From Rhodocaloribacter litoris (GTDB lineage: Bacteria > Bacteroidota > Rhodothermia > Rhodothermales > ISCAR-4553), in the NCBI RefSeq assembly GCF_011682235.2, contig NZ_CP076718.1, positions 679,758-743,757 on the forward strand: a DNA stretch of 64,000 bases, given 5' to 3'. Both the position numbers and the translations under genes were made by a program. Positions 1 through 64,000 of the stretch are shown here, piece after piece (positions within the stretch are counted from its first letter, which is position 1; every line of letters starts with the position of its first letter). Below the pieces are notes generated by a model. It was not told the origin of the DNA, searched no databases, and worked only from the letters and a program-made list of their open reading frames with translations.

Positions 1-736
1 AGCGGGCGGCCAGCATAGCCTGCGGGCCGAAGGTGTGGCGGATCATGTCGTCCGGCCGTCCTCCGGCGGCACGGAGCACCGTGTCACGGGCGATCCAGCA
101 GGCGTTCACCCGCCCCCCCTCGACCCGTGAAAGCCCGCAGTAGCCGCCGGGAAACGCGTGCAGCTCCACGATCCCCCCGGGCATGACGCCTTCGAAATGG
201 GCCTTGAAGGCGACGTACGGATGGTTTGCCCGCAGGAAGGCACGACCGAGGCGGGCATCGAGCCGGCTGCGGCGTCCCCAGGCACCGAGCACGACCCGTG
301 CCCTCACCGGCCCGGCCGTCGTCATCACCCGGAACCCCCCGTCCAGCCCCCCGGTGATGCCCGTCGCAGCGACCCCGTCGCGCACGGCGGCACCAGCCGC
401 GCGGGCACGGTCGAGGAGCAGCGCGTCGAGAGCATACCGGCTCAGCCCGAGCGCCGTCCCGGGCAGGGCGAGCCGGACCGACGCCCCATCCGCCGCGACG
501 AGGCGTGCTGCATGGATCGGATGCGGCCGGCAGCGCTGCACGGCTTCTCCCACCCCCAGCCGTTCGAACAGGCCCGCCGCCTCCACGGAAAGGAACTCGC
601 CGCAGAGCCGGTGCGCCGGATAGCGGCGTTTCTCCAGGAGAAGAACGCACCGGCCCGCCCGGGCCAGCGCAATGGCGGCGGCACACCCCGCCGGCCCCCC
701 GCCGGCGATGACGACTTCGTAGACGCCCGGCGTCAT
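1..736 (-). CDS. NAD(P)/FAD-dependent oxidoreductase, geranylgeranyl-reductase-like (3' end outside window)
   Basis: The frame is open from an ATG at 736 to the left edge, giving the first 245 residues. Residues 8-36 form a Rossmann FAD-binding unit with GGGPAG at 12-17 and an acidic residue (E35) at the end of the second strand. CGEFLS at 45-50 is typical of the FixC/geranylgeranyl-reductase-like flavoprotein group. The C-terminal part is missing, so the substrate cannot be read. The gene lies downstream of a methyltransferase on the same strand, separated by 276 bp. In other Bacteroidota such a pair often accompanies a type III polyketide synthase; no synthase is visible here, so that link is inference. 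The FAD-binding assignment is firm; the reaction is not. Confidence 0.85.
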   Translation of the reverse strand, partial: MTPGVYEVVIAGGGPAGCAAAIALARAGRCVLLLEKRRYPAHRLCGEFLSVEAAGLFERLGVGEAVQRCRPHPIHAARLVAADGASVRLALPGTALGLSRYALDALLLDRARAAGAAVRDGVAATGITGGLDGGFRVMTTAGPVRARVVLGAWGRRSRLDARLGRAFLRANHPYVAFKAHFEGVMPGGIVELHAFPGGYCGLSRVEGGRVNACWIARDTVLRAAGGRPDDMIRHTFGPQAMLAAR

Positions 737-1012
737 GGTCGGGAGGGTTGAAGACTGGAAAATCGGGTACGCGCCCTGCTTCTCTCCTTCGCAAGGGGAA
801 GGGAAGGCGCCACAGCGTCGCCCGGCCGGTCGGGGCTACGCTTCCCCCGACCGATGGACCGACAGGCCGCATCACACGGACACACGCGGGCCCGGAGATA
901 GGAGTACTTTTGACCCATGCATCATACCGCTGTCAAAGTGAGAGATAGCCGGGAGAGATGGAATCTTCAATTTGCGATGCGCAACCGCCCCCTGCCATCC
1001 TGCCGGGGGCAT

Positions 1013-1756
1013 TCATCCCCCGATCCGCCGTTTCTCCCCGAGCGTCGTCATCACCCAGCGGAAGACGCGGTGGCGTCGCAGGCGGAAGGCGGGCAGCCCG
1101 GCGTCCCGGGCGATGGCTTCCAGTTCGTTGCGCCGGAAGCCGCGCCGCACGGAGATCGGTCCGTCGTGCCGGAACATGGGGGAGACGGGCAACAGGCGGG
1201 CCAGACTCAGGACGCCGTAGTAGGCGAGCGGGTGCCGGTGCAGGTCGTTGACGACGAGGCCGTCGCGGGCGAGCCGCCGCATCTCGCGAACGAGCCGCAC
1301 CGCGTCGCCGTGCGCCAGGTGGTGCATGAACATGGCTGCCATGGTCACGTCGAAGGTGCCGTCGTCGAAGGGGGGCGTCAACGCATCGGCCGTCACCAGG
1401 CGGATACGGGCCCGGAGCGCCGGCGGCAGGCGACGGTCCAGGGTACGGGCGGCGTGCGCGACCGTGGCCGGGTTGGCGTCGAGGGCGGTCACCTGCACGT
1501 CGAGGCCCTGCCGGGCGGCCCACCGGACGATGTGCTCGGGGTAGTCTGCCAGCCCGGTGCCCAGGTCCAGCAGGTGGACGACCTGCCCGCGCCGGGTGCG
1601 GAGGTAGGGTGCCAGCACGGCCATCGTCGCGGCGTAGCCGCCGAGCAGCCGGTTCACCCAGCGCAGCTCGTCGAGGGCCCGCACGAGCCGGTCGTCGGCG
1701 ATGGAGAAGTCGTCCATCATCTCCCTGACGTGCAGGCGGCGGACAAAAGAAGGCAT
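1013..1756 (-). CDS. Class I SAM-dependent methyltransferase
   Basis: A 247-residue cytosolic protein with the class I SAM-binding signature LLDLGTG at about 62-68, a motif II-like LDANPATV near 93-100 and an acidic post-strand region following. The N-terminal segment with MMDDFSIADDRLVRALDEL resembles methyltransferases that sit beside FAD oxidoreductases and type III polyketide synthases in Bacteroidota. The frame starts at ATG 1756; an internal ATG at residue 13 is an alternative start. It precedes the FAD oxidoreductase on the same strand and is divergent from the TPR gene at 1939. Substrate unknown; O- or C-methylation of a polyketide or quinone-like ring is only a guess. Confidence 0.85.
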   Translation of the reverse strand: MPSFVRRLHVREMMDDFSIADDRLVRALDELRWVNRLLGGYAATMAVLAPYLRTRRGQVVHLLDLGTGLADYPEHIVRWAARQGLDVQVTALDANPATVAHAARTLDRRLPPALRARIRLVTADALTPPFDDGTFDVTMAAMFMHHLAHGDAVRLVREMRRLARDGLVVNDLHRHPLAYYGVLSLARLLPVSPMFRHDGPISVRRGFRRNELEAIARDAGLPAFRLRRHRVFRWVMTTLGEKRRIGG

Positions 1757-1938
1757 GGGCAGAGCAGGCAGGTCCGGTGGAAGGACAGCCGCAGCGGTTG
1801 CGAAAGGCCCCGCATCCCCGCGGACGCTCCTTTCGACGCCGGGCTCCCCACGGCGTTTCCGGGCGCGGGCAACTCCAGCCGCCCCCCGGTGTCTTTCCGG
1901 GGTATAACGCCCGCCCTCAACATCCGGCGTGCCACGTT

Positions 1939-3252
1939 ATGAAGCGTCTGCTCCTGGCCTTCCTCTTGCTGATGCCGGCCCTCGACGCGGCGGCCCCGCC
2001 CGAGCCGGTGCTGCAGGCCGCCCGCCTGGCCCTGGCCGACGGCGCCTACGAGGCTGCCGTGGACACGCTCGAAACCGTTGCGGCCCGCACCCCGCTCTCG
2101 GCCGAAGGCTACCGCCTGCTGGGGCTGGCGCAGGAACAGCTCCTGCGGTACGACCGGGCCGTGGAGGCCCTCCGGCAGGCCGACACGACGAAGGCGCGCG
2201 TGCTGGCGGCGCTGGGGCGCAACCTGAGCCGCCTGGGCCGGACCCGCGAGGCGCTCTCCGCCTACCGCCGCGCCCACGCCCGGGACACGACCGACCGGAG
2301 CATCGCCGGTAACCTGGCCGCGCTGCTGGCCGAGGCGGGTCGCCCGCAGGAAGCCCGCGTCCTCTACCACCGGCTGCTCGCCCGCGAGCCCGGAAACGCC
2401 ACGCTGCACGCCCGTCTGGCCGGCCTCTACCGCATGCTCGACTCCACCGACCAGGCCATCATCCACTACGAGTGGGCGCGGCGGCTCCAGCCCCGTAGCC
2501 TGCCCGCCTGGCTCGGCCTGATGCAGGTCTATGCGAAGACGGAGCGGCTGGAGTCCGCCCGGCGCGTGGCCGACGCCGCCGTGGAAGCCCTGCCCGAGGA
2601 GCCGGTCCTGTGGCAGCGCCGGGGGGAGGTGGCCCTCCGGCGCGAGGAGCTCGCCGACGCCCAGGCCTCGTTCGAACGGGCCGTGGCCCTGGGGGACACC
2701 TCGGCCCTGACGCTCCGTAACCTGGGGGCCGTCCACTACCTGCGCAACCACCTGCCCGAAGCCGACTCGGTCCTCACCCGCGCCTTCGCCGCAGACAGCC
2801 TCGACGGCATGACGGCCTTCTACCTGGGCATGACGAAGCAGTACCGGCAGGACCATGACAGCGCCCTGCACTTCCTCCGGCGGGCCGCCGACCTGCTCGG
2901 CCGCACCACCCTGGCCGACGTCTACGCCCAGCTCGCCGCCACGTACGACCAGATGGACCGCGACGACGAGGCCATCCGCACCTACCGCCTGGTGAACGCG
3001 CTGGCCCCCGAGCGCCCTGAAGTGCTGTTTCACCTGGCCGCCCTCTACGATGCCTACTACGCCGACCCCACGACGGCCCTCCGCCAGTACGAGGCCTTTC
3101 TCGAACGTGTCCAGCCCGGCGCCCTGCCGCAGATGGAACACTATGCCCGGCAACGGGTGACCGAGATCCGCGAGCGCCTCTTCTTTGAGCAGGGCCGCCC
3201 CCCCGCCCCCTCACCAGCCGCCGGAGACACCTCCGGGACACGGGAGCGGTGA
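1939..3252 (+). CDS. Secreted tetratricopeptide-repeat protein
   Basis: A 437-residue protein. The start at 1939 is chosen because MKRLLLAFLLLMPALDAAA forms a good signal peptide, whereas the longer upstream frame reads as non-coding. From about residue 25 to 400 it is built of helical TPR units, with repeated patterns of the type A-x-Y-x-R-A-L/V-A-L-x-P for around ten repeats. It should fold as a superhelical protein-protein scaffold in the periplasm or at the membrane. No catalytic motif is seen. It is monocistronic, with the methyltransferase diverging upstream and the T9SS cargo gene converging downstream. Partner unknown. Confidence 0.85.
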   Translation: MKRLLLAFLLLMPALDAAAPPEPVLQAARLALADGAYEAAVDTLETVAARTPLSAEGYRLLGLAQEQLLRYDRAVEALRQADTTKARVLAALGRNLSRLGRTREALSAYRRAHARDTTDRSIAGNLAALLAEAGRPQEARVLYHRLLAREPGNATLHARLAGLYRMLDSTDQAIIHYEWARRLQPRSLPAWLGLMQVYAKTERLESARRVADAAVEALPEEPVLWQRRGEVALRREELADAQASFERAVALGDTSALTLRNLGAVHYLRNHLPEADSVLTRAFAADSLDGMTAFYLGMTKQYRQDHDSALHFLRRAADLLGRTTLADVYAQLAATYDQMDRDDEAIRTYRLVNALAPERPEVLFHLAALYDAYYADPTTALRQYEAFLERVQPGALPQMEHYARQRVTEIRERLFFEQGRPPAPSPAAGDTSGTRER

Positions 3253-3287
3253 AAAAAAGCGCGGCGCCCGGGGAAGGGACGCCGCGC
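3252..3287 (-). terminator. Intrinsic terminator for the minus-strand gene at 3356-7120
   Basis: Read on the minus strand, an 8-bp perfect GC stem (3280-3287 pairing with 3259-3266), which can be extended inward, is followed directly by seven T residues (3258-3252). This is a textbook intrinsic terminator. It begins about 70 bp after the stop of the T9SS cargo gene. It also lies within the 69-bp sequence repeated at 27918. Confidence 0.75.
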
Positions 3288-3326
3288 CTCGTGGTGCCCG
3301 GGCCGCTGGCGGGATCATTTTTTCGA
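3258..3326. repeat. 69-bp repeat, copy A (second copy at 27918-27986)
   Basis: These 69 bp match 27918-27986 in the same orientation with only two mismatches by direct reading. The repeat contains the GC-rich hairpin and runs to a TCATTTTTTCGA end. In copy B that end forms the last codons and stop of the acyl-CoA dehydrogenase gene; here it lies beyond the stop of the T9SS cargo gene. Confidence 0.9.
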
Positions 3327-3355
3327 AGCTATTTCCTTTCCCGTATCCGCCCGCC

Positions 3356-6300
3356 CTACTTTACGAGCACCATCTTACCCGTAGCCGTGTAGCCCCCGGC
3401 ATGCAGGCGATACAGGTAAACGCCGCCAGGCAGTTCACCTGCCTCCCAGCGATACACGTGTTTCCCGGCCGGCAGCATGCCCGAGGCCACCGTGACCACC
3501 TCACGCCCGAGCAGGTCGTATACGACGAGCGACACTTCCGCCGGCGCAGGCAGGTCGAAGCGGAACGTGGTGGCGGTACGGAAGGGGTTAGGGTAGTTGG
3601 GGTGCAGCAAAAACACTGAAGGAATAGTAATGGGAACATGGCCCCCTATGCTCGTAACCACTTCCACCGTTTCAGGCTGCATGGTCTCGTCCACTGTTCC
3701 GTCTCCATCCTGATCCAAACTTAACGTATAGTCTTCATTTTCTCTCGCCACAGTAAGAGCAGCTTCGGAACCTGCGACCGTTGGGATATCACCGTAGGTA
3801 AGTGCAATCAGGTTGTTCGCCACATCAGGCTTATACACCTGCAAGCCGGCCGTCCCCTCTCCGACCCCTTGAACCCTTAGATTGTAAACATCATTTCCGA
3901 TGATAACAATAGATTTGTGTTCGTTCAAAGTATAACCAAACGAATGTTCTATCTCCAGCAAAGCCTCGTACTGCGAGACGAACGCAACCTTTCCATCACT
4001 ACTCTGAACCCATATATCAGCAGGTGAATTCAAATGAAATGCATACAAAAACTTATTTCCTATCCAATCTCCTGCTCCTTTTATCAACTCCCATAGAGAA
4101 GAAGTAATATCTTTAAAAAAATTCCAAACCGTATCAAATAAACTGGGTGCCACCTCCCCACATCCCGCAAAAGCACCCTCATTCTTCACAGCCTCCAACA
4201 ACACAGAAACATCTTTAATATAAGATAACATTTCTGCAGCCAATCTTTCGCCCGACAATCCGAGAACATTGATCAGGGTACCCATAGTAACAGATTCCAT
4301 TCTCTCTAGATAATCCTCCAGATTATTAATATCTTTTCCAGTTAACATATCATAAAAATTATTTTTGTTATCCCAAAAATAAAATACAAGATCTTTCATT
4401 ATTTCCACATCTTCCCTGCCATTTACCAGACCCAGAGAAAAAATTGTTGTAATCTCACCTATGCAATTATAATACACATCCTCGTTAGGCTCTGGCTTAA
4501 AATTTATCCTGTTCACATTATTATAAGTTTTTAAGTCCATCGCCGGATCAACGATCAGATTTAATTCCAGATATTCAGCATATGAATTAGAATTGAAAAC
4601 ATATTCAAACGACACCTTTCTAATTTCCCCCGGTTCAAGTGGATCAAAGGTGCCAAGGTCAATGATTTCTCCCTGTGAAGCTTTCAAATCGTCTGTCAGC
4701 ACCAATAAAGCCACCTGCAGTTTCCCGGCACTCGTTCGTACATTACCTACATTCATGACGTCAAACTCCACACTGGCAGGTATTAATGCCGTAGCCTGAG
4801 GATAATATATCGACCTGATCGTCAAATCAGGCATGAGATCAACAGGCTCAACGAAGTCGCCACTAACCCAGCCCTCCGAATCCATTGCAGCTATGGGGAG
4901 ATTGATTTTGTACCATGGTGTGCCACCGACAACCTGCCGATCGAGCACAGCGAATCGCTGTCCCGGCCACAGTTTGATGGCGTCTAAACCGTTCCGGGTC
5001 AGCACCTTGGTAGCGTCTGTCAGCACACCGGGTTCTTTCCGGACGTTGAGCCCCACACTGGCTGTATCCTTAACCTCTATCTGACCGGTCGAGGGCTCTT
5101 CAACCAGGAAACCCTCGCTGCCCGCGCCGCCCCAGATCCACCCGGATACGCTTCCATAGGCATTGGGCAGATGAATCTTGTACCATTCGCCAGACCGGGC
5201 ATAGGCAACGACCTGCTGTCCGGGCCTCACCTGCGTGAGCACGGCGTATCTCTGCGTATTGCCGCCTGCCGCACCCGGCCCCGAATGCACATTTACATTC
5301 TCGTCCGTATCCACCCTGAATACAACAGGCTCAACTGGCGTTTCTTCAAAAGGATATATATAGATTCGCGGATCTCGAAGACTATTCCCGTCAGGAACAT
5401 CGACCAGATACCCTAAGGGCCATCCTCCTGCTTCCATAACCGAAAAGTGAAGATGCACGCCCGTTCCTGTACCTGTATTTCCCATTCTACCAATGTATTC
5501 ACCCATATTCACCGTAGAGTCTTTTTCCAAAGGCACCGGATCCTCAAGATGTGCGTATAACGTGTAAAAACCGAGGCTCTCGTGATACAAAATAACAGCA
5601 TTCCCCCATCCATCTATGTTGTCTTTTTTGTCAAACACCTTGCCTGCTGCGGCCGCCACCACTGTTTTGCCATTCGTATAAAAATCTATACCTCCATGAT
5701 ATTTATTTTCTAGAGTCGGATAATCCGGATGATTTACACCGTCATACTCTGCATAATCCTGCGTCACCTGTATGTCTGGGATATCAGAGTCCGGGACGGG
5801 CCATCGAAAAGCGGTCGTATTCCCCCCATCTTCCCCCTCTACGCCCAGCGACACGAAAATCCTGTCATTGCTTTCGTCGTTTTGCCCCGCACTGCTCTCC
5901 ACGTCCACAATGACCCAGACGTAGTAGGTGCCGGGCGCCAGGTTGCCGGGAATCGTTACCTGCATTTCATGCGTAACCGACTCACCGGGCGCCAGCGACG
6001 GGGTCGCCAGCGTGGCCAGCAGGGGGTCCTGAACCGTGACCTCCGTGGGCGACGCGCTCAGGCGCACGTTCGTTCTGGTAGCCGGCGCCGTACCTCCCCC
6101 CCGGTTCGTAACCACGAACGACACCGCGGCCGCTCCACCTGTCTGTACCCGGTTCGGGCTTATGACCAGCTCCTCCGGTACCAGGTCCGGCAAACTGGAA
6201 TTTCGGACAAAAGGCTCAAACAAAACAGCTCCATAATAAACACCCTCTTCATCGTCATATATATATGCATCTACTGAATCAGCATCTTCGTAGCCCCAAT

Positions 6301-7120
6301 AGTTGCCGATAGCATAGACAACATTGGTCGACAAATTAGCAACATTATAAATATTATTATAAATTTCATTATTACCATAATTTTCAATTGTGCCCAAATC
6401 AGGATTACCTTCCTTGATATAAATGCCATATTTACTATTATAAAAGACCGAATTACGGATTACCGGGTAGCCAGGAAAACTACCATTTATACCCTCCACA
6501 TAAAATCCATATTCATTATTTTCGAACTTACAATTTTCAAAAACTGGACTTGCCCCCGATCCAACCTTAACACCAATTGTAGGACTATCTACAACGGTTG
6601 TGCTCGATATCAACATCGATGATGCATAAATCTGCAATGCCCCTCCACCATTACCTCCAATAAATGAATATCCCAATCCTTCAATCCTGACATTATCTAA
6701 GACTGACGCATCACTTCCTTCAAAGAAAGCGATGCGTCCTCCCAATCGCTCCCCTACAAATTCAATAGGATTCTCCTTGTCACCAATCGCTATGAGTGTA
6801 CCATAAACATCTATTCGATTACCCTTCATGTACACATCCACACCCGGTGCAACCGTTAACCTCACCCCCGAGGTGATTGTTATATCACCTGTAAGATAAA
6901 CGACGGTATTTGTTACCCATGTTTCTTCAGATCCGATCGTACCACTTACGTAAAGAGTGTCGGTCATATTATCCTGTTCACCATTATACAAATTATTACC
7001 GATCTCAGGTAGACCATATTGTTGCATCACAAAGCTCGTCATGGTCGGACTAACCCCAAATAAGGCAGGCTTGACAGCACCTGCATATAAGCATATTATG
7101 GAAAATAACAGAGAAGCCAT
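3356..7120 (-). CDS. Large T9SS-secreted multidomain protein with M23 peptidase, SH3b, CARDB and beta-helix domains
   Basis: 1254 residues. A hydrophobic N-terminus is followed by a right-handed beta-helix-like region (about 60-305), a CARDB-type Ig domain (315-430) and an M23/LytM metallopeptidase domain (440-590). The peptidase zinc signature appears intact: H475 and D479 in HGGID, H524, and H556/H558 in HLHF. Two SH3b-like domains follow (603-675 and 682-765), then a second CARDB-like domain, a long segment without a recognised fold (about 880-1170), and a type A T9SS sorting domain starting LHPNYPNPF and ending GKMVLVK. The likely role is a cell-surface or secreted peptidoglycan hydrolase or lytic protein. 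The stretches at about 3900-4600 and 6200-7150 are strikingly AT-rich compared with the GC-rich neighbours and the GC-rich sorting domain, which suggests a mosaic or acquired gene. The leader to the RDD gene is AT-rich too. Confidence 0.9.
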   Translation of the reverse strand: MASLLFSIICLYAGAVKPALFGVSPTMTSFVMQQYGLPEIGNNLYNGEQDNMTDTLYVSGTIGSEETWVTNTVVYLTGDITITSGVRLTVAPGVDVYMKGNRIDVYGTLIAIGDKENPIEFVGERLGGRIAFFEGSDASVLDNVRIEGLGYSFIGGNGGGALQIYASSMLISSTTVVDSPTIGVKVGSGASPVFENCKFENNEYGFYVEGINGSFPGYPVIRNSVFYNSKYGIYIKEGNPDLGTIENYGNNEIYNNIYNVANLSTNVVYAIGNYWGYEDADSVDAYIYDDEEGVYYGAVLFEPFVRNSSLPDLVPEELVISPNRVQTGGAAAVSFVVTNRGGGTAPATRTNVRLSASPTEVTVQDPLLATLATPSLAPGESVTHEMQVTIPGNLAPGTYYVWVIVDVESSAGQNDESNDRIFVSLGVEGEDGGNTTAFRWPVPDSDIPDIQVTQDYAEYDGVNHPDYPTLENKYHGGIDFYTNGKTVVAAAAGKVFDKKDNIDGWGNAVILYHESLGFYTLYAHLEDPVPLEKDSTVNMGEYIGRMGNTGTGTGVHLHFSVMEAGGWPLGYLVDVPDGNSLRDPRIYIYPFEETPVEPVVFRVDTDENVNVHSGPGAAGGNTQRYAVLTQVRPGQQVVAYARSGEWYKIHLPNAYGSVSGWIWGGAGSEGFLVEEPSTGQIEVKDTASVGLNVRKEPGVLTDATKVLTRNGLDAIKLWPGQRFAVLDRQVVGGTPWYKINLPIAAMDSEGWVSGDFVEPVDLMPDLTIRSIYYPQATALIPASVEFDVMNVGNVRTSAGKLQVALLVLTDDLKASQGEIIDLGTFDPLEPGEIRKVSFEYVFNSNSYAEYLELNLIVDPAMDLKTYNNVNRINFKPEPNEDVYYNCIGEITTIFSLGLVNGREDVEIMKDLVFYFWDNKNNFYDMLTGKDINNLEDYLERMESVTMGTLINVLGLSGERLAAEMLSYIKDVSVLLEAVKNEGAFAGCGEVAPSLFDTVWNFFKDITSSLWELIKGAGDWIGNKFLYAFHLNSPADIWVQSSDGKVAFVSQYEALLEIEHSFGYTLNEHKSIVIIGNDVYNLRVQGVGEGTAGLQVYKPDVANNLIALTYGDIPTVAGSEAALTVARENEDYTLSLDQDGDGTVDETMQPETVEVVTSIGGHVPITIPSVFLLHPNYPNPFRTATTFRFDLPAPAEVSLVVYDLLGREVVTVASGMLPAGKHVYRWEAGELPGGVYLYRLHAGGYTATGKMVLVK

Positions 7121-7195
7121 GATTTATCACCATCAAAGTATAACTAGGGAAGTCATACGATACATAGCTCAAGTCTTCTTTTTTTTCCACCCCCG

Positions 7196-7753
7196 TCAGA
7201 CCACCGGTCCTGCTCCCGCCTTCACGCGGGGGGTGGTTCGCACGGGCGGCGGGCCGGGAGCGGCCGGATGGTGGCGGCGCCGCAGCACCACGGTGCCGGC
7301 CAGTTTGTCGTGCCAGGCCTGGGCGTCCCGGTCGAAAAGGGCCCAGAAGTAGCCGATGCCCAGAAAGAGCCCGCTCAAGAACCGGCCCACCACCTCCCGC
7401 AGCAGCATCGTGCCGAATCCCGGGATCTCGCCCGTCTCCTCCCGGACCACCTGCAGGCCCAGCAGCTTCTTCCCGGGCGTGAGGCCCTGCCGGAAGAGGC
7501 TCACGTACCAGACCAGGTACCCCAGCGGAAAGACGACCGCCATAATGACGCCGAGCGTCTCCGAGACGGCCCCGAACAGGACAATGGCGATGAGGTAAAG
7601 CCCCAGGCCGATGAGCGGGTCGATGGCCAGCGCCAGCCAGCGCCGGAACAGGTTGGCCTTCCTCCCCTTCCCCGGCGCCACGACGAACGCCCCGCACCAG
7701 GTGCAGAACCGCACGCCGGGGGCGATCTCGCGATGACAATTCGGACAGTTCAT
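7196..7753 (-). CDS. RDD-family membrane protein with N-terminal zinc ribbon
   Basis: 185 residues. A CPNC...CTWC zinc ribbon (C3, C6, C17, C20) is followed by an RDD domain. The family Arg is in FRRWLALAIDPLIG and the Asp follows it, there are three hydrophobic segments between about 40 and 150, and the conserved LTPGKKLLGL and DKLAGT-type motifs are present. RDD proteins are integral membrane proteins of mostly unknown or proposed transport function. The last 20 residues are Pro/Arg-rich and low in complexity. It is on the same strand as, and 75 bp upstream of, the AT-rich T9SS cargo gene; no functional link is evident. Confidence 0.85.
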   Translation of the reverse strand: MNCPNCHREIAPGVRFCTWCGAFVVAPGKGRKANLFRRWLALAIDPLIGLGLYLIAIVLFGAVSETLGVIMAVVFPLGYLVWYVSLFRQGLTPGKKLLGLQVVREETGEIPGFGTMLLREVVGRFLSGLFLGIGYFWALFDRDAQAWHDKLAGTVVLRRRHHPAAPGPPPVRTTPRVKAGAGPVV

Positions 7754-8750
7754 GATGTGCTGCCTCCAGGTTAGACCTCATGGAACAACCCTGCCCGGCC
7801 CGTAACCCGCGTGCGCTTCCGCCGGCAACCTGCCCTCGAAAACGAGACAGGCCCCCGCCCCGCACCTGACAAGACCTGGCATAAGGTCATGGTTGTTGAT
7901 GGTATAGCCGTCGCCGGCGAGGCGAGAGGCATGGCCACCGGTAAAGCGCACCCGTGACGATGCCCTGAAGCCCGCCCCGGGCAAAGCCGGGGAGGGTGCG
8001 GTCCCGGACGGGCCGTATAACACACTCCCATGACCCGGCCATTCGCTTAGGATGCATGACCTGCACCTCACAGCCGGTTAAAATTGCAAATAAATCCCAT
8101 CAATTCGCTCTCAACATTTAAACAGGAGTATGATCAAGAACACGGAGCAACACCGAACATACGGCATACGAAAAAGCATACCCTGTTCAATCCAATAAAA
8201 ATTCCCACATTTCTCTCACAGGCATACCACACTTTCTGCCCACGCCATTCTGTCCTTTGCCACCCTGCGTCGTTTCACCCTGTGGCTTTCCGGCCGGCCT
8301 GAAAAGGGAGGGTTTCGTAATCCCGCCGGTCAAACCCGGCAACAGGTCTCCGGTGCAACGGACGCCGCGACGAGGAACAGCCGAACCGTACCGGCCATCC
8401 GGCAGTGCGGAGCAGCCGAAGCGACGGGAACATGCACGGTGGAAAACTTTCATGATTTCAACATTTTATAGACGTCCTGCCCCGTCCCCGGTGTGCAGCC
8501 CCTCCCCGGCATGCACGCCGCCGGAAGCACGCCCTCATGCTGCATGCACCGGCCGCTCCGGACGGCAACCGGACCGAAGGCGCCCACCCCCGCGCACACT
8601 GCACCATACGATCACCGCTCCATGACGTATGGCGCATTTTTACGGGGTAAACGACGCACGTGCCTTCTGCCTGCTATTATGCGTCATTTGCCCGGGACAA
8701 CGGCCTCACGAAAAAGACCGGAATTGCACCCCGTAAAAGCCGACATCGCG
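7754..8750. other. Roughly 1-kb intergenic region without a convincing gene
   Basis: No frame here reads like a protein. About 7880-8010 holds a degenerate copy of the dispersed repeat also found at 22980-23230 and 57650-57860. About 8080-8250 is conspicuously AT-rich for this genome. The remainder is GC-rich with no clear hairpin or RNA gene. It separates the minus-strand RDD gene from the plus-strand SUMF1 gene. Confidence 0.5.
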
Positions 8751-8781
8751 TTGATTGTGGCACCGGATTTTGATAGTTTTC
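8751..8781 (+). promoter_or_regulatory. Bacteroidota-type promoter upstream of the SUMF1 gene
   Basis: TTG at 8751-8753 is followed after 20 bp by TAGTTTTC at 8774-8781, matching seven of the eight positions in the Bacteroidota -7 consensus TAnnTTTG, with acceptable -33 spacing. Transcription would start about 100 bp before the ATG at 8890. This is a pattern match only. Confidence 0.45.
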
Positions 8782-8889
8782 AGGCAGGTACTCCCCGACC
8801 CGGCATCCACAGCCACCTACCCGTACTCGTTTGGCTTCGAAGCACCGGTTTCCGCACGCCTTCCATCGAACATCCGGACCGCTGTCATC

Positions 8890-10674
8890 ATGCCCACTTC
8901 GCGTGCTTCTTCCACCGTCGGGACCGGCCGGCTTTACCTTCGGGCAGACGCAGCATGCAGCCTCTACATCGACGGGGAGCACCTGCTCACCCTGAAGGCG
9001 GAAGAACCCGCGTCGCTCGCCGTGCCGGCGGGCACCTGCCTGGTGGAGGCCGTCGACGAGGCGGGAGCGCGCTGGCAACGGCACGTCGAAGTGCGGGCCG
9101 GCCAGGTGCAGGAAGTGACGATCCGCTTCAACGAGGCCGCCCTGCCCGTAGGAGGGGACTCGATGGCCGCCGGCACGAGCCGGATCATCCGCCCCCGCAA
9201 ACGCACCACCGGCGGAACCCGGCCCTGGCGCGCCGTCCTGGTGGTGCTCGTTCTGCTGGCCGCCGCCTGGTACGCCTGGCGCTCCGGATGGCTGCAGGCC
9301 GGCTTCGAGGGCGCCCCGGCAAATCGAACCCCGGCCCCACAAACCGTCACGACCCCCGAGGATACGGACGTCGAGATCCCTCTATCTGCGTCTTCGCCCC
9401 AGGCCGACGTACAGGTCGTGCAGGCGCCGGCGCATGGAACGCTGGCGCTCGACCCCCCCACGGCGCGGTACACACCGGCGGCGGACTTTCACGGCACCGA
9501 CACGTTCCGCTACCGCATCCTCCCTGCTGAAACGGGCACCGGTGCCGACACCTTCACCGTGCAGGTGACGGTCACCCCGGTCAACGATGTGCCGATAGCC
9601 CGCAACGACGAAGGCAACACGGCACCGGGCGAACCCCTCACCCTGGCTGTGCTCGCCAACGACCGGGACGCCGACGGAGACGCGCTGGAGATCGCGGACG
9701 TGACGCCGGCCGAGCACGGGACGGTGGAACGAGCCGGAGACGCCCTTGTGTACCACCCGAATGAGGGCTTTGAAGGCACCGACATCTTCACCTACCGGGT
9801 CACCGACGGGGAGGCCGTCTCAGCACCGGCCACGGTCACCGTCACCGTCCGGCTGGAGCGTATCGACCTCTCGGATCTTTTCGCCCCGCCGCCCCCCGTA
9901 CCGGATGAACCGGACACCTCCATCACACCGGCCCACCTGAACCTTTCGTTCGTGACCGTGCCCGCCGGCTCTTTCCTGATGGGCACCAGCCAGGGCCCCC
10001 CCGACACCCGCCCCCGGCACCGCGTCCAATTCGACGCCCCGTTTCAACTCAGCACCCACGAAGTCACGGTGGAACAGTTCGGCCTCTTCGTGCAGGCGAC
10101 GGGCTACCGAACCGAGGCCGAGCGGATCGGATGGGCCTGGGTCTGGGAGAACGGGTCGTACGTCCAGAAGAACGGGTTGACGTGGCGGAATCCCGGCTAT
10201 CCGCAGACGAACCGGCACCCGGTGGTCTGTGTGAGCTGGAACGACGCCCGCGCCTTTGCAGACTGGGCCGGCGTGCGCCTCCCGACGGAGGCCGAATGGG
10301 AGTATGCCGCCCGGGCCGGCGAGATGGGCCAGCGGCTCGGCGAACGCCGGAACGAGGCCCCCGGCGAAACCACCTGGTACGCCGCCAACGCTGAAGGCCA
10401 TCCCCGGCCGGTCATGCAAAAAGCCCCCAATGCGTGGGGCCTCTACGATATACAGGGCAACGTGTGGGAGTGGGTTCAGGACTGGTACGATGCCGGCTAT
10501 TATGCCCGGAGTCCCCGGCTGGACCCACAGGGTCCCGAAACCGGAACGTTGCGGGTCGTGCGGGGGGGAAGCTGGCGGGACAACGTGGCCGGCTGGCTCA
10601 TCCTTCGTAACAATGCCTCCGAAGGCTTTCGATCCAACGAGATTGGCTTTCGGGTGGCACGGGACGTTCCCTGA
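8890..10674 (+). CDS. Membrane-anchored FGE-sulfatase (SUMF1) domain protein with cadherin-like repeats
   Basis: 594 residues from ATG 8890. The upstream in-frame extension was rejected because it overlaps the promoter and is not protein-like. Residues 12-80 resemble a PEGA-type beta domain. RPRKR at 101-105 precedes one membrane helix (about 114-131), placing the N-terminus in the cytoplasm. Two cadherin/VCBS-like Ig repeats (about 145-325) contain ANDRDADGD and DTFRYR motifs. The C-terminal 245 residues are an FGE-sulfatase domain: VPAGSFLMGT, RLPTEAEWEYAARAGE, NVWEWVQDW and VRGGSW are all present. In Bacteroidota the same fold occurs in the T9SS ring component GldK/PorK, but that is a lipoprotein and this protein is not. 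Its 3' end is 12 bp from the convergent end of the ExbB/ExbD operon, so an envelope-scaffold role is a reasonable inference. No formylglycine-generating activity can be claimed. Confidence 0.88.
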   Translation: MPTSRASSTVGTGRLYLRADAACSLYIDGEHLLTLKAEEPASLAVPAGTCLVEAVDEAGARWQRHVEVRAGQVQEVTIRFNEAALPVGGDSMAAGTSRIIRPRKRTTGGTRPWRAVLVVLVLLAAAWYAWRSGWLQAGFEGAPANRTPAPQTVTTPEDTDVEIPLSASSPQADVQVVQAPAHGTLALDPPTARYTPAADFHGTDTFRYRILPAETGTGADTFTVQVTVTPVNDVPIARNDEGNTAPGEPLTLAVLANDRDADGDALEIADVTPAEHGTVERAGDALVYHPNEGFEGTDIFTYRVTDGEAVSAPATVTVTVRLERIDLSDLFAPPPPVPDEPDTSITPAHLNLSFVTVPAGSFLMGTSQGPPDTRPRHRVQFDAPFQLSTHEVTVEQFGLFVQATGYRTEAERIGWAWVWENGSYVQKNGLTWRNPGYPQTNRHPVVCVSWNDARAFADWAGVRLPTEAEWEYAARAGEMGQRLGERRNEAPGETTWYAANAEGHPRPVMQKAPNAWGLYDIQGNVWEWVQDWYDAGYYARSPRLDPQGPETGTLRVVRGGSWRDNVAGWLILRNNASEGFRSNEIGFRVARDVP

Positions 10675-10686
10675 GCCGGTCTCTCC

Positions 10687-11532
10687 TCAGCGGTCGTGCC
10701 CGTCATTTCCGGATGTCTCACGGCGGGCAGGCGTCCCTGCGTTCTGTGCCGGAGCCGGCGTGGCCGGCCGGTTTTCCGGTCGTCCCGGAACGAAGCCGGC
10801 CGAGATGGCGGCCTCCGGGATATACTCGGTCTCCTCGATGACGTGGTAGAGGTACAGCATGTCGTACAGGACCGAGTCGCTGCGGACAATGTGGATGACG
10901 TCCCGCTGGATGAGGGTATCCGGCTCGGCCGGCGGAGGCGGTACGTACCGCATCGCCTCGGGCTGGTATTCCCACATCTGCATCGTGAACCCGGCATTGG
11001 TCCGCTCGAAACGCAGGCTGATCGGAGCGGCATTGTAATTTCGCTCGATGCTTCGCATGAGGTCATACAGAATGGCATACTCGGCCTGCTGCAGGGTATA
11101 GTTCTCCGGATCGAACGCCTGTGCAGGCACCGGCCCCGAGTCGACCTGGAAATCCGCCTCCAGGGCCCAGCTGTTCATGAACTGTTGCACCTCGTCCGAG
11201 ATGGCCAGGGGATCGATCATAAAGGCTTCCTGGGAGGGATAGACCACCAAGATGTCGTCCGGTCCGTATCCGTTGTTCGTGATGTCGATCACCTCCACGC
11301 GTTCCGGCACCTCGTCCTGCTGGGGAACGATGAAGAGGGCGTCGAGCAGGAACTGGATGTCCTGCGGGTCGGTGATGGCGGCCACGGGGCGGGTCACCTG
11401 ATCGAAGCGCACCGTACCGGCCGGCTGCGCGGCGGCGCCGGGAAGCACACCGCGGCCCAGCGTGGCCATCACCAGCATCAGCAGGCCCGATACGGTTCTC
11501 AGCAGGGAGCGAAACATGGGGACGATGGTCAT
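10687..11532 (-). CDS. Secreted protein of unknown family, last gene of the ExbB/ExbD operon
   Basis: 281 residues. The start is fixed by an ATGA overlap with the stop of the preceding TPR lipoprotein gene. Residues about 6-35 form a signal peptide ending in GAAAQP. The body is acidic and soluble-looking with no catalytic motif recognised, and the C-terminal 30 residues are Pro/Ala/Arg-rich and probably disordered. Its position at the end of a motor-type operon recalls periplasmic accessory proteins such as GldN, but no GldN sequence motif was found. Function unknown; periplasmic location inferred. Confidence 0.75.
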   Translation of the reverse strand: MTIVPMFRSLLRTVSGLLMLVMATLGRGVLPGAAAQPAGTVRFDQVTRPVAAITDPQDIQFLLDALFIVPQQDEVPERVEVIDITNNGYGPDDILVVYPSQEAFMIDPLAISDEVQQFMNSWALEADFQVDSGPVPAQAFDPENYTLQQAEYAILYDLMRSIERNYNAAPISLRFERTNAGFTMQMWEYQPEAMRYVPPPPAEPDTLIQRDVIHIVRSDSVLYDMLYLYHVIEETEYIPEAAISAGFVPGRPENRPATPAPAQNAGTPARRETSGNDGHDR

Positions 11533-13061
11533 TGGTTACCTTGCGCGAGTGCGCGGTATGCCTGCATGTAGCTACGGGCCTGCTCCAGATCGCCCTGCCG
11601 GCGGCTCAGGTTGACAAGCATACGATAGAGTTCTTGCTGATCCTCGAGATTGAGTAGTTCTTTTTCCTCGAGCGCCATGTGCGCATAATTGAGCGCCGAC
11701 TGCAGGTCGTTTTGCAGGATCTTGGCGGCCTCCATGGCCGCGCGAGGACGACCGGACCAGGGGAAACGTGTGCCCTGTTCGAAGTAACTGAGCGCTCCTT
11801 GCAGGCTGCGGCGCTCGGCCAGGTATTCGAGGCCCAGGTTGTAGACGATCGTGCCGTATGCATCGAAGTACGGCACGTAGGTCGTATCGACCGGGCTGCC
11901 GTCGGTGGCCCGGGGCGTACGCTGGTACAGCGCCTGCAGCCGCTCCGCCGCCGTGTCCTTCCGGCCAAGGTTATACTCGATGAGCGCCAGGCGCCAGTCC
12001 GTCCAGTCGCGTGCCTTTTGCGTCTTCAGCCTGGGCTTGAGTTCTTCGAACCCGCGGGCCGCTTCCTCCAGAGCGCCCCGGTCCACGAGTGCCAGCAATG
12101 AATCGCGGGCGAAGTTGGCGGCGAGGTTGCCGTCGTCCCAGTTGATGTATTCGATCTCGCCCTGCACGAACGCCCGCTCGTCTTCGGCCTGGGCCAGGGC
12201 CAGCGCTTCCCGGTAGGCTTCGAGCGCGGGGGCGGCCATGCGCGCCTCCACATAGGCACTGCCTTCGGCCCGCTTCAACTGGTAGAGCTGGGTCGAATCC
12301 AGCGCCACGTCGCCGAACTCGGCCGCCAGGCGATAGGTCTCGGCCGACTTCGCATAGTTCTCGGCAGCCTTGTACCATTGCCCGCTCTCGTAATAGGCAT
12401 TGGCCAGCGAGGCGAACAGGCCATACTGTTCGGGCCGCAACCGGGTCAGCTTTTCCAGGATCGAGATGGCCTCCGTGTACTGGCCGGCACGATTCAGGCG
12501 ACGGGCCTGCAATACGTAGACACTCGCCAGAACGTCCTGGGCCTGCAGGTCATAGGGGTTCAGGCGGATGGCCCGTTCAAAGTGCTGCTGGGCCTCATCC
12601 AGGAGCTGTGCCTGCATCTGCATGAGCTGGAGACTGTCGAGGTCCGTCTGCTGTGCGGCCTGGGCATAGGCCCGGAAGACGCGCGCGCCTTCGTTGAAGG
12701 CCCGGATGGCCGCATAGGCCTGCTCCTCGGAAACCGAGCCGGTCGTGTCCCGGCTCATTTCCAGGTATTCCCACAGCGTGTCGCTGAGGGCCACGTAGTG
12801 GTGTCCCCGGTCGGCTTCCGCACGGGCCTGATCCTGTTGTTCGAAGGGAACGAAGGCCTTCTGCGCCAGCGAGTCGGCCTTTTGCGCGGCCGTGCTGTCC
12901 ACCCCCGGAGGCACCAGCAGCGGGCGCGTCTCCCCGAACGCTCCCTCCGGCAGCACCGGACGCGACGGCACGGACGAACCACTCGAAGCACACCCCACCA
13001 GCAACAGCAAGGTTAGGGGAACGACAAGCGACCTCGATACGACGGAAAGGATGGCGTTCAT
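11529..13061 (-). CDS. TPR outer-membrane lipoprotein of the ExbB/ExbD operon
   Basis: 510 residues from ATG 13061, which overlaps the stop of the TonB-position gene as ATGA. The earlier in-frame start at 13091 would bury the signal peptide. MNAILSVVSRSLVVPLTLLL is followed by lipobox LVGC, so the mature N-terminus is a lipidated Cys at about residue 25. The body is alpha-helical and has at least six TPR-like units (for example ALAEDEARRGFEEL- and YRMLVNLSRRQGDLEQARSY-type patterns) separated by a long helical stretch. It should be a periplasm-facing outer-membrane scaffold. The lipoprotein assignment is seen; the role in the machine is inferred from operon position. Confidence 0.85.
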   Translation of the reverse strand: MNAILSVVSRSLVVPLTLLLLVGCASSGSSVPSRPVLPEGAFGETRPLLVPPGVDSTAAQKADSLAQKAFVPFEQQDQARAEADRGHHYVALSDTLWEYLEMSRDTTGSVSEEQAYAAIRAFNEGARVFRAYAQAAQQTDLDSLQLMQMQAQLLDEAQQHFERAIRLNPYDLQAQDVLASVYVLQARRLNRAGQYTEAISILEKLTRLRPEQYGLFASLANAYYESGQWYKAAENYAKSAETYRLAAEFGDVALDSTQLYQLKRAEGSAYVEARMAAPALEAYREALALAQAEDERAFVQGEIEYINWDDGNLAANFARDSLLALVDRGALEEAARGFEELKPRLKTQKARDWTDWRLALIEYNLGRKDTAAERLQALYQRTPRATDGSPVDTTYVPYFDAYGTIVYNLGLEYLAERRSLQGALSYFEQGTRFPWSGRPRAAMEAAKILQNDLQSALNYAHMALEEKELLNLEDQQELYRMLVNLSRRQGDLEQARSYMQAYRALAQGNQ

Positions 13062-14146
13062 GATTCGATACTCTTTTTGGCTTCGTCCCACCAGGAAAGG
13101 AAGAGCTGGTAGAACCGCTTTGCCCGCGCATCGCCTGCCTCGATCTGCCGGGACTGGATCGAAACGATCTCTCCATCCGAGCGTGATGCGGTTCCTACCC
13201 GCAGCTTACGACTCTGCTGCTGAAAGCTCCGGTCCACGAGATAGGTTGTCTCCGCCTCTTTCACCAGCACGATGTGCACCTCATAGAGGCTCTCCTTCAC
13301 CATGAGGTACAGTTCATAGCGCGTGCCTCCGGCGATGAATTCGACCACGGACGAAAGGTGCTCCGGTGCGGCACCGACGTGTTGCCGTACGCCCGGTGGA
13401 AGCAGGCCCGGATGGCGTTTCATCCACTCGATGAGCAACTTCACGTCGAGGTTCTGGTAATCGCCCTGAAACTCGCTGAGGTCTTTCAGGCCCACCTCGA
13501 AGGCCTTGCTCCCCTGCTCCCCGCTGCCGGCCCGTCCCTGCGTACCGGCCAGGATTTCCCGCCCGGTGCCGAGATCCTCTCCGGAGGTGACGCCAATGCC
13601 CCGGCCCACCCCCTGGCTCATGGCCACGCCGGCATCCGCCACCCCGCTCCGGCGGCCCGCCTGCCCCTGCGGGAGGGCCAGCTCACCACCGGCCAGCGAT
13701 TCGATGCCGCCGATCTTTCCGAGGTCTTCCCGCTTCAGGCGAACCGTCGTGTTCCCTCCGGTAGACGTGTTCAGACGGGTCTCGGTGGACTGGCTCGGCA
13801 AGGGGTTCGGGGCCAGGTCAACCTGGAGGCCTTCCTGCATGATGTCGCTCAGATCCACCCGTTCCGGTGCCTTTCTCGGATTCGGCTCCCGCTGGGCCTC
13901 CTTCGGTTCTTCCTGCTCCTCCGTCGGCTGCGTACGGTCGGGCCGCTGCTCGGCCTTCACGGGCTCGGGCAGCATGCTGACCAACCGCTGGTAGTCGATC
14001 TTGCGGTAAAGGTCGCGCGTGGTCTCGTGGGCGGGCAGGTTGACAAAGGCAAGCAAAAGCATCACGACGGCGACGACCGCGCCCGTAGACCCCAGGGCGA
14101 CGCGACGCTGCTTCGACTGATCGGCACGCGGCTGAAGGAGAATCAT
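13058..14146 (-). CDS. Single-pass inner-membrane protein in the TonB/TolA position
   Basis: 362 residues. A cytoplasmic N-terminus rich in Arg/Lys is followed by one membrane helix (about 18-37), a Pro/Glu/Arg-rich spacer (about 60-95), a Gly-rich low-complexity linker (about 125-215) and a folded C-terminal domain (about 225-362). This is the layout of TonB, TolA or GltG/GltJ-type energy transducers. I do not see the YP..A / G.V motif of a TonB C-terminal domain, so the distal domain may be new. The start is 2 bp after the stop of the second ExbD gene, and its stop overlaps the next ATG. The likely role is to span the periplasm and carry proton-motive work from the ExbB/ExbD pair to the outer membrane. 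Confidence 0.78.
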   Translation of the reverse strand: MILLQPRADQSKQRRVALGSTGAVVAVVMLLLAFVNLPAHETTRDLYRKIDYQRLVSMLPEPVKAEQRPDRTQPTEEQEEPKEAQREPNPRKAPERVDLSDIMQEGLQVDLAPNPLPSQSTETRLNTSTGGNTTVRLKREDLGKIGGIESLAGGELALPQGQAGRRSGVADAGVAMSQGVGRGIGVTSGEDLGTGREILAGTQGRAGSGEQGSKAFEVGLKDLSEFQGDYQNLDVKLLIEWMKRHPGLLPPGVRQHVGAAPEHLSSVVEFIAGGTRYELYLMVKESLYEVHIVLVKEAETTYLVDRSFQQQSRKLRVGTASRSDGEIVSIQSRQIEAGDARAKRFYQLFLSWWDEAKKSIES

Positions 14147-14148
14147 CG

Positions 14149-14592
14149 CTACAGCTTGATCGCCTCCCGGTTGATGTTCTTGAGAATGCCGTTTCGATCA
14201 CAGATGTCGAGCACATCCACCGTGTGTTGCACAATGGACCCCCGGGCCGGATTGATGAGCACGACCGGCTGCCGGTCACGCTGCCGGAGCGCATCGCGCA
14301 CGGCCACCAGGCAGGCCTCCAGCCGGTCCAGCGCCGTCACGTTGTGACAGAACACCTCTTCCCGTTCACGCTCGACGACGGTGAATCGTCCTCCCGGCAG
14401 GATCTCCACGGTGACGAACGAGAGACGCTGCGCATCGGGAACGGTCGCATCCTCGGCACGACCCGGCATCTTGATCTGCGAAAAAATCTGTATGTCCGTG
14501 ATCATCAAAAAACCGAAAAGGATGATCAGGCCGATGTCAATGAATCGGAGCAGAAATCCGCTGCCCCGGGGGATGTAGGACACACGTGCCAT
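14149..14592 (-). CDS. ExbD/TolR-family protein (second of two)
   Basis: 147 residues with one N-terminal membrane helix (about 14-36). The helix contains RFIDIGLIILFGF, in which the Asp matches the proton-carrying Asp of ExbD, TolR and MotB. The periplasmic part (about 45-147) fits the small alpha/beta ExbD domain. It starts 3 bp downstream of the first ExbD stop and ends 2 bp before the TonB-position gene, so translation is probably coupled. The two ExbD copies share the membrane motif but differ strongly in the periplasmic part, which suggests a heteromeric stator like AglQ/AglS or ExbD1/ExbD2. Confidence 0.85.
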   Translation of the reverse strand: MARVSYIPRGSGFLLRFIDIGLIILFGFLMITDIQIFSQIKMPGRAEDATVPDAQRLSFVTVEILPGGRFTVVEREREEVFCHNVTALDRLEACLVAVRDALRQRDRQPVVLINPARGSIVQHTVDVLDICDRNGILKNINREAIKL

Positions 14593-14595
14593 GGA

Positions 14596-14991
14596 TCAGA
14601 GACTTCTGAGTTCGACTTCCAGCTCTTTAGGTAGCCCGAGGTCGTCGCACAGCTGGGCGGCGCTGAGCAGGTGCTCGATGGGAGCCTGCCAGCTGCTGCG
14701 AAGGCGCACGCGCACGGGCACCGTGGTCGCATACTGCGACCGGCGCTGCAACAGGTAAGCCCGAAGCCCCGCGACGCTGTCCAGGCGCCGGGTCTCTTCC
14801 TCGACCAGAAAGGTGCCGTCGGGCTGCACGCCGACGAAAATGATCTCCTCCCCGCTGATCTGGCCGGGGGGCGTCTCGGTGCTCTTCGGCAGTTCGATGG
14901 CGCTCTGCCGGATGGTGGCGATACTGATAAAGCCAAACAGCAGAATCAGCACCACATCGACGAAGCGGAGGATGTATCCGGAAGCATTCAT
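14596..14991 (-). CDS. ExbD/TolR-family protein (first of two)
   Basis: 131 residues. The membrane helix at about 6-28 contains RFVDVVLILLFGF, with the family's essential Asp. A short linker follows, then a periplasmic domain of about 85 residues with the strand-helix pattern of ExbD/TolR. It starts 41 bp after the ExbB-like gene and is followed by the second ExbD after 3 bp. One ExbB with two ExbD genes is the composition of proton-driven motors such as AglRQS in Myxococcus and some TonB systems. Confidence 0.87.
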   Translation of the reverse strand: MNASGYILRFVDVVLILLFGFISIATIRQSAIELPKSTETPPGQISGEEIIFVGVQPDGTFLVEEETRRLDSVAGLRAYLLQRRSQYATTVPVRVRLRSSWQAPIEHLLSAAQLCDDLGLPKELEVELRSL

Positions 14992-15032
14992 AGGCGGTTC
15001 GTCAGAATCACACCGGTCCCTGTTCCGGCCCG

Positions 15033-16667
15033 TCAGTTCTCAAGTCCCATCGCATGAAAGGTCAGCTCGTACGCTTCCACGTGTGCCTTGATGGTGTTGA
15101 GTCCGGGCATCTTGCCCGTCGCGAAGCCGGCCGAAGCGCATCCCCGGTCGTCTGTGGTGACGGTGATCGAGGGCGCACCGTTCGAAAAGGTGCCGTCCCC
15201 TTGCTCGACGGCAAACGTCACGGGGAAGCCGGCTACCGGATTGCCGTAGGCATCCTGCAGGCATACCGCCAGCGGTTTGGGAAGCGCCTGCCCGACGGGG
15301 GCCCCCTGGTTGTTGCCGTGCTGCGCATACTGTTCGGGTGCGCCCGCCCGTGCCATGACCGTCACCTCCCGCGAGAGGTCTCCCCTCTGATCGCCGGCCA
15401 CCTGGATGCGGATCGTTTGCGGGCCAGCCTTCGTGCCCAGGCGCCAGTCGAAAGAGGCCGTGCCGGCATCATTGGTCGAGCATACCAGGCGGTCCTGCCC
15501 GGTGCCGAGCCTGCCCTCGCCCCGGAGCACCTCGACCACCACCTGCTCGCCCGGAACCGGCACCCCGTCCCGTGCCCGTAGCTGTACCTGAAGCCCTTCG
15601 AGCAACGTTCCGACGGTTGCCGAGGCCGGCAGGGCGGTGACGTCCATCTCCTCCACCTGCAACAGCGTCTCGGGAGAGGCCCCGGCCATCGTAGCCACGG
15701 CGGCCCGCGGCGACGGTACCTCTGCCTCAACCACGGCACGGGGAGGCGATGCCGGCCGGACCGCCGTGCCCTTAGATTGCCGGTTGGTCCCCTGCTCAAC
15801 CACCAGGCCCGGCGCAGGCCCCGGCTCGTGCCAGCTCGCCTCCGGGTCGGGCAGCAGTTCTTCTTGCTGCATGGCGATCTCCATGAGCCGGAAACGTAAC
15901 TCGTCGGCCTTGTTGGTGATCTGATCGAGGCGCCGGTTGAAGAAGCTGAAGACCTCCGTCGAACTCAGATTCAGGATGATGCTCACGATGAGCCCGAGCA
16001 ACGTGGTGATGAGTGCCACCCCCATCCCGATCAGGATCTGCTGCTTGTCACTCGTGCCGGCGGAGAAGACCGAGAAGATCCCCCAGACGGTGCCCAGCAG
16101 GCCGAGCGCACCGGCCGTGTCGGAGAGAAAGTCCACCCGGCGCTTGAACGTATCGAACCGGTCTTGCTGAAACCGCACGAAGTTGACGATCTCGTCATGC
16201 AACGTTTCCGCCCGGCCCTGGGTCTGAAACACGTTCAACAACGTGGCGGCGAGACGCGCCATCATGCTGTCGGGCTGATTCGAGACCTTCAGCACGATGC
16301 GGCGCAGATCCATCCCATGGAAGCCGACCCGCTCCAGTACGTTGCCGGCCCGCCGGTCGGCCACGAGCTCATAGACTTTCCCGAAGATCAGGAAAAGCCC
16401 GAGGATCAGGGTGAGGAAAATCGGATACTGGAACCCCTGCGCACCGGAGACCAGGTCCCAGAGATCGTTGAACTGCAATCCCTGTTCGGAGGCTGCCGCA
16501 GAGGTCGTATCCTGCACGGCATCCGCGCTGGCAGCAGCCTCCTGGACCTGCAGGAGAGCAACCGGGCCATGCTCGCTTCCGAGAAGCTCCAAAGGAGCGG
16601 CGTATGCCGCCGGCATCTCACCGAGAATCCCGAGCAGAGCGAAGAGGAAAAAAAATCGGTTCATCAC
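15033..16667 (-). CDS. ExbB/TolQ/MotA-family proton channel with two C-terminal bacterial Ig-like domains
   Basis: 544 residues, about twice the usual ExbB length. Residues 1-24 look like a signal peptide ending AYA. Membrane helices lie at about 80-98, 183-203 and 209-232, with the cytoplasmic loop between the first two as in ExbB. The second helix has the family pattern GALGLLGTVWGIFSVF. After a cytoplasmic helix (235-272) and a Pro/Ala linker come two Big_1/invasin-type Ig-like domains (about 352-438 and 445-540), with signatures such as DAYGNPVAGFPVTF and a DDRGCASAGF turn. With ExbB topology these domains would lie in the cytoplasm, which is unusual. The gene is 70 bp downstream of the PorP-like gene and 41 bp upstream of the first exbD. 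Confidence 0.88.
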   Translation of the reverse strand: MMNRFFFLFALLGILGEMPAAYAAPLELLGSEHGPVALLQVQEAAASADAVQDTTSAAASEQGLQFNDLWDLVSGAQGFQYPIFLTLILGLFLIFGKVYELVADRRAGNVLERVGFHGMDLRRIVLKVSNQPDSMMARLAATLLNVFQTQGRAETLHDEIVNFVRFQQDRFDTFKRRVDFLSDTAGALGLLGTVWGIFSVFSAGTSDKQQILIGMGVALITTLLGLIVSIILNLSSTEVFSFFNRRLDQITNKADELRFRLMEIAMQQEELLPDPEASWHEPGPAPGLVVEQGTNRQSKGTAVRPASPPRAVVEAEVPSPRAAVATMAGASPETLLQVEEMDVTALPASATVGTLLEGLQVQLRARDGVPVPGEQVVVEVLRGEGRLGTGQDRLVCSTNDAGTASFDWRLGTKAGPQTIRIQVAGDQRGDLSREVTVMARAGAPEQYAQHGNNQGAPVGQALPKPLAVCLQDAYGNPVAGFPVTFAVEQGDGTFSNGAPSITVTTDDRGCASAGFATGKMPGLNTIKAHVEAYELTFHAMGLEN

Positions 16668-16737
16668 GGTAACCGGGAAATGAGTGCTATGAACGGAGCA
16701 AATGACATTGCGGGGAAAGAACGCGGGCGCTTCGGTC

Positions 16738-18609
16738 CTACTTGTCGTTCAGACGGATTTCCAGCAGATCGGCCGGTACGGAAAGCGTCGCCGGATCTTG
16801 CGTGACATACACGTGGATCTTGCGAACGACCTTGCGAACATAGAAGGCCTGTTCGTTCGACACGTACTGCACGCCTTCGGGGGTTCGCCAGGTCAGCCGG
16901 TACCGATAGACTCCGGCCTCGAGGGCACGGCCGCGATCATCCCGCCAGTCCCACTCGATCTGCTGCGGCAGTGTGCCGGACCCGCTGAGGCGTTTCACGA
17001 TGGCCCCGTCATCCCGGCGAACGGTCAGTTCCCAGTCGCGCGTCGGGTCGGCATAAGCCGCAAGCACGTAGATCGTGGTGACCTCCGGGTTCAGCACCGT
17101 CAGGCTTTCCGAGGCCGGTGGTCGCTGGAAACCGAGGGGACGAGGCGGCAGCGCGGTGCTGTCCGGCTGTTCCACACTGATCTGAGAGGCCTGAACCTGG
17201 AGACCGGCCAGCAGCCAGTTTCGCAGCCCCATGGCCTTGACGACTCCTTCATCAAAACCCGTGATCGCAACCTGCAGGGTACTATCCTGCTTGAGACCGT
17301 CTCCCAGCAATTGAAGGGAACGCTGGTACGTGTCGGAGAGCAGATCCACCAGACGTATCCCGGGCACGAGCCGCTCCACCGGCTCCGTCGGGATCGGGCG
17401 ACGCCGGCTGGCCGTGCTGCTGTCGAGCACGACGAGATCCTCGGCCGTCAGGCTGCGAAGCGCCTCCTCCGAAAGCCGCGGATCGATCGTGCGCTCGACG
17501 CGCTTCTCGAAGTGCTCGAGGTACGGCTCCCTGCTGTCCAGATAGACCCGGGGCACGAAGGCGGGATCAAGATCGGGAGGCGTGACCTCGAGAAAATGGC
17601 CGGGCGGGGATACCGGATCCAGCAGGCGCGGCACGCGACCAAACTCGAAGACGAGGGTAAGGCGATGCGATCCCGAGGTGGCGGCGGTCAAATCGGAAAC
17701 CGGCAACTGGTAACGATAATTCACACTCAGCGGCCCGCCCAGGTACAGCTGGCCTTCGGCAAAGCCGGACGCGTCTGCCGGGGAACCGCCGAGGCGCACA
17801 TAAGACCCCTGCGTACTGTAGGCTTCGAGCGCAACCTGTGGTTCCAGACCTCTGCGCCCGGTAGTCAGAACCACATGGGCACGCAAGCCGGCCAGGGCGT
17901 AGGATATCCCACCGAAGAAAGATCGGGGCTCAACCCCTTCGGGAGCACCGACCAGCGACAGGTTCGGCTCGTTGAGATGGCGCACACCACCGGCAAGGTG
18001 CAACCCCGGCAAGACCTGTGCAAAAAAGCCGACCGCCGCCGTGAAGGTCTCCTTGCTCGTGCCGCCCGCAAAAACGGGGTCGCTCATGTCCACCTCTACG
18101 AATGCTTCCTCATTGTAGGAAACATGGTAGGCCGAAGCGCTCACGCCCAGGGAAACCCCGCGCAGTAACCGCCACGAGAGGGCGCTTCCCAGCAACAGGC
18201 GCTTGTAAACCGGGCTGTCGAAATATTGAGCATGTACCCCCATGCCAAGCCAGTCTCCCACCATGTAGGGCAGCGACAACAGGGTATAGCCCTGCCGCAG
18301 CGGCAGGGTCTCTGCCCTGCTCAACCCCACGTAATAACCCTGCGCGCCCAGCACCACCTTGGGCCGGTGAAACGAGATGAGGGCCGGGTTGGCCTGCAGC
18401 GCCGCCGGGTCGTCGAGGCTCGTCGGCAAACCCAGTATGGCCTGCTGCGCCCCGGCTTCATAAAAGCAGAGGCTCACCAACCACATACCCCACAGCAGCC
18501 GGGGTATGACGGATCGCCTGCCCGTCCCACTAAACCGCCGAACGCGCCCTGCAATCAGGAAGTCTGATGATGAAGAGACGAACGACATGCGCAATACCGG
18601 CATGAACAT
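16738..18609 (-). CDS. PorP/SprF-like outer-membrane protein with C-terminal FlgD-type Ig domain
   Basis: 623 residues; an ATG at residue 8 is an alternative start. After a long n-region, a signal peptide ends near EAGAQQ (about residue 55). The next 280 residues alternate in the way of a beta-barrel and begin with DDPAALQANPALI, which fits the PorP/SprF family. The central part (about 400-470) is only weakly OmpA-like. Residues about 515-600 resemble a FlgD-type Ig domain (IEWDWRDDRGRALEAGVYRY). In Bacteroidota, PorP/SprF proteins sit next to, and help secrete, type-B CTD cargo; here the cargo gene lies 27 bp upstream on the same strand. The pairing strongly suggests dedicated secretion or anchoring of that cargo. 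Confidence 0.8.
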   Translation of the reverse strand: MFMPVLRMSFVSSSSDFLIAGRVRRFSGTGRRSVIPRLLWGMWLVSLCFYEAGAQQAILGLPTSLDDPAALQANPALISFHRPKVVLGAQGYYVGLSRAETLPLRQGYTLLSLPYMVGDWLGMGVHAQYFDSPVYKRLLLGSALSWRLLRGVSLGVSASAYHVSYNEEAFVEVDMSDPVFAGGTSKETFTAAVGFFAQVLPGLHLAGGVRHLNEPNLSLVGAPEGVEPRSFFGGISYALAGLRAHVVLTTGRRGLEPQVALEAYSTQGSYVRLGGSPADASGFAEGQLYLGGPLSVNYRYQLPVSDLTAATSGSHRLTLVFEFGRVPRLLDPVSPPGHFLEVTPPDLDPAFVPRVYLDSREPYLEHFEKRVERTIDPRLSEEALRSLTAEDLVVLDSSTASRRRPIPTEPVERLVPGIRLVDLLSDTYQRSLQLLGDGLKQDSTLQVAITGFDEGVVKAMGLRNWLLAGLQVQASQISVEQPDSTALPPRPLGFQRPPASESLTVLNPEVTTIYVLAAYADPTRDWELTVRRDDGAIVKRLSGSGTLPQQIEWDWRDDRGRALEAGVYRYRLTWRTPEGVQYVSNEQAFYVRKVVRKIHVYVTQDPATLSVPADLLEIRLNDK

Positions 18610-18636
18610 GAAAACAAGTACGGTGAGAGGGCCGAA

Positions 18637-21600
18637 TCAACGCGCCAGGGTTACATGCCCGGAAGCCCGCACGGCACCCGTTTCTTCAACGATGTACAGG
18701 TAGACCCCGGGCGGCTGGGCTGTGCCGGCCTCATCGCGCCCATCCCATGTCAGATGACCGGACCCATCGAGTGTGCTGATCGTACGCAGCAGACGACCGT
18801 CGAAGTTGAATATCTTGAGTACCGCCCCCCGATAGCCCGCCTCACTGACCCTGAACCGCACCGGCTCATTGATCCCATCTCCATTCGGCGTGAAGGGATT
18901 GGGGGAAACAACCAGCTCCGGACTCACCTCGACGAGCAGGGAAAGGGTCACCCGGTTATTATCCTCCCGCATCTCCGTCTGGGCATCGCCTACATCGACG
19001 AAACAGTCCAACACGACGGAGCCGCGTTCGGGAAAGGCCACCTCGAAGGTCGTTGCGGTCGAGGCACCGACGGCCAGTTGATCGACGTGCCAGCGGGATA
19101 CCTCAAGATCATTGCGCAAGAGTGCAACATCGAAACCACCTGCCGACAGCTCCCCGTCGTTCTCAAACGTGCACGACACCGTACGCTGCTGCGAAACCAG
19201 GATCTGTGGTTCCTGGCCCGGTACCAGCTCCAGCCGTACGGCAACGAGATCGGGAAGTGGAACACGAACCTGCAATTCCAGGCACTGCGAGTTATTGGTC
19301 TCGTCGGATTCCGCAATGGCATCGGTAACGTCGGCCAGAACGCACAGCACATGGTCACCCGGAGCTTCGAACGAGACGACGTTGCTCCTGAACGCCTGCG
19401 AGGTACCTGCCGCAAGGGAAGTCAGCGTCGCCTGCCCGACGATGCTCGTGCTACCATCGGGACGTGTGAGTTGAAAGTGGTTTTCAAACGGTTGCGTGAC
19501 GTCCCGAAACTCGCTCTGAATCAAGGCCTCAAACTGCCGCTGGTCTCCCACGATCAGATCATCACCGGCACCGCCCACCAGGGTGAGGGAGGAGATCCGC
19601 AGGTCCGGTTGCCGGGGCAATGCTTCTCCGCGTAACCCAACGGCGAGCGTCGTATCCCGGCACGCACTGGCCACATGCAGGCGCAGGGTCGTCTCGTAGA
19701 GGCCGGGATCGACCGGCTCGAAGGCTACCTGCAGGTCAACCTGGTCCTCGGCCGCAATGGCCACCGGTGGGGTGATCAGCGGGCGAAAAGGAGCGTTGAC
19801 ATCGTCGAGGGTGGTCGACGTCAACACGGCGTCGAGGTTACCGGTATTGGTCAGGGTGAGCGCCCCCACCGCATTGCCCGGCAGCAGCACCTGTCCCATA
19901 TCGATCGCGCCCGGCACGGCCGAGAGGACGGCACCGCTCCCGGACCCATCCAGCTCTACCTCGTAGAGAGCCCGTTGCGTCGTGGCGACACCACACACCG
20001 TCGTGGGAACCTCCGCGATGATGCGAACGGTACCCTCCGCCGGTCCGCTCTCACCGGGACGAAAGGTGACCGGAATGGAAACGACGGCACCGGCCTGAAG
20101 CGTCTGTGTGGTGAAGCCGGCCTCATAGGCCCCTCCAACAACTTCGACCTGAACGGGTATATCCTGCTCCGAGGTGTTCTCAACCGTGATCGTCTGTGTA
20201 CTCGTCTCACCCAGGCATACCTCTCCGAAGGAGAGCTCCGCCGGCGCAACACGCAGCGGCCCCGGATCCCCTCCCGTGTTGAAGAAAAGACTCATCTGAT
20301 CGCCGGAGAGACCGGCGACGACAACGTCCAGGCTGCCATTGCCGTCAAGGTCGGTGCTGATGAGCCCATTGGGGCCGACGGCAGTATCATAGGCACTCAC
20401 GGGCCCGACGGCCAGCGTGGTACCGGCTGCGTTGAAGCGCGCCTGCAACGTACGGGAGCCCAGATGCGTCGAGACCAGGTCCAGCAGGCCGTCCACCTCG
20501 AACGGAAAATCCGGCCCGCCGAAGTCACCCAGAACAAAGTCCTGCGCCCCACCGGCCTCTTCCGGATAGAAAACAAACACTTCCGCAAAGGTGGGCGGAG
20601 AGGCGGCATCCGTGTTGCGGAGCCCCAGCACCTCCCCTCGATCCCGGGCGGACACCAGGAGGTCGGCCCGGCCGTCGCCCCCGAAGACATCACCGGCAGC
20701 CAGGGCGGCGGGCACGAACGACAGGCCGACGGAGGCGGCGCGCGTGAAGGCGCCGGTGCCGTCATTCAGCAGGATATCGACCTGCCGTTCTCCCTGAGAG
20801 GCCACGGCCAGATCGAGTGCCCCGTCGTTGTCAAAGTCACGTGCAACGATTGCGCCGGGCGCCCTACCGACGGCCAGAACGACGGCGGCGCCGAAGCGAC
20901 CCGTTCCATCGTTGAAATGCAACGCGACCGCATCGGAACCAAAAGCAGCAACGGCAAGATCCAGGCTGCCGTCCCCGTCGAAATCGTTCACGGCGAGATC
21001 CACCGGCCTCAGTTGTGTCACCACGGTCAGGGGAGGCCCGAAGGTACCGTTTCCGGCATTCTGCAGGACACGCAATTCTCGCCCCAGTGCATCGTAAACG
21101 ACGAGATCGACATCTCCATCGTCATCGAAATCCCCACCGGTGACGCCGGTCGCAGGCCCCACATTGACTTCCCGGGCCGTGAAAACCCGCAGGCCCGCGT
21201 TGAGATAGACGACCAGCCGATCCGCCGCCCGGTTGACGATGGCCAGGTCCATCAGCGGATCCCCGTTGAGATCCCCGGCAAACGGACGCGCGATGAATGT
21301 CGCCTGGAAGGCTCCGGCCCGCTTGGTTGCCGGAGCATCGCCCAGGACGGCCTCCTCAAAGGCCCCCGCACCATACGAGGCGTCGATGGTGAACTGCCAG
21401 GTATAGGGCCGGCTCAGCGCTGCCCCGCCGGCAGATCGGACACCGGGCGTGACGGTAACGGTAACCGTCTCTCCGGCTGCAAAAGCACAGGTTGCCAGAA
21501 AGGTCGCCGTCCGCGTCGAGGCATCGTAACGGACCGTCCCGTCGGCACATCCCGACTGTGCCCCCTTGACGATAAGGTTTCCCGTGAGCGTAGCCGGGTC

Positions 21601-21774
21601 GACCGCCTCGGAAAACGTAACCGTCACGGAGTCGTCCGCCGGTACGGCAAGAGCGTGGGGAGTGGGATAGACCGCCTGAACGGACAGCACCTGTCCCCAC
21701 ACCGCCGGAACGAAGCCTGGGAACACCCCTGCCAGAAACGACAGGCAGAGCAGCACATGGCAACGGCGCGACAT
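18637..21774 (-). CDS. Adhesin-like secreted protein with FG-GAP repeats and type B T9SS sorting domain
   Basis: 1045 residues. A signal peptide (1-28) is followed by an SbsA-type Ig domain (about 30-130) and FG-GAP/VCBS beta-propeller repeats with calcium-binding D-x-D-x-DG patterns (DFDGDGSLDLAV, DLDGNGSLDVVV; about 150-500). Two choice-of-anchor-D-like domains (510-720) and CARDB-like domains (725-945) come next. The final 95 residues begin VVSPNPFTPNGDGINEP, the CHU_C/type B T9SS signature. It should be exported to the cell surface by the type IX system. Its 5' end is 14 bp from the upstream TPR lipoprotein gene, and the PorP/SprF-like gene follows, which reproduces the SprB-SprF order of gliding Bacteroidota in miniature. 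Confidence 0.9.
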   Translation of the reverse strand: MSRRCHVLLCLSFLAGVFPGFVPAVWGQVLSVQAVYPTPHALAVPADDSVTVTFSEAVDPATLTGNLIVKGAQSGCADGTVRYDASTRTATFLATCAFAAGETVTVTVTPGVRSAGGAALSRPYTWQFTIDASYGAGAFEEAVLGDAPATKRAGAFQATFIARPFAGDLNGDPLMDLAIVNRAADRLVVYLNAGLRVFTAREVNVGPATGVTGGDFDDDGDVDLVVYDALGRELRVLQNAGNGTFGPPLTVVTQLRPVDLAVNDFDGDGSLDLAVAAFGSDAVALHFNDGTGRFGAAVVLAVGRAPGAIVARDFDNDGALDLAVASQGERQVDILLNDGTGAFTRAASVGLSFVPAALAAGDVFGGDGRADLLVSARDRGEVLGLRNTDAASPPTFAEVFVFYPEEAGGAQDFVLGDFGGPDFPFEVDGLLDLVSTHLGSRTLQARFNAAGTTLAVGPVSAYDTAVGPNGLISTDLDGNGSLDVVVAGLSGDQMSLFFNTGGDPGPLRVAPAELSFGEVCLGETSTQTITVENTSEQDIPVQVEVVGGAYEAGFTTQTLQAGAVVSIPVTFRPGESGPAEGTVRIIAEVPTTVCGVATTQRALYEVELDGSGSGAVLSAVPGAIDMGQVLLPGNAVGALTLTNTGNLDAVLTSTTLDDVNAPFRPLITPPVAIAAEDQVDLQVAFEPVDPGLYETTLRLHVASACRDTTLAVGLRGEALPRQPDLRISSLTLVGGAGDDLIVGDQRQFEALIQSEFRDVTQPFENHFQLTRPDGSTSIVGQATLTSLAAGTSQAFRSNVVSFEAPGDHVLCVLADVTDAIAESDETNNSQCLELQVRVPLPDLVAVRLELVPGQEPQILVSQQRTVSCTFENDGELSAGGFDVALLRNDLEVSRWHVDQLAVGASTATTFEVAFPERGSVVLDCFVDVGDAQTEMREDNNRVTLSLLVEVSPELVVSPNPFTPNGDGINEPVRFRVSEAGYRGAVLKIFNFDGRLLRTISTLDGSGHLTWDGRDEAGTAQPPGVYLYIVEETGAVRASGHVTLAR

Positions 21775-21788
21775 AGACTAGAGCTGGC

Positions 21789-22829
21789 TTAGCGATACAG
21801 GGAAGAGGTCCGACGAGGTACCAGTTGCCTGCGATAGGCCTCTGCGCGCTCGTCCTGGCCAAGCCGTTCATATCCCACGACAAGGCTGGCCAGGGCATCC
21901 GGATCGCCCGGCGCTACGGCAAGCACTTTCTCATAGGTTTCGATCATGTGTTCCACCTGCTCCAGATGGTAATACGTCTCTCCCAGCGCGCGCAGAATCT
22001 CCAGATCATCGGGCTGGTGCTGAAGTGCGCGTTCAAGATGCGGAAGGGCGAGCGCATAGTTCTGCTGGTTGAAAAGCACAAGGGCACGATTGCGAACGAT
22101 CTCGGGGGTGTTCTTCAACAAGGCGAGATGGGAAAAAACATTACCGGCCTCCTCCAGCCGTCCATGCTGCGCAAGTGCGTAGGCCAGACGCTCCATGATC
22201 TGTGCCCGCATACCCGGCGGCCCTTTGTCACCCAGGTATTGGAGTGCATCGCGAGAAAAACGAATTGCCTGACCGAAATCGCGCCGGTCATAGGCAAGCT
22301 GGGCGAGGTTGTTCAGGGTCTGGATATCTCTGGGATCGAGCGCAAGCGCCCGGCCATAGGCGTCGGCTGCACGGGCGGCGTCCTCGAGGGCGAGATAGGC
22401 GTGACCGAGCGTGCGGTGTGCGACCGCATGCTCCGGCTGCAGGGCCACCGCATGCTGAAGGTGCTCGACGGCTTCCGGAAACATGCCGTTCTCGAGTGCC
22501 GTCACGCCGGCCTGGTACTCGCGGCGAAAGTTGAGCTCCAGCAGATAGGCCGCCTGTTCCTCAAAGCGAGGTGACGCCTCACGCGCAGCCAGCAGCGCCT
22601 TGCGTCCCTCGGTGAACGCCTCCTGGCGCAGGTAAAGACGGCCCAGCAGAAACCAGGCTTCCGCTTGCGCCGGATTCGCCCGAACGACCTGCTCCAGATA
22701 CCGGCGTGCCCCTTCGTCATCACGTACCTGTTCATACTGGCTGACGCGACGGGCAAGGTTGCTCTCACAACCCAAGAGGCAGAAGAGCATCAACAACAGT
22801 TGAACTCGAAAAAGAGAGGTCGTGCTCAT
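21789..22829 (-). CDS. TPR lipoprotein, first gene of the envelope operon
   Basis: 346 residues from ATG 22829. The longer upstream frame runs through repeat DNA and lacks a signal peptide. MSTTSLFRVQLLLMLFCLL and the lipobox LLGC (Cys at about residue 20) mark it as a lipoprotein. The rest is TPR, with clear units such as HAVAHRTLGHAYLALEDAAR and NNLAQLAYDRRDFGQAIRFS (about eight in all). It most likely acts as an outer-membrane assembly scaffold. The gene starts a run of nine minus-strand genes ending at 10687. Confidence 0.87.
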   Translation of the reverse strand: MSTTSLFRVQLLLMLFCLLGCESNLARRVSQYEQVRDDEGARRYLEQVVRANPAQAEAWFLLGRLYLRQEAFTEGRKALLAAREASPRFEEQAAYLLELNFRREYQAGVTALENGMFPEAVEHLQHAVALQPEHAVAHRTLGHAYLALEDAARAADAYGRALALDPRDIQTLNNLAQLAYDRRDFGQAIRFSRDALQYLGDKGPPGMRAQIMERLAYALAQHGRLEEAGNVFSHLALLKNTPEIVRNRALVLFNQQNYALALPHLERALQHQPDDLEILRALGETYYHLEQVEHMIETYEKVLAVAPGDPDALASLVVGYERLGQDERAEAYRRQLVPRRTSSLYR

Positions 22830-23406
22830 TCTAAGCCGTCGGACAGGAAGAATGTCAAGATTATGCCCTTCGACCACCGCCGGTACGCACCCTCTGATAT
22901 TGAAGAGAGCACCATAGCGGAAGTCACCGGTGACCGGAACATGGCTGCCCCTGGCTAGCCGAACCAACCGCGTAGCCGTGGGCTCTCCTGCGGGCAATGG
23001 AGCACACCCGTGAAGGGTGCGGCTACACGGTTCTCCGCAACGACGCCTCAATGACATTGACCCACACCATATTGAGGCCTGGCTGTCGTTGGCGAGCGGG
23101 ATAATGCCCGTGCGGGCTACGTAGTCACGAACTCAGGCCCACGGGCGGGCCTTACCCATGGCGATACCCTGAAGCCGGTCCCGAGCGCAGCCGTAGCCTG
23201 TCCCGGGCGAAGCCGAGGCTGTGCGGCGCCAGGTCTCTGCATGACCGTGCACGATTCACGGGTGGTAGTGTCCTGGTCCCCGGTCGACGCTACGGTCGAG
23301 TCCACGAAGCCTGCACAACCTCCTCGCAGAAACGGTACCACCGCCGCCCCATCCCATGTGCCGCATTCTTCCGGGAAGGGTGGCGCGTGCGCCGTCTGTC
23401 CGGTAT
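22830..23406. other. Upstream region of the envelope operon, with dispersed repeat
   Basis: 577 bp between the hybrid two-component regulator's stop and the first operon gene. The segment at about 22980-23230 is related to two other intergenic regions of the window (7880-8010 and, on the opposite strand, 57650-57860). It is the only sizeable leader before the nine-gene run, so the operon promoter should lie here, but no clear TTG/TAnnTTTG pair was identified. Confidence 0.5.
23002..23230 (+). repeat. Dispersed intergenic repeat, copy 2
   Basis: The 5' part (23002-23062) aligns with the reverse complement of 57760-57700 at roughly three-quarters identity, including a shared GTGAAGGGTGCGGCTACA. 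The 3' part (23160-23215) shares GATRCCCTGAAGCC and CCCGGGCRAAGCC blocks with 7955-8000. It is non-coding by appearance. Confidence 0.6.
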
Positions 23407-26400
23407 CTATGCGCCGTTTGCCCGGTATTCGGAGGGAGAAACGCCGAAATGCGCCTTGAACAGGCGAGAGAAATGATCCACGTCGTTGAACCCCACAGCC
23501 CGGGCCACCTCCGAAACACGACCACCGTTCCCGCCCAGGAGCTGCGCCGCCCGCTCCAGCCGCAGGTGCCTCACAAACGCCGCCGCCGAGAGCCCCGTGG
23601 CCGCACTGAGCCGGCGGTTGAGCTGGCTCCGGCTCAGGTTCATCTCCTCGGCAAAGCGGTCCACCGTGAAGCCGGGCTCGTCCAGGTAGCGCTCGACTAC
23701 CTCGCGCGCCCGGGCGATGAATTGCTCCTCTTCGGACGCGACCACCACGTCGGTCGGGCGGATGACCAGTTCCCGGCGATAGCGCGCCTGCAGGTCCCGG
23801 CGCCGGGCAATGAGATGGTGCACCCGCCGCAGCAGCTCGCCCACCTCGAACGGCTTGCGGACGTAGTCGTCGGCGCCGGCGTCCAGGCCTTCCACGGCGT
23901 CGGCCTCTTCGGCGCGGGCCGTCAGGAGAATCACCGGAATGTCACAAAAGCGGTCGTCGGCCTTGAAGCGGCGGCAGAGGGCATACCCGTCCATGCCCGG
24001 CATCATGACGTCGCACAGGATCAGGTCGGGGCGCTGTGCCTGCACGGCTTCGAGAGCCGCGTACCCGTCGCCGGCCTCCTCGACCCGGTACGCGGAAGCC
24101 AGGTGCCGGCGCAGATAGGCCCGCACGTCGGGATTATCCTCCACGAGGAGCACAACCGGCCGCTCACCGGCAACAGCGTCCTCCCTTTCCGCCACCTCGC
24201 TCTCCGGCACCGCACCGCCATCGCCTGCACCCGGCGGCATGGTTTCCTCCTCCACGGCGTATGCCGGCACGAGCGGTTCCTCGTCCAGCGACGGATGCGG
24301 CTCTTCTCCGTCCTCGCACACGCCGGGCTGCCGCCGGGGCAGGCGCACCGTGAACGTGCTGCCGAAACCGGCGGTGCTTTCCACCAGCACCTCGCCGCCG
24401 TGCAACTCGACGAGCTCTTTCACCAGCGACAACCCGATCCCGACGCCTTCATGGGGCTGGCGGGACGGCTCCGCCACCTGATGAAACCGGTCGAAGACGC
24501 GGGGCAATTCGTCCGCCGGGATGCCAATGCCGGTGTCCCGCACCCGGAGCAACACCTGAGCGTCGTCGCCCTCGACGTCCACCTGCACCTTGCCCCCGGC
24601 CGGGGTGAACTTGATCGCGTTCGAGAGCAGGTTGACGAGCACCTTCTCCAGCTTGTCGGGGTCGAAATCGGCCGTAAGGGGGGTCACGGCAGCACGGAAA
24701 GACAGCTGCACGTCCCGCCGCTCGGCCAGCGGCGCGCATCCCGCCACGACCTCCTCCGCAAAGCGGGCCAGGTCCCCCCGGCGGGCCGACAGGGTCAGGC
24801 TGCCGGCTTCGAGACGAGCCAGGTCTAGCAACTGGGCGATCAGCCGCTCGAGGCTTCGGGTGTTGCGGGAAACCACCCGGAGTTGCGCTTTCACACGCTC
24901 ATCCAGCGGCCCCAGCCGGCCGGCCAGCAGGTCGTCGACGGGCCCGCGGATCAGCGTCAGCGGCGTGCGGAACTCGTGGGACAGGTTCGCGAAGAAGCGG
25001 CGTTTGAGCCGGTCCATCTCCTGCAACCGCTCCGCCTGATCCGCCAGCTGGCGGGCCTGAACCTCGGTCCGTTCCTGTTCCTCCCGCAGGGCCCGCGCGC
25101 GCTCGTCGAGGTGGACGTTGAGCCGGCGCGCTTCCAGCAACTTTTTCCGGTATCCGGCCGTGAGCGCGACGATCAACCCCAACAACATCGCCAGCAGACC
25201 CCGGAACCACCAGGATTCGTGCCAGGCGGCGCGGATCCGAAAGCGGTACGCGGCTCCGGCCTCGTTCCAGACGCCGTCGTTGTTGGCGGCGATGACGCGG
25301 AACGTGTACGTACCGGGCGACAGGTTGGTGTAGGCGGCGTAACGGCGCGTGCCGGCCTCCACCCAGGTGCGGTCGTACCCTTCCAGCCGGTAACGATACC
25401 GGTTCTTCTCCGGCGCCACGAAGCTGAGCGCCGTGTAATGAAACTCCAGGTTGCGGCGGTCCGGCGCGAGCGCGTCGGGAAAAGGCGGGCCGAGGGGTAC
25501 CCCGCCCGCCCGGACTGACTGAACGTGCACCGGCGGCGGGCGGTCATTGACGGGCACGTCGTCGGGGTCGATGACGACCAGACCGCGCATGGTGGGGAAC
25601 CAGAGCCTCCCGTCCCGGCTGCGCCAGCCGCCGGGGTGCCCCCGGGTGCACTCGGCGCTGGGCAGCCCGTCCGCCTCCGTGTAGACCACCGACGTGAGGC
25701 GAGCCTGCCGCCCTTCGGCCACGGCGTCGAGTTCGGCCCGGCGCACCCGGAAGACGCCGGTATACGAACTCATCCAGAAATGGCCGAGCGAGTCCTCCAG
25801 GATTTGCCAGACGCCGTCGCTGTGCAGGCCGTGTTCGGTGGTGAAGGTGAAAAACGCCCCGTTCTTCCAGCGTACCAGTCCCGCTCCGAACGTCCCGAGC
25901 CACAGCGTCCCGTCGTCCTCTTCGTGGATCGAGAGCACGTAGTTTGAGGGCAGGCCGTCGGCCGTCGTGAATACCCGCTGCGCCCCGTTCCGGTGGCGCA
26001 CCAGCCCGCGGTGCGTGCCGGCCCACAGGTTGCCGTTCCGATCCTCGTGCAGCACCCGTACCGTTGCCGGTCGCCCGGCCCAGAAACCTTCGCGCAGGAC
26101 GCGTACGGAGTCCCCGCACCGGCAGGCCAGATACCCGTCGCTGCCATACCAGAGGTTGCCGTCCCGATCCTCCAGAATGTCATTCACGTACCCGATCCCG
26201 GCGTGGACGACCGAGATCTTTCCCTCCACCAGCCGGGCCAGCGCGTCACGCGTACCGATCCAGAGCATGCCTTGCCGGTCCTCGTGGAGGGCACGCACGT
26301 AATCGTCGGGCAGGCCATCTCGCGTGGTGTAGACGGCCGTGACGCGCCCGTCCTCGATCCGGTTCAGCCCGCCCCCCCACGTGCCCACCCAGATCGTCCC

Positions 26401-27609
26401 CCGCCGGTCCTCGTAGACGGTGAACACCTGTGCCTCGCTGAGTCCCTCATGCGGCGTGTACGCCGGGAACTTGCGCGCCGTGACGCGGATCAGCCCGGCG
26501 TCGGTGGCGACCCACACGTTCCCCTCGGCATCCCCGAACACGCGGTTCACGACCTTGACGGGGAGCAGGTCCTGCAGGGCGATCCGTTCGAAACGACGGC
26601 CGCGCCCGTGGAGCAGGCGGCCGTCGATCGTCCCCACCCACAGCGTGCCGTCACGGCCTTCATACCAGCCTCCGATCCCTCGGATCAGAATGGGCTGCCC
26701 GCGTGCATCCCGGACCCGCTCAACCCGCCCGTCCCGCAGGCGCACCAGGTCGCCGTCGCTGAACAGCCACACGGTGCCGGAGCGATCCGACCGGCACCCC
26801 CAGGTGCGCTCCCTCAGCAGGTCCGTTCGTCCCGCCAGGGGACGCGGGAACGGCGCGAAGCGGTGGCCGTCCCAGACCGCCATGCCCTGCTCGGTCACGA
26901 CCCACACCGCTCCTCCAGAGCCGGTCACGCAGCGTACCGAACCACCCGGAAGACCCTCGCGGGCGGAAAAGTACGTCACCTCGTCTCCCTCGACCCGGAA
27001 CACCTGATCACGGCCAAAGCCCCAGACAACACCTTCTTCATCCTCGAAAAGGAGACTCTTCTTGCCTCCCCCCTCCAGCGTGATCACAATCTCGTTGCCA
27101 TCCCAGACGTACACTTCATACCTACCAGGCAAAGGCTCGGAAAAAAGCCAGAGACGCCCGCGCCGGTCTTCGAGCCCTACCACAAACGGCACGTCCGGCA
27201 GCCCGGCCTCGGACCCACCGGGCAGGAAACGCACCCCGTCGAAACGCGCTATGTCCAGGGTTTCCCCTGACGTTAACCAGAGCGTACCCCGGCTGTCCGC
27301 GAACACTTCATTCACGTAGTGATTCATCCAGCCGGGCAGTTCGTCGTAGGTGCGAAAGTCGATCCCGTCGAACCGGACGAGGCCGCCGCCGGTGGCGAGC
27401 CAGAGGTAACCGTCCGGCGTCTGCGCAAGATCGCCTACAAAGCCGGCCGGCAATCCCTCGGCCGTCGTCCAGGCGCGGAGGAGGTAGGATCCGGATCCGG
27501 CCGGCTGCGCCCGCACGGGTGAGGCTGCCTCAATGAGGCCACTCCACAGTGCGAAAAGAAGCAGAACCCCGATCCGTACCCTTACCGGCGGATCACCTTT
27601 CTTAGCCAT
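23407..27609 (-). CDS. Hybrid two-component system regulator (propeller sensor, kinase, receiver, AraC DNA-binding domain)
   Basis: 1400 residues, the usual size for Bacteroidota HTCS proteins. A signal peptide (about 1-35) is followed by two Reg_prop seven-bladed propellers (about 45-690; repeated GxLWxGT/DRxGxLW blades) and a Y_Y_Y domain (about 715-785). One membrane helix lies near 793-815. The kinase has its H-box in FFANLSHEFRTPLTL, its N-box in NLLSNAIKFTPAGG and its G-box in DTGIGIP. The receiver has its phospho-Asp in LILCDVMMPGMDG and Lys in DDYVRKPF (about 1150-1265), and a double AraC HTH ends the protein (about 1290-1400). It senses a periplasmic ligand, often an oligosaccharide, and acts directly as a transcription factor. 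No SusC/SusD pair is visible; candidate targets are the adjacent envelope operon or the distant GH16 gene. Confidence 0.95.
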   Translation of the reverse strand: MAKKGDPPVRVRIGVLLLFALWSGLIEAASPVRAQPAGSGSYLLRAWTTAEGLPAGFVGDLAQTPDGYLWLATGGGLVRFDGIDFRTYDELPGWMNHYVNEVFADSRGTLWLTSGETLDIARFDGVRFLPGGSEAGLPDVPFVVGLEDRRGRLWLFSEPLPGRYEVYVWDGNEIVITLEGGGKKSLLFEDEEGVVWGFGRDQVFRVEGDEVTYFSAREGLPGGSVRCVTGSGGAVWVVTEQGMAVWDGHRFAPFPRPLAGRTDLLRERTWGCRSDRSGTVWLFSDGDLVRLRDGRVERVRDARGQPILIRGIGGWYEGRDGTLWVGTIDGRLLHGRGRRFERIALQDLLPVKVVNRVFGDAEGNVWVATDAGLIRVTARKFPAYTPHEGLSEAQVFTVYEDRRGTIWVGTWGGGLNRIEDGRVTAVYTTRDGLPDDYVRALHEDRQGMLWIGTRDALARLVEGKISVVHAGIGYVNDILEDRDGNLWYGSDGYLACRCGDSVRVLREGFWAGRPATVRVLHEDRNGNLWAGTHRGLVRHRNGAQRVFTTADGLPSNYVLSIHEEDDGTLWLGTFGAGLVRWKNGAFFTFTTEHGLHSDGVWQILEDSLGHFWMSSYTGVFRVRRAELDAVAEGRQARLTSVVYTEADGLPSAECTRGHPGGWRSRDGRLWFPTMRGLVVIDPDDVPVNDRPPPVHVQSVRAGGVPLGPPFPDALAPDRRNLEFHYTALSFVAPEKNRYRYRLEGYDRTWVEAGTRRYAAYTNLSPGTYTFRVIAANNDGVWNEAGAAYRFRIRAAWHESWWFRGLLAMLLGLIVALTAGYRKKLLEARRLNVHLDERARALREEQERTEVQARQLADQAERLQEMDRLKRRFFANLSHEFRTPLTLIRGPVDDLLAGRLGPLDERVKAQLRVVSRNTRSLERLIAQLLDLARLEAGSLTLSARRGDLARFAEEVVAGCAPLAERRDVQLSFRAAVTPLTADFDPDKLEKVLVNLLSNAIKFTPAGGKVQVDVEGDDAQVLLRVRDTGIGIPADELPRVFDRFHQVAEPSRQPHEGVGIGLSLVKELVELHGGEVLVESTAGFGSTFTVRLPRRQPGVCEDGEEPHPSLDEEPLVPAYAVEEETMPPGAGDGGAVPESEVAEREDAVAGERPVVLLVEDNPDVRAYLRRHLASAYRVEEAGDGYAALEAVQAQRPDLILCDVMMPGMDGYALCRRFKADDRFCDIPVILLTARAEEADAVEGLDAGADDYVRKPFEVGELLRRVHHLIARRRDLQARYRRELVIRPTDVVVASEEEQFIARAREVVERYLDEPGFTVDRFAEEMNLSRSQLNRRLSAATGLSAAAFVRHLRLERAAQLLGGNGGRVSEVARAVGFNDVDHFSRLFKAHFGVSPSEYRANGA

Positions 27610-27974
27610 GGATCATACACAGGAGAGCACGCCCGGCCCACGCACGTTTCTCCCTGTCACCCATCCCGCCGGGCCATTGATTCATCCAAAATGGAGGCCG
27701 GGGGGCGATTTTTTTCTGACCGTTATCCTCTGGCGGATCCTCCCGCTCTGCTACGCCCCCGCGGCATACGCGTACAGGCAGACCCTGCGGACAAGATACG
27801 TTTAAGATATGAAACTTTCACGGGCCGCGACCGGGCCTTTCGCGTTGAAGATCAAGCAGATATGGCAGGCTCTCGAGCCTCGAGGAAGCCACACTTCCCG
27901 CCGCTGCCATAAACCGAAGCGCGGCGCCCGGGGGAGGGACGCCGCGCCTCGTGGTGCTCGGGCCGCTGGCGGGA
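27610..27974. other. Leader of the hybrid two-component gene
   Basis: 365 bp without a credible gene. A comparatively AT-rich stretch (27785-27830) about 180 bp before the regulator's start could hold its promoter: on the minus strand a GTATCTTG resembles the -7 element, but no TTG is well placed. The left-hand flank of the repeat at 27918 lies in this region. Confidence 0.4.
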
Positions 27975-27986
27975 TCATTTTTTCGA
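27918..27986. repeat. 69-bp repeat, copy B, overlapping the end of the acyl-CoA dehydrogenase gene
   Basis: It is identical to 3258-3326 at 67 of 69 positions. The last 12 bp contain the final codons and stop of the acyl-CoA dehydrogenase gene; the rest forms its 3' untranslated hairpin (stem 27919-27926 with 27940-27947). Unlike copy A, the hairpin is not followed by a long T-run on the minus strand, so it would be a weaker terminator. Confidence 0.9.
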
Positions 27987-30041
27987 CGTCGCCTTCGCCT
28001 GTTTCTCGGCCGCGTCACCGTTCTGCTTGGCTTCGACGCCGGCCGTGACGGCATGCCCGTCGCCGCCGGCCTCGACGTAGCGATCGCCGGGGAACTGCTT
28101 GATGTGCTCCTTCTGCACCGGCTTGCCCGTCCCCCTGGCGACGGGCGAGGCTTCGTGGATGTAGAAGTCGCTGTTGGGCAGCGTGTCGTTGTGCCGGCGG
28201 GCCGCCGCGGCGGCCTTGCGCATGCTCTCGTCCGCGTTCCGGCGCAGCTCGCCGAAGTTCGCACGGATCTCCAGTTCGAACAGGTCGAAGGCGTGCTCGA
28301 AGGCCGCCCGGTCGCGGTCGAATGCGACGCCGTGGGCGCCGGAGCGGAGCAGGTCGTCCATCTTCGAGAGGGAGGCCGAAAGCGCGAAAAGCAGGATGGC
28401 GCTGTTGGCCAGGCGGGCCTGCACGGCCTGTCGCGTCACGATCTCCTCCCGGTGCCACTTGCTGGCCATCTTGAAAAAGTGCGCGTGCTGCTGCACGAGC
28501 CGGGCCAGCCGGTCGGCGTAGGGCTCGAGTGACGGGTGCATGCCGGCCACCACCGGCGGCGGCGGCTTGAGGCCCAGGAACAGTTCCAGCCCGAGCGGGA
28601 CGGCGCGCTTGAGCACCTCCGGGTTGAGGGCGTTGTTCAGGATGCGGCTCAGGTTCTGCGAGAGCGACTCGTCGGGATCCCACAGCAGCGCCTCCTGCAG
28701 GCCCAGCATCTGCTCGGCCAGCTGCTTGCCACCGTAGCCGAAGATGAAGGGCTGCATGACCTCGTTCGAGCCCTCGACGATCCGGTGGATGCGGTTGTCC
28801 CGCCAGATGCGCTCCAGCTCGTTCTCCGTCATGTACCCTTCGCCGCCCATGATCTGCATCGCGTCGTCGATGACGCGCCAGCCCATCTCGGAGCAGAAGA
28901 CCTTCGTGGCGGCCGTCTCCACCATGATGTCCCGGTCGTTCCGGTCGAGCATGCCGGTCATCATGTAGAGCACGGCGTCCATGGCGAAGTTGTAGGCGGC
29001 CATGCGGGCGATGCGCTGCTGCACGAGCTCGAACTCGGCCAGGGGGCGGTTGAACTGGTAGCGGGTCTGCACCCACTTGACGGCCTGGTCCATGGCCTGC
29101 CGCGCCCCGCCGTAGACCCCGGCCGAGAGGGTGCACCGGCCGTAGTTGAGGCAGGTCAGCGCCACGTTCAGCCCCTTGCCCTCCCTGTGGAGCAGGTTCT
29201 CCCTGGGCACCTTCACGTTGGTGAAGCGGATACGGGCCTGCCACGTGCCCCGGATGCCGCACTTGCTCCGGTTCTTCTCGAAGACGTCCACGCCCTCCAT
29301 GTCCGGCGTGACGATGACGGCCGTCACCTTGTCCTCCATCTCGCCCGTCTTCGGGTTCTTGATGCGGTGCTTGGCCATCACGGTGAACACACCGGCGAGC
29401 GCTCCGCTCGTGGACCACTTCTTCTCCCCGTTGAGGATGTAGTACCGGCCGTCCTCGCTCTCCTCGATGCGGGTCTGTTGCCCGGCGGCGTCGCTGCCCA
29501 CGTTGGGCTCGGAGAGGCAGAACGCCGAGAGGTATTCACGAGCAACCTTCGGCAGGTATTTCCTCTTCTGCTCCTCGGTGCCGAAGAGCATGATGGCCTT
29601 GCAGCCGATGGACTGGTGGGCCGAGACCATCACCGCCGTGGAGCCGCAGTACCGCCCGATCAGGGCCAGGACGCGGTTGTAGCTGGTCACGCCCAGCCCC
29701 AGCCCGCCGTACGCCTCGGGCACCGTCATGCCCATCACGCCGATCTCGAAGAGGCGCCGGATGGCCCAGTCGGGGATATACTGCTCCCGGTCGATTTCGA
29801 TGGAGGGATGCTCGTGCTTCAGATAGGCTTCGAGCTCGGCCAGCAACCGATCGGCCTTCTCGCGCTCGGCTTTCGTCTCACGGGGATACGGAAACACCAG
29901 ATCGTCCCGAAAGCGGCCCCAGAAGAGGTTCTTGATGAAGCCCATCTCGGAGGGCTCCGGCCCCATCATCACCTCGATGTCCCGGATCATCTGCTGATCC
30001 GCTTCGGAGACTTTTTTCAACTTCAGCTTGCCAATCGCCAT
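27975..30041 (-). CDS. Acyl-CoA dehydrogenase family protein, long form
   Basis: 688 residues, longer than the usual 380-600. The core (about 80-480) has the FAD-linked acyl-CoA dehydrogenase signatures AFCLSEPNVGSDAAG and EKKWSTSG, MGGEGYMTENELERIWRDNR, and the catalytic Glu in IVEGSNEVM. The C-terminal 200 residues correspond to the extra helical domain of VLCAD/ACAD9-like enzymes, ending in a Lys/Ala-rich tail with KATSKK. It should oxidise long-chain acyl-CoA to trans-2-enoyl-CoA, passing electrons to ETF, in fatty acid beta-oxidation. It stands alone, with no thiolase or hydratase nearby. The 3' end coincides with repeat copy B. Confidence 0.93.
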   Translation of the reverse strand: MAIGKLKLKKVSEADQQMIRDIEVMMGPEPSEMGFIKNLFWGRFRDDLVFPYPRETKAEREKADRLLAELEAYLKHEHPSIEIDREQYIPDWAIRRLFEIGVMGMTVPEAYGGLGLGVTSYNRVLALIGRYCGSTAVMVSAHQSIGCKAIMLFGTEEQKRKYLPKVAREYLSAFCLSEPNVGSDAAGQQTRIEESEDGRYYILNGEKKWSTSGALAGVFTVMAKHRIKNPKTGEMEDKVTAVIVTPDMEGVDVFEKNRSKCGIRGTWQARIRFTNVKVPRENLLHREGKGLNVALTCLNYGRCTLSAGVYGGARQAMDQAVKWVQTRYQFNRPLAEFELVQQRIARMAAYNFAMDAVLYMMTGMLDRNDRDIMVETAATKVFCSEMGWRVIDDAMQIMGGEGYMTENELERIWRDNRIHRIVEGSNEVMQPFIFGYGGKQLAEQMLGLQEALLWDPDESLSQNLSRILNNALNPEVLKRAVPLGLELFLGLKPPPPVVAGMHPSLEPYADRLARLVQQHAHFFKMASKWHREEIVTRQAVQARLANSAILLFALSASLSKMDDLLRSGAHGVAFDRDRAAFEHAFDLFELEIRANFGELRRNADESMRKAAAAARRHNDTLPNSDFYIHEASPVARGTGKPVQKEHIKQFPGDRYVEAGGDGHAVTAGVEAKQNGDAAEKQAKATSKK

Positions 30042-30267
30042 AGCATACCTCGCTGTTTGTATCTGGAAAACGGCGTTGCCCGCTCGGGCCTACCCGACGG
30101 CGGGCGATCCGTTCGGGGTTTCCGCATCCCGTGGGAGCTTTTTTCGTCCCGAAAGCGCTTCCGGCCCATCGACTGAACCGGCCGGGAGCAGACCGGTTCC
30201 GCCGGCACCCGCCCTTCGTCGAGATTTCCGATTCGCATCCGGGCGCCGGGCGACCGGCGCGGGCGCC

Positions 30268-30741
30268 TCAAGACCGCCGGTAGGTGCCCATCAGCTCCGC
30301 CCGGGCCAGAATCTTCCCCTCCATGGCCCGTTCCAGCTGCGCCTTCGTCATCCCGTCCGGCGCCGCCAGCACCTCGCCCAGCGCATACAGCTTGAAAAAA
30401 TAGCGATGGCGGCCCACGGGCGGGCAGGGACCGCCGTAGCCCGGGCGTTTCCAGTCGTTGAGTCCCTGCCGCGTCCCCGGGGGCAACGCGCCCGCCTCGA
30501 CCCCTTCGGGAAGCCCGGCGGCATCGGGCGGGAGGTTGTAGAGCACCCAGTGCACCCAGGTCCTTCTCGGGGCCCTCGGATCCGGCGCATCCGGATCGTC
30601 CACGATCAGAGCCAGGCTCCGGGTCCCCCCGGGCACCCCGGACCACGAGAGCGGCGGTGAAAGATCCTCTCCGTCACACGTATATTTCCGGGGGATCTCC
30701 TCTCCGTGCGCGAAAGCCGTGGAAGTGAGTTGCAGGGCCAT
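30268..30741 (-). CDS. YbhB/YbcL family Raf-kinase-inhibitor-like (PEBP) protein
   Basis: 157 residues from ATG 30741, chosen because a strong AGGAGG precedes it by seven bases; the longer frame has no such site. PEBP signatures are present: LVVDDPDAPD-type (LIVDDPDAPDP), WVHWVLYNLP and GPCPPVGRHRYFFKLYAL. It is a cytosolic phosphatidylethanolamine-binding-like fold whose bacterial role is not settled. It is divergent from the GH16 lipoprotein gene, 95 bp apart. Confidence 0.92.
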   Translation of the reverse strand: MALQLTSTAFAHGEEIPRKYTCDGEDLSPPLSWSGVPGGTRSLALIVDDPDAPDPRAPRRTWVHWVLYNLPPDAAGLPEGVEAGALPPGTRQGLNDWKRPGYGGPCPPVGRHRYFFKLYALGEVLAAPDGMTKAQLERAMEGKILARAELMGTYRRS

Positions 30742-30836
30742 GAGCGTTCCTCCTTCTTTTTGGCAAGCCCGGAACCGGATTCGAAGCGCGGGCAGCCGCC
30801 TGCCACGCACCCCAACCAAACCAGCCCGGAACGACC

Positions 30837-31673
30837 ATGCACGACCGACGTCTCTGTTCTACCCTTGTTCTCCTTCTCCTGTTGCCGGCATGCCAGCCGG
30901 CCCCGCAGGAGGAAGCACCCGAACCGGCATGGCGACTCGTCTGGGCGGACGAGTTCGAGACCGAGGGACTGCCCGACCCGGCGAAGTGGGGGTACGACGT
31001 CGGCGGGCACGGGTGGGGCAACCAGGAACGCCAGTACTACACCGAACGCCGTCCGGAGAACGCCCGTGTCGAGGACGGGCGCCTGATCATCGAGGCGCGA
31101 CGGGACGGCTGGCAGGGCCATGAATACACCTCGGCCCGGCTCGTCTCGCGCGGCAAAGGCGACTGGACGTACGGGCGGTTCGAGGCCCGTGCCCGCCTGC
31201 CTTCGGGACGGGGCACCTGGCCGGCCATCTGGATGTTGCCCACGGAAGGCCCCTACGGCAACGGAGGCTGGCCGGACAACGGCGAGATCGACATCATGGA
31301 ACACGTCGGCTTCGACCCGGACGTCGTCCACGCATCCGTACATACCCGGGCCTACCACCATTCCATCGGCACGCAGAAGACCGCACGGATCCACGTCCCC
31401 ACCGCCCGGACCGGGTTCAACGTATACGCGGTGGAGTGGACGCCGGAGGCCATCCGGGCCTTCGTGAACGACAGCCTGTATTTCACCTTCCCGAACGAAC
31501 GCCTCTCCAACCCCGAAGCCGACTACCGCCACTGGCCCTTCGACCACCCCTTCCACCTGGTGCTGAACGTCGCCGTGGGAGGAAGCTGGGGCGGCATGCA
31601 GGGCGTCGACCCGGACATCTGGCCGCAGCGCATGGAGATCGACTACGTGCGCGTCTACCAGCGGGCCGACTGA
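30837..31673 (+). CDS. GH16 family endo-beta-1,3-glucanase (laminarinase-like) lipoprotein
   Basis: 278 residues. An N-terminal signal with lipobox LPAC (Cys at about 19) anchors it to the outer membrane. The GH16 active site is GEIDIMEHVG, with the nucleophile and acid/base Glu in E-I-D-I-M-E (about 157-162). RLVWADEFE, ARLVSRGKGDWTYGRFEARARLP and LNVAVGGSWGG are typical of bacterial laminarinases, and the best-known relative is the Rhodothermus marinus enzyme. It hydrolyses beta-1,3 (and possibly mixed 1,3-1,4) glucans at the cell surface. The D-xylonate dehydratase gene follows after 63 bp. Confidence 0.95.
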   Translation: MHDRRLCSTLVLLLLLPACQPAPQEEAPEPAWRLVWADEFETEGLPDPAKWGYDVGGHGWGNQERQYYTERRPENARVEDGRLIIEARRDGWQGHEYTSARLVSRGKGDWTYGRFEARARLPSGRGTWPAIWMLPTEGPYGNGGWPDNGEIDIMEHVGFDPDVVHASVHTRAYHHSIGTQKTARIHVPTARTGFNVYAVEWTPEAIRAFVNDSLYFTFPNERLSNPEADYRHWPFDHPFHLVLNVAVGGSWGGMQGVDPDIWPQRMEIDYVRVYQRAD

Positions 31674-31736
31674 ACGCCCCCGCGCAAACCCGGCACCCGA
31701 AGCCTTCAATATCCGAAATCCTCGACCCGCAATCCC

Positions 31737-33734
31737 ATGCAGACCCAACCCGTAGCCCTGGAGACCCTGTTCGATTCGGGAGACCCGGCCGTGTACGACC
31801 TGCGCACGTCGGCGCCGGGCCCCGCCGGCGCCCTGCCGCTGACGCCCGGGCAGCTGCTGGAGGAACCGAGCGGTAACCTCTTCGGCTGGTCGCAGGACGC
31901 CGGGATGGGCTGGGATCCCTCGGAGCTGGGGCGCAAGGAGTTTTTGCTGCTGAGCACCCAGGGCGGCCTGCGCGAACCGGACGGCCGGCCCGTGGCGCTG
32001 GGCTACCACACCGGACACTGGGAGGTCGGGCTGCTGGTGGAGGCGGCCGCCCGCGAGATCCGGGCGCTCGGCGGCATCCCGTTCGCCGGCTTCTGCACCG
32101 ATCCCTGCGACGGTCGCACGCAGGGCACCACCGGCATGTTCGACAGCCTGCCCTACCGCAACGATGCGGCCCTGGTGCTGCGCCGGCTGATCCGTTCCCT
32201 GCCCACGCGGCGTGCCGTCCTCGGGGTGGCCACGTGCGACAAAGGGCTGCCGGCGATGATGATGGCCCTGGCCGGCATGAAGACGCTGCCGTGCGTGCTG
32301 GTGCCGGGTGGCGTGACGCTGCCGCCGGTCGAGGGCGAGGATGCCGGTACCGTCCAGACCATCGGCGCGCGCTTCGCCCACGGCCTGCTGACCCTGCACG
32401 AGGCGGCCGTGCTTGGCTGCCGGGCCTGTGCCTCGCCCGGCGGCGGATGCCAGTTCCTCGGCACGGCGGCGACCGCACAGGTGGTGGCCGAAGCCCTGGG
32501 GCTGGCCGTCCCCCACGCGGCGCTGGCCCCTTCGGGACAGGCCGTCTGGCTCGACATGGCCCGGCGCTCGGCCCACGCTCTCGTCCGGCAGGAACAGCAG
32601 GGCCTCACGCTCGGCGACATCCTCACGCCGGAAGCCGTGCACAACGCCATGGTGGTCCACGCCGCCTTCGGGGGGTCGACCAACCTGCTGCTGCACCTCC
32701 CGGCCGTCGCCCACGCCGCCGGGCTGCCCCGCCCCACCGTGCGCGAATGGCAGGCCGTGAACCGCGCCGTACCCCGGCTCGTGAGCGTATTGCCCAACGG
32801 ACCGGTGCACCACCCCACCGTGCGGGTGTTCCTGGCCGGCGGCGTGCCCGAGGTCATGCTGCACCTGCGCCGGCTCGGCCTGCTGGCCCTCGACGCCCTG
32901 ACGGCCACGGGCGAGCCCCTGGGACAGGCGCTCGACCGCTGGGAAGGGTCCGACCGCCGCCGCCGCTTCCGGGCCCTGCTCCGCGAAAAGGACGGCGTCG
33001 ACCCGGACACCGTCATCTTCGACCCGGAGACGGCCCGGGCGCACGGCCTCGCCAGCACGGTCGTCTTCCCGGTGGGCAACCTGGCACCGCAGGGCTCGGT
33101 CATCAAGAGCACGGCCGTCGACCCGAGCGTGCTCGAGGCGGACGGCGTCTACCGCAAGCGGGGACCGGCCCGCGTGTTCACCTCGGAACAGGCGGCCATC
33201 GCGGCCATCAAAGGGCGGGCAGGCGAACCCGTCAAGCCGGGCGACGTGCTGGTGCTGGCCGGCTGCGGCCCGATGGGCACCGGCATGGAGGAGACGTCTC
33301 AGCTCACCTCGGCCCTGCGCTACCTGCCCTGGGGCAAACACGTCGCCCTGCTTACCGACGCCCGCTTCTCCGGCTTCTCGACCGGCGCCTGCATCGGGCA
33401 CATCGGCCCCGAAGCCCTGGCCGGCGGCCCCATCGGCAAGGTGCGCGACGGCGACCTGATCGAGATCGTCGTCGACCCGAACCGGCTCGAAGGACGGATC
33501 GACCTGGTCGGGCACGGCGACACCGTTCACGGCCCCGGCTGGGGCACGCAGGAGCTGGCACGCCGCCCCCTCCGGGACGACCTGACCCGCGCCCCCCACC
33601 TGCCCGACGACACCCGCCTCTGGGCCGCCCTGCAAGACGCCGGCGGGGGCATCTGGGGCGGCTGCGTCTATGACGTCGATGCCATCCTCGAACTGCTCGA
33701 AGCCGGCAAAAAAGCCCTCGGAAAAGAGGGATGA
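31737..33734 (+). CDS. yjhG: YjhG/YagF-type D-xylonate dehydratase (IlvD/Edd family)
   Basis: 665 residues, close to the YjhG length. It carries the IlvD/Edd iron-sulfur ligand motifs [13 protein letters not shown]-like ([11 protein letters not shown]), [12 protein letters not shown] and [14 protein letters not shown], plus the long conserved blocks [39 protein letters not shown] and [20 protein letters not shown] shared with E. coli YjhG. It dehydrates D-xylonate (perhaps other sugar acids) to 2-keto-3-deoxy-xylonate, a step of the non-phosphorylative pentose route. Upstream is GH16; downstream is a GntP permease, the same order as yjhG-yjhF in E. coli. No xylonolactonase or aldehyde dehydrogenase is in view. 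Confidence 0.92.
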
Positions 33735-33834
33735 TGGATGGAAGGGTGGAGGCGTGGAAGGGCTCGCGCTTTCCGAGCGGATCCCCTATCTTCGACCCGC
33801 CGGCCTGTTTTCCATCGCGTAGCCCCTGTTCTCC

Positions 33835-35217
33835 TTGGACCTCACGATAAGCCCCCTGCTGATCCTGCTCGTCGGGCTGGTGACGGTCATCGGCCTGATC
33901 GTCGTACTCCGGATCAACGCCTTCTTCGCGCTCATCGCGGCGGCGCTGGTCGTCAGCCTGCTCGCACCCGGAGCGCTCGCGGACAAGGTGGTGCGGGTGG
34001 CACGGGCTTTCGGCGACACGGCCGGGAGCATCGGCATCGTGATTGCGCTGGCCGCCGTGATCGGGCAGTGCATGATGGAAAGCGGCGCGGCCGACCGCAT
34101 CGTCCGCTGGTTCCTTGACCGGCTCGGGGAGCAGCGAAGCGCCACGGCGCTGCTTTCGAGCGGTTTCGTCCTCTCCGTACCGGTCTTCTTCGACACGGTG
34201 TTCTACCTGCTGATCCCGCTGGCTCGCTCGATGTACCGGCGCACCCGGCGGCACTACCTGATCTACGTGATGGCGATCGCCGGGGGCAGCGCCGTCACCC
34301 ATGCGATGGTGCCGCCGACGCCCGGCCCCCTCGTCATCGCGGACAACCTGGGGGTAGACCTGGGCCTGATGATGCTGCTGGGGCTGGCGGTGGGCGTACC
34401 GGCGGCCCTCGCCGGGCTGTTCTTCGCTCGCTGGCTCGACCCCCGCCTGAACGTCCCCTTCCGCCCGATCAGCGACCGCCCGGAACCGGAGCCGCTGCCC
34501 GCAGACCGGTTACCGCCTCTGAGCCTGTCGGTGCTGCCCATCCTCCTGCCGGTGGTGCTGATCTCCGCCAACACGGTCATTCAGGGGTTTGCCGGCGGGG
34601 CGGCGACCGGCTCCGGTCTGGCGTTCGTAGCCGGCTGGGCCGCCGTCGCCGGGAACCCGAACCTGGCGCTGTTGCTGGCGGCGGGCCTGTCCCTCTGGGT
34701 CTACCACCGGCAGTGCCGCCCGACCCGGCAGCAGACGACCGCCCTGGTCGAGAGCGCCCTCATGAGCGGCGGCCTGATCATCCTGATCACCGCCGGCGGC
34801 GGTGCCTTCGGCGCCATGCTCAAGGAGGCGCAGATCGGCCCGGCCATCCAGGCCCTGTTCGCCGGCGAAACCGGGGCAAGCGGCCTGTTCCTGCTCGTGC
34901 TGGCCTTCGGGATCGCCAGCCTGCTCAAGTTCGCCCAGGGCTCCAGCACGGTCGCCATGATCACGGCCTCGGCCATGATCGCCGCCATGCTCACGGCCGA
35001 AGCGCCGGGCTACAACCTGGTCTATCTGGCCTTGGCCGTCAGTTGCGGCTCGCTCGTCGGCTCGTGGATGAACGACAGCGGCTTCTGGATCTACGCCAAG
35101 ATGGGAGGACTGACCGAAGTGGAAACGCTCAAGTCGTGGACTCCGTTGCTGGCCGTGCTGGGCCTGGCCGGGTTTGCCGTCACGGTGCTGCTGGCCCTGC
35201 TGCTGCCGCTGGGCTGA
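33835..35217 (+). CDS. GntP-family sugar-acid:proton symporter (YjhF-like)
   Basis: 460 residues with about twelve hydrophobic helices. The family marks GSAVTHAMVPPTPGPL and AQGSSTVAMITASAM and the C-terminal LVGSWMNDSGFW are all present. GntP permeases import gluconate and related aldonates; beside a xylonate dehydratase, xylonate or another aldonate is the natural substrate. The frame begins at TTG 33835 (MDLTISPLL), and no ATG lies close by, so the start is uncertain by a few codons. It follows yjhG by 100 bp on the same strand. Confidence 0.92.
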   Translation: MDLTISPLLILLVGLVTVIGLIVVLRINAFFALIAAALVVSLLAPGALADKVVRVARAFGDTAGSIGIVIALAAVIGQCMMESGAADRIVRWFLDRLGEQRSATALLSSGFVLSVPVFFDTVFYLLIPLARSMYRRTRRHYLIYVMAIAGGSAVTHAMVPPTPGPLVIADNLGVDLGLMMLLGLAVGVPAALAGLFFARWLDPRLNVPFRPISDRPEPEPLPADRLPPLSLSVLPILLPVVLISANTVIQGFAGGAATGSGLAFVAGWAAVAGNPNLALLLAAGLSLWVYHRQCRPTRQQTTALVESALMSGGLIILITAGGGAFGAMLKEAQIGPAIQALFAGETGASGLFLLVLAFGIASLLKFAQGSSTVAMITASAMIAAMLTAEAPGYNLVYLALAVSCGSLVGSWMNDSGFWIYAKMGGLTEVETLKSWTPLLAVLGLAGFAVTVLLALLLPLG

Positions 35218-35352
35218 CGGCCACGCCGAAAGAAGCACCACCATTTCTTCGCGCTTTTGTGATACCTCCGCCGGGGCGGTTGGGTATGCTGCAGGGATCG
35301 TCATCGCTCGTTTCGCACGCCGTGCCCGCGCGCGGCAAAGCACCCGCCTGCC

Positions 35353-35925
35353 ATGCCAAGCGCTACCACCCCTCGCCCCGGAAACCTCACGTCCGGCCGG
35401 TCCCATGCGTATCCCTCCCTGCCCGAGGGTGCCGCGCACCAGGCTGCCGAACTGATCGAAGGCGCCGTCGTCGTCTCGCCACCGCCGACCCCCTATCACC
35501 AGGAGATCGTGATGAACCTGGGGGTCGAGCTGTTCCAGTTCGCCCGCAAGCACGACCGGGGCAAGGTACTGCCGGCCCCCGTGGAGGTGCGTTTCTCCGA
35601 GACGAACGTGCTGCAACCGGACCTGCTCTACATCGCCAGGGAACGGCTGCGCCTCATCGGCGAGCAGCGCATCGAAGGCGTACCCGACCTGGTGGTGGAA
35701 GTACTCTCGCCGGCCACGGCCTACTACGACCTCCGCCAGAAGAAGCGGATCTACGAGCAGGCCGGGGTGAAAGAATACTGGATCGTCGATCCGATGGAGC
35801 AAAGCATCGAGCTCTTCCTGAACGCCTCCGGCCAGTTTGCCCCCGCCAGCCGCGCCGAGGGCACGGGGGCCGTCACGTCGAAACTGCTCGAAGGCTTTAC
35901 CATCGAGCTGAAGGTGATCTTTTGA
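35353..35925 (+). CDS. Uma2/DUF820 family putative endonuclease
   Basis: 190 residues. It carries the restriction-endonuclease-like Uma2 signature: LQPDLLYIARER, PDLVVEVLSPAT, Y.LRQKKRIYEQAGVKEYWIVDP and an upstream Glu in ELIEGAVVVSPPP, which together supply the PD-(D/E)XK-like acidic residues. Uma2 genes are numerous in cyanobacteria, Deinococcota and related groups and are often mobile; their role is unknown. It stands alone between the permease and riboflavin synthase, which starts 51 bp downstream. Confidence 0.87.
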   Translation: MPSATTPRPGNLTSGRSHAYPSLPEGAAHQAAELIEGAVVVSPPPTPYHQEIVMNLGVELFQFARKHDRGKVLPAPVEVRFSETNVLQPDLLYIARERLRLIGEQRIEGVPDLVVEVLSPATAYYDLRQKKRIYEQAGVKEYWIVDPMEQSIELFLNASGQFAPASRAEGTGAVTSKLLEGFTIELKVIF

Positions 35926-35976
35926 ACCGGTCCGGCGTATGGAGCAGCGCAACGACGCGGTTCATCCGGACACCCG

Positions 35977-36615
35977 ATGTTCACAGGGATCATTGAAGAG
36001 GTCGGCGAGGTGGTGGGCGTGGAGCCCCTGGGCGGCGGGCGGCGCCTGCGCATCGCCGCGGCGATGGCCGCCGCGCTGCGACCCGAGCAGAGCGTGGCCG
36101 TCAACGGGGCCTGCCTGACGGTGGTGCGCACCGGCGACGGGACCTTCGAGGTCATCGCCATCGAGGAAACGCTGAAGAAAACCACGCTGGGAACGTTCCG
36201 GCCCGGCCGGCGCGTCAACCTGGAGCGGGCTCTGTCGGCCACCGGCCGCCTGGACGGCCACCTGGTGCAGGGCCACGTCGACGCCGCCGGCACCGTCGAG
36301 CGCGTCGAACCGCTGGCGACGAGCACCCTCTATCACCTCCGCTTCGACGCCCGGTTCGCCCCCTATGTGATCCCCACCGGCTCCATCGCCGTCGACGGCA
36401 TCAGCCTGACCGTGGCCCGCCTCGAAGACGACCGCCTCACCGTGGCGATCATCCCCTACACCGCCGAGCACACGAACACCCGCACCTGGACGCCCGGCAC
36501 CAGGGTGAACCTGGAGTTCGACCTGCTCGGCAAATACGTCGTGCGGTGGCTCACCCTGCGCGGTTCGGCGCCCGCCCGCCTCTCCCCCGAATGGCTCCGG
36601 GAACAGGGTTTCTAA
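35977..36615 (+). CDS. ribE: Riboflavin synthase, alpha subunit type
   Basis: 212 residues, a normal length for the enzyme. It has two tandem lumazine-binding barrel repeats beginning MFTGIIEEVGEV and DGHLVQGHVDAAG, and the conserved SVAVNGACLTVV and GSIAVDGISLTV motifs. It dismutates two 6,7-dimethyl-8-ribityllumazine molecules to riboflavin. No FMN riboswitch or other rib gene is seen nearby. Confidence 0.96.
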   Translation: MFTGIIEEVGEVVGVEPLGGGRRLRIAAAMAAALRPEQSVAVNGACLTVVRTGDGTFEVIAIEETLKKTTLGTFRPGRRVNLERALSATGRLDGHLVQGHVDAAGTVERVEPLATSTLYHLRFDARFAPYVIPTGSIAVDGISLTVARLEDDRLTVAIIPYTAEHTNTRTWTPGTRVNLEFDLLGKYVVRWLTLRGSAPARLSPEWLREQGF

Positions 36616-36816
36616 CTTTTTTCCCCGTCTTCCGTACGGATTTTTTTGCGTTGATCGTTCCACAGGAAACGATTAACATGCCGCCATCCGTTGCAGCGGC
36701 CGAAGCGCTGAAGGGCCTCCTCAACGCCGAGTCCCCCGCCACGCGGGTGAGGTCCTACCCGTTCTCCGCCCCATACGTGCGCCGAAGCATTCCCCACAAA
36801 ACCCGCCGATCGAGCC

Positions 36817-39570
36817 ATGCGCAAAACCCTTACCCTGCTGACACTCGGCCTGTTGCTGGGCGCCGGCCTCCCCGCCCGGGCCCAGGACGCTTCCATCCCC
36901 GACATCCCGTATGAGAAGTTCGTCCTCGACAACGGCCTGACGGTCATCGTGCACGAGGATCACAAGGCCCCCATCGTGGCCGTCAACATCTGGTACCACG
37001 TCGGGTCGAAGAACGAGCCGGAAGGGCGCTCCGGCTTCGCCCACCTGTTCGAACACCTGATGTTCAACGGCTCCGAGCACTACAACGACGACTACTTCCA
37101 GGTGCTCGAGCGCGTGGGCGCCACCGACCTCAACGGCACCACCAACGAGGACCGGACGAACTATTTCCAGAACGTCCCCGTCAACGCCCTGGACGTGGCC
37201 CTGTGGATGGAGTCCGACCGCATGGGCCACCTGCTCGGCGCCATCGACCAGGCCAAGCTCGACGAGCAGCGCGGCGTGGTCCAGAACGAGAAGCGCCAGG
37301 GCGAAAACCAGCCCTACGGCCAGGTATGGAACCTGATCACGGAGGCCGTCTACCCGGAAGGCCACCCGTACGCCCACACCGTCATCGGGTCCATGGAGGA
37401 CCTGAACGCGGCCTCGCTCGAGGACGTGCACGAGTGGTTCAAGACGTACTACGGCCCCAACAACGCCGTCCTCGTCCTCGCCGGCGCCATCGACGTGGCG
37501 ACGGCCCGCGAGAAGGTGCAGCACTACTTCGGCGACATTCCGCCCGGCCCGCCGATCGCCAAGTTCGAAACGTGGGTGGCCAAACGCGAGGGCGTGCAGC
37601 GGCAGGTGATGCAGGACCGCGTGCCGCAGGCCCGGATCTACAAGGTGTGGAACGTGCCGGAGGCGTTCTCGACCGAGGCTGCCCACCTGGACCTGCTCGC
37701 CGACGTGCTCGCCAGCGGCAAGACGTCGCGCCTCTACCGCCGCCTCGTCTATGAGGACCAGATCGCCACCGACGTGGCCGCCTTCCTCGACGAGCGCGAG
37801 ATCGGGAGCCTGTTCCTCATCCAGGCCACGGCGCGGCCCGGCCAGAACCTGGCCGCCGTCGAGCAGGCCGTGGACGAGGAACTGGCCCGCCTGCTGGCCG
37901 AGGGACCGACCGAGGAAGAGCTGCGCCGCGTCAAGACGCAGGCGCGGGCGCGCTTCATCCGCGGCATCGAGCGCATCGGCGGCTTCGGCGGCAAGTCCGA
38001 CATCCTGGCACAGAGCCAGGTCTACGGCGGCAGCCCCGACGCCTACAAGAAGCGGTTCGCCGACCTGAGCGCCGCCACGGCCGAGGACCTGCGCCGCACC
38101 GGGCAGGCCTGGCTCTCGGACGGCGTCTATGTGCTGGAGGTGCATCCCTTCCCACGCCTGCAGGCCGCCGCCGACGGGGCCGACCGCTCGAAGCTTCCGG
38201 ACACCGGCACACCGCCGGACGTGGCCTTCCCGCATCTCCAGCGGGCCACCCTCTCCAACGGCCTGAACATCGTCCTGGCCGAACGGCACGCCACTCCGGT
38301 CGTCGACTTCTCCCTGCTCGTCGACGCCGGCTACGCGGCCGACCAGTTCGCCCTGCCGGGCACGGCCAACCTGGCCATGGCGATGCTCGACGAGGGCACC
38401 ACGAGCCGCACCGCGCTCGAGATCAGCGAGGAGCTGGCCCTGCTGGGTGCCGGCCTGGGCACCGGCTCCAACCTGGATGTCTCCACGGTCTCCCTCACCG
38501 CGCTGAAGGAGAACCTGGCCGCCAGCCTCGACCTCTACGCCGACGTCATCCTCAACCCCGCCTTCCCGCAGCACGAGCTCGACCGGCTCAAAAAAGAGCA
38601 ACACGCCCGCATCCAGCGCGAGAAGGTGACGCCGGTGCAGATGGCCCTGCGCGTCTTCCCGAAACTGCTCTACGGGGAGGACCACGCCTACGGCGTGCCG
38701 TTCACCGGCTCCGGCACCGAAGAAGCCCTCGAACGCCTCACCCGCGACGACCTCGTCGCCTTCCACCAGACCTGGTTCAGGCCGAACAACGCCACGCTGG
38801 TCGTGGTGGGCGACGTGACGATGGAGGAAGTGCGGCCACTGCTGGAGGAACGCTTCGGCGCCTGGCAGCCCGGCGACGTGCCGCAGAAGAACATCGCCAC
38901 GGTGGAGCACCGGCCGGCGCAGGCCGTCTACCTGATGGACCGCCCCGGCTCACAGCAGTCGATCATCTTCGCCGGGCACGTGGCCCCGCCGGCCAACAAC
39001 CCGAACGAGATCGCCATCGAGACGATGAACACGATCCTGGGCGGGGCCTTCACCTCGCGCGTCAACATGAACCTGCGGGAGGACAAGGGCTGGTCCTACG
39101 GCGCCTTCACCCTTCTCTTCGACGCGCGCGGGCAGCGGCCCTTCATCGTCTACGCGCCCGTGCAGACGGACAAGACGAAGGAGTCGATGGCCGAGATCGA
39201 GAAGGAGCTGCGGGCCTTCCTGACGACGAACCCGCCCACACCCGAGGAGGTGGCCAAAGCGCAGGACAACCTGACGCTTCAGCTGGCCGGGCGCTGGGAG
39301 ACGATCAACGCCGTCGAGGGCTCCATCAACGACATCGTCCGCTTCGGCCTGCCCGACGACTACTTCGACACGTACGCCGAACAGGTGCGCGCCCTCAACC
39401 CCGAACAGGTGGCCGCCGCCGCGAAGGAGGTGCTCCACCCGGACAACCTCGTCTGGGTCGTCGTCGGCGACCGGGAGAAGATCGAGCCGGGCATCCGCGA
39501 GCTGGGCTTCGGCACCATCTACCTGCTCGACCCCGACGGCAACGTCATCGGCGAGAGCGGGACGAATTGA
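36817..39570 (+). CDS. Secreted M16 family zinc peptidase, two-domain pitrilysin type
   Basis: 917 residues with a signal peptide (1-22, ARAQ). The first M16 half has the inverted zinc motif HLFEH at about 77-81 (FAHLFEHLMFNG) and the distal Glu about 75 residues on in EKRQGENQPYGQ. A central linker leads to the second, non-zinc half (from about 480), with NGLNIVLAERHATPVVDFSL and the RP.N-type substrate segments. It degrades peptides in the periplasm or outside the cell. It is monocistronic, with a strong terminator downstream. Confidence 0.95.
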   Translation: MRKTLTLLTLGLLLGAGLPARAQDASIPDIPYEKFVLDNGLTVIVHEDHKAPIVAVNIWYHVGSKNEPEGRSGFAHLFEHLMFNGSEHYNDDYFQVLERVGATDLNGTTNEDRTNYFQNVPVNALDVALWMESDRMGHLLGAIDQAKLDEQRGVVQNEKRQGENQPYGQVWNLITEAVYPEGHPYAHTVIGSMEDLNAASLEDVHEWFKTYYGPNNAVLVLAGAIDVATAREKVQHYFGDIPPGPPIAKFETWVAKREGVQRQVMQDRVPQARIYKVWNVPEAFSTEAAHLDLLADVLASGKTSRLYRRLVYEDQIATDVAAFLDEREIGSLFLIQATARPGQNLAAVEQAVDEELARLLAEGPTEEELRRVKTQARARFIRGIERIGGFGGKSDILAQSQVYGGSPDAYKKRFADLSAATAEDLRRTGQAWLSDGVYVLEVHPFPRLQAAADGADRSKLPDTGTPPDVAFPHLQRATLSNGLNIVLAERHATPVVDFSLLVDAGYAADQFALPGTANLAMAMLDEGTTSRTALEISEELALLGAGLGTGSNLDVSTVSLTALKENLAASLDLYADVILNPAFPQHELDRLKKEQHARIQREKVTPVQMALRVFPKLLYGEDHAYGVPFTGSGTEEALERLTRDDLVAFHQTWFRPNNATLVVVGDVTMEEVRPLLEERFGAWQPGDVPQKNIATVEHRPAQAVYLMDRPGSQQSIIFAGHVAPPANNPNEIAIETMNTILGGAFTSRVNMNLREDKGWSYGAFTLLFDARGQRPFIVYAPVQTDKTKESMAEIEKELRAFLTTNPPTPEEVAKAQDNLTLQLAGRWETINAVEGSINDIVRFGLPDDYFDTYAEQVRALNPEQVAAAAKEVLHPDNLVWVVVGDREKIEPGIRELGFGTIYLLDPDGNVIGESGTN

Positions 39571-39592
39571 TCCGGCTTCGATTCCACCCGCG

Positions 39593-39626
39593 AGGCCCGG
39601 CTTCCCCGCGGAGGCCGGGCCTTTTT
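39593..39626 (+). terminator. Intrinsic terminator after the M16 peptidase gene
   Basis: A 9-bp perfect stem (39593-39601 with 39614-39622) with a 12-base loop is followed by a run of T at 39622-39626, starting 22 bp after the stop codon. Confidence 0.85.
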
Positions 39627-39790
39627 GTTGGCGCATGCGTCAACCCGGACGGGGCGCTCTCAGGAAAAACACCGTTTGACGTACTCCATCTCCGTCCCCG
39701 ACCGCTCGGTTTCGTTCACCTCGATCCGGCCATACGGTACGTCCGATGTGCTGGAAAAGCAATGCCCGACCGGATTGGTGGGCACCGCAC

Positions 39791-40744
39791 TCAGGGCACC
39801 GCGCCGAGGAACGCCAGGATACTGTCGGCCAGCGGGAGGGTCATCTCCGGGGCCAGGATATCGCCGGCGAGGACGTGGTTGGAGCCGCCGGCCCGTTCGA
39901 TGGCGATGCGATGCTTGCGCCCGCCGAACCGGGCGTACTGCGCCTCGATGTGGGCGGGTTCCACCACCTGATCGTTCGGCGAATAGATCACCAGGACGGG
40001 CGTCGTGATGGCCTCCAGGTCCAGGTCGTTGACGTGCGCGACGACGGCCATCATGGGCCGGAGGGCCTCGATGGGATAGCGGGTCGTCCAGAAACGGGCC
40101 TGTGCCTCGTTGGCCGGCTCCCAGGCATGCTCGTCGCCGGCCACGGCGCGGGCGAGGGCATCGCCCCAGGGCCAGAGGAAGATTTCGGTACGCGGGTCCT
40201 TCGGCCCGAAGTTGGGGGAGATCAGGATCACCGCCGCCAGCGCCTCGGGGTAGCGGGCCGCCAGCCAGGTGGCGAGCGTGCCGCCGGTGGAGGTGCCCAC
40301 GAGCATCACCCGTTCGCCCAGGCGCCGCCCGACGGCCAGGGCTTCGAGCGCATCGTGCAGCCAGTCCGACGCGGTAGCGGCGGCCAGCGCCTCCCCCGTG
40401 CGGCCGTGCCCGGTCAGGCGGGTGTAGAACAGGTTGGCCCCCAGGCGAGCCGCCAGCGTGTCGCAGAGCGGGCGCGTCTCCTCGCGCGTGGCCGAGAAGC
40501 CGTGCAGGTAGACGACCGCCACCGGCGTCCGCGACCGCGTAGCCGGATCGGCCCAGACGATCGTCTTCTCGACACCGGGGCGGAGGTCGTCGAAGCGGGC
40601 CTCGGCGGCGGCCAGGTAGGCGTCGAGGTCGCCGGGCAGCACGGGCAGGCCGGCCGGCTCCTCCACCGCCGGGCGCGGCCCCAGCATCCACAGCAGCCCC
40701 AGCACGGCCACGAGCCCGCCCAGCCCCCAGATGGTGCGTCGCAT
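39791..40744 (-). CDS. Alpha/beta hydrolase with N-terminal membrane anchor
   Basis: 317 residues. The hydrophobic N-terminus (about 5-22) is a signal anchor. The fold marks are VVYLHGFSATREE, the nucleophile elbow GTSTGG (Ser about 148), the acid in YSPNDQVV and the base His in GGSNHVLAG near the C-terminus. It is probably an esterase or lipase-like enzyme facing the periplasm; the substrate cannot be deduced. It is divergent from miaB across a 309-bp gap. Confidence 0.9.
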   Translation of the reverse strand: MRRTIWGLGGLVAVLGLLWMLGPRPAVEEPAGLPVLPGDLDAYLAAAEARFDDLRPGVEKTIVWADPATRSRTPVAVVYLHGFSATREETRPLCDTLAARLGANLFYTRLTGHGRTGEALAAATASDWLHDALEALAVGRRLGERVMLVGTSTGGTLATWLAARYPEALAAVILISPNFGPKDPRTEIFLWPWGDALARAVAGDEHAWEPANEAQARFWTTRYPIEALRPMMAVVAHVNDLDLEAITTPVLVIYSPNDQVVEPAHIEAQYARFGGRKHRIAIERAGGSNHVLAGDILAPEMTLPLADSILAFLGAVP

Positions 40745-41053
40745 TGGTCGTTCTCTTCATGCACGGTACGTACGTCGTGCGCAACGATCAAACAGGCCCG
40801 CACGACGCCCGGCGAAGTTACGAAATACGCACGATGAAGCACACCGGCCCCGGTTCAGGCGAATCCCGGACACCGGCTGGCGAGCGAGAAACGGATCAGG
40901 ACCCCGGAGCGGCCGGCGATCGTCGGGGGGAGCGGGGCGCCGGCCGAACCTGAGGCGGCGGCGCGGCGTTTATGGTGATCGCCCCGGAGGGGAGCGGTCC
41001 TCTCCGGGTGCCACCACGCCATCCTGTTTCCGGCTTCAACGCTGCCCGCCCTC
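40745..41053. other. Divergent intergenic region between hydrolase and miaB
   Basis: 309 bp that must hold the promoters of both genes. An imperfect dyad with GCACG/CGTGC arms lies at 40761-40780, 17 bp before the hydrolase start. It could be an operator or hairpin, but the match is weak. Nothing else is seen. Confidence 0.35.
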
Positions 41054-42487
41054 ATGGAGTTGATCACCGACCTCGACGTTCTCGACGACCTCGACGCCCC
41101 GAAACACCTCGCCGAGGAAACCCCGGCCCCGGCAGGGCGGCGGGTCTACATCGAAACGTACGGCTGCCAGATGAACGTCTCGGACTCCGAGATCGTGGCG
41201 GCCGTCCTGCGCGCGCACGGCTTCGGGCTGACCCGCGACCCGGAGCAGGCCGACGTGGTGTTGCTGAACACCTGCGCCATCCGCGAAAACGCCGAGCAGA
41301 AGGTGCGCCGCCGCCTGGACGTCTTCCGCGCCGCCAAGCGCAAGGGCCACCCCGGCCTGACGCTCGGGGTGCTCGGCTGCATGGCCGAACGCCTGCGCAC
41401 GAAGCTCCTCGAACAGGAGCAACTCGTCGACCTGGTGGTGGGGCCGGACGCCTACCGCGACCTGCCCCGCCTGCTCGACCTGACCACCGAAACCGGGCAG
41501 GCCGCCGTCAACGTGCACCTCTCGCGCGAGGAGACCTACGCCGACATCGCCCCCGTACGCTACGACACGAACGGCGTCTCGGCCTTCGTCTCGATCATGC
41601 GCGGCTGCGACAACATGTGCGCCTTCTGCGTCGTCCCCTTCACCCGCGGCCGCGAGCGCAGCCGGCCCGTCGAGAGCATCCTCGCCGAATGCGAACAGCT
41701 CATCGCGCAGGGCTACCGGGAAGTCACCGTCCTCGGCCAGAACGTCAACTCCTACCGCTACGTGCAGAACGGCACGACGGTCGACTTCCCCGAGCTGCTC
41801 TACCGCATCAGCCGGCTCTCGCCCGAGCTGCGCATCCGGTATTCGACGAGCCATCCGAAGGACTGCTCCGACGCGCTGCTGCACGTGCACCGCGAGCGGC
41901 ACAACGTGTGCAACTACATCCACCTGCCCGTCCAGCACGGCAACACCGACGTGCTCCGGCGCATGCGGCGCACCTACACGCGCGAGGAGTACCTGGCCCT
42001 CATCGACCGGGCCCGCACGATCTGCCCCGGGATCTCCCTCTCCACGGACATCATCGCCGGCTTCTGCGGGGAAACCGAGACCGAGCACCAGGACACCCTC
42101 TCCCTCCTCGAAATCGTCCGGTACGACCACGCCTACATGTTCATGTATTCCGAGCGGCCCGACACGTATGCCGCCCGCAAATACACCGACGACGTGCCCG
42201 AGGAAGTCAAGAAACGCCGCCTCGGCGAGATCATCGACCTGCAGACACGCATTGCCCTGGAGAACAACCAGGCCGAGATCGGGCGCGTGCACACGGTGCT
42301 CGTCGAAGGCCCGAGCCGCCGGAGCGACGAACAGCTCTGCGGCCGGACCGACACGAACAAGATGGTCGTTTTCGACCGGCACGACTATGAGAAAGGGCAG
42401 TACGTCCGCGTGCGCATCACCGGCTGCACGTCGGCCACCCTCTTCGGGACGCCGCTCGGCACGACCACCCTCGCCGCCGGGGCCTGA
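41054..42487 (+). CDS. miaB: tRNA-2-methylthio-N6-dimethylallyladenosine synthase
   Basis: 477 residues in the MTTase radical-SAM family. The N-terminal UPF0004 domain supplies the second cluster's cysteines (TYGCQMN, NTCAIR and LGCMAE). The radical-SAM motif is [12 protein letters not shown], and the C-terminal TRAM domain covers about 410-475. ETYGCQMN with [11 protein letters not shown] is characteristic of MiaB rather than RimO or MtaB. It methylthiolates i6A37 in tRNA. It is followed by a sigma-54 activator and lptE on the same strand, a gene order recurrent in Bacteroidota. Confidence 0.96.
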
Positions 42488-42583
42488 TGCCCCGCGCACC
42501 CGGGAACGGGATTCCGTAGACAAGATCCATCTTCTGCCGGGTACGATCCTCGCCCGGCCCATCGTTTCGCCAGGTATTGATGC

Positions 42584-43867
42584 ATGGATAGAGCCGCCAT
42601 CCAGGAACGTTTCGGCATCATCGGCAGCTCGCCGGCCCTCCTGCGCGAGCTCGACCGGGCCCGCCAGGTCGCCCAGACCGACATCACCGTGCTGATCGAG
42701 GGCGAGAGCGGCGTCGGCAAAGAGCTCTTCGCCCAGGCCATCCACGAGATGAGCCACCGCCGCCACAAGCCGCTCGTCGTGGTCAACTGCGGGGCGATCC
42801 CGGAAGGGCTGATCGAGAGCGAGCTCTTCGGCAACGAAAAGGGCGCCTACACCGGGGCCGTCGAGCGGCGCAGCGGCTACTTCGAACAGGCCGACGGCAG
42901 CACCATCTTCCTGGACGAGATCGGCGAGATGCCGCCGGCGGCCCAGGTGCGGCTGCTGCGCGTCCTGGAGACCGGCACCTTCAGCCGCGTCGGCTCCTCG
43001 ACCCCGATCCAGACGGACGTGCGCGTCATCGCCGCCACGAACAAGGACCTGGCCCGCGAGGTGCAGGCCGGGCGGTTCCGCGAAGACCTCTACTACCGGC
43101 TCAGCACCGTCCTCCTCAAGATCCCCCCCCTCCGCGAACGCAAGGAGGACATCATCCCCATCTTCGAGCATTTCCTCCACCGCTTCGCCCAGAAGTACAA
43201 CTCGGTCCACAAGCGGCTCACCGAGGAGGCCCGGCAACTGCTGAAGCGGTACCGCTGGCCGGGTAACGTGCGGGAGCTACGCAACGTGGCCGAGCAGGCG
43301 GTGGTGCTGCACCGCGGGGACACGCTCACGGCGGACGACCTGCGCCCCTACCTGCGCGGGGTCACGGCGGCCGGCGTCAGCGAAGGGCTCGTGCCGGTCT
43401 CGCGCACCGCCCCCGGCGACGAGGGCCGGGAGCGCGAGCTCATCTACCGGGCCCTGCTGGAGTTGCGCCTGGACATCCGCGAGATGAAGGAGCAACTGTC
43501 GGCCCTGCTGGCCCGGCTCGGCGCCGCCCTGCCCCACGGCATCGTCGGGCGGGACGCGGAAGGGGAGCTGGTCATCGTCCGCAAGGCGGACCCGGAAACC
43601 TATCCCTCCCTCATCGAGGACGTCTCCTACGAGATCGAGGGGGAAAACGAGCACCGGCCGCCCATCATGGACCTGCTCGGCAGCGACGACAAGCGCGACG
43701 AACCCGCCGACGAGAAACCCCTGCCCACCCTCGAAGACGCCGAGCGCCAGCTCATCACTGAGGCCCTCCGCCGCTTCGACGGCAACCGCCGCCAGACCGC
43801 CCGCGCCCTCGGCATCAGCGAACGCACCCTGTACCGCAAACTCAAGGAAATCGAGGAAGAAGTCTGA
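42584..43867 (+). CDS. Sigma-54-interacting AAA+ transcriptional activator without receiver domain
   Basis: 427 residues. The AAA+ domain starts almost at the N-terminus: Walker A GESGVGKE, the sigma-54 loop as GAYTGA, Walker B in TIFLDEIGEM and the R-finger region FREDLYYRLS. Linker residues about 255-385 are acidic and unconserved, and the Fis-type HTH lies at about 390-427 (NRRQTARALGISERTLYRKL). With no receiver or GAF domain it is probably controlled by its level or by a partner. It precedes lptE by 33 bp, as in many Bacteroidota, where the regulon is not well known. Confidence 0.93.
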   Translation: MDRAAIQERFGIIGSSPALLRELDRARQVAQTDITVLIEGESGVGKELFAQAIHEMSHRRHKPLVVVNCGAIPEGLIESELFGNEKGAYTGAVERRSGYFEQADGSTIFLDEIGEMPPAAQVRLLRVLETGTFSRVGSSTPIQTDVRVIAATNKDLAREVQAGRFREDLYYRLSTVLLKIPPLRERKEDIIPIFEHFLHRFAQKYNSVHKRLTEEARQLLKRYRWPGNVRELRNVAEQAVVLHRGDTLTADDLRPYLRGVTAAGVSEGLVPVSRTAPGDEGRERELIYRALLELRLDIREMKEQLSALLARLGAALPHGIVGRDAEGELVIVRKADPETYPSLIEDVSYEIEGENEHRPPIMDLLGSDDKRDEPADEKPLPTLEDAERQLITEALRRFDGNRRQTARALGISERTLYRKLKEIEEEV

Positions 43868-43900
43868 GCAAGCGGCTGGTACCAGCCGCGTCGAACCGGC

Positions 43901-44428
43901 ATGAACGAGGCTATGCGAACGGGGTGGATCCGCCGCAAGGTGGTGTGGCTGCTGGCCCTGCTGCCCGTCGGCTGTGCCTACTACAGCTTCAGCGGAGCCA
44001 CGATCCCCTCCCACCTGCACACCATCGCCATCCCGCTGGCGGAAGACCGCAGCGTGAGCCCCGTCACCGCCCTCGACGAGCGGCTCACCCGGCTGCTCGT
44101 CGATCGCTTCGTCGGGCAAACCCGGCTGTCGCTGGAACCCGACCCCGAAGCCGCCGACGCGGTGCTCTTCGTCACCATCGACCGCTACCAGAACGAACCG
44201 ACGGCCGTCGGCGGGCAGGAACGCACGACCCGTAACCGCGTCACCCTCTCCGTGACGGCGCGCTACGTGGACCGCACCGAAGAGCGCGAGCTCCTGCGCC
44301 GGTCTTTCCAGGGGTTCGAAGAGTACGACCCGGTGGCCCAGGGCCTGGCCGGGGAAGAGACGGCCGCCTTCGCCGCCCTCGAAAAGATCGCCGACGACAT
44401 CTTCACCGCCGCCACGTCGAACTGGTAG
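43901..44428 (+). CDS. lptE: LptE-family LPS-assembly lipoprotein
   Basis: 175 residues (an ATG at residue 5 is an alternative start). The signal sequence ends in LPVGC, so Cys about 25 would be lipidated. CAYYSFSGATIPSHLHTIAI and the alternating strands match the Bacteroidota LptE-like family, which plugs the LptD barrel for LPS insertion. Family identity rests on this pattern and on its place after the sigma-54 activator; sequence conservation in LptE is low in general. Confidence 0.8.
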   Translation: MNEAMRTGWIRRKVVWLLALLPVGCAYYSFSGATIPSHLHTIAIPLAEDRSVSPVTALDERLTRLLVDRFVGQTRLSLEPDPEAADAVLFVTIDRYQNEPTAVGGQERTTRNRVTLSVTARYVDRTEERELLRRSFQGFEEYDPVAQGLAGEETAAFAALEKIADDIFTAATSNW

Positions 44429-44598
44429 CCACCGCACCGGGACATGGAGGCCAGCGGGACGGAACGCGGGTTGCCAACCGGAAAGGCCGGAGCGCCCCAC
44501 CGCCCCGACCCGGCCTCTTCGCCCCACCCTCCGTAACCTTTTGCTTCCGGAACCGACCCATGCCCCGGCCCTTTCCTTCCCCTTGAACCCGTAACCGT

Positions 44599-46113
44599 AT
44601 GTCGCTGCTTGCCACCGTCCTGGCGGTGTTCTACGCGGCCGGCATGGCCGTGCTGCTCGTCTACGGGCTGAACCTGCTGTGGATGGCGCTGGTCCATGCC
44701 CGGCACGACGTGCTGCGCCCCGGCCCCGTACCCGACCCCGACGCCGTGCCCGAGCCCGACGACCACTGGCCGGTGGTGACGGTGCAGCTGCCGCTCTACA
44801 ACGAAGCGTTCGTGGCCGAGCGGCTCATCGACGCCTGTGCCCGGCTCCGCTACCCCCGGCGCCGTCTCGAGATCCAGGTCCTCGACGACTCGACGGACCA
44901 CACCACGGCCCTCGTCGCACGGCGGGTGCGTACCTGGCGGGCCCGCGGCCTCGACATCCTTCATATCCACCGCACGGACCGGGCCGGCTTCAAGGCCGGC
45001 GCCCTTCAGAACGGCCTCCGGCTGGCCCGGGGAGAGCTCGTAGCCGTCTTCGACGCCGATTTCATCCCGCCTCCCGACTTTCTCCTGCGCACCGTACCCG
45101 CCTTCGAGGACGAACGGGTGGGGCTCGTCCAGGCACGCTGGGGCCACCTCAACGACGACGCCTCCCTGCTGACCCGCATGCAGGCTTTCGGTCTGGACAC
45201 CCACTTCGCCGTCGAACAGCACGTGCGGAGCCTGGCCGGCTGCTTCATCAACTTCAATGGCACGGCCGGCGTGTGGCGCGCCGCCTGCATCGAAGACGCC
45301 GGCGGCTGGCAGAGCGACACCCTCACCGAAGACCTGGACCTGAGCTACCGTGCCCAGCTCCGGGGCTGGCAGTGCCGCTACCTGCCCGACGTCGAGGTCC
45401 CCGCCGAGCTGCCGGTGGACATCAACGCCTTCCGCACGCAGCAATTCCGGTGGACCAAAGGAGCCGTTCAGACGGCGCGCAAGCTGCTCGGGCCGCTGTG
45501 GCGGTCCGACCTGCCGGCGGGCGTGAAGCTCGAAGGCACGCTCCACCTGACGGCCCACAGCGTCTTCCCGTTCGTCGCCCTCGTGGCCGTCCTGCATGCC
45601 CCGCTGCTCGGGCTCAGCGACCGGGGCTACGGGCCGGGCGCGACCTTCTTCGCCGTGATGGGCCTGGGCCTGCTCGGCTTTGCCGGCTTCTTCCTCGCCC
45701 AGCTCTTCGCCCAGCGTGCCCTTTATCCGGACTGGCCGCGCCGCCTGCTGCGCTTCCCGCTGTTCATGGCCGGCAGCATGGGGCTGGCCCTCAACAACAG
45801 CCGCGCGCTGATCCAGGCCCTGCGGGGCAAGACGTCCGTCTTCGTTCGCACCCCGAAGTACGCGGTGCGCCGGCACCGCCCTGCCCGGGCCTGGTGGCGC
45901 ACGCCGTACGCCGAATCCCGCATCCCGCCCCTCGTCTGGCTCGAACTGCTGCTGGCACTCTACTGCCTGGCCGGGCTCGTCCTGCTGTTGCTGCAGGGCG
46001 CATGGGCCGCCGCGCCCTTCCAGGCCTTCTTCGCCCTCGGCTTCGGCCTCGTCGCCGGCTTCAACCTGCACCAGTTCTTCCTGAGCCGAACCGTCCCACC
46101 CGGCCCGGCATGA
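44599..46113 (+). CDS. Family 2 glycosyltransferase, cellulose-synthase-like, integral membrane
   Basis: 504 residues. One helix (about 5-30) precedes a GT2 catalytic domain with the processive set D,D,D,QxxRW: LDDSTD (about 97), FDADF (about 154), TEDLDLSYR (about 245) and QQFRWTKG (about 282). Four to five C-terminal helices follow. It belongs to the Bacteroidota 'cellulose synthase family' group, which adds sugars in polysaccharide or glycolipid synthesis; true cellulose is unlikely because no PilZ domain or bcs partner is present. The neighbours do not reveal the product. Confidence 0.9.
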   Translation: MSLLATVLAVFYAAGMAVLLVYGLNLLWMALVHARHDVLRPGPVPDPDAVPEPDDHWPVVTVQLPLYNEAFVAERLIDACARLRYPRRRLEIQVLDDSTDHTTALVARRVRTWRARGLDILHIHRTDRAGFKAGALQNGLRLARGELVAVFDADFIPPPDFLLRTVPAFEDERVGLVQARWGHLNDDASLLTRMQAFGLDTHFAVEQHVRSLAGCFINFNGTAGVWRAACIEDAGGWQSDTLTEDLDLSYRAQLRGWQCRYLPDVEVPAELPVDINAFRTQQFRWTKGAVQTARKLLGPLWRSDLPAGVKLEGTLHLTAHSVFPFVALVAVLHAPLLGLSDRGYGPGATFFAVMGLGLLGFAGFFLAQLFAQRALYPDWPRRLLRFPLFMAGSMGLALNNSRALIQALRGKTSVFVRTPKYAVRRHRPARAWWRTPYAESRIPPLVWLELLLALYCLAGLVLLLLQGAWAAAPFQAFFALGFGLVAGFNLHQFFLSRTVPPGPA

Positions 46114-46271
46114 AATCCGCCCAAACGATGTCAAAAGCCTTGATTCGAAACCTGGACGAAGATTTGTCAGATCTGCCCCGGATTGTGTACCTTGCCGTCT
46201 CAAGGGGCAACCACCGAACAGGGCAGGATCCGAACGGGTGACCGCCTGCCTGTCACGCAACCTTCCCGACG

Positions 46272-46916
46272 ATGTCGAAGATCCCGCACGGGACGCATCA
46301 TGCGTCCGAAGGGTCGGGGCCGCTCCCCGACCTGCAGGACATCCTCACGCGCATGGACCAGGGCCGGCTGGACGAGGCCCTTGCCGCGCTGGATGTGCTC
46401 GTGGCACAGGCGCCGGGATACACGGTGGCGCACGTCGTCCGGGCGCGGGCCCTGGAGGCCGCCAGCCGGTGGGAGGAAGCGTTCCGGGCCTGGCAGACGG
46501 CACAGTTCTTCGCCCCGGCCAGCCCGACCGTCTCCGCCGGCCTCCGGCGCACCCTGTCTCACCTGGCAGCCGCCCCCGCCGGCCTGGAACAGCTCGTGAC
46601 CGAAAGGTCCGGAGCACCGGCCGCCAGGGCTTCCGCCCCCCCCACCAGCCCGCCCGACTTCGAAGACCTCGACCGGCTCATCGCCGAGCTGGAAGCCGCC
46701 CGGATCGTGCCCGATCCGGACCTGGAGAACATGCCACCGCCGGAACTCGAAAACGAGATCGACGACGTGGTGTCGGAGACGCTGGCCCGTATCTATGCCG
46801 CCCAGAACCAGTTCGAGGAGGCGGCCCGGGTCTACGAGCAACTGGCCTCCCAGGAACCGGAGCGGGCCACCGAATACCTCCAGAAAGCCACGGAGATGCG
46901 CCGCAAGGCCCGGTAG
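46272..46916 (+). CDS. Cytosolic TPR protein
   Basis: 214 residues with no signal peptide. Two TPR pairs, at about 20-90 (GRLDEALAALDVLVAQAPG) and about 165-212 (YAAQNQFEEAARVYEQLASQ), flank an acidic, Pro-rich middle. It ends 14 bp before anmK, so the two may be cotranscribed. Role unknown; it probably mediates protein contacts. Confidence 0.82.
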   Translation: MSKIPHGTHHASEGSGPLPDLQDILTRMDQGRLDEALAALDVLVAQAPGYTVAHVVRARALEAASRWEEAFRAWQTAQFFAPASPTVSAGLRRTLSHLAAAPAGLEQLVTERSGAPAARASAPPTSPPDFEDLDRLIAELEAARIVPDPDLENMPPPELENEIDDVVSETLARIYAAQNQFEEAARVYEQLASQEPERATEYLQKATEMRRKAR

Positions 46917-46930
46917 CGCCGCGGGATCCT

Positions 46931-48139
46931 ATGCCGCTCATGTTCCCCTCGCCCTGGCAACGCCTTGCGAAGCCGTCCCGGCTGGTGGCCGGGCTCATGA
47001 GCGGCACCTCGCTCGACGGCATCGATGCGGCGGTGGTGCGGCTGACGGGCAGCGGGCGCGCCCTGGTCATCGAACCCCGGGCCTTCGTCAGCGTGCCGTA
47101 CCCGCCGGCGCTGCGCCAGGCCCTGCTGGCCAATTCGGCACCCGGCACCTCATCGGTGCGGGAGCTGGCCCTGCTCAACGTTCGCCTGGCCCATGCCTAT
47201 GCCGGGGCCGTCCACCGTGCGGCCGCCGCCGCCGGGGTGAGCGTGGCCGACCTCGACCTCATCGGCTCACACGGGCAAACCGTCCACCATGTGCCCGAGG
47301 CAACGGACTGTGCCGGCGAGGCCGTCACCGCGACGCTCCAGATCGGCGACCCCTCCGTGCTGGCCAACCTGCTCGGCGTGCCCGTCGTGGGGGACTTCCG
47401 CCCGGCCGACATGGCCCTCGGCGGGCAGGGCGCCCCCCTCGTCCCCTACTTCGACTACGTCGCCTTCGCCCACGAGCGCGAAACCCGGGGCGTGCTCAAC
47501 ATCGGCGGCATCGCCAACCTGACCGTCCTGCCCCGGAACCCCCGGCTCGAAGACGTACGGGCCTTCGACACCGGTCCCGGCAACATGGTCCTCGACGCCC
47601 TCGCCCGGCGCCTGCTGGATCGCCCCTACGACGAGGGCGGCGCCCTGGCGGCCCGGGGCACCCCCCACGAAGCCCTGCTGGCCGAGCTGCTCGACCATCC
47701 CTACTTTGCCCGCACGCCTCCCAAATCGACAGGGCGCGAACTGTTCGGGGCGGACTTCGTCGAACGGCTGTGCGAGCGTGCCGAAGCCCTGGGCCTCGAG
47801 GCCGCCGACCTCATGGCCACCGCCGTCGCCCTCACGGCCCGGAGCATCGAGCAGGCCTACCTCCGGTTCGTCGCACCCCGCCACCGGCTTGACGTGCTCC
47901 TGGTTGGCGGTGGCGGCGTCCACAACACCTGCCTCATGCAACACCTCGAAACCCGCTTCGCGCCGGTGCCCGTCCGCTCCGTTGCCGCCGCCGGCATCGA
48001 CCCCGACGCCAAAGAGGCCCTCTGCTTCGCCGTCCTCGCCCACGAAACGGTCAACGGCGTCCCGACGAACCTGCCGGCCGTCACCGGCGCCGCACGCCCG
48101 ACCCTGCTCGGCAAGATCTGCCTCCCCGGAGCGCGGTGA
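46931..48139 (+). CDS. anmK: Anhydro-N-acetylmuramic acid kinase
   Basis: 402 residues from ATG 46931. The ASKHA-fold marks GLMSGTSLDGIDAA, GSHGQTVHH, IGDPSVLA, VVGDFRPADMALGGQGAPLVP, NIGGIANLT, DTGPGNM and VGGGGVHN are all present. It phosphorylates and opens 1,6-anhydroMurNAc released during peptidoglycan turnover. The start is supported by family length. thiL follows after 107 bp. Confidence 0.96.
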   Translation: MPLMFPSPWQRLAKPSRLVAGLMSGTSLDGIDAAVVRLTGSGRALVIEPRAFVSVPYPPALRQALLANSAPGTSSVRELALLNVRLAHAYAGAVHRAAAAAGVSVADLDLIGSHGQTVHHVPEATDCAGEAVTATLQIGDPSVLANLLGVPVVGDFRPADMALGGQGAPLVPYFDYVAFAHERETRGVLNIGGIANLTVLPRNPRLEDVRAFDTGPGNMVLDALARRLLDRPYDEGGALAARGTPHEALLAELLDHPYFARTPPKSTGRELFGADFVERLCERAEALGLEAADLMATAVALTARSIEQAYLRFVAPRHRLDVLLVGGGGVHNTCLMQHLETRFAPVPVRSVAAAGIDPDAKEALCFAVLAHETVNGVPTNLPAVTGAARPTLLGKICLPGAR

Positions 48140-48246
48140 AACCTTTCCCACACCCGCCGGGTCACGGACCGTCAACGGCTCCCCTGGCCACGAAGGCACA
48201 AAGACGTCCTGTTTTTCAAACCTCAATCGCAATCCTCATTCGAAAC

Positions 48247-49323
48247 ATGTCTGATTACACGCCCATCGAGGCCGTGGGAGAATTTGGCCTGATCGAGCGC
48301 ATGCGGGCCGTGCTCGGCGCGCCGGTGGACGAGGACGTGCGCCTCGGGATCGACGACGACGCGGCCGTCTATCACGTCGGCGAGGGCCGGGTGCACGTGG
48401 TCACGACGGATGCCCTCATCGAAGGCGTCCATTTCGACCGCTCGTTCGTGCCGCTGCTCCACCTGGGGCTGAAATCCATCGCGGTGAACGTAAGCGACGT
48501 GGTGGCGATGAACGCACGTCCCCGCTTCGCCACGATCGCCCTGGGCCTGCCCGCCTCGATCTCGGTCGAACAGGTCGAGGCGTTCTACGAAGGCCTTCGC
48601 CAGGGCTGCGAAGCCTACGGGGTCACCCTCGTCGGGGGGGACACGACCACGGCCCGTTACCTGACGATCGCCGTCACAGTCATCGGCGAGGCCGACGAGC
48701 GGGACGTCGTCCTCCGGCGGGGCGCACGGCCGGGCGACCTGCTGTGCGTCACGGGCGACCTCGGCGCGGCCTATGCCGGGCTCAAGGTGCTGCTGGACCA
48801 GCGCCGTACCCTCCGCGAGACCGGCGGCGCCTACGAGCCGGACCTGGACCCCTACCGCTACGTCATCCGGCGCCAGCTGACGCCCACGGCCCGCCTGAAA
48901 ACCATCGAGGACTGGGCCCGGCGGCGCGTGCGTCCCCATGCCCTCATCGACATATCGGACGGGCTGGCTTCCGAGGTACACCACCTCTGCCGGCAAAGCG
49001 GGTGCGGGGCCCTCGTCCGTGCCGCCGCCCTGCCCATCCACCCGGAGACCCGTGCCGTCGCCGACCAGTTCCTCGAAGACGTGGACACGTACGCCCTCTT
49101 CGGCGGCGAAGACTACGAGCTCGCCTTTGCCCTGCCCGAAGCCATGCTCGAACGGCTCGATCCCGAAAGCTACACCGTCGTCGGGATGTTCACCGAGGCC
49201 GGGGAGGGGATCCGCATCCAGACCCCCGAAGGAGCCGTCATCCCGCTCGACGCCCGGGGCTACCAGCACTTCCGGGGCGAACCCTTCGAGGAAAACGGCA
49301 CCGGCTTCGACGACGCCGGCTGA
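48247..49323 (+). CDS. thiL: Thiamine-monophosphate kinase
   Basis: 358 residues. The ThiL/PurM-type ATP-binding marks GIDDDAAVY, TTDALIEGVHF and VNVSDVVAMNARP are present, with LVGGDTT and DISDGLASEVHHLC. It phosphorylates thiamine monophosphate to the diphosphate cofactor. No TPP riboswitch was seen in the 107-bp leader. Confidence 0.95.
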   Translation: MSDYTPIEAVGEFGLIERMRAVLGAPVDEDVRLGIDDDAAVYHVGEGRVHVVTTDALIEGVHFDRSFVPLLHLGLKSIAVNVSDVVAMNARPRFATIALGLPASISVEQVEAFYEGLRQGCEAYGVTLVGGDTTTARYLTIAVTVIGEADERDVVLRRGARPGDLLCVTGDLGAAYAGLKVLLDQRRTLRETGGAYEPDLDPYRYVIRRQLTPTARLKTIEDWARRRVRPHALIDISDGLASEVHHLCRQSGCGALVRAAALPIHPETRAVADQFLEDVDTYALFGGEDYELAFALPEAMLERLDPESYTVVGMFTEAGEGIRIQTPEGAVIPLDARGYQHFRGEPFEENGTGFDDAG

Positions 49324-49373
49324 CTGCCCAGGCTCACCGGCATCGACAAGCACCCAACCGTGCATCGCCCTGT

Positions 49374-49775
49374 TCACGGCAGCCGTGCCAGCACGTCGTC
49401 CAGTACATTGACCGCAATCCGCTGCAACACCGGGTCGCCCGTGTAAGCGTTCCAGTAAAGGGCTCTCAGGCGCTGGACGCGCTGCCGGAGCACCGGGTGC
49501 TTGCTCCGGTCTCCCGCCTCCGCAGCCGCCCGGCGGGATCGCTCCAGCAGATCATCCGGAAGCGCGTCCCGGAAGAGCTCGTCTGTGGCTCCGGTATGCA
49601 GCACCTGATTGTAGGCAATGTGTTCGTCCTTGTGCAGCAGAACACACGGAAGCACCTCCCGGTAGAGCCGTTCCAGCTCGCCTGTGAAGTCAACGTCGGC
49701 AAAGTGCTGGCCTTCGCCAATACACAGTATGAGGTAGCCGCATCCCCCGGTCGTGCTCGGGACAGCACTTGCCAT
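49374..49775 (-). CDS. Hypothetical small protein
   Basis: A 133-residue frame with a balanced, protein-like composition: hydrophobic strand near 12-20, helix-rich charged remainder (LERSRRAAAEAGDRSKHP). There is no signal peptide or known motif. It is convergent with thiL and lies in the accessory island with the RecA-like ATPase (93 bp upstream). Being a real gene is likely but not certain; it could be a chance frame. Confidence 0.5.
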   Translation of the reverse strand: MASAVPSTTGGCGYLILCIGEGQHFADVDFTGELERLYREVLPCVLLHKDEHIAYNQVLHTGATDELFRDALPDDLLERSRRAAAEAGDRSKHPVLRQRVQRLRALYWNAYTGDPVLQRIAVNVLDDVLARLP

Positions 49776-49867
49776 GCGCCGATCACGTCCTACCGGTTAA
49801 ACCCGGCAGCACCCCCTGCCGGATCGTTAACCTACCCGGGCACCGGTCTTCCGTTCCGGACGCAACG

Positions 49868-50896
49868 TCAGCCTTGCTTGCCGTTCCGGCGCCGGCCGGG
49901 CCCGCCGGCGGGGACCGGGGTCGAGGCAGTCGCCGGGGCGCCGTCGCCCGCGTTCCCGTATCGTGCCTGCATGCGCTGCAGCAGGTCGTCGATCTGGGCG
50001 GAGGTGAGGCGTTCGAGCTCGGTGGCGCCGCAGTAGTGCCGGGCCGCGATGAGCAGATCCGCCCGCGACAGCCCGAACGCCGCGGCGCGCTCGAGCAGCA
50101 CCTCCAGCGTGGGACCGGCCGGCACCTCGGGCTCCGGCACCTCGATCACCTCCGGCACCGGATCGGCGTCTTCCGGCTGCGGTCCTTCCCCCAGCCGGGC
50201 GAGAAAGTCGGCAAACGTCGGGTTGCGCACCTCCAGCCCGATGGGAAAGGCCGGGCTGTTCGACTTGACGACCCGGGCCACCCGCACCTGCTCGAAGCCT
50301 TCGAGGCGAACGTCGAGCTCGACCATCACGTCCACGAAGTATTCGAGCCCGCTGGCGGTCATGGGCAGGACGCGACCCAGTTCGTTTTCCTCCCGCTCCT
50401 CCTTGCCGCGGGCAGGGATCTGGTCCGTGATCACGACACAGGCCCCGCTGTCGATGCACAGGCGGCGCAGCACCTCCTGCAGGATCATCTGATCCGCCGC
50501 CAGCGCCTCCGCCGGCGGCTGGGCCAGCGGATCGCCCGTGCGCCGGCGGACGGCCTGCAAAGTCTCCCGGTGCTTCCGCGCAAAGTACATGGCCCACGAG
50601 TCGAGGGCGTAACAACCGTAGCCCTGCGCCCGTCCTTCCCCTTCGAGGGCCCAGTCGATGAACGCGGGCAGCTCGTCCGGGTGCTCGACTTCGATTGCGT
50701 CGAACTTCGTGCCGTCGCTGCCGGGCAGCAGGCGGGCCTTGCGCTCGGTGTCGAAGAAACAGAGACGGCCCAGCCCGGCATCGGCCAGCGTGGCGGCGAA
50801 GACACTCTTGCCCGTCCCGGCCGCACCGCGCACGGCCATCACCAGGCGGCGCTTGCGGGGACGGCGGCTCAGCGGGTTGATGCGTTGGGTTGCCAT
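49868..50896 (-). CDS. Phage-type RecA-like AAA ATPase (AAA_24 / Sak4-like)
   Basis: 342 residues. The start at 50896 is supported by AGGAG eight bases upstream; an earlier ATG at 50911 would overlap that site. Walker A is GAAGTGKS (24-31) and the Walker B-like strand is ACVVITDQI (about 155). The C-terminal tail (about 270-315, VLLERAAAFGLSRADLLIAA...LTSAQIDDLLQRM) resembles the small helical tail on phage ssDNA-annealing or replication proteins. Such ATPases are common in phage genomes beside recombination genes; here there is no phage structural gene. A domesticated or remnant phage gene is the best reading. It is divergent from the ECF sigma gene, with a 22-bp palindrome between. Confidence 0.82.
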   Translation of the reverse strand: MATQRINPLSRRPRKRRLVMAVRGAAGTGKSVFAATLADAGLGRLCFFDTERKARLLPGSDGTKFDAIEVEHPDELPAFIDWALEGEGRAQGYGCYALDSWAMYFARKHRETLQAVRRRTGDPLAQPPAEALAADQMILQEVLRRLCIDSGACVVITDQIPARGKEEREENELGRVLPMTASGLEYFVDVMVELDVRLEGFEQVRVARVVKSNSPAFPIGLEVRNPTFADFLARLGEGPQPEDADPVPEVIEVPEPEVPAGPTLEVLLERAAAFGLSRADLLIAARHYCGATELERLTSAQIDDLLQRMQARYGNAGDGAPATASTPVPAGGPGRRRNGKQG

Positions 50897-50978
50897 GATA
50901 CGCTCCTGCAAATGATGAAAAAACGCTCGTTACGGGGCCCCTCACGGGAGACGCCACGTGACCGAACTTAAGCCCCCT

Positions 50979-51000
50979 CTGTGACACACTTGCGTCACAG
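50979..51000. promoter_or_regulatory. 22-bp palindrome between the ATPase and ECF sigma genes (operator candidate)
   Basis: The arms CTGTGAC...GTCACAG are perfectly inverted over seven bases, with CA..TG symmetry further in, leaving only one mismatched pair and a mismatched centre. It lies 83 bp before the ATPase start and 138 bp before the sigma start, well placed to control either. TGTGA/TCACA half-sites recall CRP/FNR, but the ten-base spacer is four too long. Confidence 0.55.
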
Positions 51001-51137
51001 CTTCAAAGCGAACAAACACAGGCACACGCAAAAAAATTTTGCTCCGGGACTAACTTTTCCCTCCTGTGGGGTCTCTATACAGGTTGAGTGCGTCCTGAAG
51101 CGCCGGCCGTCCGGGGCCGGCATGACGAACGGCAGAC

Positions 51138-51704
51138 ATGAGCAAGGCCGGCGGCCCTCTCTCCGACGAGATCCTGGTCGTGGCCGCCATCCTCGGCGAC
51201 CTCGACGCCTTCAACGAACTGGTGCTGCGCTACCGTGCCGCCGTGGTTCGCCTGGCCGAGAGCATCGTCGGTGCCGGTGACGCCGAAGACGTGGCCCAGG
51301 ACGCGCTCCTGCTGGCTTTCCGGGCCCTGCCCTCCATCGAAGAACCCGAACGCTTTGCGGCCTGGCTGATGGCGATCACCCGAAACCATGCCCTCCGGTT
51401 CGACCGCACGAAGCGCCGCCGGGAGCACCGGCGCGTCGACCTGGACGCCGTGCTGCTCGAGCACGTGGCAGCGCTGGCAACACCGCCGGACCGCACGGGC
51501 GAGACGAACGAGGTGGTCATGTGCGCCCTCTGCCACCTCCCGGAAGCCTATGCCTTGCCCCTGCGCCTGCACTTTCTCGACGGCATGCCGCTCCGGCGTA
51601 TCGCCGCCTTCCTCGACGTGCCGCTCTCGACGGTCAAATGGCGCCTCTACCGGGGCAAGCGCCTGATGCGAGACGTCATCCACCAACTGGAACCCCCGGC
51701 ATGA
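51138..51704 (+). CDS. ECF-type RNA polymerase sigma factor
   Basis: 188 residues. Region 2 is at about 10-80 (DLDAFNELVLRYRAAVVRLAE, AEDVAQDALLLAFRAL, RFAAWLMAITRN) and region 4 at about 125-180 (LPLRLHFLDGMPLRRIAAFL, PLSTVKWRLYRGKRLM). Its stop overlaps the next start as ATGA, so it is translationally coupled to a small protein of unknown family. No classical zinc anti-sigma or membrane anti-sigma gene follows. It is probably self-regulated. Confidence 0.93.
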   Translation: MSKAGGPLSDEILVVAAILGDLDAFNELVLRYRAAVVRLAESIVGAGDAEDVAQDALLLAFRALPSIEEPERFAAWLMAITRNHALRFDRTKRRREHRRVDLDAVLLEHVAALATPPDRTGETNEVVMCALCHLPEAYALPLRLHFLDGMPLRRIAAFLDVPLSTVKWRLYRGKRLMRDVIHQLEPPA

Positions 51705-52039
51705 CGGAAGAACGCGAACTGAAACGCCTGGCCCGGCTCCTGCGCACCCTGGTGTGGGATGCGGGCTTCGCGGTGGTGCACCGCACGCCCCCGGACACCC
51801 TCCCCTTCCTCCGGCGGCAGTACGCCGGCATCGCCCACCGCCTGCGGGAACTCGACCCCGCCTTCGCCCGGCTGCCCGGCCTCCCCGAAGACGCCTCCCC
51901 CGGCGCCGTCCGCATGGCGGCCCGGTCGGTCCTGGCCTGCATCGAGGTGCACCTGCGTCACCGGCAACGCACGCGCCGGTCCCTGCCGACAACCGGGTGC
52001 CTCCTCGTCAGGCTCCTCGGCGCTCCCTACGCAACCTGA
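51701..52039 (+). CDS. Small protein of unknown family, first of two tandem paralogs after the ECF sigma
   Basis: 112 residues, overlapping the sigma stop by four bases (ATGA). It is helix-rich and cytosolic. It shares with the next protein the patterns RQY.....RL..LDP and LPED.S.....MA.R over about 75 residues. The C-terminal 25 residues are Arg-rich and unrelated. There is no HTH or zinc motif. Its position suggests it modulates the sigma factor, for example as a soluble anti- or co-sigma; unproven. Confidence 0.75.
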   Translation: MTEERELKRLARLLRTLVWDAGFAVVHRTPPDTLPFLRRQYAGIAHRLRELDPAFARLPGLPEDASPGAVRMAARSVLACIEVHLRHRQRTRRSLPTTGCLLVRLLGAPYAT

Positions 52040-52059
52040 ACCTTCAGAAACGAAACGTC

Positions 52060-52524
52060 ATGGAACGAGAGCAAGAGATCGCCAAGCTGGTCAACGTCCT
52101 TCGCCGCGCCGCCCGGACGGCCATGCAGGCCCACTGGACCGGCGGCGACGCCGATGCCGCCGCCTTCTGCGTCCGGCAATACAACCGGGTGCTGGAACGC
52201 CTGGCCACCCTCGACCCCGGCGTGCGGGCCGTCTTCGAGCCCCTGCCCGAAGACAGCTCGCTGACGGTGGCCGCCATGGCGTGCCGCCAGCTGGCCGCCT
52301 ACTACGAGGACGAGGTGGACGAACCCTCCGCCTGGGGACGCGTCTACGGCGCCGCCTTCGACGCCGACGCCTTCAAAACCTTCTGGCAGCGCTGCGCCGG
52401 CGACATCGAAGACCTGGGCGAATACATCCGCGAAAGCATCGAAAGCTGGGCGCGCGAGCGCAAGCGCTCGCACCACCGGGCTCACACCCGCCGGGACGAC
52501 ACCCCGGAAGAACCCCCGGCCTGA
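52060..52524 (+). CDS. Paralog of the preceding small protein
   Basis: 154 residues, starting 20 bp after its paralog. Shared features with the neighbour include FCVRQYNRVLERLATLDP and LPEDSSLTVAAMACRQ. It is longer at the C-terminus (about 85-154), with an acidic patch and then an Arg/His-rich tail. It appears cytosolic, with no known motif. Tandem duplication followed by divergence is the simplest explanation. Confidence 0.78.
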   Translation: MEREQEIAKLVNVLRRAARTAMQAHWTGGDADAAAFCVRQYNRVLERLATLDPGVRAVFEPLPEDSSLTVAAMACRQLAAYYEDEVDEPSAWGRVYGAAFDADAFKTFWQRCAGDIEDLGEYIRESIESWARERKRSHHRAHTRRDDTPEEPPA

Positions 52525-52593
52525 TTCCCTCGAAACAACCGCCCGCATCGGGGATTTATACGGAACCTTCGCCCTGTCCCACCCGCGTTCCGT

Positions 52594-53754
52594 ATGGCCG
52601 GCATCTACCTGCACATTCCCTTTTGCACCCAGCGCTGTTCCTATTGCGACTTCTATTTCGTCACCACGCAGAAGTCGCACACGTCGTTCGTCGAGGCGTT
52701 GCGGATGGAACTGGAGCACTATGCCCTCGAATACGGGCGGCGTGAACCCATCGAAACCATCTACTTCGGCGGCGGCACCCCGTCGCTGCTCCATCTCGAC
52801 GAGCTGGCCCGTATCCTCGACACCATCCATACCCACTACGACACCGCCTCCGTCTCGGAGGTGACCGTCGAGATCAACCCCGAAGACGTCGACCTCGACT
52901 ACCTGCGCGGCCTCCGCGACCTCGGCGTCGACCGGCTCAGCATCGGCATCCAGTCCTTCTTCGACGCCGACCTGGCCTTCATGAACCGTTGCCACGACGC
53001 CGCACGGGCCGAAGCGGTCATTCCCCTCGCCCGCCGGGCCGGCTTCGACAACTTCTCCGTGGACCTCATCTTCGGCCTGCCGGACCAGCCGCCCGAGTAC
53101 TGGGCCGCCAACCTGGAAAAGGTCGTCCGCTACGAGGTACCCCACCTCTCGACCTACCTGCTCACGGTCGAAGAACGCACCCCGCTCTTCAAGCAGGTGG
53201 AACGCGGGCTGGTGAAGCTGCCCGAAGACGAAGACGTGGCCGACCTTTACCGGTTCACCATCCGTTACCTGCAGGAGCACGGATACGAACACTACGAGAT
53301 CTCGAGCTTTGCCCGGCCCGGACGGCGGGCCCGTCACAACCAGCTTTACTGGACGCACCAGAACTACCTCGGCTTCGGCCCCTCGGCCCACTCGTTCTGG
53401 TGGAAGGGCCTGCCCGCCACGCGATGGGCCAACGTCCGCAACCTCCGCCGGTACGAGGCCCTCGTGCGGCAGCGATACGCCCCCATCGACTTCAGGGAGC
53501 AACTCGACCTCGACACCCTGGCCAACGAATACATCATGCTCCGCCTCCGCACGGCCGACGGCCTCGACCTCGACCACCTGGAGGCCCGCTACGGCGTCGA
53601 GTTGCTCGTCGAAAAGGTGGACGAGCTGGCCTGGCTGGAACGGCAGGGCTACATTGCCCCCATCCGCAACAGCCGCGTGCGCCTGACCGAACTGGGCAAG
53701 ACGCTCTGCGACACCGTCACCGAGTACCTGATGATCGATCCGATCAAGACTTGA
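52594..53754 (+). CDS. hemW: Radical SAM family haem chaperone
   Basis: 386 residues. The radical-SAM motif CTQRCSYCDF at about 11-20 and YFGGGTPSLL are followed by EINPEDV, IGIQSFFDADL, SVDLIFGLP and the C-terminal HemW domain with a conserved NYLGFGPSAHSF. The usual HemN-specific N-terminal extension is absent, so HemW fits better than coproporphyrinogen dehydrogenase. Its stop overlaps the DUF192 start. Confidence 0.93.
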   Translation: MAGIYLHIPFCTQRCSYCDFYFVTTQKSHTSFVEALRMELEHYALEYGRREPIETIYFGGGTPSLLHLDELARILDTIHTHYDTASVSEVTVEINPEDVDLDYLRGLRDLGVDRLSIGIQSFFDADLAFMNRCHDAARAEAVIPLARRAGFDNFSVDLIFGLPDQPPEYWAANLEKVVRYEVPHLSTYLLTVEERTPLFKQVERGLVKLPEDEDVADLYRFTIRYLQEHGYEHYEISSFARPGRRARHNQLYWTHQNYLGFGPSAHSFWWKGLPATRWANVRNLRRYEALVRQRYAPIDFREQLDLDTLANEYIMLRLRTADGLDLDHLEARYGVELLVEKVDELAWLERQGYIAPIRNSRVRLTELGKTLCDTVTEYLMIDPIKT

Positions 53755-54242
53755 TGCCTCGACTGCGTCCCCCCTGCCGCTGTATCCTCCTCGTCCTGTG
53801 CCTCCTGCCCGGCCTCGCGGCCTGTCGCGACGAACCGCCGCCCCCGCGCGAGATCCCCTTCCGCGTCGACGGCTCCCTCGATTTCCTGCGGCCGGACAGC
53901 ACCCTCATCACCCGCATCGCCATCGAAATCGCCGCGACCGACTCGGCCCGGGCCCGCGGCCTGATGGAACGCCGCTCCCTCCCGCAACGCGGCGGCATGC
54001 TCTTCGTCTACGACCACGACAGCACCCGCACCTTCTGGATGCGCAACACCCCCCTCCCGCTCGACATCCTCTTCATCGGCGCCGACGGCCGCATCGTCAA
54101 CATCGCCAGGCGTACCCGGCCGTACTCCGACGACCTGATCCGCTCCCGGGGCCCCGCCCGCCACGTGCTCGAAGTGCGGGCCGGCTTCACCGACCTCCTC
54201 GGCATCGACACCACCACGTTCGTCCGCTGGCGCCGGCGATGA
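53754..54242 (+). CDS. DUF192 lipoprotein, first of two tandem paralogs
   Basis: 162 residues. The ATG shares its A with the hemW stop, so translation is coupled. Lipobox LAAC (Cys about 22) precedes a DUF192 domain (about 45-160) with ARARGLMERRSLPQRGGMLFVY, FWMRNTPLPLDILFIG and VLEVRAGF. DUF192 proteins are small, probably periplasmic or surface-exposed beta-barrels of unknown function. Confidence 0.88.
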   Translation: MPRLRPPCRCILLVLCLLPGLAACRDEPPPPREIPFRVDGSLDFLRPDSTLITRIAIEIAATDSARARGLMERRSLPQRGGMLFVYDHDSTRTFWMRNTPLPLDILFIGADGRIVNIARRTRPYSDDLIRSRGPARHVLEVRAGFTDLLGIDTTTFVRWRRR

Positions 54243-54281
54243 CCCCCACCGCACGCTCCCGCCAACCGAAACCGATCCGCG

Positions 54282-54803
54282 ATGAACAAGCCGACACCCG
54301 AACCCCGAAACCCGGCCCGGTTGCTGCTCTGTTCCCTGGCCTTCCTGCTCTTCGGCCTGGCCGCCTGCGGCGACGGCTCCGGCTCGTCCCCCGCCCCGGC
54401 CACCCCCGACATCCCCTTCCGCAAGGACGGCACGCTCACCTTCCTCCGCGACGGGGAGCCCGTCGTCACCATCGACATCGAGATTGCCGACACCGACTCG
54501 GCACGCACGCGCGGGCTGATGCAACGCACCGGCCTGCCCGAACGCAGCGGCATGCTGTTCATCTTCCCGCAGGCCGAGCCGCAGAGCTTCTGGATGGCCA
54601 ACACCCCGCTCTCGCTCGACATCCTCTTCGTCGGGCCCGACTCGCAGATCGTGAGCATCAGCAAGTACACCACCCCCCTTTCCCCCGAGAACATCACCTC
54701 TGAGGGGCTGCCGGCCCGGTTCGTGATCGAGGTGGAAGCGGGTTTCGTGGACACCTACGGCATCGTCGAGACCGACCGGGTGCGCTGGGAAGACCTGCGT
54801 TGA
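54282..54803 (+). CDS. DUF192 lipoprotein, second of two tandem paralogs
   Basis: 173 residues. It has lipobox LAAC (Cys about 29) and the same DUF192 marks ([51 protein letters not shown]), clearly paralogous to the gene 39 bp upstream. It is convergent with the lysine transaminase gene. Function unknown. Confidence 0.88.
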
Positions 54804-54825
54804 GGCACCCAGGCCGGCCCGCGGC

Positions 54826-56223
54826 TTACCCGTCCGTCAGCGCGTCGTGCAGCCCGGTATGGCCGGTATGGGGGCGGTAGGCCTTCTCGACGGCCCGGAT
54901 CGCCCGGCCCAGCAGCTCGACGCCCTGATCGATCTCTGCCTCCGTGATCGTCAGCGGGGGCCGGAACCGGATGGACTGCGTGCCGCAGCCGAGGATGATC
55001 ACCCCCTGCTCGTAGCAGTGCTGCAAGACGCGGTTGCGAAACTCGGGCGTGGGCAGGTCGAAGGCACACATGAGCCCGCGTCCCCGGACGTTGGTGACCA
55101 CCGGGCTCGCCCCGGCCAGCTCGTGCAGCCGGGCCAGCAGGTGCGCCCCGGCCGTCGCCGCGTGCCCGACCAGGTCGTCCTCCTCGATCACTTCCAGAAT
55201 CCGGTCGAAGCGCACCATGTCGACCAGGTTGCCGCCCCAGGTGGAGTTGATGCGGCTGCCGACGTGGAAGACGTTGTCCTCCACCTCATCGATGCGCGGG
55301 CCGGCCAGGATGCCACAGACCTGCGTCTTCTTGCCGAAGGAGATCAGGTCCGGCTCCACGCCGAGGCCCTGGTAGGCCCAGAAGCTGCCGGTGATCCCGA
55401 TGCCCGTCTGCACCTCGTCGAAGATGAGCAGGGCGTCGTTCTCGAGGGCCAGGTCCTTGAGGGCCTGCAGAAACACGGGGCGGAAGTGGTTGTCCCCGCC
55501 TTCTCCCTGGATCGGCTCGATGATGATGCAGGCGATCTCGTCCCGGCGCGTGTAGAAGTAGTGCTTGGCCTGGCGCAGGGCCAGTTGCTCCCGCTTCTCG
55601 ATCTCCTCCAGATGCGCTTCCACGGGGAAGGTCACCTTCGGGTTCAGGACGCGCGGCCAGTCGAAGCGGGGAAAGTACATCGTCTTGCGCGGGTCGGCGG
55701 TGTTCGTCAGCGAAAGCGTATAGCCGCTGCGCCCGTGGAAGGCCTGGTCGAAGTGCAGCACCTGATGGCCGACCTCCCGCCGGTAGCCCTTCTCGAAGTT
55801 TTTGCGCACCTTCCAGTCGAAGGCCGCCTTGAGGGCGTTCTCCACGGCCAGCGCCCCGCCTTCGATGAAGAAGGCGTACTTGAAGGGTGCCGGCATGGCG
55901 ACGCGGTAGAACGTCTTGAGGAACCGGGCCATGTGGACGGTGCGGACGTCCGAGTTGGTGATCTTGTTGAGGGCGGCTTCGGTGAGCCGTTCCATGAAGG
56001 CCGCGTCCGAGGCCAGCTTCGGGTGGTTCATGCCCAGGGCGCTGGAGGCGTAGAAGCCGAAGAAGTCGAGCAGCCGGCGTCCCGAGAGCTGGTCGTAGAG
56101 TTCGACGCCGCGGCTGCGCTTCATGTCGAGCACCAGCGGCATCATGCCCCGGGCGTTCAGATGGGCCATGAAGATGTCCTGCACTTCCTGCGGCGTGATA
56201 GCGTTGACCGAAACCGCTTCCAT
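54826..56223 (-). CDS. lat: L-lysine 6-transaminase
   Basis: 465 residues. A class III aminotransferase with the pyridoxal Lys in [11 protein letters not shown], the cofactor Asp in [12 protein letters not shown] and an [19 protein letters not shown] motif that marks lysine epsilon-aminotransferases. It converts L-lysine and 2-oxoglutarate to the semialdehyde (cyclising to piperideine-6-carboxylate) and glutamate. No downstream dehydrogenase gene is visible. It is divergent from lipA over 258 bp. Confidence 0.9.
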
Positions 56224-56481
56224 GAGTCGATTTTCCAGAACGTTTCAGGGTTGTCGAGACGAAAACGGCGCCGGGCACAGCGTCCGGGCACCGGGCACAC
56301 AGGATACCAAACCGGGCGGGACGAAGATACGAATTTCGTCCGAAACTTCACGGCGGGGCGTTCCGGCACGCGGGATCATTCCCGGCGGTCGGGGGTTGCC
56401 TTCAGGGCCTGTGCCGGCGCCGGTCCCGCCCGGCCCGCACGGCCGCCTTCCCGTCCTTTCAAAGCCGAAATCCCTGCCGTC

Positions 56482-57465
56482 ATGGCCGAAAACCGCCCTC
56501 CGCAGCGCCCGTTCAAGCCGGGAGAGATCCCGCTCAGGAAAGTTCGGAAAGAGCCGTTTGCCCCCTCGGGCGACGGGGATGCCGGCCTGCTGGAGTTGCC
56601 CGTGATCGAGCCGCCGGCGGTGCAGAACGCGCGGGGCAAACGCCCGGACTGGCTCCGCGTGAAGCTTCCCTACGGCGAGACGTACCGGAAGCTGGTCGAC
56701 ATCATCGAGACGCACAACCTGCACACGGTCTGCCAGAGCGCCCGCTGCCCGAACATGGGCGAGTGCTGGACGGCCGGCACGGCGACGTTCATGATCCTGG
56801 GCAACGTGTGCACGCGCTCGTGCGGCTTCTGCGCCGTTATGACGGGCCGTCCCGACCCCGGGCTCGACTGGGACGAGCCGCGCCGCGTGGCCGAGGCCGT
56901 CCGCCTCATGGGCATCCAACACGCGGTCATCACGTCGGTCAACCGCGACGAGCGCGAGGACGGCGGCGCCCCCATCTTCGCCGAGACGATCCGCCTGCTC
57001 CACGAACTCGGCGTCACCGTGGAGGTGCTCACGCCCGACTTCCGGGGCAACCGGGAAGCCTGCCGGATGGTCTTCGACGCCCGGCCGGACGTCTTCAACC
57101 ACAACGTCGAGACGGTGCCGCGCCTCTACCGCCGCGTACGCCCCCAGGCCAACTACCAGCGCTCGCTCGACGTGCTGCGCTGGGCCAAGGAGGCCGGCCT
57201 CAAAACCAAGAGCGGCATCATGGTCGGCCTCGGTGAAACCGACGACGAGGTGCTCGCCCTGATGGACGACTTCGTCGAGATCGGCCTCGACGTGATGACC
57301 ATCGGCCAGTACCTCCAGCCCACGAAGATGCACCTGCCCGTCGAGGCCTTCATTCACCCGGACAAGTTCCGCTGGTACAAGGAGGTGGGCGAGGCGAAGG
57401 GCATCGGCCACGTCGAGAGCGGCCCGCTCGTGCGCAGCTCCTACCACGCCGAGCGGCACGTGTAG
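56482..57465 (+). CDS. lipA: Lipoyl synthase
   Basis: 327 residues from ATG 56482. The N-terminal LipA-specific cluster cysteines lie in [12 protein letters not shown], the radical-SAM triad in [10 protein letters not shown], and the C-terminal substrate-cluster Ser in the RSSYHA end. It inserts two sulfurs into protein-bound octanoyl chains. The N-terminal 45 residues are charged and unconserved. No lipB is adjacent. Confidence 0.96.
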
Positions 57466-57604
57466 CGCCGTCGGCCCGGTACCCCCGCCCCGGAACACTT
57501 GCCCCCGTGTGCGAAGGAGAACCTGCTTCGCCTCGAAGGGCCCGAAAGGGCACGCGGCTTCGCGCTGGTGGGCACGGTGACGCCGCAGGCGTGGACCGGT
57601 ATCC

Positions 57605-57660
57605 CTGTTGACACGCCCCCTGAAAGCAGGGGGATTCCTGCTTCATCGACCGTAGCCCCA
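57605..57660 (-). mobile_element. Remnant of an IS200/IS605-type right end
   Basis: Read on the minus strand, a GATGAAGCAGGAATC box leads into a perfect CCCCCTG/CAGGGGG hairpin and then GTGTCAAC, the arrangement typical of tnpB-linked IS200/IS605 right ends. The frame beyond reads HACGVTVP, like TnpB C-termini. No intact tnpA or tnpB remains. Confidence 0.45.
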
Positions 57661-57860
57661 CTGACCAGAGTCAGCGGCGGTTGGCGATATATAGCGCTGG
57701 TCCATGCTATTGAAGGCGTCGTTGTGCAGCGCGATGTAGCCGCACCCTTCACGGGTGCGCCCCCTGGCCCACCTGGAGACCCGTACTTCAGGCGCACCTC
57801 CTGGCGTCGGTATGCCCGGGTCAAAGCCTGCGGCTACCGGACTACCCCGGGAGCCCCTCA
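57650..57860 (-). repeat. Dispersed intergenic repeat, copy 3
   Basis: The segment 57700-57760, reversed, aligns with 23002-23062 (about 75% by eye), including a shared GTGAAGGGTGCGGCTACA. The rest diverges. It lies next to the IS remnant. Confidence 0.55.
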
Positions 57861-58164
57861 ACGATTATGACCCCTGCCCGGTGGGCGGGGAGTCCCGGTG
57901 AGGAACGCATGCACCTCTTCCGCCGGCCCGACCCCGATGGCTACCGGCACCACCCGACGCACCGGCGTGACGATAGGCCCGGAGATCGACGTCCTTGCCT
58001 GCCGTACTGGCCCGATGCCGGCGCGGGCTGCTGATTCCCCCGTCTCCGCTGCCGGGTATCGACGAGGCCGGCGCGGGCAGCGAAAGGTCACCGGCGAGGC
58101 TCGAAAGGTGCCGCGTCCCGGCCCGGCGTCCCGGCTCGCCTGCAAAAACTCGGTGAAAATCCCC

Positions 58165-58195
58165 TTGAGTTCTAGAATTTCTTGCGTTACTTTCC
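58165..58195 (+). promoter_or_regulatory. Possible promoter for the CydA-like/cytochrome c operon
   Basis: TTG at 58165-58167, a 20-bp spacer and TACTTTCC at 58188-58195. The spacing equals that of the better promoter at 8751, but the -7 element matches only six of eight consensus positions. It would leave a leader of nearly 240 bases. Confidence 0.3.
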
Positions 58196-58440
58196 TAGCC
58201 GTGTGAAAAAAGCAGGTACGCGAAGTCCTCCCGGGCGTGCCCTCTCCCCTCGGCCGCAACCCTTCCGTCCAGGCTTTATGTCGGACATTCGCTTCCCGCA
58301 AGCCCGGCCTCTCTGTGTCCGATGTGGTGTTGATCTGTGCCGTTCTGCCATGAGCCTGAAACGCGGCCCCTGAACCGGTTGGTCCTTTTCCCGGCTATCG
58401 ACGGGACCCCTCTTGTTGCATCAACCCACGGGACACGGAC

Positions 58441-60282
58441 ATGAAGCACCGCAAAGCGCTTTCGAAACCCTTTCTCGCCGTATCCTTTCTGCTGCTGTGC
58501 GTGTTCGTGTTCGTGTGGGACGGAGCCCAGGCCGCCGGCTCGTCCATGCCCCTGCTGCAGGACGCCGGCGGTTACCGCCCCTTCCCCATCGAGGGCATCA
58601 GCAGCCGGGTGGCCATGTGGGTGGTGGCCGAGCTGCACCTGATGTTCGCCGCCTTCGTGCTGGCCGTGCCGCTGTTCGCCCTGATCATCGAATTCATCGG
58701 CTACAAGACGGGCGACCGGCGCTACGACGAGCTGGCCTACGAGTTCACGAAGCTCCTGTCGGTTTCTTTCTCCTTCACCGCCACCCTGGGAGCGCTGCTC
58801 ACCTTCGGGCTGATCGTCCTCTACCCGAAGCTGACCGAATACCTGATGTCGATCTTCAGCTGGACGTTCTTCCCGTACGTCCTGCTGTTTTTCCTGGAGG
58901 CCATCTTCCTCTACAGCTACTACTACGGCTGGGGAAAGATGAACCCGAAGGTGCACCTGCTCCTGGGGGTGCTGCTCAACCTGACGGGCACGGCCATCAT
59001 GTTCATCGCCGACGCGTGGCTGACGTTCATGAACACGCCGGCCGGCATCGACGAGGCGGGCAACCTGGTCAGCCTCTGGGGCGCCATCAACAACTACACC
59101 TGGATGCCGATCAACATCCACCGGCTGATCGCGAACGTGGCCTTCGGCGGGTCGATCGCGGCGGCCTATGGCGCCTACAAGTTCCTCGGTGCCCGGACCG
59201 AGGCTGAGAAAGCCCACTACGACTGGATGGGGTACGTGGGCAACTTCATCGCCATCAGCGCGCTGTTGCCGCTGCCGTTTGCCGGGTACTGGCTCGGCCG
59301 CGAGATCTACGCCTTCTCGCAGACGCTGGGCATCACGCTCATGGGCGGCACCTTCTCCTGGTTGTTCATCATCCAGGCGGTGCTCATCGGCAACCTGTTC
59401 CTGGCCGCCAACTACTACCTGTGGCTGGGGATGGAACGCATCCCGGGCTCGGAGCGCTACCGGAAGTTCATCAAGTACCTGCTGGCCTCCATCACCGCCT
59501 GCTTCATCGTATGGGCCACCCCGCACTCGCTCGTGGCCACCGTCGAGGAGGCGCGGCAGATGGGGGGAGCCCACCACCCGGTCCTCGGTGTGCTCGGGGT
59601 GATGTCCGCCAAGAACACCGCCGTCAACATCCTGATCCTGACCACCTTCATCAGCTTCCTGCTCTACCGGCGCAGCAACAAGGAGGCCACCGTCTCCTGG
59701 GCGAAGGCCGGCAAGACGGCCCAGTTCGCCATCTTCGCCGTCGTCGTGGGTATCGTCGTCTTCCTGGGGGTCTACGGCTACTTCGTCGAGGCGACGGTGC
59801 GCATCGGGCTGTCCGTGCCACAGGTGCTCTCGGTGCTCTTCGCCATGGTCTCGGTCACGATCATCGACATCTTCCTGTTCAGGGATGCGAAGATCACCGG
59901 GCCGATCCAGTGGGGCAAGATGCCCAACCGGGCCCAGTACGCCCTTTTCTTCATCGCCATCACCTTCGCCTGGACGATGGGGTTGATGGGATACGTCCGC
60001 GCCGGCATGCGGCAACACTGGCACGTCTACGGCGTCCTGGAAGATACCTCGCCCGACGCCTTCACCCCGACGCTCGGCTTCGCCTCCAACGTCATCTCGG
60101 TGACGGTGCTGATTTTCTTCACCTTCATCGCCATCGTCTTCTGGATCACCGGGCTTTCGGGGCGCAAGGCATGGGTCGCCCGGCCGGACGTGCCTCCGGA
60201 AGACGAAACCGCCCAGGCGCTGCCCGGTGATGGGGACGCCCAACCTGCGAAACAACCGGCCTGGGAGGGGGCTGCGTCGTGA
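58441..60282 (+). CDS. Divergent CydA-like (cytochrome bd superfamily) membrane subunit
   Basis: 613 residues with a signal-like first helix and about thirteen more helices. The first half aligns with CydA: H66 in AELHLMF corresponds to the high-spin haem ligand, E153 in LFFLEAIF to E107, and H227 in PINIHRLIANVAFGG to H186. The E99 position is not acidic, no GRQPW quinol-loop motif is present, and a Met393 equivalent is not obvious. The second half adds helices beyond usual CydA length. No CydB gene is adjacent; three c-type cytochrome genes follow. I infer a non-canonical bd-family reductase that takes electrons from cytochrome c or is part of a larger complex. The 3' end overlaps the next start. 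Confidence 0.85.
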   Translation: MKHRKALSKPFLAVSFLLLCVFVFVWDGAQAAGSSMPLLQDAGGYRPFPIEGISSRVAMWVVAELHLMFAAFVLAVPLFALIIEFIGYKTGDRRYDELAYEFTKLLSVSFSFTATLGALLTFGLIVLYPKLTEYLMSIFSWTFFPYVLLFFLEAIFLYSYYYGWGKMNPKVHLLLGVLLNLTGTAIMFIADAWLTFMNTPAGIDEAGNLVSLWGAINNYTWMPINIHRLIANVAFGGSIAAAYGAYKFLGARTEAEKAHYDWMGYVGNFIAISALLPLPFAGYWLGREIYAFSQTLGITLMGGTFSWLFIIQAVLIGNLFLAANYYLWLGMERIPGSERYRKFIKYLLASITACFIVWATPHSLVATVEEARQMGGAHHPVLGVLGVMSAKNTAVNILILTTFISFLLYRRSNKEATVSWAKAGKTAQFAIFAVVVGIVVFLGVYGYFVEATVRIGLSVPQVLSVLFAMVSVTIIDIFLFRDAKITGPIQWGKMPNRAQYALFFIAITFAWTMGLMGYVRAGMRQHWHVYGVLEDTSPDAFTPTLGFASNVISVTVLIFFTFIAIVFWITGLSGRKAWVARPDVPPEDETAQALPGDGDAQPAKQPAWEGAAS

Positions 60283-61091
60283 AAACCGCGTTGAAGATTT
60301 TCGCTTTCACCATCCTCGTCTCGGCCTTCTACAGCTACGTCGGCCAGTGGGTGCCCCAGAAGGAGACGTACCCGCCGGAGACCGTTGAGCTCAGTGCCGA
60401 CATGACGACCGAAGAGCTGGTGGCCGCCGGCCAGGAGATCGTAGCCGGCAAAGGTACCTGCCTGGGCTGCCACACGATCGGGCAGGAAGGCGGCGCGCTG
60501 CGCTTCCCGGACCTGGGCAACATCGGCGCCGTCGCCGGCACCCGGCGCGAAGGCTATTCGGACGTCGAGTACCTGGCCGAGTCGCTCTATGAGCCGAACG
60601 TCTTCATCGTCGAGGGTTTCAACCCGGGCATGCCTGCCGTGCACCGCCCGCCCATCGGCCTGACGGACCAGGAGATCCTGGCGGTCATCGCCTACCTGCA
60701 GTCGCTCGGCGGCACGCCCACGGTGACGCTGGCGACGGAGCTGCGCTGGCAGGGCCAGGCCCCGGCCACCCCGGCCGCCCCGGCAACACCGTCCCCGGGC
60801 GGCGCGGAGGCGATGGACGGCCCGGCCCTGGTGCAGGCCTACCTGTGTAACACCTGCCACAGCTTCGACGCCCCCACCCCCGGCGCGGGCCCGAGCCTCT
60901 ACGACGTGGGCCGCCGCCTCTCGAAGGCCGAGATCTACGAAGCCATCATGGAGCCGGATGCCGTCGTGGCCGAAGGGTACGCCCCCGGCGTCATGGGCGC
61001 CACCCTCAACGCCACGGGCTTCTACGACAGGATCACCAGCGCCCAGCTGAAAACCCTGGTCGACTACCTGGCCTCGCTGCAAGGCGGGTGA
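60279..61091 (+). CDS. Membrane-anchored dihaem cytochrome c
   Basis: 270 residues starting with GTG, overlapping the CydA-like stop by four bases. One N-terminal helix (about 5-22) anchors two class I cytochrome c domains: CLGCH at about 61 with a distal Met in GFNPGMPA, and CNTCH at about 190 with Met in GVMGATL. A Pro/Ala linker (about 160-175) separates them. It probably relays electrons to or from the CydA-like subunit. Confidence 0.92.
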   Translation: MKTALKIFAFTILVSAFYSYVGQWVPQKETYPPETVELSADMTTEELVAAGQEIVAGKGTCLGCHTIGQEGGALRFPDLGNIGAVAGTRREGYSDVEYLAESLYEPNVFIVEGFNPGMPAVHRPPIGLTDQEILAVIAYLQSLGGTPTVTLATELRWQGQAPATPAAPATPSPGGAEAMDGPALVQAYLCNTCHSFDAPTPGAGPSLYDVGRRLSKAEIYEAIMEPDAVVAEGYAPGVMGATLNATGFYDRITSAQLKTLVDYLASLQGG

Positions 61092-61172
61092 CCCCGGCGC
61101 GCGCGGGAGCGTGCCCCCTGCCGCCGGCTCCGCGCCCAAGCGTTCAACCTCCGACCTCACCCCCACGCCGCC

Positions 61173-61991
61173 ATGAACCTCCTCGTCTTCGCCGCCGTCC
61201 TCGCCGCGATGCTGGCCGTGCGGTTCTTCTTGAAGAACCTGCACATCCTGGTGTGGCTCGCGCTGTGGTGGGTGGCGCTGTTCGTCGTCTTCAAGTACGG
61301 GATCGAACCGCCGCTGCCGGCCTCCATCGTCAACATGTTCATGGCCATCGTCACGCTGGCGTTGCTGGCCTATCTCTCGGCCACCACCTCCTACTTGCGG
61401 CAGGCCACCGAGGCGGTCGTACGGTTCATGGTGGACCGGCGGTTCACGGTGCCGCTCGTCGTGGTCCTCCTCACCGTGCCGGCGCTGGTCGCCTGGCAGG
61501 TCTACGCCGAGCGTACGGCCCGCCCCACCCCTCCCGTCTCGGGCCGGACGATCCACCCGCCCCCGCCCAACACCATCTCGTTCAAGGGCAAAACCATCGA
61601 CCTGGTCAACGGCGAGAACCCCTACCGGGCACTCGAGACCTCGGACCCCGAAGCCTTTGCCGCCCACGTGGAGAACGGGCGCCGCATCTACTACGAGAAC
61701 TGCGTCTTCTGCCACGGCGACAACATGGAGGGCGACGGCCTCTTCGCCCACGGCTACGACCCCCTGCCGGCCAACTTCAACGACCCGACCACCATTGCCA
61801 TGCTCCAGGAGACCTACCTCTTCTGGCGCATCGCCAAGGGCGGACCGGGCCTCCCCTCGGAATCCACCCCCTGGGCCTCGGCCATGCCGGCCTGGGAAAA
61901 CTTCCTCACCGAGGAGGAGATCTGGGACGTGATCCTGTTCCTGTACGACTACACCGGCTTCCGCCCCCGCGCCCGGGAGGAGATTCACTGA
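61173..61991 (+). CDS. Membrane protein with C-terminal monohaem cytochrome c domain
   Basis: 272 residues. Three or four hydrophobic helices (about 1-20, 23-42, 47-68, 90-110) precede a periplasmic cytochrome c domain with CVFCH at about 177 and a Met ligand candidate in SAMPAWENFL. The domain starts after a Pro-rich linker. It is part of the bd-like cluster, starting 81 bp after the dihaem gene. The membrane part has no recognised family. Confidence 0.88.
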   Translation: MNLLVFAAVLAAMLAVRFFLKNLHILVWLALWWVALFVVFKYGIEPPLPASIVNMFMAIVTLALLAYLSATTSYLRQATEAVVRFMVDRRFTVPLVVVLLTVPALVAWQVYAERTARPTPPVSGRTIHPPPPNTISFKGKTIDLVNGENPYRALETSDPEAFAAHVENGRRIYYENCVFCHGDNMEGDGLFAHGYDPLPANFNDPTTIAMLQETYLFWRIAKGGPGLPSESTPWASAMPAWENFLTEEEIWDVILFLYDYTGFRPRAREEIH

Positions 61992-62051
61992 GACGAGAGG
62001 AGGGGGAACCACGGGGTGCGAAAAAAACGACACGCATCGAACGGAGGGACC

Positions 62052-63629
62052 ATGCGACACGACGCCAGCCCACAGCGTTGCTGCGGCCGCCCACCGGCGT
62101 GTAGACGCCGGGCCGCGTTGCTCCTGGCGGCCCTGGTGGTGCTGCCCACCGGCCTGCTCGCGCAGGAACCCGACCTGGGCACGGAAGCCCAGCGGGCAGC
62201 CGGGCGCCAGGTCTACCTGGAGAAATGCGCGCAGTGCCACGGAGAAAACGGAGACGGGCAGAGCTACGCCACCCCCTTCCTGCGTCCCGCCCCGCGCGAC
62301 TTCACCGCCGGCATCTTCAAGTTCCGCACCACCCCCAGCGGCGAACTCCCCACGACGGACGACCTCCGGCGCAGCATCCGCGAAGGCATGCCCTACACCA
62401 GCATGCCGGCCTGGCGCGGCGTCCTCTCCAGCACCGAGATCACCAACCTGGCCTACTTCATCAAAACCTTCAACGACGACTTCACCGGCCCCTACGGCGT
62501 CCCCACCGTCGTCGAGATCCCCCGCGACCCCGGCTTCGACGAAGACAACCTCGAACGTGGACGGCAGGTCTACGAGGAAAACCAGTGCGCCGACTGCCAC
62601 GGCAACCAGGGACGCGGCAACGGCCCCTCGGCACCCACCCTGGAAGACCAGTGGGGCTTTCACATCCGCCCCGCCGACCTGACCAAACGCTGGACCTTCC
62701 GCAACGGACAGACCCGCCGGGACATCTACCGCACCTTCACCACCGGCCTCGACGGCTCCCCCATGCCGTCGTACGACATGCCCGAAGAAGACCGCTGGGC
62801 CCTCGTCGACTACGTATGGTCGCTCTCCCGGAGCGAGCCGAACTACGCCACGGCAGCTTATTCCCACGCCGTCGAAGGCCCGCTCGACCTGAGCCGGGGC
62901 CCCGCCCTTTTCGAGGAAGCCGAGCCGGCCTACTTCCCCGTCGTCGGCCAGGTCATCGAGCCGGGACGCTCCTTCTACCCCGGCGTCAACGGCATCGAGC
63001 TGCGGGCCGTGCACAACGCCGACGAGATCGCCTTCCTGGTCACCTGGCATGACCTCCGGGCCGACACCCGGGGACGCAACGGCCCCGACCTCCCGGCGCC
63101 GATGAACGAACCCGCCCGGCCCGACACCGCCACCACCTTCTCGGACGCCGTCGCCCTCCAGTTCCCCGCCACGCTCCCCACCGGCGTCGAGCGCCCCTAT
63201 TTCCTCTTCGGCGACCGGAAGAACGCCGTCGACCTGTGGTTCGTCGACCTCGCCGAGGGAACGGGACGCCGGTATATCGGGCGCGGCTACCGGGACCTCC
63301 AGCCCGCCTCCGACGGCCCCCCGATCGAGGTCCGCACCGCCTACGACGACGGGGCCTGGCAGGTCCTCTTCAAACGCGCCCGCCTCGCCGGGGAGGGCCT
63401 CTCCTTCCCCGAAGACACGTTCGTCCCCATCGCCTTCTCCGTATGGGACGGGTTCAACCAGGAACGCGGCAACAAGCGCGGCATCACCTCCTGGTATGCC
63501 GTCTACATCGCCCCGCTGGAACAACCCGCCGCGCTCGGCCCCGCCCTCGGCTACGGCCTCGCCACCCTGCTGCTGGGACTGGCCCTCGTCGGCTACACCC
63601 GCCGGAAATACCGGACGGCGACGGCGTGA
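62052..63629 (+). CDS. Dihaem cytochrome c fused to ethylbenzene-dehydrogenase-like haem-binding domain
   Basis: 525 residues. ATG 62052 is preceded by GGAGGGACC, fixing the start. After a signal peptide (about 20-40), two cytochrome c domains carry CAQCH (about 61) and CADCH (about 180), with Met in YTSMPAWRG and SPMPSYDMP. Residues about 290-490 fit the EB_dh/DMSO-reductase-gamma-like beta-sandwich that binds haem b (ELRAVHNADEIAFLVTWHD). A C-terminal helix (about 497-515, then RRK) anchors it. It closes the respiratory cluster; the three-gene set holds five CXXCH motifs. Confidence 0.9.
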   Translation: MRHDASPQRCCGRPPACRRRAALLLAALVVLPTGLLAQEPDLGTEAQRAAGRQVYLEKCAQCHGENGDGQSYATPFLRPAPRDFTAGIFKFRTTPSGELPTTDDLRRSIREGMPYTSMPAWRGVLSSTEITNLAYFIKTFNDDFTGPYGVPTVVEIPRDPGFDEDNLERGRQVYEENQCADCHGNQGRGNGPSAPTLEDQWGFHIRPADLTKRWTFRNGQTRRDIYRTFTTGLDGSPMPSYDMPEEDRWALVDYVWSLSRSEPNYATAAYSHAVEGPLDLSRGPALFEEAEPAYFPVVGQVIEPGRSFYPGVNGIELRAVHNADEIAFLVTWHDLRADTRGRNGPDLPAPMNEPARPDTATTFSDAVALQFPATLPTGVERPYFLFGDRKNAVDLWFVDLAEGTGRRYIGRGYRDLQPASDGPPIEVRTAYDDGAWQVLFKRARLAGEGLSFPEDTFVPIAFSVWDGFNQERGNKRGITSWYAVYIAPLEQPAALGPALGYGLATLLLGLALVGYTRRKYRTATA

Positions 63630-63886
63630 GACCGAAGGCGCTTGATGAATGGTGAACGGAGAATGATGAACAGGACATGACCGACCATGAACGGCAAGCA
63701 CAAACTTTATAGGAAAGGGGAAGGTACGGAGGGGGCTGTAAAACCCCTGACTTCAGTCGGCGGGATAAGGCGATGGTACATCGCCCTTGGACCCCCTCCG
63801 TTTCCTGTGAGGGCGTTCTCCACCGTCTGTAGACGGCGGCACGACTGAACAGGAACCTTACGCACATAATAGGGGTGCGTGTAACT
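63630..63886 (+). mobile_element. Left-end region of an IS200/IS605-type element
   Basis: This leader before tnpB holds short hairpins: GACT/AGTC at about 63749-63758 and CCGTCT/AGACGG at 63823-63836. Subterminal hairpins of this sort are expected for IS200/IS605 ends. The exact element boundary cannot be set, and no tnpA is seen upstream. Confidence 0.45.
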
Positions 63887-64000
63887 ATGCCCGAGGTGAT
63901 ACGAACATATCGTTACCGAGCCTACCCGAACGCTGAGCAGAGGGAGAACCTTGCTCGCACGTTCGGGTGTGCCCGATGGGTGTACAACTGGGGTCTGGAG
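63887..64000 (+). CDS. tnpB: TnpB RNA-guided nuclease/transposase accessory (5' part; continues beyond window)
   Basis: 38 residues from ATG 63887 run to the right edge. TYRYRAYPNAEQRENLARTF followed by GCARWVYNWGLE is the N-terminal helix-turn-helix of OrfB/TnpB. The RuvC and zinc-finger parts would lie beyond the window, so intactness is unknown. Confidence 0.85.
   Translation, partial: MPEVIRTYRYRAYPNAEQRENLARTFGCARWVYNWGLE

Follow-up and report, generated by a model that had tools for sequence, protein, structure and literature searches.

A four-gene cassette in the bacterium Rhodocaloribacter litoris probably encodes a bd-like oxidase of the OR-N type that is fed by cytochrome c or a cupredoxin and has a dedicated haem-maturation module; we put the probability of this reading at about 0.62. 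Judged by its sequence, the oxidase is of an already known type. Its link to a module of PCP_red and radical-SAM proteins appears not to have been described previously, as far as the literature was searched. The donor, acceptor, electron path and haem chemistry presented here are those that we infer for the complex.

The cassette is located in a window of 64,000 nucleotides (the whole stretch of DNA that was analysed) of a 4.5 Mb genome assembled as one contig, whose closest relatives are mostly Rhodothermales MAGs. All four genes are on the forward (+) strand. The first (58441..60282) encodes a CydA-like haem subunit of 613 residues, which was assigned to the OR-N type by a PF01654 match, its fold, an alignment of ligands and a tree. 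It is followed by cytA (60279..61091), a dihaem cytochrome c (PF00034, E 5.1e-19, two stretches) with a hydrophobic N-terminus that would anchor it in the membrane; cytB (61173..61991), which combines a monohaem cytochrome c domain (PF13442, E 3.1e-10) with four membrane helices predicted from hydropathy; and cytC (62052..63629), which contains a dihaem cytochrome c part (PF13442 and PF00034), an EB_dh domain (PF09459) and a C-terminal membrane helix. The cytC reading frame opens at GTG 62016 (62016-63629), and the ATG at 62052 is probably the true start. A sequence-only reading of the window had described a CydA-like gene and three cytochrome c genes in one direction with five CXXCH motifs, and both the reading frames and the motif count agree with it: two motifs are in cytA (residues 61 and 190), one in cytB (residue 177) and two in cytC. 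The GTGA overlap proposed for the first junction was also found, as cytA starts at GTG 60279 and shares four bases with the stop of the CydA-like gene.

Homology to CydA spans residues ~55-300 of the CydA-like protein, for which 13-14 membrane helices are predicted. The Pfam match to PF01654 (E 2.1e-26) covers only residues 55-289 of the 613, and a profile-profile comparison with 17 canonical CydA sequences gave 99.3% probability over residues 50-296. In a PDB search with a profile of 45 relatives, every match was to a canonical CydA chain and lay in the N-terminal part; 5DOQ scored best (E 2.8e-18). The top Foldseek matches of an AlphaFold model (pLDDT 86.5, pTM 0.86) were all CydA chains (prob 1.00).

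Multiple alignment with E. coli CydA bore out the claim that CydA-type His and Glu positions are kept: H66, H172, H227 and E153 correspond to H19, H126, H186 and E107, and the active-site His/Glu positions are conserved across 49 relatives. An equivalent of E99 had been reported missing, and Y146 indeed stands there; at the quinol site, L296 and M301 take the places of K252 and E257. The third quinol-site element, GRQPW, had been read as lost. This is literally so, but absence is too strong a word, because RQHWH (residues 524-528) pairs with it at an hhalign probability of 85-90%, with His in place of Pro. This alignment indicates that the motif is remodelled into a derived counterpart and not simply deleted. 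Arg524 is common to the CydA-like protein and canonical CydA; H528 and R520 are invariant in 49 OR-N-type sequences, and E445 gives way to Ala/Ser in the profile comparison. To find a counterpart of M393, the entire C-terminal half was compared with CydA, and no reliable alignment was obtained beyond the RQHWH region. Since that half is not confidently alignable there, further haem ligands in it are guesses; M388, invariant in relatives, is a candidate ligand only.

In a tree of 72 sequences and 254 core columns, with references identified by their neighbouring genes and not taken from the original OR-N set, the CydA-like protein falls in a clade with Nitrospira-type bd-like proteins (L161-L169, UFBoot 98), and the branch from this clade to canonical CydA is 1.54. 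The phylogeny suggested earlier, with the qOR and OR-N groups as references, thus groups the protein with Nitrospira OR-N proteins and outside the quinol-oxidising CydA. Nitrospira and Nitrospinota bd-like proteins are classified as OR-N in two reports (PMC12342949, PMC10839748). Two pairs at the base of the OR-N-like clade, L175 and L176, have FeS and NrfD-like proteins as neighbours, and from these genes we take them to be the OR-N5 pairs that PMC12342949 places directly downstream of alternative complex III. A CydAA' enzyme made of two CydA-like subunits is a hypothesis for OR-N1/N2 only and not family-wide. No such pair was found here: the source genome has one OR-N-type gene and a canonical CydA, and in most genomes checked the cassette-type gene is likewise single, besides canonical ones. 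The absence of CydB beside the CydA-like gene was confirmed, and no partner CydB was found elsewhere: the sole CydB of the genome (PF02322) adjoins the canonical CydA at C1:2,336,975-2,339,271, 1.6 Mb away.

Cassette conservation was examined in 80 related loci from Rhodothermales, Acidobacteriota, Myxococcota, NC10, Rokubacteria, Nitrospirota and other groups (a cytochrome b row, L166:4312-5397, was left out of alignment A3). The cytA gene was present in 78 of the 80 loci, cytB in 74 and cytC in 76, and the 4-base overlap between the CydA-like gene and cytA occurred in 41. As it recurs in nearly all 80 loci, this pattern is not due to chance. Subunit fusions were also observed: in Scalindua (L074) the CydA-like protein carries cytA as an extension at its end, and cytB and cytC are fused in the NC10/Rokubacteria loci L059, L066, L076 and L084. 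In view of this conservation and these fusions, the four proteins very probably form one complex. Together with the tree, the lost quinol-site residues and the lack of a second CydB, the fusions support the earlier proposal of a cytochrome-c-linked bd-type reductase outside the quinol group, its donor and acceptor being presumed.

In several loci the cassette stands beside a haem-copper oxidase. Nearby, L004:9732-10514 encodes a cupredoxin, a lipoprotein in which the motifs HNIH and CDVHPWM occur, and its homologues recur in 15 loci. Anammox bacteria, which are not expected to respire O2, also have cassette members (Scalindua L074).

The dihaem part of cytC matches a cytochrome of solved structure, 6h5l_B (E 2.7e-48), presumably from Kuenenia, and its EB_dh part matches the gamma subunit of ethylbenzene dehydrogenase, 2ivf_C, and the NXR subunit C, 7b04_C. 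The sequence-only reading had named an EB_dh haem domain. The domain itself stands (PF09459, E 6.5e-13), but its haem b is in doubt: Phe398 occupies the position of the Met ligand, as F or Y does in 57 of 81 relatives, although Lys487 is kept. We take Met/Lys to be the haem-b ligand pair of ethylbenzene dehydrogenase. The view of EB_dh as a certain haem-b domain is weakened by this replacement, because of which the domain may carry no haem b here. No NXR or full type II DMSO reductase was recognisable in the source genome (TIGR03479 best 103.7 bits, partial), and none was found in three further genomes (G238, G286 and G010). A role of the cassette as an NXR anchor is therefore ruled out for the source genome, and its occurrence in bacteria with no recognisable NXR shows that the complex is not bound to a nitrite-oxidising metabolism.

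Just downstream of the cassette, behind a TnpB gene and outside the window, are companion genes for putative tetrapyrrole handling. They encode a radical-SAM/SPASM protein that ends in a PCP_red domain and whose nearest models, NirJ2 and AhbD, score below curated cut-offs; a protein with USP domains in tandem and three PCP_red domains (USP-PCP_red); a P-loop ATPase of the Mrp type; and a small PCP_red protein. The PCP_red domain spans 45 residues, and its tetrapyrrole binding is putative in the companion proteins. It is known as the C-terminal piece of BchB, a subunit of protochlorophyllide reductase. The product of that enzyme is a chlorin, as is haem d in canonical bd oxidases; the parallel is suggestive of a part in haem maturation, though no proof of it. 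A search for literature on PCP_red in a bd or Nitrospira context found none, which is weak evidence of novelty as the superfamily's main paper lay outside the search.

The USP-PCP_red gene is present in 55 of the 80 related loci, before or after the cassette, and in L034 on the opposite strand. Among 297 genomes of the same phylum as R. litoris, the full-length USP-PCP_red protein occurs in all seven genomes that have the oxidase and in no others. The oxidase was found in 25 of 247 Acidobacteriota genomes, and USP-PCP_red in 24 of these 25 and in none of the 222 genomes without the oxidase; in the one remaining genome the oxidase is represented by no more than a fragment at the edge of a contig. 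In this phylum, a NirJ2/AhbD-like radical-SAM enzyme tracks USP-PCP_red closely, and the radical-SAM orthologue (E<1e-85) is present only in oxidase genomes (21/25). Of 61 Nitrospirota genomes, 20 have USP-PCP_red; an OR-N-type gene accompanies it in 19, in one of them as a fragment, and every OR-N-type genome has USP-PCP_red (19/19). Shared position does not explain the co-occurrence, because in Nitrospirota the two genes are often far apart or on separate contigs. Fisher tests of the oxidase against USP-PCP_red in the three phyla gave p values of 2.7e-14, 1.9e-32 and 6.7e-15, which ignore genome relatedness and are descriptive; in Nitrospirota genomes, canonical CydA showed no association with USP-PCP_red (Fisher p = 1.0).

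We considered the radical-SAM gene as the haem-b synthase (AhbD) of the genome, which is unlikely as HemH is present. HemH was found in 16 of 17 oxidase genomes tested (the source genome and 15 of 16 others), and ordinary haem b can thus be made without the radical-SAM enzyme. We tentatively propose, at somewhat less than even odds, that the OR-N bd-like oxidases contain a tetrapyrrole with a special modification, which is made or inserted by a pathway of the radical-SAM/PCP_red protein, USP-PCP_red, the Mrp-type ATPase and the small PCP_red protein. If true, the haem type or the maturation route would be new for any oxygen reductase.

For this maturation part only, there is a rival that we also treat as a substantial minority possibility, namely that the USP, PCP_red, radical-SAM and Mrp genes form a module for regulation or stress that belongs to the same lifestyle. 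Stress regulators often contain USP domains, and the sequence and fold matches of USP-PCP_red are tandem USP proteins (a search for its viral relatives found none). A stress module fits less well with the near one-to-one presence of these genes with the oxidase in three phyla and its lack with canonical bd, with a NirJ2/AhbD-like radical-SAM enzyme bearing a PCP_red tail and a P-loop ATPase in the same gene run, or with the mean column identity of 58% across phyla.

In the oxidase reading, electrons from a periplasmic carrier, either a soluble cytochrome c or the nearby cupredoxin, would enter at cytC, travel by way of cytB and cytA over a total of five c haems, and arrive at the haem core in the CydA-like subunit, the presumed site of O2 reduction. 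Protons would arrive by a route that no longer uses E99. No CydB would be required; cytB with its four helices and the CydA-like subunit with its long C-terminal half may stand in for it. The PCP_red radical-SAM enzyme, USP-PCP_red, the Mrp-type ATPase and the small PCP_red protein would modify or insert one of the haems. O2 reduction with cytochrome c as donor has been proposed for the OR-N family in PMC10839748. We found no demonstrated activity for any OR-N member in the literature, and O2 reduction by the cassette is assumed from homology.

A different role was suggested for homologous Nitrospina and Nitrospira clusters, in which electrons would be transferred between c cytochromes and the quinone pool (PMC3578206, PMC6606698). 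Applied here, the complex would be of the alternative complex III kind, with no terminal acceptor of its own. The members in anammox bacteria are consistent with such a role, as is the haem-copper oxidase beside the cassette in several loci, which could be the real terminal oxidase. We consider it unlikely for the present complex, in which the known quinol-site residues are replaced; the active-site His/Glu positions are kept in 49 relatives, and the cassette occurs without NXR in the source genome and others. Still less probable is that the complex reduces or detoxifies another small molecule, such as NO or peroxide, and does not respire O2. Canonical bd oxidases do handle NO and peroxide, and the anammox lineages are anaerobic, but conserved neighbours of the cassette with a link to NO or peroxide were not observed, and the neighbours seen (haem-copper oxidase, cupredoxin) are respiratory. 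Finally, an ordinary quinol-oxidising CydA that pairs with a CydB encoded elsewhere, for which only the CydA fold found by Foldseek speaks, is already contradicted by the substituted quinol site, the tree, the only CydB adjoining its own canonical CydA and the many relatives' genomes that have no canonical CydA; on these grounds the CydA-like protein does not belong to the quinol oxidases.

OR-N oxidases are considered the principal terminal oxidases of bacteria that oxidise nitrite, and a working enzyme was not found in the literature. The near one-to-one companion genes are concrete candidates for any maturation step needed in heterologous expression, and they make the question of the OR-N cofactor testable.

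Several known systems resemble parts of the cassette. Canonical CydAB (5DOQ, 6RKO) shares the N-terminal core, the fold and the counterparts of H19, H186 and E107; the cassette differs in having no CydB, in lacking E99, K252, E257, E445 and M393 at aligned positions and in the change of GRQPW to RQHWH. Subunit C of NXR and the gamma subunit of ethylbenzene dehydrogenase (7B04, 2IVF) share the EB_dh domain with cytC, in which the domain is instead fused behind a dihaem c domain and lacks the Met ligand, and for which no type II molybdenum enzyme partner was found. A match in composition is the N. moscoviensis bd-like_3/alt_NxrC_2 cluster with its Nitrospina and anammox counterparts, which comprises a bd-like oxidase, c cytochromes and an alternative NxrC (PMC6606698, PMC3578206). 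Both sets have a bd-like oxidase, two membrane c cytochromes and an NxrC-like protein of ~60 kDa that carries two haem motifs and a single membrane helix, whereas the cassette has the Met-to-Phe change in EB_dh and adjacent tetrapyrrole-handling genes, in a genome with no type II DMSO reductase found. Both domains of the companion module have known relatives, in the C-terminal PCP_red of BchB and in NirJ2/AhbD; in the module, PCP_red is attached to USP and radical-SAM proteins and not to a nitrogenase-like reductase, and the radical-SAM protein scores under the curated NirJ2/AhbD cut-offs. With the OR-N proteins (OR-N1, OR-N2 and OR-N5), as described in PMC10839748 and PMC12342949, the cassette shares the tree clade, the conserved residues, the lack of CydB and of a quinol site, and c-type cytochrome neighbours; it differs in having no CydAA' partner in most genomes and in its distribution, which extends to Rhodothermales-like bacteria and many others that lack NXR.

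A gene joining universal-stress and protochlorophyllide-reductase-like domains (USP-PCP_red) is, genome-wide, a near-strict companion of the OR-N-type bd-like oxidases. In Rhodocaloribacter litoris, genes for a radical-SAM/PCP_red protein, a USP with three PCP_red domains, an Mrp-type ATPase and a small PCP_red protein lie beyond the window, at L004:2031-7359 (window-equivalent 65273-70601), L004 being the locus that continues 3' of it.

Between the oxidase cassette (the CydA-like gene with cytA, cytB and cytC) and these PCP_red/radical-SAM genes is an IS605-type TnpB gene (window 63875-64000, running on to L004:1805); the two groups are contiguous in many relatives. The USP-PCP_red gene is adjoined by a gene for a GNAT-type acetyltransferase in loci from Acidobacteriota and others (L047:14826-15665, L034:13829-14719, L046:15255-16172). 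Downstream, at L004:9732-15000, are the gene for a lipoprotein resembling cupredoxins, with the motifs HNIH ... CDVHPWM, and a cluster for a haem-copper cytochrome c oxidase of the CtaD type; the same cluster occurs immediately upstream of the cassette in L006, L009, L011 and L026. Within the window, two adjacent plus-strand ORFs carry similar small lipoprotein-like sequences (53649-54803), located at the end of ORF 52989-54242 and in ORF 54282-54803, apparently a tandem duplication.

A small cytochrome c (L004:16466-16999, minus strand) shares 60% identity over 95 residues with part of cytA, the membrane-anchored dihaem cytochrome c; by eye, this part is the second haem domain. The small protein is probably a subunit domain that was duplicated or exchanged. 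CydA-like ORFs with an additional CXXCH upstream of the core were found in L024:7482-9638, where the motif lies within a cytochrome-c-like N-terminal stretch, and in L028:7482-9641, L015:3553-5700 and L050:7074-9620, in some of which the ORF start is uncertain. In a Myxococcota MAG, a divergent second copy of the entire cassette (42% identity; L045:1403-6750, minus strand) is arranged head-to-head with the first.
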